Shown piece after piece: positions 1 through 39,696 of a stretch of DNA of 39,696 bases. This DNA is from an uncultured Planctomycetaceae bacterium (GTDB lineage Bacteria > Planctomycetota > Planctomycetia > Planctomycetales > Planctomycetaceae): contig CALFSX010000264.1 in assembly GCA_937916515.1 (NCBI GenBank), forward strand, positions 1 to 39,696, given 5' to 3'. Below the pieces are notes generated by a model, which did not search any database, had not been told where the DNA came from, and worked only from the letters and a program-made list of their open reading frames with translations. The position numbers were made by a program, and so were the translations under genes. The number at the start of each line of letters is the position of its first letter. Positions within the stretch are counted from its first letter, which is position 1.

Positions 1-51
1 CCGCAAAAAAACACGCCGCACCAAAAGTGCCCGCTGTGTGAGACATGTGGG

Positions 52-657
52 TTAGGGCCGAGGCAACTCAAATCGCTCTTTGGTGCGGCAATAGCTAATG
101 CCCCCCATTCGCCCGACGACATCCAGCAGATCCGGGTCAACAAGATCCCTGGCTCCCAACACAGCATCGTCGATATGCAGGTGCACAACCTTGCCTATCA
201 CGATGTTCGCTCCGCCGGGGCCCTCGCCGATATTCAGAATCTGCAAAGTCGTGCATTCAAACTGCACATGAGATGCTGCCACTCTGGGAGATTTCACCTT
301 CAGGCTTTCGAGCGAAGCAATCCCAAACGCTTCAAACTCCGACTCTTCACATGACAGCTCAGCCGCAGTTGAGTTCATCTGTTCCGTTAAGGCGAAGGAG
401 ACAATGTTGACAACGAAGTCCCCCGTCTCCTGAATATTCCGCAACGTATCCTTGGGCTTCCCTTCCCGATTGTTTGCCGGACAAAACAGCAGACTCGGCG
501 GTCGAGACCCGACGCCCGTGAAATAACTGAACGGCGCAAGATTGGTGACTCCAGATTTCGAAATCGTCGACACCCACGCAATCGGACGCGGAACAATGCA
601 ATTCACCATATGCTGATAGAAAACAGACGGTCGAACTTCAGCAGGATCAAAGTGCAT
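52..657 (-). CDS. Flavin reductase family protein (FMN-binding split barrel)
   Basis: A 201-residue protein that resembles flavin reductase-like FMN-binding split-barrel proteins. The N-terminal half has the family-typical run PRPIAWVSTIS (residues 24-34), followed by NLAPFSYFTGV (39-49) and a PPSLLFCPA strand with a KDTLRNI segment. In the family these contact FMN and form the barrel core. Members reduce free flavin with NAD(P)H or are uncharacterised flavoproteins, and the substrate here cannot be read from sequence. There is no signal peptide, so it is likely cytoplasmic. It starts 14 nt after the stop of the upstream minus-strand gene, with AGAGAG as a plausible ribosome binding site, so the two are probably co-transcribed. 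Family assignment is firm; exact function is not. Confidence 0.85.
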   Translation of the reverse strand: MHFDPAEVRPSVFYQHMVNCIVPRPIAWVSTISKSGVTNLAPFSYFTGVGSRPPSLLFCPANNREGKPKDTLRNIQETGDFVVNIVSFALTEQMNSTAAELSCEESEFEAFGIASLESLKVKSPRVAASHVQFECTTLQILNIGEGPGGANIVIGKVVHLHIDDAVLGARDLVDPDLLDVVGRMGGISYCRTKERFELPRP

Positions 658-671
658 TTTCGATCGTCTCT

Positions 672-1289
672 CTAAGCCGCATCATCAAGCGGTATTAATC
701 GAGGCACCGGTAACCTAAGCCCAACAACTGGGCCGTAAGCTCTTTTTAGCCCGGCAAAATCATACTTCAAATAAGCTCGCAATGTTGCAGGAGCCTTCAT
801 TCGCAAGTACTGCTTAACAAATTTCTCCATCAGGCGATCGTAGCTTGCCTGACTTCCCGTGTGCATATAACAACTGCCATCAAAACGGCGAATATCACCG
901 TCAAACGCAGAGCTAATGTGGTACAGCTCATGAAAAACTGTGATCAGCTTTTCCATATACGAAAGGTTTAGAAACCGAGGCAGGTAAAACGTGAGAATGT
1001 AATACATCTCGCGACGCTCATGAAACAGCCGCTGAACGGTCCACGTTCGACGACCTCGACGCTCAGTCAGTGCACCGTTTCTGAACCGCAGCGGAGTCAG
1101 TTTGGCCTGCATGCCCCACTCAACGGGAGAACGAGTCTGAGCGAACGTCACTACCACTCGAGACATGTCGATGTGATGAAACTCAGGGTGGCGGCGGCAG
1201 ACATCTTCGCAAAAACGCCGAGTCGCCAGGCAGAAATCGAAGCTTTGATTGCTCAACGAAGTCACTCCGAACGGCCTCAACACTCTCAA
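672..1289 (-). CDS. Predicted HExxH zinc metallopeptidase-like protein
   Basis: About 205 residues with one clear HExxH zinc motif (HELYH, about residues 121-125), preceded by a hydrophobic beta/helix stretch (YYILTFYLPRFLNLSYMEKLITVF). This is the layout of small predicted metallopeptidases of the SprT-like or phage-metallopeptidase type. A third metal ligand is not certain; His142 in CYMHTGSQ or a downstream acidic residue are candidates. It resembles conserved hypothetical proteins, so no substrate is proposed. The start is uncertain: the longest reading begins at TTG (1289), but GTG at 1265, preceded by GAGG, or TTG at 1256, preceded by GGAG, are equally plausible. It lies immediately upstream of the flavin reductase gene. 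Confidence 0.6.
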   Translation of the reverse strand: MRVLRPFGVTSLSNQSFDFCLATRRFCEDVCRRHPEFHHIDMSRVVVTFAQTRSPVEWGMQAKLTPLRFRNGALTERRGRRTWTVQRLFHERREMYYILTFYLPRFLNLSYMEKLITVFHELYHISSAFDGDIRRFDGSCYMHTGSQASYDRLMEKFVKQYLRMKAPATLRAYLKYDFAGLKRAYGPVVGLRLPVPRLIPLDDAA

Positions 1290-2481
1290 ACGCAGGCTGC
1301 GTCACCGAACGGGTAAACTATTGCGAAACCTCGAACCCCACAACGCCAGTTCAACTACGGCGGATAGCCTCCCCAAAAAACACACGATTCCTAACGCCTC
1401 GACTTTCCCCAAAAGCGGCAGTTCCTGCAAAACTTCCGCCACAAGAAGAAACACACGAGCCACTGCCCTGCATTTCCTGCCAACACACGACCAACGCATC
1501 CCCGACATGCCCCACACCCAAAACCCGGAAACAAACTTCGACCTGCATACACACAAAAAGCTCAGTCAGCCCAAGATCAACTAGACACCCGAATCCCCAA
1601 GTTGCACGTTCGAGGACATCGTTCCCAACTAAAACTCCGCCCCGGTAACGCGGTGCCCCAAAAGCAAAACCCTGCTCTCCTACCGACACACGCAGACCGC
1701 AAGTTGAGGAACGAACCAAAACAAAGGCCAACAAAACTCTGCCTTTTGTTGTGCAAGAAGCTGGCTCTCTTTCCCAGCCTCGCTATGAGTCGATGGACTG
1801 CGGTGCCAAACAAACTTCACCATTTGTTATTGGCGAAGTTTGTCGCCTTTCGCTCCGCGAACGGCCGCCTGCGACTTCTCTCACGGAGCAAAAGCGATCA
1901 TGCCTCAAGACAAAAAGCCCTACAAGGCTCCATGTCGAAACGGCAATGCGATCGATGGCAGGACTTGCAGCCAGGTACGACGAAAACCGGGATTTCCATC
2001 GCAAGCTTAGTCCCCCGCTTGGCACGCCCAAGCAAATTGCGCACTCATCTTGAAACGCTGCTATGTCGCCTTCGCCAAATACCTACATGCAGTTCTTAGA
2101 AGCTTGACGCTCCACTTCTCCGGCACTCGCAAAACTCGTGAAGGATCGAAGCGCTCAAGAAAATCGACTCTCGACCGCGCGGCGAAATGAAACCCGAAAG
2201 AGCAACCTGCCTATTGATGTGGACGGCTCTGGCTCGCAGAAACCAGCACCAATAGTTCGCCTTGCGTATTCCGCAGCCAAAACCCTGCAGCGATCCTTTT
2301 GTGAATCCTGAGGAAACACAAAATGGTCGGCCTGAACAGAAGATCGATACCCAGTCAACGCAAAGATGCACATCCTCACAGCAAAACACGAACAAAACTT
2401 TCCCAACATTCCTGTCGAACGACTGGCCCCAAAACAATCTACAGACCGAAACCAGACAAGCCGCACCCAAAACCGGCGCAC
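1290..2481. other. 1.2 kb gap with no convincing gene
   Basis: This stretch between the rplQ terminator and the next minus-strand gene contains only overlapping open frames of low complexity that read like random translation. The plus strand is A/C-rich and the minus strand G/T-rich over most of it, particularly 1320-1720 and 2260-2480. An imperfect hairpin is possible at 1810-1843 (ACAAACTTC and GAAGTTTGT arms). I see no tRNA, repeat array or mobile-element ends. It presumably contains the promoter of the metallopeptidase-like gene, but no convincing -35/-10 pair stands out. Confidence 0.5.
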
Positions 2482-2507
2482 AAAAAAAGGCCGCTAAGCT
2501 AGCGGCC
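2482..2507 (-). terminator. Rho-independent terminator after rplQ
   Basis: On the minus strand a perfect GC-rich stem (GGCCGCTA / TAGCGGCC around a 3-nt loop, 2489-2507) is followed directly by seven T residues (complement of the A run 2482-2488). It lies 28 nt after the rplQ stop. It is the strongest terminator in the window and marks the end of the ribosomal super-cluster. Confidence 0.93.
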
Positions 2508-2534
2508 TTAGATATCTGTACTTTTACACGTCGT

Positions 2535-3107
2535 CTAAGCTTCAGCTTCAACGACAGGAGCCGATCGCTTCTTCGACTTCACTCGATCGCGTTCTCCAAC
2601 GAACTCAATCAAAGCCTGTGCCCCAGCATCGCCCAAGCGAACTTTGGCCAATCGGACGATACGAAGATAACCGCCCTGACGTTCCTGAAACCGCTCAGCA
2701 ATCTCGTCAAACAAAATTGACACAGCTAAGTCGTCTCGCAAAGCTGCGAAAGCCCGTCTACGCAAAGCAACAGCAGGTGAAATCGCCGCTGACCATTTCT
2801 GCCAATTGTCTGAACTACGCCAAGCCTTCCAAGCATCCGACCCTTTTTCAGCATCGGTTGCAAACTCAGCCGCAGCAGCTCCATGTGCCGCAGCCCTTTT
2901 AGCTAAGGTAACCAGCTTTTCGACAAACGGGCGCAACTCTTTGGCCTTAGGAACCGTCGTAACGATACGACCCGGAACCTTTGCGCGAGTCGCATCACTT
3001 TCGTCAACGCGAACGGTTCTAATTAGGCTGCAGGCCATATTACGAAACATCGCTTTACGATGAGACGCGTTTCTGCCAAGTTTTCGCCCACTAACACGAT
3101 GTCGCAT
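2535..3107 (-). CDS. rplQ: 50S ribosomal protein L17, with insertions
   Basis: L17 lines the exit-tunnel side of the large subunit. The N-terminus [26 protein letters not shown], the [16 protein letters not shown] block (53-70) and the C-terminal [27 protein letters not shown] block are unmistakable. At 190 residues it is far longer than the about 127 of E. coli L17. Two insertions explain this: about 15 residues near 33-47, and about 40 residues near 74-113. The latter is Ala-rich and has four Trp in a short span ([15 protein letters not shown]). A charged tail follows residue 174. It is the last gene of the alpha-operon part, 51 nt after rpoA, with a terminator just downstream. Confidence 0.96.
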
Positions 3108-3158
3108 GGCGACAACTCTCTTACAAAATGACTAGAAAACAGAAAGACCGACGCCACA

Positions 3159-4172
3159 CTAGCCAGCAGTTTGCTGGTTCGGCAGACGCATGCCCAAACG
3201 CAATTCGATCTCTTCAAGGCGTTCGCGAACTTCATCCAAAGTCGTCTCGCCGAAATTTCGGACCTGAAGCAATTCATCTTCAGAACGAACAACCAGATCT
3301 CGGACAGTATTGATACCCACCGACTCAAGACAGTTCGTAGCTCGCACAGAAAGATTCAATTCCGCCAAGCTCTTGTTCAACTTCTCTTCAAGCTCCATAT
3401 CCACGGGCGAATAGCCAGTAGATTCAGCCATACCACGCAAGCCACCTTCTGGAGCAGACTCCGGACCGGGTTCACGGTAGGTAATGAAGCAATTCAGATG
3501 CTTCCGCAAAATCTTGGCGGCCTCAACCAACGCCATAGAAGGCGACACTGTGCCGTTTGTCCAGATTTCCAGATTCAACTTATCATAGTTTGTACGCTGA
3601 CCAACTCGAGTTTCCTCGATCTGGTGACGAACTCGAATGATCGGTGAAAACGCTGCGTCCAAAGGAATAACGCCAACCTCAGGGTCATTGTGATAATGCT
3701 CACTGGCAGGAACATAACCACGACCATTTTCGACCGTCATCTCAACATTAAACGGAACGTCGTCCGTCATGGTCGCAATAACAAGATCTTTGTTAATGAC
3801 CTCAATCTGATCGTCACAAATAACATCCGCACCTGTCACGACACCTCGAGTATTCTTCTCGATGCGGACAGTCTTCACTGAAGCACTGTAGTTCTTCAGA
3901 ACCAGCGACTTCAGGTTCAAGCAAATGTCAGTGACGTCTTCAACCAATCCCGGAATCGTAGTGAACTCGTGCTGCACGCCCTGCAACCGAACTTTTGTAA
4001 TCGCAGCGCCTTCCAAGCTCGACAACAGAATCCGTCGCAAGCTGTTACCAACAGTAGAACCAAACCCACGCTCAAACGGTTCAGCGATAAACTTACCGTA
4101 GTGACTGGTAAGCGTATCACGAACTGGAAATACGCGACTTGGAAGCTCTAAACCACGCCATCGAATTCGCAT
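3159..4172 (-). CDS. rpoA: DNA-directed RNA polymerase subunit alpha
   Basis: A 337-residue alpha subunit, which dimerises to nucleate RNA polymerase assembly and contacts UP elements and activators through its C-terminal domain. The N-terminal domain shows [27 protein letters not shown], the canonical assembly motif. The C-terminal domain (about 265-330) has [23 protein letters not shown], matching the helix-hairpin-helix that binds DNA. The start is set at ATG 4172 because GGAG lies at proper distance upstream; the in-frame extension to 4193 lacks support. It follows rpsK by 57 nt with no rpsD (S4) between them, unlike the E. coli alpha operon. Confidence 0.98.
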
Positions 4173-4229
4173 TGCACAATCTCCAAAACACAAAACTACT
4201 CTACCGAAACGACTCCAACACCAAACGCA

Positions 4230-4613
4230 TCAAACTCGACGCTTCTTTGGCGGGCGGCAGCCGTTGTGCGGCAGTGGCGTAATGTCTTCGATAGAACGAA
4301 CAGCAATGCCCGAAGACTGAAGACCCGTGATGGCGCTTTCACGCCCGGAACCCGGCCCCTTCACTTTGATCTCAATTTCTTTAACGCCACACTTAGCAGC
4401 TCGTTCAGCAACGGTTTCAGACGCTCGCTGAGCAGCAAACGGAGTGCTTTTCCGACTCCCCTTGAACCCTACAGTGCCGGCAGTAGCCCAACACAGCACG
4501 TCGCCGTTTGTGTCAGTCATGGTGACGATCGTATTGTTGAAGGTCGCCTTGATATAGGCGATTCCCTTAGTCACATTACGTCGAATACGCTTCTTTGTCT
4601 TTACTTTTGCCAC
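4230..4613 (-). CDS. rpsK: 30S ribosomal protein S11
   Basis: A 127-residue S11 of the small-subunit platform. Diagnostic blocks are the N-terminal basic run, [22 protein letters not shown], the [12 protein letters not shown]-like segment (here [19 protein letters not shown]) and the C-terminus [18 protein letters not shown]. Translation appears to start at GTG (4611-4613) with GAGAAG upstream. It lies 52 nt after rpsM, in the usual S13-S11 order. Confidence 0.98.
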
Positions 4614-4665
4614 GTCTTAGCTTCTCACAAACAAAAAGGAATCAGGATGAGGACCACAGCACAAA

Positions 4666-5052
4666 TTAGTGCTTCATGTCCTTCACACCCTTCTTACCGG
4701 CAACAGTCTTCTTGCGACCTTTTCGCGTACGTGCGTTGGTCTTTGTACGTTGACCACGAACGGGAAGCCCCCGTCGATGGCGAACACCACGATAACACTG
4801 AATCTCGCGAAGGCGACCAATATCCTGTTGAATCTTACGACGAAGAGGGCCTTCAACCGTGTAATTCTTATCCAGATGGTTGGTAATACGGCTGACGTCA
4901 TCCTCTGACAACTCACCCGCACGAACCTGAGGATCGATCCCCAACTCATAACAGATGTTTACCGACAAAACACGTCCAACACCATAAAGATAAGTCAACG
5001 CAATATACGTTGGCTTATTATTAGGTACGTCCACACCAAGAATACGAGGCAT
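4666..5052 (-). CDS. rpsM: 30S ribosomal protein S13
   Basis: A 128-residue S13, the small-subunit head protein contacting the large subunit (bridges B1a/b) and the P-site tRNA. It begins MPRILGVDVPNNKPTYIALTYLYG and has the helix-two-turn-helix and the RHRRGLPVRGQRTKTNART motif (about 91-110) with a lysine-rich tail, all standard for the family. It is followed by rpsK and preceded by rpmJ at 39 nt. Confidence 0.98.
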   Translation of the reverse strand: MPRILGVDVPNNKPTYIALTYLYGVGRVLSVNICYELGIDPQVRAGELSEDDVSRITNHLDKNYTVEGPLRRKIQQDIGRLREIQCYRGVRHRRGLPVRGQRTKTNARTRKGRKKTVAGKKGVKDMKH

Positions 5053-5091
5053 CTAAACTCACTCCGACAATCGAAATCTTACAAGCGTCAA

Positions 5092-5208
5092 TTAACCTTG
5101 ACGCTGTTTGTGGCGCGGATTCGCAGAACAGATCACGTAGGTTCGCCCCCTACGGCGCACAGTCTTACAGTGCTCACAGATGCGTTTCACGCTTGAACGA
5201 ACTTTCAT
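5092..5208 (-). CDS. rpmJ: 50S ribosomal protein L36 (zinc-binding type)
   Basis: A 38-residue L36, starting [15 protein letters not shown] and ending PRHKQRQG. The zinc site is complete: Cys11, Cys14, Cys27 and His33 (CEHC, C, H pattern). This is the C+ form rather than the zinc-free paralogue made under zinc limitation in some bacteria. It lies between secY (33 nt) and rpsM (39 nt). In many bacteria adk, map and infA separate secY from rpmJ; none is present here. Confidence 0.97.
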
Positions 5209-5241
5209 GACAACAATTCCCGTAACTGCAAAAACATCGTT

Positions 5242-6600
5242 CTACTCGTCAGCGTCAAGTAGCCCAGGATAATTCCGCATCACAAGGTGCGAATCAATCT
5301 TCTGAACCAAATCCAATGCAACCGACACAATAATCAACAAACCCGTCCCACCGAAAAAGCTGGCGATCTCATAGTCACCAGTCAATGTCGTCGAAATCAC
5401 AGTAGGAATCACCGCAATAATCGCAAGAAAGGCAGCTCCAACATAAGTGATACGCATCATCACCTGCTCAAGGTGCGAAGCAGTTCTTCCACCAGGTCGA
5501 TAGCCGGGAATAAAACTTCCCATATCCTTTAGATTCTCTGCCATGTCCTTCGGATTGAAAGTGATCGCAGTCCAAAAGTAGCAGAAAAAGTAGATCAACA
5601 CGATATAACTAAGATTGTAAACGAAACCTTGGCCGGGGTTAAACGCCTGCTTCAACGTCGCAAGCACTGAACTTCCACCCCAAATGTTTGCCAGCTGATT
5701 GAACACAAAGAATGGCAAAAGCAACAAACTGGAGGCAAAAATAATCGGCATCACACCAGCCTGGTTGACTCGCAGAGGCAACCATTGGCGCTGTCCACCC
5801 ATAACCTTACGTCCGCGAACGTGTTTTGCACTTTGAATCGGAATCTTCCTCTGGCCCTGAGTGATAAACACCACCCACACAATGACGGCCACAAACAAGA
5901 ACGCCAGCACCAACAGAATCTCAACACCCTGGCCACCGCCAAGCTGAAGGCCATTCTCAAAAATTCGAGTCAGAAACCCACCAGCTGCAGCCGGCATACG
6001 AGCGAGAATACCAGCCATAATCAGCAAGCTGATCCCATTCCCAATACCGTAAGCATCAATCTGCTCACCAATCCACATCAGGAACACCGTTCCGGCAGTC
6101 ATCACAAATGTACCGACCAGACACCAGCCAAACCCGTCGTAACCAGCGAGAACCATCGATGTACCGGTAATCTGTCCTTGAGCTAATCCTCGAATCAAGA
6201 AGAAGCTCTGCAGCAAACAAATTACAACTGTCGCATAACGCGTGTACTCATTCAGCCGACGACGACCAGACTCGCCTTCTTTCTGAAGTGCCTCCAACGG
6301 TGGATAAACCGTCCCGAGCAACTGAAAGACGATGGACGCAGTGATATAGGGCATAATACCAAGGCCGAAAATTGAACCATTGGTAATGCTAGATGCCGAA
6401 AACATAGAAACGACCTGTAACAGGTCGCCAATTCCACCACTTCCACCCGCTCGACCAAACACCTCTTTCAAGGTCGCGTGATCCATGAACGGCAACGTGA
6501 TGGAAAAACCCATTCGGTAAATCGCCAACAAGAAGATTGTCAGCAAAATTTTCCGACGAAGCTCCGGCACGCGGAAGACTGTCAATAATTTTGAGAGCAT
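5242..6600 (-). CDS. secY: Protein translocase subunit SecY
   Basis: A 452-residue SecY, the pore of the SecYEG translocon in the inner membrane. About ten hydrophobic segments are visible, starting with ILLTIFLLAIYRMGFSITLP. The family signature GIMPYITASIVFQLLGTVYPPLEALQKEGESGRRRLNEYTRY (about 85-128) is present, as are the cytoplasmic loops GQRKIPIQSAKHVRGRKV and NPKDMAENLKDMGSFIPGYRPG. The start is placed at ATG 6600, where GGAGAG sits upstream; a frame extension to 6621 is unsupported. It lies in the usual spc position after rplO, 63 nt downstream. Confidence 0.98.
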   Translation of the reverse strand: MLSKLLTVFRVPELRRKILLTIFLLAIYRMGFSITLPFMDHATLKEVFGRAGGSGGIGDLLQVVSMFSASSITNGSIFGLGIMPYITASIVFQLLGTVYPPLEALQKEGESGRRRLNEYTRYATVVICLLQSFFLIRGLAQGQITGTSMVLAGYDGFGWCLVGTFVMTAGTVFLMWIGEQIDAYGIGNGISLLIMAGILARMPAAAGGFLTRIFENGLQLGGGQGVEILLVLAFLFVAVIVWVVFITQGQRKIPIQSAKHVRGRKVMGGQRQWLPLRVNQAGVMPIIFASSLLLLPFFVFNQLANIWGGSSVLATLKQAFNPGQGFVYNLSYIVLIYFFCYFWTAITFNPKDMAENLKDMGSFIPGYRPGGRTASHLEQVMMRITYVGAAFLAIIAVIPTVISTTLTGDYEIASFFGGTGLLIIVSVALDLVQKIDSHLVMRNYPGLLDADE

Positions 6601-6663
6601 AAGGTCTCTCCGAAACTTCAATCCTGCGAAGTCTCCGCAGTCGACGCCGACTGCAAAAACAAA

Positions 6664-7113
6664 CTAGACTACTCGTTCAAACTTGCCGCTCGCTGCGACA
6701 ATCTTTTCTTCAGCACTTCTCGAGAACCGATGTGCCTTCACGACAAACTTCTTAGTCAACTCTCCGTCACCAAGAACCTTAACCGCGTCGTGTCGGCTGG
6801 GCACTAAACCCTTGCTGACCAGAGTATCCACTGAAATTTCGGCCCCATCATCAAACGCCTTTTCCAACTGACCGACGTTGATAATCACAACGGTGTCAGC
6901 GAAAGCGGCATTGTTGAAGCCACGCTTGGCAACACGTCGGAACAAGGGCATCTGACCACCCTCGAAACCGCGACGACGGCTTGATCCAGAGCGGCTATAG
7001 AAACCTTTGTGACCGCGACCTGACGTCTTGCCATGTCCAGAACCGGGACCGCGCCCAATTCGCTTACGTGGCTTACGCTTCTGAATACCTTCGTGTACGT
7101 CATTCAAAATCAT
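6664..7113 (-). CDS. rplO: 50S ribosomal protein L15
   Basis: A 149-residue L15. The N-terminus [37 protein letters not shown] is the long Gly/Arg-rich extension that penetrates 23S rRNA, followed by [17 protein letters not shown] (about 50-66) and a globular C-terminal domain. Its start codon overlaps the rpsE stop by 4 nt (ATGA), so the pair is translationally coupled. rpmD (L30), which usually sits between these two genes, is missing. Confidence 0.98.
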
Positions 7114-7595
7114 GACAATGAAACTCCCCTCAAACGCTCAACCTGATCACGAGTCTGCAGCTGCGACAGTGCGTCGAAGGTTGCCTTGACGAGATTCAAA
7201 GGATTTGTAGAGCCGTAGCTCTTTGAAAGAATATCAGTTACGCCAACCGCCTCCAGCACGTTCCGAACGCATTCACCCGCAATAACACCCGTACCGGGCT
7301 TTGCGGGCAGCAACAGAATTCGGGAAGCTCGATATTGCCCCAGCACCTGATGCGGGATTGTCCCGTCAACGATGCAGTAGGGCTTCATTGAACGATTAGA
7401 CGCTTTGGTGGCCTTCTCGACAGCCAAAGGAACTTCCTTTGCCTTGCCGTAGCCATAACCAGCCCGACCATTTCGTTCGCCAGTAACGACAAGTGCAGCG
7501 AAACTAAAACGACGACCGCCCTTTACCACGCAGGCACATCGCCGAATTTGAATTACAGACTCACCTGAGTCTTTTTGGTTGTTTCCAGCAGACAC
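7110..7595 (-). CDS. rpsE: 30S ribosomal protein S5
   Basis: A 161-residue S5, which takes part in mRNA helicase activity at the entry channel and in decoding accuracy. It contains [26 protein letters not shown], the double-stranded RNA-binding-like N-domain, then [20 protein letters not shown] (about 42-61) and the C-domain with [35 protein letters not shown]. The start appears to be GTG (7593-7595) preceded by AGGGG. It overlaps rplO by 4 nt. Confidence 0.97.
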
Positions 7596-7634
7596 AATCT
7601 ACCCCTAACAGTGACCGTTGACGGCACACGACGA

Positions 7635-8006
7635 CTATAAATTAAGGCCCTGCTCACGAGCAGCGTCTGCCAAGGCAGCCACACGTCCATGATAACGAAA
7701 CGAACCGCGGTCAAACACAACAGTCTCAACGCCAGCGGCCTTCGCTCGCTCGCCTATCAACTTGCCGACAGCGGCAGCAGCCTCGACAGTGCTGGCACAC
7801 TTGCCAGGACCAGCAATAGCTGGCTCTAAAGAGCTCGCTGAAGCCAGTGTCTTACCAGCCACATCGTCAATCACCTGCGCGTAAATATGTCGATTGCTAC
7901 GAAAGACAGACAATCTCGGACGTCCGTGAGCATCACGACGAACTCGGTTTCTTACTCGGAAACCGCGTCTAACCTTACGCTGCGTTAATAGCTTTTGAAT
8001 CTTCAT
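7635..8006 (-). CDS. rplR: 50S ribosomal protein L18
   Basis: A 123-residue L18, which binds 5S rRNA in the central protuberance together with L5. The basic N-terminus is followed by [20 protein letters not shown] (about 29-48), the conserved 5S-binding core. The C-terminus [26 protein letters not shown] is typical. It sits between rplF and rpsE in the standard order. Confidence 0.98.
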
Positions 8007-8041
8007 TGAATCTAACCAGACAACTGAGCGATGTAATCAAC

Positions 8042-8590
8042 TTACTTGGAGCCAAAAGCCTTACCGGACTTACGTCGAATATGCTCATTCTCATAACGAA
8101 TACCCTTGCCCTTGTATGGCTCAGGCGGTCGAACCCTTCGGACATTGGCAGCAAACTGACCAGCAGCCTGCTTATCAGGACTACGCACGATAACGCTAGT
8201 AGGAGCAGGAACCTCGCAACTAACGCCTGGCGGAACTTCCAGCACGATGGTATTGGCATAACCGACCTGCAAGGACAACTTGTTGCCTGCAAGTGAAGCG
8301 TTATAACCAACTCCCACGATCGTTAAACGACGTTCGAAAAGGGTTGTGACACCACTTACCATATTCTGCAACAAGCTACGAGTCAGACCGTGCAACGCAC
8401 GGTTTTCACGCAAATCGTTGGGACGAACCACCGTAAGAGAACTTCCGCCCTCGTCGAGCTGCACCCGCATACTCGGATGAACCTCGATCGTCAGCTCGCC
8501 CTTCGGGCCCTTCACTGTAACACTCTGACCATTCAGGGAGACAGTGACGCCCGCAGGATAGGTTACAGGCTTTTTTCCAATTCGAGACAT
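8042..8590 (-). CDS. rplF: 50S ribosomal protein L6
   Basis: A 182-residue L6 with the tandem two-domain fold near the sarcin-ricin loop and factor-binding site. It starts MSRIGKKPVTYPAGVTVSLNGQ and carries VKGPKGEL (28-35). The second domain has the signature PPEPYKGKGIRYENEHIRRKSGKAFG (about 155-180). Length and order are normal; it lies 34 nt after rpsH and 35 nt before rplR. Confidence 0.98.
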   Translation of the reverse strand: MSRIGKKPVTYPAGVTVSLNGQSVTVKGPKGELTIEVHPSMRVQLDEGGSSLTVVRPNDLRENRALHGLTRSLLQNMVSGVTTLFERRLTIVGVGYNASLAGNKLSLQVGYANTIVLEVPPGVSCEVPAPTSVIVRSPDKQAAGQFAANVRRVRPPEPYKGKGIRYENEHIRRKSGKAFGSK

Positions 8591-8624
8591 CGCTCAAGTA
8601 CCAGTCTTATAGTTATGAGGCAAA

Positions 8625-9026
8625 TTACCAAACCTGACAGAGAAGCTCTCCGCCAACACCCTGCTTGTGTGCCTCACGATTACTCAAAACACCATTTGAC
8701 GTTGACAGCACTGAAATACCCAAGCCCTGCCGAACTTCTTTCATACCATCCACGCCAACGTAAACTCGACATCCGGGCTTGCTGATTCGCTCGATGTGCT
8801 GAATCACATGTTCGCCATTGGGACCGTACTTCAAATTAACACGAAGTACTGGACCAGGCGAACCGGCTTCCTCGATAATTTCGTGGTCCCAAACAAAGCC
8901 TTCGCGCTCCAATGCCTGTACGACACGAACTTTCATGTTCGATTTAGGCATATCAACATAAGGGCGCTCAACATGAATTCCATTTCGAATTCTTGTCAGC
9001 AAGTCTGCGATCGGATCTGTCATCAT
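8625..9026 (-). CDS. rpsH: 30S ribosomal protein S8
   Basis: A 133-residue S8, an early 16S rRNA binder and, in E. coli, the spc operon translational repressor. It starts (M)MTDPIADLLTRIRNG and ends with ISVLSTSNGVLSNREAHKQGVGGELLCQVW, containing the STS-G-x-L/M rRNA-binding signature. Two tandem ATG codons (9026 and 9023) are both possible starts, and the upstream ribosome binding site is weak (GAG). Whether S8 represses an spc operon here cannot be judged from the sequence. Confidence 0.97.
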   Translation of the reverse strand: MMTDPIADLLTRIRNGIHVERPYVDMPKSNMKVRVVQALEREGFVWDHEIIEEAGSPGPVLRVNLKYGPNGEHVIQHIERISKPGCRVYVGVDGMKEVRQGLGISVLSTSNGVLSNREAHKQGVGGELLCQVW

Positions 9027-9068
9027 AGCGAAAAACTCAACTCAAAAACGTGTGTGCGGCAGCGCCGA

Positions 9069-9254
9069 TTACCAGCTGGCCTTCTTTGCACCCGGCACTA
9101 GACCGTCGAGACAAAGATTACGAAAACAGATACGGCACAACTTAAACTTACGGTAAACACTACGCGGCCTGCCACATATCCCGCACCGACGCTCAATGCG
9201 CGAGCTGAACTTAGGAGTCCGATTAGCTTTTACAATTTTTGCTTTACTTGCCAT
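9069..9254 (-). CDS. rpsN: 30S ribosomal protein S14, zinc-binding (type Z)
   Basis: A 61-residue S14 of the short zinc-dependent type. Two CxxC pairs are visible: CGIC (residues 24-27) and CRIC (40-43), followed by [18 protein letters not shown]. It is located between rplE and rpsH, the normal position. The short length and intact cysteines exclude the longer zinc-free type found in E. coli. Confidence 0.97.
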
Positions 9255-9282
9255 TTGAGCTCACAAACCCATGCTTACTGAA

Positions 9283-9837
9283 TTATTTGGGGGCATCCGG
9301 ATTACTAAACGGCATACCGAACGCTTTCAACAGGGCGCGGCCTGCGTCGTTAGTCTTGGCAGTCGTGACAATTGTTATGTTCATCCCCTGAGGCTGATTA
9401 ACAGTCTCAGGATCAATCTCAGGGAACACAAGCTGTTCCTGAAGACCACAACTATAATTGCCTCGCCCGTCAAACGACTTTGGGCTGATCCCGCGAAAGT
9501 CGCGAACTCGAGGCAAAGCCAAAGTAATCAGCCGGTCAAGAAATTCGTACATCCTCTTGCCGCGAAGAGTCACTCGACAGCCGATCGGCATGCCCTCTCG
9601 CAAACGGAAGCCAGAAACCGACTTCTTTGCGCGGCAAATCTCAGCCTTCTGACCGCTCAAAGTTGTCAGGTGCCCCAAAGCAACATCCAACTTCTTACGA
9701 TCCTGAACAGCCTCACCGACACCCATGCTCACGACGATCTTTTCCAACTTAGGAACAGCATGAACGTTCTTTACGCCCAACTCTTCCTTCAGCTTGGCGA
9801 CGATCTCGCCATTATATTTTTCAAGCAATCTCGTCAT
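9283..9837 (-). CDS. rplE: 50S ribosomal protein L5
   Basis: A 184-residue L5, a 5S rRNA-binding protein that touches P-site tRNA. Recognisable segments are [24 protein letters not shown] (28-51), [37 protein letters not shown] (57-93) and the C-terminal [11 protein letters not shown]-like strand ([19 protein letters not shown]). rplX (L24) normally lies directly upstream, but only 41 nt separate rplE from rplN. Confidence 0.98.
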
Positions 9838-9878
9838 ATCACCAATACCTGAGAGTCACCAACAACTAAGCCGCCAAA

Positions 9879-10247
9879 CTAAACAACTTCGCTGGCCAAG
9901 CTGACAATTTTCATAAACTTACGATCACGCAACTCGCGAGCTACAGCACCGAAAATACGAGTACCGCGAGGATTGTTATCGTTATCCACAATAACAACCG
10001 CGTTACGATCAAAGCGGACATAACTACCATCGTCTCGACGAGACGACTTTTTTGTCCGAACGATCACACCCTTAACCACGGATCCCGTTTTTACGTTACT
10101 GCCGGGTATCGCCTTTTGCACGCTGACAACCACGACGTCACCCAATGTTGCATAGCGTTTTTGACTGCCACCCAACACTTTAATGCATCGAACAAGCTTG
10201 GCGCCTGAATTATCAGCCACGTCCATTACTGTCTGCATTTGAATCAT
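9879..10247 (-). CDS. rplN: 50S ribosomal protein L14
   Basis: A 122-residue L14, which forms intersubunit bridges near the factor-binding site. It begins [28 protein letters not shown] and has the signature [13 protein letters not shown] (about 37-49) and the [42 protein letters not shown] block (70-113). It is near-canonical in length and sequence. It follows rpsQ by 44 nt. Confidence 0.99.
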
Positions 10248-10291
10248 TACACACCTCGATCCAGCGGACCAATTTTAAGACGAAACCGAAA

Positions 10292-10573
10292 CTACTCAGC
10301 ACCACCAGCGACAGCCACATCTGAAGTCACGTCAACCTCATGCTGAACAACACGAACCAGATCCCAACGCTTCAGCTTGGAACGAGGAGGGCATTCAACA
10401 ATCTCAACCAAATCACCTTCAACGGCAACTTGCTCTTCGTCATGGACATGACACACAGTACGAGCCCGAACAATCTTACCGTACTTCTTATGACGGAAGC
10501 GACGTTCGATCTCAACCCGCAGTGTCTTCGCGGCCTTCGAGCTGGCTACTTTACCTGTAAGAATCTTCTTCAT
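10292..10573 (-). CDS. rpsQ: 30S ribosomal protein S17
   Basis: A 93-residue S17, an OB-fold 16S rRNA-binding protein. It starts MKKILTGKVASSKAAKTLRVEIERRFRHKKYGKIVRARTVCHVHDEE, with the family LTG-V-S-K-TV pattern recognisable, and has the CPPRSKLKRWDLVRVV segment. The ATG at 10573 is chosen because GAGAG lies upstream; a TTG start four codons earlier is possible. The roughly 15-residue acidic/Val-Ala tail after the OB fold is longer than in E. coli. Confidence 0.95.
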   Translation of the reverse strand: MKKILTGKVASSKAAKTLRVEIERRFRHKKYGKIVRARTVCHVHDEEQVAVEGDLVEIVECPPRSKLKRWDLVRVVQHEVDVTSDVAVAGGAE

Positions 10574-10602
10574 TGCGCTAAGCAACTCTCATCAAGATCG
10601 GA

Positions 10603-10809
10603 CTAAGAATTAGCAGCCGCCAATTCACGTTCACGACGAATGGTCTTAATACGAGCAATCACCTGTCGCAACTTGCGAAGGTTACTCGGAGTATCATTTC
10701 TTTCGGTCGCTGACTGAAACCGAACCTGAAACAACGACTTTTGCGTTTCACGCAGTTCGTGCTCCAACTGTTCGTCAGACATCTCCCGAACCTGTTTTGC
10801 CTTTGACAT
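10603..10809 (-). CDS. rpmC: 50S ribosomal protein L29
   Basis: A 68-residue two-helix L29 located near the exit tunnel, where nascent-chain factors dock. MSKAKQVREMSDEQLEHELRETQKSLFQVRFQSATERNDTPSNLRKLRQVIARIKTIRRER follows the family pattern (E-L..L-K.LF.LRFQ...G.L.N..R...VRR.IAR..T). A GTG directly precedes the ATG; the ATG is preferred because GAGG lies upstream. It lies between rplP and rpsQ. Confidence 0.96.
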   Translation of the reverse strand: MSKAKQVREMSDEQLEHELRETQKSLFQVRFQSATERNDTPSNLRKLRQVIARIKTIRRERELAAANS

Positions 10810-10828
10810 CACTCAACCTCAAACCGAA

Positions 10829-11251
10829 TTATTCAAGAACCGGTTGACGACCAACCAAACGAACTCGAACCGGCAGCTTGTGAGCAACGCGGTTAAAGCA
10901 GTCTCGGGCACCGGCACGATCAACACCAGACAGCTCAAAAAGTACTGTACCCGGCTTGACAATGGCCACCCAACGATCCGGTTCCCCTTTTCCCTTACCC
11001 ATTCGAGTTTCCAAAGGGCGGGAGGTTACCGACTTGTGAGGGAAGATTCTAATATAAACCTTACCAATCCCACGAACATATTGCGTTGCGGCAATACGAC
11101 AAGCTTCAATAGTGTTAGCAGTCACATGCCCAGACTGTAGCGACTGGAGACCCCAACTTCCAAAACAGACAGTGTTGCCACGGTGAGCATCACCTTTTAT
11201 ACGTCTTCTTTGGCTTTTTCGATGCTTGACCCGTTTTGGCATTAGCGCCAT
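10829..11251 (-). CDS. rplP: 50S ribosomal protein L16
   Basis: A 140-residue L16, important for A-site tRNA placement. It begins [17 protein letters not shown] and contains [19 protein letters not shown], then [42 protein letters not shown] (about 72-113), all diagnostic. The start at 11251 is supported by a strong GAGGAG seven nt upstream, while ATG 11242 is a secondary option. This places the start and ribosome binding site inside the end of rpsC, giving a 62-bp out-of-frame overlap, unusual for these two genes. A longer in-frame reading to 11422 has no family similarity and is rejected. Confidence 0.97.
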
Positions 11252-11891
11252 CTGCAGTCTCCTCGTCCAAATAATCGCCCAGGTCAATCCAAACTTTGAC
11301 GCCAATGATCCCCTGAGCGGTCTTGGCCTCCGACAAACCATAGTCAACATGCCGGCGAAGTGTCGAAAGCGGAATCGAACCCCTGCTGGCTTTTTCTTTC
11401 CGAGACATCTCAGCACCGCCAAGGCGCCCAGACATCTCGATCTTCACACCGAAAACCCCAGACGACATAACCTCGTCCAACGTTTTCTTGATCGCACGTC
11501 GAAAACTACCACGCTTCGTTAACTGCTGCGCGATCTTATCTGCGACAAGCTTGGCATCACGATTTGCGTTGGCAATTTCAACAATCTTCAGATCCATACG
11601 TCGACCAGTCAGGACTTCAAGATCGCCCTTCAACCTGTCAACTTCCTGACCTTTTCTCCCGATGATCACGCCCGGTCGAGCCGTAAACAGATGCACAATG
11701 ACCTGATCGCGAGTACGATCAATCTCAACCCGTGAAATCTCAGCGAACTGATACTTCGTGCTTACGTACTTCCGAATCTTGTAATCTTCGGCGAGAAGGT
11801 CACCAAACTCACGCTTCGGTGCATACCACCGGCTTCGCCAGTTTTCCATAACACCGACTCGAAACCCCGTCGGCCTGACCTTCTGACCCAT
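11190..11891 (-). CDS. rpsC: 30S ribosomal protein S3
   Basis: A 233-residue S3 of the mRNA entry channel. The N-terminus MGQKVRPTGFRVGVMENWRSRWYA, the KH domain with FTARPGVIIGRKGQEVDRLKGDLE (about 71-94) and the C-terminal domain EMSGRLGGAEMSRKEKASRGSIPLSTLRRHVDYG are all present. The tail [19 protein letters not shown] is variable. The last 62 nt are shared with the start of rplP in another frame. Confidence 0.98.
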   Translation of the reverse strand: MGQKVRPTGFRVGVMENWRSRWYAPKREFGDLLAEDYKIRKYVSTKYQFAEISRVEIDRTRDQVIVHLFTARPGVIIGRKGQEVDRLKGDLEVLTGRRMDLKIVEIANANRDAKLVADKIAQQLTKRGSFRRAIKKTLDEVMSSGVFGVKIEMSGRLGGAEMSRKEKASRGSIPLSTLRRHVDYGLSEAKTAQGIIGVKVWIDLGDYLDEETADGANAKTGQASKKPKKTYKR

Positions 11892-11931
11892 CTCAACAAC
11901 CCTTCGAAACCAAAATTGAAAGCATGACGAA

Positions 11932-12276
11932 CTAACCGAGTTCAGGTGCCAGAACGCTTACGTGAATATGAGCTGTACGACGACGAATAACAAAAGCCAT
12001 GCCTCGAGCACGAGGGCGAACTCGCTTAAACATCGGGCCGCCGTCAACACGACACTCAGAAATCTTAAGCCGGTCTGGATTGCGAACGCCGCGGTCTTCC
12101 GCGTTGGCGATCGCGCTCTTCAAAACCTTCTCAAGAAACCTGGCACCGCGGTTGGGAACGTAACGAAGTCGTTCAACACCCTCAGCAGCACTGAGACCGC
12201 GAATCAAATCAGCAAACGGACGAACCTTCGTTGCCGAAATTCGTGCGTGTCGATGAGTGGCTGTAATGATGCTCAT
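11932..12276 (-). CDS. rplV: 50S ribosomal protein L22
   Basis: A 114-residue L22, whose beta-hairpin lines the exit tunnel and influences macrolide action. It shows ATHRHARISATKVRPFADLIRG (about 6-27), LKSAIANAEDRGVRNPDRLKISECRVDGGPMFKRVRPRARGMAFVIRRRTAHIHVSV (52-108). The hairpin tip region is of normal length, with no insertion of the kind seen in macrolide-resistant mutants. Confidence 0.98.
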   Translation of the reverse strand: MSIITATHRHARISATKVRPFADLIRGLSAAEGVERLRYVPNRGARFLEKVLKSAIANAEDRGVRNPDRLKISECRVDGGPMFKRVRPRARGMAFVIRRRTAHIHVSVLAPELG

Positions 12277-12278
12277 AT

Positions 12279-12548
12279 CTACTTCTTACCCTTAGCACCG
12301 TGCCCGCGGAACGTACGCGTAGGCGAAAACTCACCCAATTTATGACCCACCATGTCTTCCGTCACATAAACACTAATGTGCGCGCGACCATTGTGAACCA
12401 AAAACGTATGACCAACAAACTCTGGAGAAATGGTGCAAGCTCTTGCCCAAGTCTTCACTGGCTCTTTGCGACCGCCTTCATTCTGCTTTTCGATCTTGCC
12501 GAAAAGCTTAACATCGACGTATGGCCCTTTTTTGAGCGAACGACCCAT
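12279..12548 (-). CDS. rpsS: 30S ribosomal protein S19
   Basis: An 89-residue S19 of the small-subunit head. It opens [23 protein letters not shown], then [54 protein letters not shown], matching the family throughout. It ends 2 nt before rplV begins, so the pair is likely coupled. Confidence 0.99.
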
Positions 12549-12574
12549 GACTAAATCCCCGTTACCCTAGCAGC

Positions 12575-13432
12575 TCAAACCTTAACTTCACCATACCGAC
12601 GTGAACGCCGACGACGTATAATTGCCTTGGATGACGCCTTACCCTTCACTCGAGTACGACCACCCTTAGCCAACTTCCCAGTCGGACTACATGGATGACG
12701 ACCACCAGAGTTACGCCCTTCACCACCACCCATCGGATGTGCAACAGGGTTCATCACGGTACCGCGAACATGAGGCCTTCGCCCCAACCATCTCATTCTA
12801 CCAGCCTTACCGTAAACAATCGAGCTGTGCTCGCCGTTCCCGATAATACCAATCGTTGCCCGACAGGAACTCGGAAGCCGTCGAACTTCACCGCTTGGCA
12901 AAGTCACCTGAGCCCAACGCCCTTCACGAGCATTCAGAACAGCACGAACACCGGCACTGCGAACAAGCTGACCACCACGACCAGGTTGCATTTCAACGTT
13001 ATGAATGTCTGTACCGGGCGGAATCGCGCTCAAAGGCATACAATTCCCCAGATTTGGCTCCACACTCTCACCGCTGACAACCTTCGCCCCAGCGGCAAGA
13101 CCTTCAGGAGCCAAAATATATCTTTTCTCGCCGTCCGCATACTCAACCAGCGCAATTCGACAAGTGCGGTTTGGATCGTACTCAATATGAGTAACCGTCC
13201 CAACAACATCGTCCTTCGAACGCTTAAAGTCGATGATGCGATACAATCGCTTGTGACCACCACCACGATGCCGAGAGGTAATCTTCCCCTGATTATTGCG
13301 ACCGCCAGTCTTCTTGGCGCGCTTCGTCAGAGCCTTTTCAGGTCGCTTCTTGCGATCAGTAATCTCAGCAAAGTCCGACACGGATGCACCGCGCCGACCT
13401 GGAGTCACTGGCTTGTAAAATCGAATTCCCAT
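12575..13432 (-). CDS. rplB: 50S ribosomal protein L2
   Basis: A 285-residue L2, required for subunit association and close to the peptidyl transferase centre. Blocks include [43 protein letters not shown]-like (here [25 protein letters not shown]), and the C-terminal [31 protein letters not shown] (about 223-253) with the conserved His of the HP-GGGEG loop. GTG precedes the chosen ATG at 13432; SD-like GGGGTG lies upstream. Confidence 0.98.
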
Positions 13433-13471
13433 CACTACACCCCGAAACCGCTAGCGAACACAAACAAAGAC

Positions 13472-13777
13472 CTAGAAGAACGAAATCCGATCTTCGTCGT
13501 GCAATTTCACAACAGCCTTCTTCCAACCCTTAGAATGCCCCATTGTAGCACCCTGCCGGCGAGGCTTGCCTTTTCGGCTCTGAGTCCGAACAGCAGCAAC
13601 ACGCACACCCCATAGCTCCTCAACCGCAACTTTCACGTCACTTTTGGTCGCCAACGGATGAATCTCGAACGCATAGGCATTCAGGCGCTCAGAAGCGTGA
13701 ACACCCTTCTCAGTTACTAATGGCCGCCGGATCACCATATGTGACTCCAACTGCACGCCGGTCTTCGTTTCTGACAT
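13472..13777 (-). CDS. rplW: 50S ribosomal protein L23
   Basis: A 101-residue L23, the exit-tunnel protein that docks trigger factor and SRP. It shows VIRRPLVTEKGVHASERLNAYAFEIHPLATKSDVKVAVEELWGVRVAAVRTQSRKGKPRRQG, the standard L23 core. The start is placed at ATG 13777 (MSETKTGV), preceded by AAGGTGAG; in this reading it begins 13 nt after the rplD stop codon. An extension to 13819 would overlap rplD and looks unrelated. Confidence 0.97.
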   Translation of the reverse strand: MSETKTGVQLESHMVIRRPLVTEKGVHASERLNAYAFEIHPLATKSDVKVAVEELWGVRVAAVRTQSRKGKPRRQGATMGHSKGWKKAVVKLHDEDRISFF

Positions 13778-13790
13778 TTCCAAACTCACC

Positions 13791-14429
13791 TTAAACTGAC
13801 GCCGCAACGTCGCGACCAAGAATCGCGTTCATCGCCGGAACTGTCACAATGAAGTTTCGATTACGCAACAAGGCGTATGCATTCAAATCGGAAGCAGGCA
13901 AAACCTGCACGCCTTCAATATTTCGAGCTGAACGATAAACGTTCTGATCAACACCATTCGTGGCAATCAATACCGAAGCACCCTTAACACCCAAGCCGCC
14001 CAAAGCTGTCACTACAGTCTTCGTCTTTGGTGCATCAATACCCCAGGCAGATAGAACAACAGCCTGACCGTCCTGAAACTTGCTCAAAAGAGCCATCCGA
14101 GTGGCCTGACGAACAGCCTTCTTCGGCATCCGGTAGCTGTAGTCACGATTCTTCTTACCGAAAGCATGACCACCACCGCGACGAACAGGCGTACGAGCAT
14201 TACCCGCACGTGCACGACCAGTCCCCTTTTGGCGAAACAGCTTCCGAGTGCTACCCCGAACCATCCCGCGAGACTTAGTCTGCACAGTACCCTGACGACG
14301 ATTTGACTCATACATCACGACCGCATCGTGCAGGAGCTGCTTATTCACAGCAGAGGACAACTCCGCCGGATCAAACTCAAACACGCCGGACTCTGTACCA
14401 TCAACATTACGAATCGGAACACTAATCAT
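13791..14429 (-). CDS. rplD: 50S ribosomal protein L4
   Basis: A 212-residue L4 (also called L1e), which lines the exit tunnel and, in E. coli, autoregulates the S10 operon. It shows the hallmark RQGTVQTKSRGMVRGSTRKLFRQKGTGRARAGNARTPVRRGGGHAFGKKNRDYSYRMPKKAVRQATRMAL (about 46-113). The start ATG 14429 lies just after the rplC stop; the preceding GTG (14441) overlaps that stop. No S10-leader-like L4 target could be recognised. Confidence 0.97.
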   Translation of the reverse strand: MISVPIRNVDGTESGVFEFDPAELSSAVNKQLLHDAVVMYESNRRQGTVQTKSRGMVRGSTRKLFRQKGTGRARAGNARTPVRRGGGHAFGKKNRDYSYRMPKKAVRQATRMALLSKFQDGQAVVLSAWGIDAPKTKTVVTALGGLGVKGASVLIATNGVDQNVYRSARNIEGVQVLPASDLNAYALLRNRNFIVTVPAMNAILGRDVAASV

Positions 14430-14440
14430 TACTTCACCCA

Positions 14441-15136
14441 CTACCGATTCTTGGCCGAATGACGTAAAACAAGATAACCACCATTCGGACCCGGAACGGC
14501 ACCCTCGACGAGCAACGTATTATTTTCCGCATCCGCGCGAACAATCTTCAGATTACGAACCGTAACCCGAACACCACCGTAGCGACCAGCCATTCTCGTC
14601 CCACGCATAACACGCGAAGGATCCGCACTCTGACCAATAGAACCACCGTGACGATGAACTCGATGCACACCGTGAGTCGCACGCATACCACTGAAGTTAT
14701 GACGTTTCATAACACCAGCAAAACCGCGACCCTTCGATGTACCAATAACATCAATGAACTTCCAATCAGCAACCGCATCCGCAGCCAACGACTGACCGAC
14801 TTCCAATCCGTGACCGGCATCACTGCACCGAAACTCACGAACAAAAGCCTTAGGCTCACAACCAGCCCGCGGAAGTGCCTCAACACCTGCAGCCTGACGC
14901 TCTTTCTGACGACGCCCTGACAAGCCAGCAACATGCCCACGCTGTGCCCGAGAAGCCAACCGTCGCGGTCGATCCCCAAAACCCAACTGAACAGCATCGT
15001 AGCCATCGCGATCCACCGTCCGAACCTGCGTAACAACGCATGGCCCAGCATGAATCACAGTCACAGGAACAATGACGCCGTCGTCATTATAAACCTGCGT
15101 CATACCAATTTTTTTACCGAGTAGGCCAACAGGCAT
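14441..15136 (-). CDS. rplC: 50S ribosomal protein L3
   Basis: A 231-residue L3 whose central extension reaches towards the peptidyl transferase centre. It begins MPVGLLGKKIGMTQVYNDDG and carries GTSKGRGFAGVMKRHNFSGMRATHGVHRVHRHGGSIGQSADPSRVMRGTRMAGRYG (about 133-189). This includes the GSIGQ loop whose Gln is methylated by PrmB in E. coli. It is about 20 residues longer than E. coli L3 owing to a basic loop near 55-90. Confidence 0.98.
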   Translation of the reverse strand: MPVGLLGKKIGMTQVYNDDGVIVPVTVIHAGPCVVTQVRTVDRDGYDAVQLGFGDRPRRLASRAQRGHVAGLSGRRQKERQAAGVEALPRAGCEPKAFVREFRCSDAGHGLEVGQSLAADAVADWKFIDVIGTSKGRGFAGVMKRHNFSGMRATHGVHRVHRHGGSIGQSADPSRVMRGTRMAGRYGGVRVTVRNLKIVRADAENNTLLVEGAVPGPNGGYLVLRHSAKNR

Positions 15137-15220
15137 AGCACAGCACCCGTGCGCTTAAATACAAAAGGAACACCAACCACACGCGTGGAGGGACTAGCAA
15201 ACAACAGCACCACAGCCAAA

Positions 15221-15547
15221 TCAGGCGGTTGCAGTTGCCTTAATTTTAATATCAACCCCAGCAGGCAACGACAACTTATTCAAAGCATCAATTGTCTTAC
15301 CAGTCGGCTGACAAATATCAATCAATCGCTTATGCGTCCGAATCTCGAACTGCTCACGCGACTTCTTGTCAATGTGCGGGCTCCGAAGAACCGTGTAACG
15401 CTCAATTCGCGTAGGCAACGGAATCGGCCCATGCACAACCGCTCCGGTGCGTTTTGCCGTATCAACAATGTCCGCAGCAGACTGATCCAATACGGAATGG
15501 TCATAAGCTTCCATCCGAATTCGGATACTTTCTTCGCCAGCAGCCAC
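15221..15547 (-). CDS. rpsJ: 30S ribosomal protein S10 (NusE)
   Basis: A 108-residue S10, which also acts as NusE in antitermination. It contains [71 protein letters not shown], a complete match to the family. GTG (15545-15547) is the likely start with GAAGG upstream. A strong sigma70-like promoter 66-94 nt upstream of the start makes rpsJ the first gene of the S10 transcription unit. Confidence 0.98.
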
Positions 15548-15612
15548 TGCAAATCGCCTTCACCAAAGAGGTTACGTAAAATTTAGCTCTACCCCCAAAC
15601 GGGGAATCGCGT

Positions 15613-15641
15613 ATGTTAGGGACGGAGGAACATTCTGTCAA
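15613..15641 (-). promoter_or_regulatory. Sigma70-type promoter for the S10 operon
   Basis: On the minus strand, TTGACA (15636-15641), a 17-nt spacer and TAACAT (15613-15618) form a near-consensus promoter in the 145-bp gap between fusA and rpsJ. The transcript would have a 5' leader of roughly 55-60 nt. This is the best consensus match in the window. Confidence 0.8.
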
Positions 15642-15692
15642 CGATCCGACAGCTAGTTTCGTCACTGTTTCCGAAATTATCGACCACAACTT

Positions 15693-17765
15693 TTATTTTG
15701 TTGAGTCGGGCGGACATTCTGCATAACGGCAAGGCTCCATTGAATAGGATGCCCTGCCCTGAGAAATGCTTCTTATCTGCGTAGAGTACCCAAACATTTC
15801 AGTTAAAGGCACTTCCGCCTTTAACACACAAAGGTCTCCTCGCCTATCGGAATCCACGATCAGTGCCCTGCGTGCATTCAGGTCAGACTGGACATTTCCC
15901 AGAAATTCTTCTGGCGTGACGACTTCTAACGCCATCACTGGTTCCATCACGACCATCGATCCTTCGTTTAGCAGCTTCCCGAACGCTTGTGCTACTGCGG
16001 ATCTTATCGCCGTTTCCGTAGACTCCAACTCTCGGAAGTCAATTTTTGTCACAGTAAGTCGAAGATCCATCAACGGGTACCCAAACTTCCCACCACCATT
16101 GGCCTCATCCCTGAGCGATTCCATCATTACTTTTACTAAACCCTCAGGCATCAGCCCGGGTTTCAGCTTGTAACCAACCTCAACAGGGGCCTCCCCACTT
16201 GAATCCTCTTCCGCGAGAATCTGCAATCCAAAAGCCAGGGTGGCGGCCGGGGTGGTAATACTAAATTGCGTGTCAATTGTTTTACTGGACTTCAACTTTT
16301 CGCGAAAACTCACTCTTGGCTTGTGAACTTTCACCTTCATATTGAAGTCACGCTCCATGCGATGCCGCACAACCTCAAGATGAAGTTCACCCATCCCACT
16401 AACGATAGTCTGACCTGTTTCCGCGTCTGTATTCGCGGTAAACGTGGGATCCTGCCGCTGCAATTTGTCCAGAACCTCGACCAACTTCTTTCGATCAGCG
16501 CTGGAATCCGGCTCAATTGCCACGGAGATTACCGTTTCAGGAAAACGAATCTTCTCCAGAACAATCGTCTTCTGAGGATCACACAACGTATCCCCCGTCG
16601 CGGTGTCCTTTGGGCCAACAATTCCGCAGATATCGCCTGCAAAAACCTCATCCACCTTCTCGCGGGAATCAGATTGAATGTGCCAAAGCTGAGTCACCAG
16701 TTCTTTCTTGCGAGTCCTCGGGTTGAGCAGGCGCGAATTCCCCTTCAACACACCGGAATAGACTCGAGCAAAATACAAGTCACCGTGATTGTCTGATTGA
16801 ATCTTGAACACCAACACACAAACCGGCTCATCCACAGACGGACGCCGCGTGACGGCCGCCCCATCAGCCTTAGGGGAAGGGTCAATACCAACAACAGCAG
16901 GCCGATCAATTGGGCTCGGCAGAAGCTCAACAATCGCATCCAGCAGCGGCTGAACCCCAATATAATCCAGCGATGAACCGCATAATACAGGCTGAAACAG
17001 CCCGTTTATCGTGCCATGCCGAAGAGCTCGATGCACAGCTTCCAGAGAAACCTCCCGCTCCTCCATCATCGCTTCCATCAACTCTTCATCAACGTCAGAA
17101 AGCGAGTCGAGCAACTCAGACCGCATTAACTCTGCGTCATCTGCGTATTCCGTAGGAATATCGTCCGTACGAAACTCGGCCCCACGCGATTCAGAATCCC
17201 AATACAACGCCTTCATGGAGATGAGATCAATAATGCCCTTGAACCCATCCTCATTCGTTGCCGGCCCTTCACCAATTGGAAGCTGAAGAACCAGCGGCTT
17301 TGCTCGCAATCGAGAACGCATGGCTTCCACGACACGCTCGAAACTTGCGCCAATGCGGTCCATCTTATTAATGAAGCACACCCGAGGAACGTTATAGCGA
17401 TCAGCCTGTCGCCAAACAGTTTCACTCTGTGCTTCAACGCCCTCAACCGCGCTGAAAATCACAGTGGCGCCATCCAGCACTCGCAGACTTCGCTCAACTT
17501 CTGCAGTAAAGTCAACGTGCCCAGGAGTATCGATAATGTTGATCGTGCGATCTTTCCACTCACAGGTCACAGCAGCAGAATAAATCGTAATCCCTCGCTG
17601 GGACTCTTCCGGATCAAAGTCGGTTTGAGTCGTCCCGTCATCAACATTCCCCATACGGTACGAAGCCCCCGTGTAATAGAGAATCCGCTCCGTGGTGGTT
17701 GTCTTTCCGGCATCAATATGAGCAATGATGCCAATGTTTCGAATTCCGTCAATCGCGCGAACCAT
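15693..17765 (-). CDS. fusA: Translation elongation factor G
   Basis: A 690-residue five-domain translational GTPase that drives ribosomal translocation. The G domain has the P-loop AHIDAGKT (15-22), switch I QRGITI, DTPGH and NKMD; domain II to V blocks follow, with [10 protein letters not shown] and a C-terminal [21 protein letters not shown]. The start at ATG 17765 is preceded by GGAG; the longer frame to 17804 is unsupported. It follows rpsG, but an intrinsic terminator lies between them. Switch I context ([14 protein letters not shown]) differs somewhat from classical EF-G I, so membership of an EF-G II or spdEFG-type subfamily cannot be excluded. Confidence 0.95.
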
Positions 17766-17856
17766 GATACTCCTGCTCCCATTACCGAGGCAGCTTGCAA
17801 ACAACCGCCGGGCGACGCACTAACGGAAGCTTCCCAAAACATGGCAAGCTCCAGAC

Positions 17857-17890
17857 AAAAAAAAAGCCAAACAGGCGGAACCTGTTTGGC
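17857..17890 (-). terminator. Rho-independent terminator between rpsG and fusA
   Basis: A perfect 10-bp stem (GCCAAACAGG / CCTGTTTGGC, 17866-17890) with a 5-nt loop is followed on the minus strand by nine T residues (A run 17857-17865). It lies about 45 nt after the rpsG stop and should end or attenuate rpsL-rpsG transcripts before fusA. Confidence 0.92.
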
Positions 17891-17936
17891 AAAATCAACT
17901 CAGGCCCACCATCAATCATGGCGAACCGAAAACCAA

Positions 17937-18410
17937 CTACCACGCGAAGTGAGAGAAGGCCTTATTTGCGTCAGCCATGCGATGAACGTTTTCACGCTTG
18001 GTCATGGCAATTCCTTCACGGCGATAAGCCGCCAGAAGTTCATCCGCCAAAGATCGATCCACTGGTCGCCCCTTACGGCCACGAACTGCCTCCAGAATCC
18101 AACGAATCGACAACGCCTGCTGACGACGCGAACTAACGGGAGTTGGCACCTGATAAGTAGCACCACCGACTCGTTTAGAGCGAACTTCAATCGCTGGTTT
18201 CACGTTATCAACAGCATGAACGAAGACATCCAATGGATTCTCGTTAGGCAGTTGCTTCTGAATGATGTCAAGAGCATCGTACACCGCACGTGTAGCAACG
18301 CTCTTCTTGCCATCGTACATGAGGCAGTTGACGAACTTCGAAATCAGCTTCGAGTTGTACCGTGTGTCCGGCTTAAGCTGAATAGGACTGGCTGTGAATT
18401 TCTTGACCAT
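17937..18410 (-). CDS. rpsG: 30S ribosomal protein S7
   Basis: A 157-residue S7, the primary binder that nucleates the small-subunit head. It contains [30 protein letters not shown] (about 18-47), then [38 protein letters not shown] (69-106) and the C-terminal [10 protein letters not shown]. It is of normal length, 53 nt after rpsL. Confidence 0.98.
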
Positions 18411-18463
18411 TATTTCGCTAACAATTCAACGTTGTGCTAATGAAGTGAGGACCAATGAATGGC

Positions 18464-18835
18464 TTATTTAGGACGCTTAGAGCCGTAACGACTTCGAGCC
18501 TGACGTCTATCGCTCACACCAAGTGTATCGAGTACGCCGCGAATAACCTTGTAACGCACACCTGGAAGGTCGCGAACACGTCCACCACGTACAAGAACAA
18601 TCGAGTGTTCCTGTAGGTTGTGGCCTTCACCAGGAATATAGGCCGTGCATTCCTTACCGTTCGACAAACGAACACGAGCAACTTTTCGAAGAGCCGAGTT
18701 CGGCTTCTTCGGGGTCACTGTCTTCACCTGAAGGCAAACGCCGCGTTTTTGCGGACAACCTTCCAGAAGTGGAGTCTTTGTCTTGGTTTTTTGCTGCTTG
18801 CGCGGCTTACGAACAAGTTGATTTATTGTCGGCAT
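18464..18835 (-). CDS. rpsL: 30S ribosomal protein S12, Arg88 variant
   Basis: A 123-residue S12 of the decoding centre. It begins [15 protein letters not shown] and has [33 protein letters not shown] (41-62) and [27 protein letters not shown] (69-95). Lys43, the first streptomycin-determining lysine, is present, but the second (Lys88 counting Met, Lys87 in E. coli numbering) is Arg, encoded by CGC at 18572-18574. Asp89, the methylthiolation target of RimO, is retained. The ATG at 18835 is preferred to a TTG three codons earlier. It is the first gene of the str unit, with a promoter upstream. Confidence 0.98.
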
Positions 18836-18891
18836 TTCGGTCAATTCCGGGCGACTCTGTCAAGGACAGCTGTTTTAAAAACGAATCGGGC

Positions 18892-18920
18892 ACTCTACCG
18901 GTGCAGTGATTGATCGTCAA
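18892..18920 (-). promoter_or_regulatory. Sigma70-type promoter for rpsL-rpsG
   Basis: On the minus strand, TTGACG (18915-18920), a 17-nt spacer and TAGAGT (18892-18897) lie in the rpoC-rpsL gap. The matches are 5/6 and 4/6 to consensus. The start codon of rpsL is about 50 nt beyond the expected transcription start. Confidence 0.65.
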
Positions 18921-18969
18921 CCTTGCATTAACGCAATCAATCTAATTCCAGTGTTCCTGTACCAAAACC

Positions 18970-19033
18970 GGCGTAAATTGATCATTACGCCAAATTCAGG
19001 AAATAGGAACCCGGCAGACAACAAGCCTGCCGG
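18970..19033 (-). terminator. Two hairpins after rpoC, possible terminator
   Basis: Two perfect 7-bp stems follow the rpoC stop: CCGGCAG/CTGCCGG (19011-19033) and GGCGTAA/TTACGCC (18970-18991). Neither is followed by a clean T run (the second is followed by GGTTTTGG), so intrinsic termination is possible but not certain. They may instead attenuate or protect the 3' end of the rpoBC message. Confidence 0.4.
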
Positions 19034-19059
19034 CTACCTTAATTAATTATCACTAAATA

Positions 19060-23373
<4,314 letters not shown>

Positions 23374-23515
23374 GTCGTGACTCCTCAACACCTAATGTTA
23401 AAAACAACGTGCCAACCCAATTGGTCGACCACGAAAAGAATACTCTAATAACACCCAACACTTATGATCCGCCCGGCGAGCAAATTCACTCCCCAGGCAT
23501 CCTCACCCGGCAAAC

Positions 23516-26500
23516 CTAGTGATTTGCCTTCTCAAGCTGAAGATTGAGGCACAGACCTCGAATCTCGTTGTTGAGTACGTCGAAACTGGCTGGTGTGCCG
23601 GCTTCAAGAGTATTCTCACCCTTGACCATTGATTCGTAGATCTTGGTTCGACCTTCCACGTCGTCACTTTTCACCGTCAGCAATTCCTGAAGAATGTAAG
23701 CTGCTCCGTACGCTTCCAGAGCCCAGACTTCCATTTCCCCAAATCGCTGACCACCAAACCGAGCCTTACCACCAAGTGGCTGCTGAGTAATCAGCGAGTA
23801 AGGTCCGGTCGCACGAGCATGAACCTTATCATCAACAAGGTGATGCAGTTTCAGCATATAAATATTGCCAACGGTAGTCTTCTGTTCCAAAGCCTCACCC
23901 GTTCGCCCGTCGTGAAGAACGGCCTTGCCTTCTTCCGGCAAACCAGCTTCTCGCAACGCTTCGCGAACCTCTTCTTCGGTGGCTCCGTCGAACACAGGAC
24001 AAATGGCTCGATAACCCAAAGTTCCTGCAGCCCAGCCCAGATGTGTTTCAAGAATCTGACCCACATTCATACGACTCGGAACACCCAGCGGATTCAAAAT
24101 AATGTCAACCGGAGTTCCATCGGCAAGGTAAGGCATATCTTCAATAGGTAGCACCTTCGAAATTACCCCTTTGTTCCCGTGCCGACCAGCCATCTTGTCG
24201 CCCACAGAAATGTGTCGCTTTGAAGCAACGTAAACCTTCACCATCTGCAACACACCGCTCGGCAATTCGTCGCCGCGTTTCATGCTGTTCAGGCGATGAT
24301 CTTCCTCGTCGATGACCATCTCAACCGCTGGCCATTCTTCCTTCAACAGCTTGCGAGCGGCAGTCTTCTTCTGAGCACTTCGAATATCCAGACCTTCGAA
24401 ATACGAAAGGAACCCGCGAGCGAACTCAGCAACGGCCTTGCGGTCTTCAATCGCACCCATGTCGCGGCCATCAGGATCAGTCAACGGCTGCCCCAATTCA
24501 ACCTTCATCGACTTCGCAAATACCCGGAACACTTCGGTGATTCGTTCATCACCTTCCTGCTCCATCTTCTTCAGGTCGTCCTCGAACTTCTTACGCTCAA
24601 GATCCGAAAGGCTCATGCGACGAGAAAACTTCTCTGTGTTGATGACAATACCACCGACACCGCTTGGAACTTCCAGCGACTCGTTCTTCACATCTTCGCC
24701 GGCACGCCCGAAAATCGCGTGAAGCAGTTTTTCTTCCGGAGTCAGCTCCGACTTCGCCTTCGGCGAAACCTTACCAACCAGAATATCTCCAGGATGAACG
24801 CGAGTTCCGATCTTGACGATTCCGTCTTCGTCCAGATGGTGCAAAGCCTTCTCGCTGACATTCGGGATGTCTCGAGTGAACTCTTCCCGGCCAAGCTTCG
24901 TTTCGCGAATTTCAACGTCGAACTCATCCAGGTGAATCGATGTGTAAACGTCTTCCTTCACGAGACGCTCGGACAGAATAATCGCGTCTTCGAAGTTGTA
25001 ACCGCCCCATGACATAAACGCGACCAGCACGTTTCGACCAAGTGCCAATGAGCCGCCCTTAGTCGCCGCACTATCGCACAACAACTGACCAGCCTTCACC
25101 TTGTCACCAACGGCAACCAACGGCTTCTGGTTCAGACAGGTACGCTCATTCAAACGCACATATTTACGCAAAGGATAACGACGCCCGTCGATTTCAATCA
25201 CGGTCGCATCAACGTAAGTAACAGTCCCAGCCTTCTCAGCTCGCTGCAACATTCCTGAATGCTGAGCAACAAAGTCTTCCATTCCCGTTCCAACCACTGG
25301 TCGCTCAGTGATCAACAGCGGAACAGCCTGTCGCTGCATGTTCGAACCCATCAAAGCTCGGTTCGCGTCGTCGTGTTCCAAAAACGGAATCAAGCCCGCA
25401 GACACTCCAACCATCTGACATGGAGCAACGTCTGTGTACTGAACCTTTTCCTTCGGAATCCAAACCACGTCGCTCTTGTATCGAGCAAGAACCAGGTCTT
25501 CCTGCAACCTGCCATCGTGAATCAAAGTATCCGCTGGGGCGACGTGAGCAAATGACTCCTCGTCCGCTCGAAGCCAAACGACTTCGTCCGTCACCATCCC
25601 CTCTTCAACTTTTCGGTACGGAGTAATCAGGAAGCCGTAGTCATCAACCTTTGAGAAAATCCCCAGGCTGGAAATCAAACCAATGTTTGTACCTTCAGGA
25701 GTCTCAATCGGGCAAATTCGACCGTAATGTGAAATGTGAACGTCACGAACTTCGAAGCCCGCTCGCTTGCGGTTCAAACCACCAGGCCCAAGAGCACTCA
25801 AACGTCGCTCGTGAGTCAACATGGAGAGCGGATTCGTCTGGTCCACAACCTGTGACAATTCACTTCGACCGTAGAAGAAATCGATAGCTGCCGAAACACT
25901 CTTCGGATTGATAAGAGTTCGAGGCGTCATGCCGTCGACCTCTTTCAGGCTCATACGTTCTTGAACAGTTCGACGAAGCTTCAAAAATCCCTTGCGAATT
26001 TCGTCCGCACCAAGTTCATCAATGGTACGCAGACGTCGATTCCCGAGGTTATCGATATCGTCGATGTAAGCGGATTCGTCATTCATGCGAAGTCGCATCA
26101 GGTAACGAATAGCATTGATAAAGTCCTCTGGACGCAGAGTCATCTCATCGTCCGGAACTTCCTGATTGAACTTGCGATTGATGCGAAAACGGCCGACTCG
26201 CCCCAGGCGATATCGATTCAGATCGAAGAATTTCTCATTGAACAAATCCGATGCTTTATCAAGGTTCGGCGGATTGCCCGGACGCAGCCGCTGATAAATT
26301 CGCAACAAAGCTTCTTCGTGAGTTGAAGTGCTGTCTTCCGCAAGTGTCTTCAGAATCAACACGTCTTCAAGATCGTCGATCAACTCAACAGACTTCAATC
26401 CAGACGAAAGCAGATCCTCAACCATCAACTCACTAAGCTGACCACCCGCATCACAAATGATCTCCCCACATCGATCATGACCGACCGGGAAAATGATATC

Positions 26501-27238
26501 TTCGATAGCGTACTCACCGACCAAAGTCGAAGCTTCAGACTTGGCAGAAAGCTTAACTTCTTTGCTTTTGTGATACAGACGAATCAATGCCGAATCAGAA
26601 CTGTACTCCGGGTTCATCGCACGAAGTAAGGTCATCGCCGAAAACTTACCGCTCTGGTCGATTCGAACAGACACGGAGTCCTTCTTCGTAACAATTAATT
26701 CAATCCAACTGCCGCGCTCCGGAATAATTCGGCAAGACTCCGTCTTTCGATCGCTACTGGCTGTCTCTTCAGCCATCACGAAGTCAACACCAGGAGATCG
26801 GTGCAACTGACTCACAACAACACGCTCGGCACCGTTGACGATAAACTCACCGCCACCGATCATGATCGGAATGTCACCCAGATAAACCTCTTCCTCAACC
26901 GGCTGCTCTTTAATCAGACGCAACCAAACACGAAAAGGCATCCCATAGGTCAACCGAAGCTGCCGACACTCACTCGGCGTGTAGCGTGGCTTACCAAGCT
27001 CGTAACGAACATACTCCAAACGGAACTGACCGTCATAGCTCTCGATTGGAAAGATCTCGCGAAGAATTCCTTCCAAACCTTGCTCAAGCCGATCGCGAGA
27101 AGAACGATCCAACTGTAAAAACCGCGCGTAAGACTCAGTCTGAATCCGAGTCAAATCGGTAATTTCGTAGCTTGCCTGGATTTTCCCAAAGTTTCGAACA
27201 GCGTCCTGGTCGATGGTACGAACAGATGGAACTGGCAT
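23516..27238 (-). CDS. rpoB: DNA-directed RNA polymerase subunit beta
   Basis: A 1240-residue beta subunit, about 100 residues shorter than in E. coli, so it lacks some of the lineage-specific insertions found there. The rifampicin region (about residues 455-485) reads [14 protein letters not shown] and [13 protein letters not shown], retaining the Gln, Asp, His, Arg and Ser whose mutation gives resistance. Flap, Switch 3 and the C-terminal region [25 protein letters not shown] are present. A 330-bp gap with a hairpin separates it from rplL. Confidence 0.98.
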
Positions 27239-27568
27239 TTGAAAACTTGCCTTCTACTTAATCTACAATCCGAAACGTCAAAAACCAACTGAGAACACCC
27301 AAACGAAGCGCGCGACAAAAGACACTTGCCTGTATCAGACAACTGCCTTTCGCATTACACAAGTTGGATGGCATTCAGTCTTAATAATTCAACCAGCCGT
27401 CGTCCAGCAGTACCACCGAGACACAGCGCCGCTAACACCACGCAAAGTGCACAACAGCATAACAAGCGCCTGTGCGACGCAAAGCCAATTAACAAGAGTA
27501 GCTGACGCAGTTAAACCGCGTCAGCACACTTGGAAAATTCAGCTTCTACACAGACCAACCAAGACCAA
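27239..27568 (-). other. rplL-rpoB intergenic region
   Basis: A 330-bp gap without a gene. It holds a hairpin just after rplL (27501-27525). A TTGACG hexamer lies about 38 nt before the rpoB start, but it has no well-spaced -10. I see no small open frame resembling L24, L30 or another ribosomal protein. Confidence 0.5.
27492..27525 (-). terminator. Hairpin after rplL, possible attenuator
   Basis: A perfect 8-bp stem GCTGACGC/GCGTCAGC (27501-27525) with a 9-nt loop is followed on the minus strand by TACTCTTGTTAATT, a broken T-rich stretch. It lies 44 nt after the rplL stop. In E. coli the same gap contains a partial attenuator that reduces rpoBC transcription relative to rplJL; here the role is inferred from position and structure. 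Confidence 0.5.
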
Positions 27569-27982
27569 CTACTTGATCTCGACAGAACCGCCAGCGCCTT
27601 CGATTTCGGCCTTCAGCTTATCAGCATCTTCTTTAGAAATGCCTTCTTTGATAGCCTTTGGAGCGCCTTCAACCAGATCCTTAGCTTCTTTCAAGCCAAG
27701 ACCAGTCGCAGCGCGAACAACCTTAATGACTGGAATCTTGTTACCGCCGTCACCGGTCAGAATAACGTCGAACTCAGTCTTCGCTTCTGCGGCCGCAGGA
27801 CCAGCATCGCCCCCTGCAGCTGCAACCATAACAGCGCCACCACCAGCAGGCTCAATGTTGTGAACAGCCTTCAGGTAGTCAACTACCTTCTTAGCTTCCA
27901 ACAGAGTCAAACCAACGATCTTATCGCCCAATTCCTTTGTTGCTGAATCAAACTCAGCGACTTCTGCCTCTGCAGTAGACAT
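27569..27982 (-). CDS. rplL: 50S ribosomal protein L7/L12
   Basis: A 137-residue stalk protein that recruits translational GTPases. It has an N-terminal dimerisation domain (about 10-45), an Ala/Gly-rich flexible hinge ([18 protein letters not shown]), and the C-terminal domain with [34 protein letters not shown], the factor-binding helices. It is slightly longer than E. coli L7/L12 at the N-terminus. It follows rplJ by 122 nt. Confidence 0.98.
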
Positions 27983-28104
27983 TCAATCAAACCTTTCATT
28001 CTGTAAAGAAGCTATCGCAAGAGGTATACTCTTCGATCTTATACATCAACCAAATCCCGAAACCGGGCGAAAAGCTGGAACAGCCCAGCATTCGACGGAA
28101 AAGA

Positions 28105-28620
28105 CTAATCTTCCTCGCCGGAAATTTTCTTAAGGCAACCAGCCAACTGACCGCCAGGCCCCTGCATAGCGCCAGCCAACTGAGCACCAGGAGCCAACAA
28201 CAAGCCAGCCAGAGTTGCAATCAACTCGGCACGCCCCGGGCTCTTGCTTAACGCATCAACCGCACCAGCATCCAACCCGTGACCGTCAACAGTAGCCCCA
28301 CGAATCTCAAGTCCTTTAAGCTCGCGAGCCCAACGTGAGATTTCCTTGGACAAAGCAACAACGTCGTCGCCGCCCCAAACAAGCGTGGATGGACCCGCCA
28401 AAAGCGTGTCAAGACCCTCAACGCCAATACGCGCCAAAGCGTTTCGAGCGATAGAGTTCTTCACAGTAAAGGCATGAATCTGCTTATCCACCAGACCCAG
28501 CCTCCACTTATTCGCAGAAACCGCGTCCAGCTTCGACACATCAACAACCAACATGTCGCGTGCATCACCGATGCGCGACTGAAGGTCCTCAATCTGCATA
28601 TCCTTAACCTGTCGACTCAT
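28105..28620 (-). CDS. rplJ: 50S ribosomal protein L10
   Basis: A 171-residue L10, base of the L7/L12 stalk. The N-terminal domain shows DMLVVDVSKLDAVSANKWRLGLVDKQIHAFTVKNSIARNALARIG, a divergent form of the family pattern with VKN.LARRA-like core. The C-terminal helix that binds L7/L12 dimers is Ala/Leu-rich (about 125-160). The ATG at 28620 is preferred over a TTG five codons upstream. The gap to rplA is only about 36 nt, so there is little room for an L10-binding leader like that of E. coli. Confidence 0.95.
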   Translation of the reverse strand: MSRQVKDMQIEDLQSRIGDARDMLVVDVSKLDAVSANKWRLGLVDKQIHAFTVKNSIARNALARIGVEGLDTLLAGPSTLVWGGDDVVALSKEISRWARELKGLEIRGATVDGHGLDAGAVDALSKSPGRAELIATLAGLLLAPGAQLAGAMQGPGGQLAGCLKKISGEED

Positions 28621-28656
28621 CTCTAAACCCACCAATCAATTACATCAACAGAAAAA

Positions 28657-29361
28657 TCAGACAGCAACCGAAATCGAAGGAGTCATGGTCGCGGAGATAG
28701 CCATAGAACGCAGGTAGACACCTTTAGAACTAGATGGCTTCAAGTTGTGAACATATTTCACAAGAGCTTCAATATTCTGCTGTAACTTCGCGGAGTCAAA
28801 AGACAGACGACCCACAATACAGTGAACGTTGCTTCCGGAATCAACACGGAATTCAACTTTACCAGCCTTGTATTCTTTAACAGCTGTCGCAATATCCTGG
28901 GTAACAGTGCCCGCCCTTGGCGAAGGCATCATCCCGCGAGGACCCAGTACTCGACCAAGCGGCCCAACCACACCCATCATGTCCGGAGCAGCAATGGCAA
29001 CATCAAAGTCAAGCCAGCCATCTTTAATTTTATCAGCAAGCTCTTTGCCACCAACATGATCCGCTCCAGCCGCAGTCGCGACCGCAACATTATCACCCTG
29101 TGCAAAAACCAGCACACGCTGAGTCTTTCCAATACCGTTGGGAAGCACAATCGACCCACGAACCATCTGGTCCGCCTGACGAGGATCCACACCCAACCGC
29201 ATAGCGACTTCAACCGACTGATCGAACTGTGCAGGCTTAACACCCTTTGGCAGTCCAGACTCAAGAGTCTTCAAAGCCTCAACTGCAGCAGACAGTCCGA
29301 GAACATCATAAGAACCGGCTTTTTTCAGCAAAGCCGCCATTCGCTTAGAGCGACGAGCCAT
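28657..29361 (-). CDS. rplA: 50S ribosomal protein L1
   Basis: A 234-residue L1 of the mobile L1 stalk, which helps move deacylated tRNA. It has a [34 protein letters not shown] block (about 44-77) and [30 protein letters not shown] (124-153), then [22 protein letters not shown] precedes the ATG at 29361. It is downstream of rplK in the conserved L11 operon order. Confidence 0.98.
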
Positions 29362-29408
29362 CACAACTACCCAACTATCAAGATCGAAAAACAGAGACCT
29401 TTGAACAC

Positions 29409-29834
29409 TTAATCAATAACTTCCAAACCCATACTCCGCGCAGTCCCCGCGATCAATCGCCGAGCCTTCTCCACGGAACCTGCATTCAGGTCATTAATCT
29501 TCACACGAGCAATCTCATCCAACTGAGCCGTCGTCACAGAGCCAACCTTCTTTGCCAGTGGGCTACCAGAGCCCTTAGCAATTCCAGCAGCCTTCAACAA
29601 CAAAACCGCAGCGGGCGGACTCTTCAACACAAATTCAAACGAGCGATCGTTATAGACGGTAATCACCACCGGGATGGTGACTCCCATCAAATCACGAGTC
29701 TGATCATTGAACTGCTGAACAAACTGCCCGATATTTACGCCGTGAGGACCGAGCGCAGTACCAACTGGTGGAGCAGGCGTCGCCTTACCACCAGTAACCT
29801 GCACTTTAATCACTTTTGTTACCTGCTTGCCCAT
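29409..29834 (-). CDS. rplK: 50S ribosomal protein L11
   Basis: A 141-residue L11 of the GTPase-associated centre. It begins [46 protein letters not shown], the proline-rich thiostrepton-binding domain, and ends with the rRNA-binding C-terminal domain ([22 protein letters not shown]). The ATG at 29834 gives the standard length. It follows nusG by 20 nt. Confidence 0.98.
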
Positions 29835-29854
29835 AGCTAGCAAACCCAATTCCG

Positions 29855-30421
29855 CTAAACCGACTCAACCTGCCAGTGATCCAACTCAACCGGCGTCGAA
29901 CGACCAAAGATCTCAATCAACACTGAGACCTTACCATTATGATCATCAATCGCCTCGATAGTACCTTCAAACGACTCGAAGGTACCCTCACGGATCTTGA
30001 CAACATCACCCTGAGCAAACTCAATTTTTACCTTAGCAGAAGAAACAGAGTCTTCCTCCGCCTTACCGAGCATCCGATCAACCTCGAACTGCTCCATGGG
30101 CATTGGCTTACCTGCTGCTCCAGCAAAATCACCAACACCACCAGTGTCCCGAACGAGATACCAAGTATCGTCATTCAACACCATATTGATCATTATGTAA
30201 CCAGGAAAGAGCTTCCGATCCTGCTCTTTAGCCTTGCCACTGCGAGTATCAACCACCTTCTCAGATGGAATCATGACCTCACCGAAGAACTCCTCCAGCC
30301 CCTCAAGCTTCACCTTCTTCAGCAGAGCGTCCCGAATGGTACGCTCGCGATTAGTTTGAACCTTAAGAACATACCAAAGCTTCGTTTGGGATGCATCGGC
30401 TTCCGTTGACTCATTTGACAT
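29855..30421 (-). CDS. nusG: Transcription termination/antitermination factor NusG
   Basis: A 188-residue NusG. The NGN domain begins at about residue 15 ([20 protein letters not shown]), with [29 protein letters not shown] (about 71-99). The KOW domain occupies about 130-188 ([25 protein letters not shown]). It binds RNA polymerase beta' and couples transcription to ribosomes or Rho. The N-terminus has a short Ser/Thr/acidic extension. It lies between secE (138-nt gap) and rplK. Confidence 0.98.
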
Positions 30422-30559
30422 GTTTCAACCACCACTCACAGAACATTCCCCAGGCGAATTCAGAGGCGGCGTATACTGACTTCAAAAAAGCCAGAATTCA
30501 ACCTGATGCACCCACAGAATTTGGTTTTACGAACACTCTGACCAAAGCAATCGAAACAA

Positions 30560-30991
30560 TTAGTATTCAATAAAACGAATGAGTGAAAAAAACCACTTCC
30601 AAACGTAGTCAATTACAGAAAGAAACACACCAAGAAACAGCATCGTGAAGATCACAACAACCGTCGACTGCATTACCTGTTTGCGCCCCGGCCAAACAAC
30701 CTTCTCAAGCTCCGACTCAACTGAAATCAAGAAATCAGCAAACCGCGGTACATTAACCACTCGAAAAGTCACCCAGCACAGCAGCAACCAAACAGCAAGA
30801 GGCACGCCAACACGAACAGCCTGCCCCTCACCACCCAGCGGGCCAGCAGAAAGACTAAAGCAACCGAACGCAGCAACAACCGCTATCGCAATAAAAGTTG
30901 CCTGTCGAACCATCTTCCCCTGCGTCGGCTTGTACAAGGCAAGGCGAAACAGTTCAGGAATAATCGACGCTCCGGCGCCCTTACTAGACAT
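30560..30991 (-). CDS. secE: Protein translocase subunit SecE
   Basis: A 143-residue SecE that clamps SecY. Three hydrophobic segments are visible (about residues 28-50, 55-78 and 108-135). The conserved cytoplasmic amphipathic segment ADFLISVESELEKVVWPGRKQVMQSTVVV precedes the last one, as in the family. The three-segment form resembles E. coli rather than the single-segment SecE of many bacteria. The start is ATG 30991; a longer frame to 31093 runs through tRNA-Trp and is rejected. Confidence 0.96.
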   Translation of the reverse strand: MSSKGAGASIIPELFRLALYKPTQGKMVRQATFIAIAVVAAFGCFSLSAGPLGGEGQAVRVGVPLAVWLLLCWVTFRVVNVPRFADFLISVESELEKVVWPGRKQVMQSTVVVIFTMLFLGVFLSVIDYVWKWFFSLIRFIEY

Positions 30992-31035
30992 CTGCCAAAC
31001 TCTCTGAAAAAGAACACAGCACAACTTTGCAGAAA

Positions 31036-31108
<73 letters not shown>

Positions 31109-31121
31109 AGGTGGACTCGCA

Positions 31122-31274
31122 CTATTTCTTGCGAGATTCCTTATGCACGGTATGACGCCGCAATTTCGGACAATACTTCTTCAACTCAAGTCGCTCAGTA
31201 CCACGAGTTTCTTTAATGACTCGATAATTGCGGAGACCCGTTTCCGTGCACTCCAGCCAAACATATTCTCTCAC
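31122..31274 (-). CDS. rpmG: 50S ribosomal protein L33
   Basis: A 50-residue L33 beginning MREYVWLECTETGLRNYRVIKETR and ending LELKKYCPKLRRHTVHKESRKK. Only two cysteines (9 and 35) are present, so the CxxC pairs of the zinc-binding form are lost. It starts with GTG (31272-31274), preceded by AAGGGG. It lies between tuf and tRNA-Trp, a common position for rpmG next to secE. Confidence 0.95.
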   Translation of the reverse strand: MREYVWLECTETGLRNYRVIKETRGTERLELKKYCPKLRRHTVHKESRKK

Positions 31275-31293
31275 GGAAGACCCCTTCAACCCT

Positions 31294-31334
31294 AAACAGA
31301 AAACTGCTGGGCACCAAAATCAGCACACCAGCAG
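31294..31334 (-). terminator. Probable intrinsic terminator after tuf
   Basis: A 7-bp stem CTGCTGG/CCAGCAG (31304-31334) with a 17-nt loop is followed on the minus strand by TTTTCTGTTT. It begins about 20 nt after the tuf stop and would partially separate tuf from rpmG-secE-nusG transcription. The large loop lowers confidence. Confidence 0.5.
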
Positions 31335-31354
31335 CCACTGAGCCAAACCGAAAG

Positions 31355-32551
31355 CTATTCAACAATCTTAGTAACAACACCAGAACCAACAGTTCGTCCA
31401 CCTTCGCGAATCGCGAATCGGCTACCTTCGACCATGGCGATTGGCTTACCAAGCGTAACTTCAACCTTAACATTATCGCCAGGCATACACATCTCAGCTC
31501 CACCCATCAAATCTGTCGTACCAGTTACGTCAGTCGTGCGGAAGTAGAACTGAGGACGGTAGCCAGAGAAGAATGGCGTATGTCGACCACCCTCTTCTTT
31601 GCTAAGAACGTAAACTTCACCTTCGAACTTTGAGTGAGGCTTAATTGAGTTCGGAGCAGCGATAACCTGACCACGCTGAATATCTTCTTTCTTCAAACCA
31701 CGAAGAAGAATACCAACGTTATCACCAGCCTGACCCTGATCCAGAGTCTTCTGGAACATTTCAACACCAGTACAAGTTGTTTCCTGAGTGTCACGCAGAC
31801 CAATGATCTGAACCTTCTCACCGACCTTAACAACACCGGCTTCAATTCGACCAGTCGCAACAGTACCGCGACCTTCGATTGAGAAAACGTCTTCCACAGC
31901 CATCAGAAACGGCTTGTCAGCATCACGAACAGGCTCAGGAATGAATTCATCTAAAACATCCATCAGATCAGAAATGCACTTGCTGTACTTCTCATCAGAA
32001 GGATTCTCAAGAGCACCGCGAGCGTTGCCCTTAACCAATGGAATATCATCGCCCGGGAAACCGTACTTCGTAAGAAGATCACGAACTTCCAACTCAACCA
32101 ACTCCAGAAGATCCTCGTCATCAACAAGGTCAACCTTATTCATGAAAACAACCAGAGCAGGAACGTCTACCTGACGAGCCAACAGAATGTGCTCGCGAGT
32201 CTGAGGCATTGGACCACTATCAGCAGCCACAACCAGAATCGCGCCATCCATCTGTGCGGCACCGGTAATCATGTTCTTAATAAAGTCAGCATGCCCCGGA
32301 CAGTCAATGTGAGCGTAGTGACGATTTTCAGTTTCGTACTCAACGTGACTCGCAGCAATGGTCACAGTCTTAGTAGCATCGCGAACCGTACCACCCTTGG
32401 CGATATCCGCGTAGCTCTTAGCCTTACCCAAACCCTTAGCAGCCTGAACCGCCAGAATCGCAGCAGTTGTGGTTGTCTTTCCGTGGTCAATGTGTCCAAT
32501 CGTACCCACATTCACATGTGGTTTTGTTCGCTCAAAATTACTCTTTGCCAT
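31355..32551 (-). CDS. tuf: Translation elongation factor Tu, divergent switch I
   Basis: A 398-residue EF-Tu that delivers aminoacyl-tRNA to the ribosome. The P-loop GHIDHGKT (19-26), DCPGH, NKVD and the domain II and III blocks (e.g. [24 protein letters not shown] and [11 protein letters not shown]) are canonical. The effector loop is not: in place of the usual PEE..RGITI run it reads [24 protein letters not shown] (about 46-69), so Arg-Gly of RGITI is Lys-Thr while the Mg2+-coordinating Thr is retained. ATG 32551 is chosen, preceded by GGAG. It follows four tRNA genes, as in E. coli tufB. Confidence 0.98.
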
Positions 32552-32668
32552 CTCCAAACTCCATGTCAACTGCGGAACACTTAATCCACAGCCCAACAAA
32601 ACGATCAAAAAAGAAACACACAACGGCGACTTACACAAGACACCGCACCACACCAACACACAAACCAA

Positions 32669-32741
32669 AGCTGCTGATGGGATTCGAACCCATGACCTCG
32701 TCCTTACCAAGGACGCACTCTACCGACTGAGCTACAGCAGC
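32669..32741 (-). tRNA. tRNA-Thr (GGT anticodon)
   Basis: A 73-nt cloverleaf: acceptor GCTGCTG/CAGCAGC, D-arm GCTC..GAGT, anticodon loop TTGGTAA (GGT, reads ACC/ACU), T-arm ATGGGTTCGAATCCCAT. The discriminator is U in RNA. CCA is not encoded. It is the last tRNA before tuf, matching thrT before tufB in E. coli. Confidence 0.97.
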
Positions 32742-32759
32742 ACTCGATCGGCCCAAAAG

Positions 32760-32830
32760 AGCGGGCGATGGGAATCGAACCCACGCGACCAGCTTGGAAG
32801 GCTGGAGTTCTACCATTGAACTACGCCCGC
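32760..32830 (-). tRNA. tRNA-Gly (TCC anticodon)
   Basis: A 71-nt cloverleaf: acceptor GCGGGCG/CGCCCGC, D-arm GTTC..GAAC, anticodon loop CTTCCAA (TCC, reads GGA/GGG), T-arm GTGGGTTCGATTCCCAT. The discriminator is U. CCA is not encoded. It matches glyT in the E. coli order. Confidence 0.97.
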
Positions 32831-32881
32831 AGTCTTCCTCACAACAAACCAAACGCAGCTTTGGACCAACAGCTGTGAGAG

Positions 32882-32964
32882 TGGGGGCAGCAGGATTCGA
32901 ACCTGCGAAGGCGTAAGCCACCAGATTTACAGTCTGGCCCATTTGGCCGCTCTGGAACACCCCC
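32882..32964 (-). tRNA. tRNA-Tyr (GTA anticodon)
   Basis: An 83-nt class II tRNA with a long variable arm. The acceptor is GGGGGTG/TGCCCCC with two G-U pairs, the anticodon loop CTGTAAA (GTA), and the T-arm GCAGGTTCGAATCCTGC. The discriminator is A, as usual for bacterial tRNA-Tyr. CCA is not encoded. Confidence 0.97.
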
Positions 32965-33029
32965 TAGACTTTTTCTGCAAACCATTAGACCGAAGTCCGT
33001 CAGACGTTCCCCATTCTAAAGTTTACTAA

Positions 33030-33102
<73 letters not shown>

Positions 33103-33130
33103 GCACACCGATCGCCGTAACGAGCCGGGC

Positions 33131-33158
33131 AGTATAGCAACGGAACTTCGCCAGGCAA
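33131..33158 (-). promoter_or_regulatory. Promoter of the tRNA-tuf cluster with GC-rich discriminator
   Basis: On the minus strand TTGCCT (33153-33158), a 16-nt spacer and TATACT (33131-33136) are followed by GCCCGG. A GC-rich discriminator after a strong -10 is typical of stable-RNA promoters under stringent control. The predicted start lies about 20 nt before tRNA-Thr(TGT). Confidence 0.75.
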
Positions 33159-33755
33159 GGCTGATCCCCTAAACCTTTTGCGGAGTACCAATTTAGATAA
33201 ATTCACACAATTTTTGCTACTGGATCATCCGGAATTTCTTTCCACATTCAAGATGTTTCCAGAGCGAGACGAATTTCCAGTGCCTCTGTAGTCGGCAGTG
33301 ATTCACACAAAATGAAGTGAATCGCCGCCTAATCGGCTCAGAATACACGGAATCGACCAACGCCCGCAAACTCGATCGACTCAACAGTTGCGACCCCATT
33401 GGTGTTCCAGGAACCTGGAATTGCAGTCGCAATCCCCCTGCGGCAACAGCCACTGTGCCTGCCACCAATTCCACAACTACCAACGCCAACCGCCGACACC
33501 AGAGATTCGCTCGAAGCACAAGAGCTTCACAATCCTCAGATAAACACGTGGCAAATGAGGCATCGACGTCTCCAACTTTGAGCAACATTTCGACACAAGC
33601 GGTTTTTGTCTGGTTCACCTGAACGCCGGAAATGCAAAAAGCTGATACGCCGTAGACGCTTCAGCTTTTGCAATATAAACGAAAGAAAATCGAGGTTCGC
33701 TGCGAACGCAAATCCAACAACCTGAACAGGCATGCGTGAGTTGCCGGCCTGAGAC
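33159..33755. other. Gap between sigma gene and tRNA promoter
   Basis: About 600 bp without a convincing gene. It contains the hairpin terminator of the sigma factor gene near 33633-33672. The remaining open frames are low-complexity and unlike any protein I know. Confidence 0.5.
33633..33672 (-). terminator. Terminator hairpin after the sigma factor gene
   Basis: Arms TGCAAAAGCTGA and TCAGCTTTTTGCA (12 bp with one bulged base, 15-nt loop) lie 84 nt after the sigma gene stop. On the minus strand the 3' arm runs into TTTTTGCATTT, giving the T-rich exit of an intrinsic terminator. The A/T-rich arms mean it could work in both directions. Confidence 0.6.
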
Positions 33756-35420
33756 CTAAATCCCAGGTATATCGACCTGCTTACGCTGTGCAATGCGGCG
33801 GAGCTTTTCCAACGTTCGAACTTCAATCTGTCGAACGCGCTCTTTGGTCACACCCAGCCGATTTCCGACCTCTTCCAACGTTTCCGGCTCACTACCCTGC
33901 CCCAAACCGAACCGGCAAGAGATCACTTTTCGCTCTCGACCGTTCAATTCGCCCAGAATTTCCATAAGAGCGTTACGCTGGGCCTTATTAACCATCTCTT
34001 CAGCAAATGCGTTGCCCCGACCGTCGGTGGAATCATAGAAGATTTCGTCAAACCCGGTCCTGAAACGATCAGAACGAGTGTGCTCGGCTGGCACGGATCG
34101 AGCAAAATTCTTCATGATCGCCCAGGATGCGTAAGTGGAAAACTTATTGCCGCGAGCATAGTCGAACTTTTCGATCGCACGAATCAGCGACATATTGCCG
34201 TCACTTACGAGCTCAAAAAAGTTGACCCCCGGCTTCAAGTGCCGCTTAGCAATGGAAACAACCAGCCGCAGATTTGATCTGGTCAGCATTCCCTTAATCG
34301 CGGACGCCTCTTCCAGCAACGACTCCATTTTCCTGGCGGTTCGAGCACCATTTTTTCGATTATTGAGCCCATTCTGCAGCTCAGAAGCCTGCCACTTCAG
34401 AAAATTCATCTTGCGGAAGTAGTACTGTTCCTGCGCCTTGTTCAGCAGCGGAACCTTGTACAACTCAGACAAATATGCTGGCAAGCCGCTCGGAACACGA
34501 ATGGCAGCCTTACTTTCGTCGTAATCCGGCGCCGCGCCGCAAATCACCTTCTCAGCGTCTTCCATGCGGAATTCCTCGCTGTCCATGAAGTCAATTTCCG
34601 CTGAACGCAACCGCTTCACTCGCATTTCAGCCAACAATGTGTGAATAGCCGGCTTGCTTTTGCCGAAGCGTCGAGCCAAGTCCGGAATCGACACACCTTG
34701 CAGGTACAAATCAAACATCAGTGACTGATGTTCTGGAGAAACCTGAGTACCAGCCTTCGGGAAAATGGCGTTTTCCGGGTGCAGTTTGTCGTAGTCTCGC
34801 AGTGTATAGCGAACAGTTTCGGTCGCTCGATTCAGCTTTTGACCAAGCTGACGACTAACTTCCGTCAGCCCCAAACCAGCCCGCGACAGGGATCGTGCTT
34901 CCATAATGATCTGTTCGCGTTCGCTGTCTGACATCTGACAAAAACTGCGACTGCGATCGATTTCCTGCTGGTGGACGGCCACAAAGCGATCCAGAGTCGA
35001 TTTCCGAATCACGACACGCTTGCGCCCCTGAATCGTCACCCGCCGACTTGCCAGGCCTCGATCTCGCCATCGATCAACAGTCTTGGCAGATACGCTGAAC
35101 TGCTGGCTCACTTCCTGAACGGTTAAAACCGGCTCGCCGAAGTCACCTACAGACTGGCCCAGGCTATCCGAAAGATCCTCAACAAAGCACCGCAAATCGT
35201 GGGCGAGATCAGAACCGGAAATCGTGGCGGCGGAATCCTGCTCCGGACGGTATCCAGTTACCTGAAAACAGACCTCAGCGTAGGAATATTCCGCAGAACT
35301 ATCCATATTAAGTAGAAACTCTTCAGCCTGCAGAATCTGCTTGTTCCGCACAGCCTGAGGAGCAAACCGAACCTGCTGCTCGGTAAGTTGCTTAAGTGTT
35401 TTTGATCGGTAACGGGACAT
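33756..35420 (-). CDS. Sigma-70 family factor with N-terminal HTH modules
   Basis: A 554-residue composite protein. Residues 98-146 form a MerR/excisionase-type HTH (LTVQEVSQQFSVSAKTVDRWRDRG). Two further HTH-like segments lie near 168-210 (LTEVSRQLG..) and 231-268 (VSIPDLARRFGKSKPAIHTLL). The C-terminal half is sigma-70: region 1.2/2.1 from about 310, region 2 at 378-441 (FELVSDGNMSLIRAIEKFDY, GNKFSTYASWAIMKN), a short region 3, and region 4 at about 483-545 (TLEEVGNRLGVTKERVRQIE). In region 2.4, residues equivalent to E. coli W434, R436, Q437 and T440 are Ala, Met, Lys and Ala. The start has a perfect AAGGAGGT ribosome binding site. It is an alternative or divergent group-2 type factor, not standard RpoD. 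Confidence 0.88.
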   Translation of the reverse strand: MSRYRSKTLKQLTEQQVRFAPQAVRNKQILQAEEFLLNMDSSAEYSYAEVCFQVTGYRPEQDSAATISGSDLAHDLRCFVEDLSDSLGQSVGDFGEPVLTVQEVSQQFSVSAKTVDRWRDRGLASRRVTIQGRKRVVIRKSTLDRFVAVHQQEIDRSRSFCQMSDSEREQIIMEARSLSRAGLGLTEVSRQLGQKLNRATETVRYTLRDYDKLHPENAIFPKAGTQVSPEHQSLMFDLYLQGVSIPDLARRFGKSKPAIHTLLAEMRVKRLRSAEIDFMDSEEFRMEDAEKVICGAAPDYDESKAAIRVPSGLPAYLSELYKVPLLNKAQEQYYFRKMNFLKWQASELQNGLNNRKNGARTARKMESLLEEASAIKGMLTRSNLRLVVSIAKRHLKPGVNFFELVSDGNMSLIRAIEKFDYARGNKFSTYASWAIMKNFARSVPAEHTRSDRFRTGFDEIFYDSTDGRGNAFAEEMVNKAQRNALMEILGELNGRERKVISCRFGLGQGSEPETLEEVGNRLGVTKERVRQIEVRTLEKLRRIAQRKQVDIPGI

Positions 35421-35426
35421 GTCGAA

Positions 35427-35455
35427 CCTCCTTATATGAGACTGGCTTCAAGCCA
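35427..35455 (-). promoter_or_regulatory. Strong RBS and 13-bp palindrome before the sigma gene
   Basis: AAGGAGGT (35427-35434) lies 5-6 nt before the ATG of the sigma gene, the best Shine-Dalgarno in the window. Just upstream is a palindrome, TGGCTT-C-AAGCCA (35443-35455), that could be an operator or a small RNA hairpin next to the ribosome binding site. Confidence 0.45.
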
Positions 35456-36262
35456 ACCTTCGTGCACAGACTTTAAGGCAAAGCCCGTGCCGGATGCCGT
35501 CCAACCGTCCTGGCTGAGACACTTCCGAACCCTTCAAAACCCGTCTTGGGCCGTAAAAACATACCGCAAATAAAACTATTCACACACAAAAATTTTACCA
35601 GACGACACGAAGTTCTTCTTGTAAATACGTAAACAAGACACGCTTCAATTGCAAAAACGTTCGTAGAATTCATGCAAAGAAGCTAGTTTCCTGCAATCTC
35701 CACAACGAGCAATAATTGCCGACAGCTTACTTAGTGACGCGAAACATAACCTCCTCCTTACGTTCACTTTGACGTCACTTTGAATTCCAGAGACATCACA
35801 TTGACTATCGCGCGTATTTGCTGCACCAAAACGCTTCGCAATGTCACCTGATGAACATTGAGTGCCAGCACCGCACACACAGGACAACCATGGACACTTC
35901 ATAAATCATTGCATATTAATAACTTACGACAGAAGAATTGCTTTTACCGAAACAAGCAGTGGGTGGAACGTCAATTGCAGCCTGGTCTTGGGCCCAACAA
36001 CACACTTGAATAAGCCAAAACCATTCCAGCGAATTCTAACCCTGAGTACTTTGAGGTTGGCCGAATCAAAGCTTGCCCCCAGTAGATGCGTTAGTTTCAA
36101 TTTCTGAACCAGACTTCGAACGAACTGCAACGAGTTTTGTTGCAGCCTTCACTACTGATAACGCGTGTACGGTGCATGTCTCTTTCCCGAGCGACAACGG
36201 AACATTTCCAGGCGTCAACTCGGCAAGAAAACAGGTACCGTGCCTTTGCTAGGGTCGATGCC
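35456..36262. other. Intergenic region with no convincing gene
   Basis: About 800 bp between the divergent sigma gene and the plus-strand membrane protein gene. It must hold both promoters, but no clear -35/-10 pair was found. Short open frames here, including a Cys-rich one at 35645-35902 on the minus strand, have no recognisable features. Confidence 0.45.
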
Positions 36263-36703
36263 ATGCCAACAGCTTCAACATATCTGGGTTTCGGGTCAAT
36301 GGTCTCCGCAGTTGGAATCGCCTTGGTGCTGTTTCACATCAAAAGCCATCGTAGTCATTCGACAGATGAATCGCTTTCTGAGACGGATCACCGCTTTTTT
36401 GACCATCAGTACGCCAGAAGAATGCAAACGTCGGCTCTGACAATCACCCTGGGAGCTTTGATTGGACTGTGTGGCTACCTGAAGGTGTTCGAAGATTCGC
36501 CAATATTCGCCACGTTTTACGTGATAACGCTGCTGCTTCTGGCGCTTTGGTTGATCTTGCTGGCAGTTGGCGACGCAATCGCGACCCGAGTTTATTCCAG
36601 CCGCCTGGACAGACGCCACCGCGACGTATGCAAGTCTCTGCAACAGGCGTTGGCGGAAGTTCGAGAAGCTCACGGGCTGGAACCGCACCAATATTCAGAG
36701 TAG
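36263..36703 (+). CDS. Small predicted membrane protein
   Basis: A 146-residue protein with three hydrophobic segments: about residues 6-26 (TYLGFGSMVSAVGIALVLF), 56-73 (LTITLGALIGLCGYL) and 80-103 (ATFYVITLLLLALWLILLAVG). A charged amphipathic C-terminus follows (RLDRRHRDVCKSLQQALAEVREAHG). I do not recognise the family. The ATG at 36263 is chosen because AGGG lies upstream and the preceding in-frame residues look non-coding. It converges on the GlsB-like gene, with a dispersed repeat between them. Confidence 0.65.
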   Translation: MPTASTYLGFGSMVSAVGIALVLFHIKSHRSHSTDESLSETDHRFFDHQYARRMQTSALTITLGALIGLCGYLKVFEDSPIFATFYVITLLLLALWLILLAVGDAIATRVYSSRLDRRHRDVCKSLQQALAEVREAHGLEPHQYSE

Positions 36704-36764
36704 TTTCGCAAACTTCCGCCGCAACTTTGCCTGAATTAAGCTGCACCGAAATCTAAAGCCGCCA

Positions 36765-36851
36765 ACAAGGGCTTCGCCCTTGACCCAGTGGCGTGGTTGG
36801 CTGCAAGACATGGAACGCTAAAATCGCCGAGCCGCTCCGTTGTCGCTACGG
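36765..36851. repeat. 87-bp dispersed palindromic repeat, copy 1
   Basis: This copy begins ACAAGGGCTTCGCCCTTGAC, includes TGGCGTGG and ATCGCCGAG, and ends CGTTGTCGCTACGG, matching the copy at 38316-38402 over the same total length with conserved ends and a variable middle. It contains the hairpin AAGGGC-TTC-GCCCTT and, on the right, nested stems (GAGCCGC/GCGGCTC at 36829-36864 enclosing CCGT/ACGG). It lies between two convergent genes. Confidence 0.85.
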
Positions 36852-36893
36852 AATCATGCGGCTCCGTGCGCGTCATTTTGCGTATGACTCTAA

Positions 36894-37280
36894 CTAAAGA
36901 ACTTCTTCGACAATCTTGCGGCGACGACTGCGGCGGCGACTTTTGTGAGCCAGCCTGTCGTCGTGCACACTTCCTTCAGCAAAGAAGGAACCGGCCAGCA
37001 ATCGGTAGAAAAACAGCAGTGTGAAGGCCCCCAATGTTGCAGCAACGAAGCCTTTGCCGCTGATGGGGTCAATCTGAGCGTCTCGCCAGAAGAACAGCAC
37101 GGTTCCGCAGCCAATGACGCTGCCGCCGATGCCCATCAGCATGGTGCCCACGGCACCGCCAGGATCGCGGCCCGGCATAATCGCTTTTGCAGCAAGGCCA
37201 GCCAACGTGCCGAACCCGACCCAACGCAGCAATTCGTTGAGACTGTTTCTGATGATTTCGACAACTTCGGCTTCTGACAC
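36894..37280 (-). CDS. GlsB/YeaQ/YmgE-type small membrane protein
   Basis: A 128-residue protein with glycine-rich membrane segments. GFGTLAGLAAKAIMPGRDPGGAVGTMLMGIGGSVIGCGTVLFFW (about 22-65) matches the transglycosylase-associated (GlsB/YeaQ/YmgE) family pattern of G-x-x-A-G-x-x-A-x-x-x-x-P-G followed by a Gly-zipper helix. A third hydrophobic segment (about 78-100) and a strongly basic tail (HKSRRRSRRRK) follow, longer than in typical 80-90 residue members. The family is linked to envelope stress, with no defined mechanism. It starts at GTG (37278-37280), preceded by AGGAGG. Confidence 0.8.
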   Translation of the reverse strand: MSEAEVVEIIRNSLNELLRWVGFGTLAGLAAKAIMPGRDPGGAVGTMLMGIGGSVIGCGTVLFFWRDAQIDPISGKGFVAATLGAFTLLFFYRLLAGSFFAEGSVHDDRLAHKSRRRSRRRKIVEEVL

Positions 37281-37578
37281 TATGGGCCTCCTGCCCTGCG
37301 AAAATGTTCCGGCGAGCCAATAGATTAGGCTCGACAGGCATAGTCCTCATATATCGACATCGTCACATCTTCAGTTTCAGGTCCAGCTTTGCACGCAGAT
37401 GCTCAGTACTCTGGCGAACTTCGCAACTTCACCGGCAAATTTCGCCGGTCACCACCCGTGGCGGTTCGCGCAATTTGGTCAGCATTCATTTTCAGGATGG
37501 TTGCGAAGTTGCAGCCAGGTCCGTAGCGTTTGAACGTATTTCCGCCCTTCCCTGCTACCAACTTTACGGAACCTGCCC
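37281..37578. other. Divergent intergenic region
   Basis: A 298-bp gap between divergently transcribed GlsB-like and SGNH hydrolase genes. Two short hairpins are visible: CGAGCC/GGCTCG (37313-37333) and ACCGGC/GCCGGT (37431-37449). Neither has a T run. No promoter is convincing enough to place. Confidence 0.4.
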
Positions 37579-38334
37579 ATGAAACCTGCCTTCCCGCGAC
37601 GATTCACCTCCCTTGTTCTGGCTTCCTGCCTGCTGACCGCCAGCGTCACTGCGGTATCTGCTGATGAAAAGAAAGCAAAAGGCAAACCGGCACCGAAGCC
37701 AAATCCGGCCATGGCAAAGGTCAAAGACGTTCCCGGCCTGCCTCGAGTCCTGCTAATTGGTGATTCCATTTCGATCGGATACACGGTTCCCGTTCGAGAA
37801 CTTTTGAAGGGCAAAGCCAACGTCCACCGTCCTTTGACGAATTGCGGCCCAACAACGAATGGCGTTCAAAAAATCGACGCGTGGTTGGGCGACGGCAAAT
37901 GGGACGTCATCCACTTTAACTTCGGCCTTCACGATTTGAAGTACCTCGGCCCGAAAGGCCAGAATCTTGCCGAACCCACCGCAGAAGGCAGCCACCAGCA
38001 AGTTCCTCCCGAAGCTTACGAAGCCAACCTTCGCAAAATTGTGGCTCGGCTTAAGAAAACCGACGCCAAACTGATCTGGCGAACAACAACTCCGGTTCCC
38101 GAAGGAGCGAAAGGCCGAGTTGTCGGGGACTCCGTAATCTACAACACAATCGCAAAAAAGATCATGGACGAAAACGGAATCGCCATCGACGACCAGTACA
38201 CATTTGCATTCAGCCGACTGGACAAAATCCAACGCCCTAAAGACGTCCACTTTACACCAGACGGCTCAAAACAACTGGCCGAACAAGCCGTCGCAGCAAT
38301 CACTGCAGCATTAAAACAAGGGCTTCGCCCTTGA
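37579..38334 (+). CDS. Secreted SGNH/GDSL-type hydrolase
   Basis: A 251-residue protein with a signal peptide (basic MKPAFPRRF, hydrophobic [17 protein letters not shown], about 1-28) and then a Lys/Pro-rich linker. The mature part carries the SGNH catalytic blocks: [11 protein letters not shown] (nucleophile Ser in GDS, about residue 63), Gly/Asn blocks (NFGLHDLK, about 114-121) and DVHFTPDGS near 225-233 with the Asp-x-x-His-like catalytic pair. Such proteins are esterases or carbohydrate acetylesterases; the substrate is unknown. The last codons (QGLRP-stop) lie within an 87-bp dispersed repeat. Confidence 0.88.
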
Positions 38335-38402
38335 CCCGGTGGCGTGGGGTGTGGGAAGACGTAGGGCGATTGAATCGCCGAGACGCGACGTTGTCGCTAC
38401 GG
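38316..38402. repeat. 87-bp dispersed palindromic repeat, copy 2
   Basis: The second copy of the element at 36765-36851, identical over the first 22 bp and at TGGCGTGG, ATCGCCGAG and CGTTGTCGCTACGG. Its AAGGGC-TTC-GCCCTT hairpin overlaps the end of the SGNH hydrolase gene and supplies the stop codon (38332-38334). An extra inner hairpin GGCGATTGAATCGCC is visible here (38365-38379). Confidence 0.85.
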
Positions 38403-38447
38403 GGATGCAATGGCGCAAAAAATAGACTCACGCAGCGACGCCGGACT

Positions 38448-39596
38448 CTATGCGGTTGCTTCCGACTTTTGCTTAATGATGGCGTCAAGTTCTGCCTTCA
38501 ACTTTGGCAGAATTTCGTCGTAGGAGTACGCCCCGATTGATTCGGGGCCTTTTTTCAGGTTCACTTGATTCGGGCCGCACCACAGGCCCAGATCTGCATC
38601 GTCGGTTTCGCCGGGCCCGTTTACTCGACACCCCATCACGGCAATGGTGATGGCATGATCTTTCGCGTATTCAGTCATATCCCGAACCTGTTCGGCCAGT
38701 TCCACAAAGGCTTCGTTCTCGACTCGTGAACAACTGGGGCAGCTGATGATGTTCAAAGTTTTCAGGCCATAGTCGACCACCGATCGCACTCGACCATTGG
38801 CGATGTCGTCCAGAATCTGCCGACCGGCCGCAATTTCTTCGCCTTTGCGGTTGTTGGCGACGGTCAACGACACTCGAATTGTGTCGCCGATTCCACGACT
38901 AATCAGCTGCTCAAAGGCGATTCGCGTTTTGATGATGCCTTCCGGAGGCATGCCGGCTTCGGTGACTCCCAGATGCAGTGGCACGTCCGGACGCCTTTCC
39001 GCAAAGCGCTTGTTGACTTCGATTACCTTCTGAGGATCGGAATCCTTCAGCGACACGCAGTATCTCGCAAAGTCGAAATCGTCCAGCAGCTGGCAATGAT
39101 CCCACGCACTTTCCAGCATCGGCGAAATCGAATCGTCGTGCTCGTATTTGGCCTTCTTGTCCGGGTCAACGGATCCGCAGTTCACGCCAACTCGCAAAGC
39201 GCAATCGTTGTCGCGAGCCACACTGGCGATATACCGGACCTTGTCTTCCCACGGTTTTTCGCGTTCGTGATGGTACAGATGCCCAGGGTTATATCGCAGT
39301 TTTTCTACGTGAGGAGCGATCAATTCGGCCAGCCGATAGTTTTCCTGCAGGTCCACAGAAAGGTTGCAGGTCACCTGCCGACGAATCTCCATTAACGCTT
39401 CGGCGTCTTTCTGGCTGTCGATGGCAACTCGAATGATGTCCGCCCCGGCATCAATCAGGCTTTGAATTTGAGTAACAGTGGCGTCGATATCCTGAGTTCT
39501 GGTGGCCGTCATGCTCTGAACGGCGATCGGCTGGTTATCACCAATAGCGACACTACCGATGGCGACTCGACGAGTTGGGTTGCGTTTGATTGTCAC
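38448..39596 (-). CDS. ispG: 4-hydroxy-3-methylbut-2-enyl diphosphate synthase IspG
   Basis: A 382-residue GcpE/IspG, the [4Fe-4S] enzyme converting MEcPP to HMBPP in the MEP isoprenoid pathway. It has [21 protein letters not shown] near the N-terminus (TIM barrel start), [13 protein letters not shown] and [10 protein letters not shown] in the barrel. The cluster-binding part has CPSCSR and GCRVNGPGE, giving the three cysteine ligands. The start is placed at GTG (39594-39596) with AGGTAAG upstream; a longer frame to 39686 would begin at GTG inside a tandem repeat and looks non-coding. Confidence 0.95.
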
Positions 39597-39665
39597 GATT
39601 CTTACCTGAATACTGGTCTCAACAACTGCGAACACAAAAATTGCCAGGTTGCACGCCCTGCCCCG

Positions 39666-39695
39666 TATCACGTGCCAGCGTATCACGTGCCAGCG
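39666..39695. repeat. 15-bp tandem repeat with CACGTG core, two copies
   Basis: Two perfect direct copies of TATCACGTGCCAGCG at 39666-39680 and 39681-39695, with the window ending in a T that may begin a third. Each contains the palindrome CACGTG. It lies upstream of ispG, so it could be an operator array or a short tandem duplication; the window ends before its limit is known. Confidence 0.7.
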
Positions 39696-39696
39696 T

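Follow-up and report, generated by a model that had tools for sequence, protein, structure and literature searches.

The DNA analyzed here is a stretch of 39,696 nucleotides, hereafter the window. On its reverse strand it encodes a 554-aa protein of composite architecture, a sigma-70-family protein with three helix-turn-helix (HTH) domains and a further N-terminal domain. The features of the locus are as follows.

33756..35420, reverse strand: gene for a sigma-70-family protein with three N-terminal HTHs, 554 aa, ATG start (open reading frame, Pfam and homologues)
35427..35434, reverse strand: Shine-Dalgarno sequence TAAGGAGG, 6 nt before the start codon (sequence)
35626..35662, reverse strand: upstream element GAAC-N29-CGTA with middle block CGTGTC, 206-242 nt before the ATG (motif discovery)
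35136..35420, reverse strand: N-terminal domain, residues 1-95, conserved (no Pfam best stretch; models)
34971..35135, reverse strand: HTH1, residues 96-150, winged HTH, BldC/MerR-like (Pfam, AlphaFold, BldC alignment)
34782..34943, reverse strand: HTH2, residues 160-213, tri-helical (models; conserved residues)
34602..34748, reverse strand: HTH3, residues 225-273, tri-helical, sigma-region-4-like by Pfam PF08281 (Pfam, models)
34083..34487, reverse strand: regions 1.2 and 2, residues 312-446, sigma-2 domain (Pfam, alignment, model)
34098..34142, reverse strand: core of regions 2.3-2.4, FSTYASWAIMKNFAR, residues 427-441 (alignment with E. coli RpoD)
33981..34082, reverse strand: linker, residues 447-480, where a sigma-3 domain would be (alignment, model)
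33786..33971, reverse strand: sigma-4 domain, residues 484-545, with near-canonical region 4.2 (Pfam, alignment, model)
33633..33672, reverse strand: 3' hairpin, probable terminator (folding)
33131..33158, reverse strand: sigma-70-type promoter-like site of the downstream tRNA-Thr, TTGCCT-N16-TATACT, with TG before the -10 (scan)

Most of the modules are supported by profile searches. Using Pfam, we found HTH_17 at residues 98-147 (30.5 bits, cut-off 27), a Sigma70_r4_2-like HTH at 229-264 (28.0 bits in the whole protein, cut-off 25.7), Sigma70_r2 at 380-436 and Sigma70_r4 at 489-541. PF04542 and PF04545 are above cut-off in the 554-aa protein, and both match 71/71 members at E<=0.01. The generic sigma-70 superfamily model of NCBIfam, TIGR02937, scores 106.7 bits against a cut-off of 42.9. 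Apart from general Pfam domain models, it is the only model above its curated cut-off among the best 25 of 52 NCBIfam matches. No Pfam family has its best stretch within residues 1-95 or within the middle HTH (160-213), and the HTH2 call rests on two AlphaFold models. The first, of the full-length protein, has a mean pLDDT of 83.2 and a pTM of 0.48, a value at which the domain folds are credible and the relative placement of the domains is not. The second, of residues 1-275 alone (pLDDT 88.5, pTM 0.61), agrees with it. Both show a winged HTH1 at 98-149, HTH2 helices at 165-180, 185-195/196 and 200-213, and a tri-helical HTH3 at 229-273. Residues 1-95 are modelled as mostly helical, region 1.2 and sigma-2 occupy 315-442, sigma-4 occupies 471-547, and the linker at 443-469 is predicted to be disordered.

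A preliminary description of this locus had placed three HTH segments before sigma regions 2 and 4. These predictions, run on the protein alone, bear it out: all three segments adopt HTH folds in both models, and Pfam supports HTH1, HTH3, sigma-2 and sigma-4. The domain at residues 1-95, which precedes the HTHs, is a feature beyond that description. The gene had also been credited with its own terminator and a perfect ribosome binding site. The strong Shine-Dalgarno sequence listed above agrees with this, as does the 3' hairpin (-21.2 kcal/mol, z -4.1, folded within a stretch), which is absent from the output of a simple consensus scan.

The sigma half was aligned residue by residue with E. 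coli RpoD, whose numbering is used here. W433 is kept, while W434, R436, Q437 and T440 are replaced by A, M, K and A, exactly as originally reported, and N383, L386, F419, R423, T429 and Y430 of RpoD are all kept. The stretch W433-R441 (WAIMKNFAR) is invariant in 71 aligned orthologues and variable in the aligned sequences from outside the class. F439 becomes Y in two class members (L016 and L022), neither of them among the 71. Position 406, which is Q in RpoD and important for core binding, is S in 71/71 aligned orthologues. Region 4.2 is near-canonical, as had been noted, reading VTKERVRQIE against VTRERIRQIE in RpoD. The claim of a short region 3 needs to be revised, as the sigma-3 domain is absent altogether: the alignment shows a gap opposite the sigma-3 block of RpoD, Sigma70_r3 (PF04539) has no match at E<=1 in the 554-aa protein, and the model shows a disordered linker instead.

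Published sigma-70 genetics provides some insight into these replacements. In the excerpts available of PMC2613000, Q437H and T440I alter the preference at -12, and changes of W434 or R436 can weaken binding to duplex promoter DNA. The upstream bubble edge is held by W433 and W434 (PMC4593229, in extract). From these effects we infer an altered -12 preference and a weaker melting wedge, so that the 554-aa protein may prefer an unusual -10. Recognition of other -10 elements is described for group 3 sigma factors (PMC4598750, in extract). The altered region 2.4 residues by themselves are not exceptional, since 7/7 aligned short planctomycete paralogues also lack W434.

The N-terminal module carries conserved residues where DNA contacts would be expected. 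K113 and R117 of HTH1 align with K26 and R30 of BldC, which contact bases (PMC5859096, in extract). R117 is invariant in both our 71-sequence and our 51-sequence alignments; K113 is at least 90% conserved in the 51 sequences and stands outside the conserved-residue list of the 71. HTH2 residues R198, E201, T202 and R204 are invariant in 71/71. The BldC contact residues suggest that the HTHs may contact DNA. The NCBIfam model HTH_BldC scores 27.2 bits for the 554-aa protein, below its cut-off of 77, and 20/25 members match it at E<=0.01. For HTH3, the Sigma70_r4_2 score is 25.6 (cut-off 25.7) in a scan of just the N-terminal piece, and fold comparison places sigma-4 structures among the best matches, but tied. 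Foldseek with the N-terminal model returned no match at E<=0.001. For residues 1-95 no fold stood out, the fold lists being occupied by HTHs, and they gave no evidence for a new fold. Two genomes of one family (G061 C93 and G130 C154) encode the 1-83 domain without the HTHs. The open frame, about 380 aa long, matches the sigma half too, and the 1-83 domain seems to be a separate module.

The gene is a core, usually single-copy gene of the class. Matches at E<=1e-60 occur in 242/248 genomes of the class (218/222 high-quality genomes), mostly one per genome, and a second family of the class has matches at E<=1e-100 in 188/199 (141/144 high-quality). Nearly all matches listed in the class span the whole protein, with exceptions including G358 (204-553) and G417 (27-554). 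Three strict-threshold matches each occur in G408 and G436 (class) and in G589 (second family), and most other genomes have one. The record titles of the best 80 of 402 relatives are planctomycete (Planctomycetaceae, Pirellulales, Isosphaeraceae and others). In a sample of the phylum, 56 of 294 genomes have a match at E<=1e-20, counting those that cover the sigma half alone, and the N-terminal module is found at E<=1e-10 in 25/149 genomes, eight of the 25 inside the class. Conservation in the class is highest in the sigma-2 core (mean identity 0.85, 45/74 columns at least 95% conserved). The 71-sequence alignment consists of the window protein and 70 of 80 loci. L050 (frameshifted), L108 (partial), L063, L066, L068, L074, L075, L076, L078 and L079 were left out, orthologues from the phylum sample stand outside it, and a separate set of 108 sequences was used elsewhere. 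In L050 (JAGQPY010000076.1) the frame stops at 451 aa though the match runs on, through a frameshift or an assembly error. Origin from a phage or plasmid was rejected, as 55 phage and 361 plasmid records match and none covers more than 80% of the query in one place.

Outside the class, the two halves of the protein can part ways. We hand-chose 17 out-of-class sequences, partly for matches that end early, and in 8/17 the N-terminal module is kept while sigma-2 is, by eye, degenerate; sigma-4 is lost in five of these eight and diverged in three. They come from G185, G111, G242, G231, G284, G251, G270 and G278 (in the same order, loci L159, L203, L202, L204, L207, L206, L205 and L155). Sigma activity is thus not always a conserved feature among the chosen sequences. 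These homologues seem to have turned into another kind of protein.

The genomic setting may be related to growth in many relatives. A tRNA scan confirmed tRNA-Thr, Tyr, Gly and Thr genes beside the 554-aa open frame. The gene at 31355 we take to be tuf from the look of its translation, and secE, nusG, rplKAJL and rpoBC are presumed in the same way from the window's translations. Among the 53 testable loci, those of relatives with at least 4.3 kb of downstream sequence, tuf lies on the same strand within 4.3 kb downstream in 29 and does not in 24. In the 29, the gene sits just upstream of a tRNA-tuf-secE-nusG-rpoBC cluster, the secE, nusG and rpoBC names again being presumed. The order tRNA-Thr, Tyr, Gly, Thr recurs in 20/34 loci scanned for tRNAs (Gly was not called in L101), and tRNA-Trp comes next in all 20 but L088, where the locus ends. 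In the window, 31035-33102 holds a tRNA-Thr-Tyr-Gly-Thr-tuf-Trp cluster that is also seen in relatives, its CTTGC / TATA-type promoter conserved in the relatives examined. The tRNA-Thr promoter has the look of a sigma-70 site, and CTTGC / TATA-type versions of it are found again in relatives, so RpoD probably reads the cluster as a transcription unit of its own. We therefore set aside the idea that the 554-aa sigma drives the cluster, whose promoter looks canonical. The preliminary description had taken these neighbors as a sign of an important regulator. That argument holds in part: the linkage is present in 29 of the testable loci and suggests a growth-related setting without proving it, but it is missing from the other 24, and the promoter of the cluster looks like an ordinary sigma-70 one.

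The region upstream of the gene contains a conserved element of the general form GAAC-N16/17-CGTC-N8-CGTA. Motif discovery in 96 upstream regions, 88 in-class and 8 out-of-class after removal of near-duplicates, yielded GCGAACTTTTT...CGTC...CGTA. The simpler GAAC-N26..30-CGTA occurs in 55/88 class loci (on average 1.8 and at most 6 after shuffling, and 4 in the reversed control), a count that is not independent because the motif was derived from the same loci; it is missing in 33/88 and found in 0/8 out-of-class loci. The spacing is N28 or N29 in 48/56 matches. An earlier reading of the gene's own promoter as TTGCAA-N17-TACGTA fits only the window, L043, L045, L046 and L050, and we replaced it with the general form; L044 lacks the second half, and there is one stray match in L102.

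This element is nearly private to the sigma gene. A strict three-block pattern occurs 26 times in 25 of 71 family genomes, against 6 times for the reversed pattern, and 20/26 occurrences adjoin the sigma gene. The strict pattern is missing in 46/71 genomes, the window's own among them. With a fixed-spacing version in 20 genomes, all 5 exact matches, 1/2 one-mismatch matches and 0/2 two-mismatch matches lie at the sigma gene; allowing up to 3 mismatches gives 72 matches against 50 in the control. In 20 genomes, GAACTTTT-N11..13-CGTC has 120 matches, against 57 in the reversed control. We inspected 60 of 192 relaxed matches: 11 are at the sigma gene, and among the loci without it no gene family occurs in more than three, giving no sign of a larger regulon. 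Near-privacy of this kind suggests autoregulation or control by one dedicated regulator, with the element read either by the 554-aa protein through its N-terminal HTHs or by that regulator.

Taken together, we lean modestly toward a model in which the protein is a predicted alternative sigma factor of the sigma-70 family in Planctomycetota that carries its own DNA-binding module. By analogy with the family, sigma-2 and sigma-4 would bind core RNA polymerase and promoter DNA, and the flipped A at -11 would be captured, the pocket residues being kept. Because the residues that read and hold -12 are changed, a -10 with an altered upstream edge should be preferred, and without sigma-3 an extended -10 would not be readable in the usual way. 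The anatomy of the N-terminal module suggests that the BldC-like HTH1, together with HTH2 and HTH3, would bind a specific site beside the promoter. Such binding would bring the holoenzyme to a few promoters without a separate activator. The first predicted target would be the gene itself, with its nearly private element. Several observations count against this model: the S at position 406, the Y for F439 in L016 and L022, the loci and genomes that lack the element, the lack of another recurring target among the 60 relaxed matches inspected, and the degenerate sigma half of eight out-of-class homologues.

The alternative that fares best concerns the upstream element only and is otherwise compatible with this model. 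GAAC-N16/17-CGTC resembles an ECF promoter, of which CGTC is a feature. The ECF -35 also has an AAC motif (PMC4598750, in extract), and the window's genome has 76 sigma-2 matches in total. Unlike the ECF-like element, the protein's own sigma-4 is of the RpoD type, and the reader of the element may therefore be another sigma; the element would then be the promoter for one of many ECF sigmas and the gene a step in a cascade, not autoregulated. This is a real contender, if one we would not bet on, as the element is nearly private to the sigma gene, and an ECF promoter leaves the downstream CGTA at near-fixed spacing unexplained.

A second alternative is a sigma-derived transcription factor, in which the HTH module works and the sigma half only touches RNA polymerase, as an activator or appropriator, and does not initiate by itself. 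The degenerate out-of-class homologues could be cited in its favor, along with the replacement of W434 and Q437 and the absence of sigma-3. Within the class itself, however, sigma-2 is the best conserved core and the -11 pocket and region 4.2 are kept, and we regard this explanation as unlikely. We are equally doubtful of an ordinary alternative sigma whose N-terminal HTHs are structural, regulatory or anti-sigma-like and not DNA-binding, as the BldC base-contact residues are kept and the HTH1 and HTH2 recognition-helix residues are invariant in 71/71.

More speculatively, the protein could contain two alternative -35 readers, the ECF-type, sigma-4-like HTH3 before sigma-2 and the canonical sigma-4 at the C terminus, with HTH2 perhaps sigma-3-like. 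Of the two, the N-terminal one would recognize GAACTT in the gene's own ECF-like promoter (GAACTT-N16/17-CGTC) and the C-terminal one TTGACA-like sites, with HTH1 anchoring the complex. One protein would then be sigma, activator and autoregulator, switching between two promoter classes, an idea we consider a long shot. Finally, a housekeeping sigma with normal -10 preference, which the near-canonical region 4.2 and the location beside the tRNA-tuf-rpoBC cluster might bring to mind, can be dismissed with near certainty, since two canonical RpoDs with WWIRQAITR are encoded elsewhere in the genome (L001 on C342 and L002 on C273, open frames of 560 and 585 aa) and the 554-aa protein lacks primary (group 1) features, with no PF04539 match at E<=1, A at 434 and a gap for sigma-3.

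This large bacterial class is marked by budding division and unusual cell plans, and one of its core transcription factors, usually encoded once per genome, seems to have been overlooked. In agreement with the preliminary description, we found no description of a family with such a layout in the open-licence PMC literature, and the gene is apparently undescribed so far. The main text of the P. limnophila essential-gene paper (PMC10632474) contains the word 'sigma' once, in 'the housekeeping sigma factor'. R. baltica RB12251 is repressed in all three stresses (PMC2754498, in extract). We rejected it as the orthologue, since the latter maps to 3.603 Mb of G659 and RB12251 is expected far away, by our own estimate from the gene number of rpoN. 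The cold-induced 'rpoD' RB6780 may be this orthologue or the canonical-type sigma at 3.625 Mb. Sigma-3 is matched five times in G659, and three of these matches fall in open frames of 529-572 aa.

Should the HTH module recruit the holoenzyme, one polypeptide would combine a sigma factor with its activator, and such a sigma factor may locate its own few target genes. The division of labor between sigma factors and transcription factors would then be directly testable. The lineages with a decayed sigma half and a kept HTH module hint at how a sigma factor becomes another regulator.

How does the protein compare with known systems? Ranked by E-value, the top NCBIfam model is MzaA, the sigma-like protein of the MZA anti-phage system, which matches over the sigma part. 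PADLOC gives a match to MzaA over a sub-part, plus a weak one to an HTH. With an NCBIfam score of 150.6 bits against a cut-off of 800, MzaA is a generic sigma match, and we rejected an anti-phage link. With group 1 and 2 sigma-70 factors (RpoD/SigA, RpoS) the protein shares region 1.2, sigma-2 and sigma-4, which align (best PDB profile E 1.4e-50), as well as the -11 pocket residues and region 4.2. It differs from them in lacking sigma-3, in the replacement of W434, R436, Q437 and T440, and in having an unassigned N-terminal domain and three HTHs. Sigma-3 presence bears on group membership as defined in PMC4598750 (in extract), and sigma-3 is absent here. With ECF (group 4) factors it shares sigma-2 followed by sigma-4 with no sigma-3 between. 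Group 4 is described as lacking sigma-1.1, sigma-3 and the first helix of region 1.2 (PMC4598750, in extract), whereas the 554-aa protein has region 1.2 with its first helix (modelled at 315-322, aligning with SigA), its closest alignments for sigma-2 and sigma-4 are with RpoD/SigA-type chains, and it is 554 aa long.

Next in rank for the sigma half come short planctomycete sigma paralogues (31-38% identity over residues ~260-550; frames of 303-418 aa, such as C171, C26 and C62 of the window's genome G000). They share the absence of sigma-3, A or S at 434 in 7/7 and K or R at 437 in 6/7 aligned, and differ in lacking the N-terminal 275-aa module and, in 6/7, W433 as well. These short factors without sigma-3 and W434 (L150, L005 and L012 for the three contigs named, and others) are distinct from RpoD and are perhaps a phylum-level group. 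In a small FastTree tree, rooted on RpoD by choice and with an inner order that we do not rely upon, they group with the HTH-bearing proteins. BldC of Streptomyces, in turn, shares the fold of HTH1 and two base-contacting residues. BldC is a free-standing 68-residue protein that forms head-to-tail oligomers on direct repeats (PMC5859096, in extract), whereas here the same fold is one module of a 554-aa sigma.
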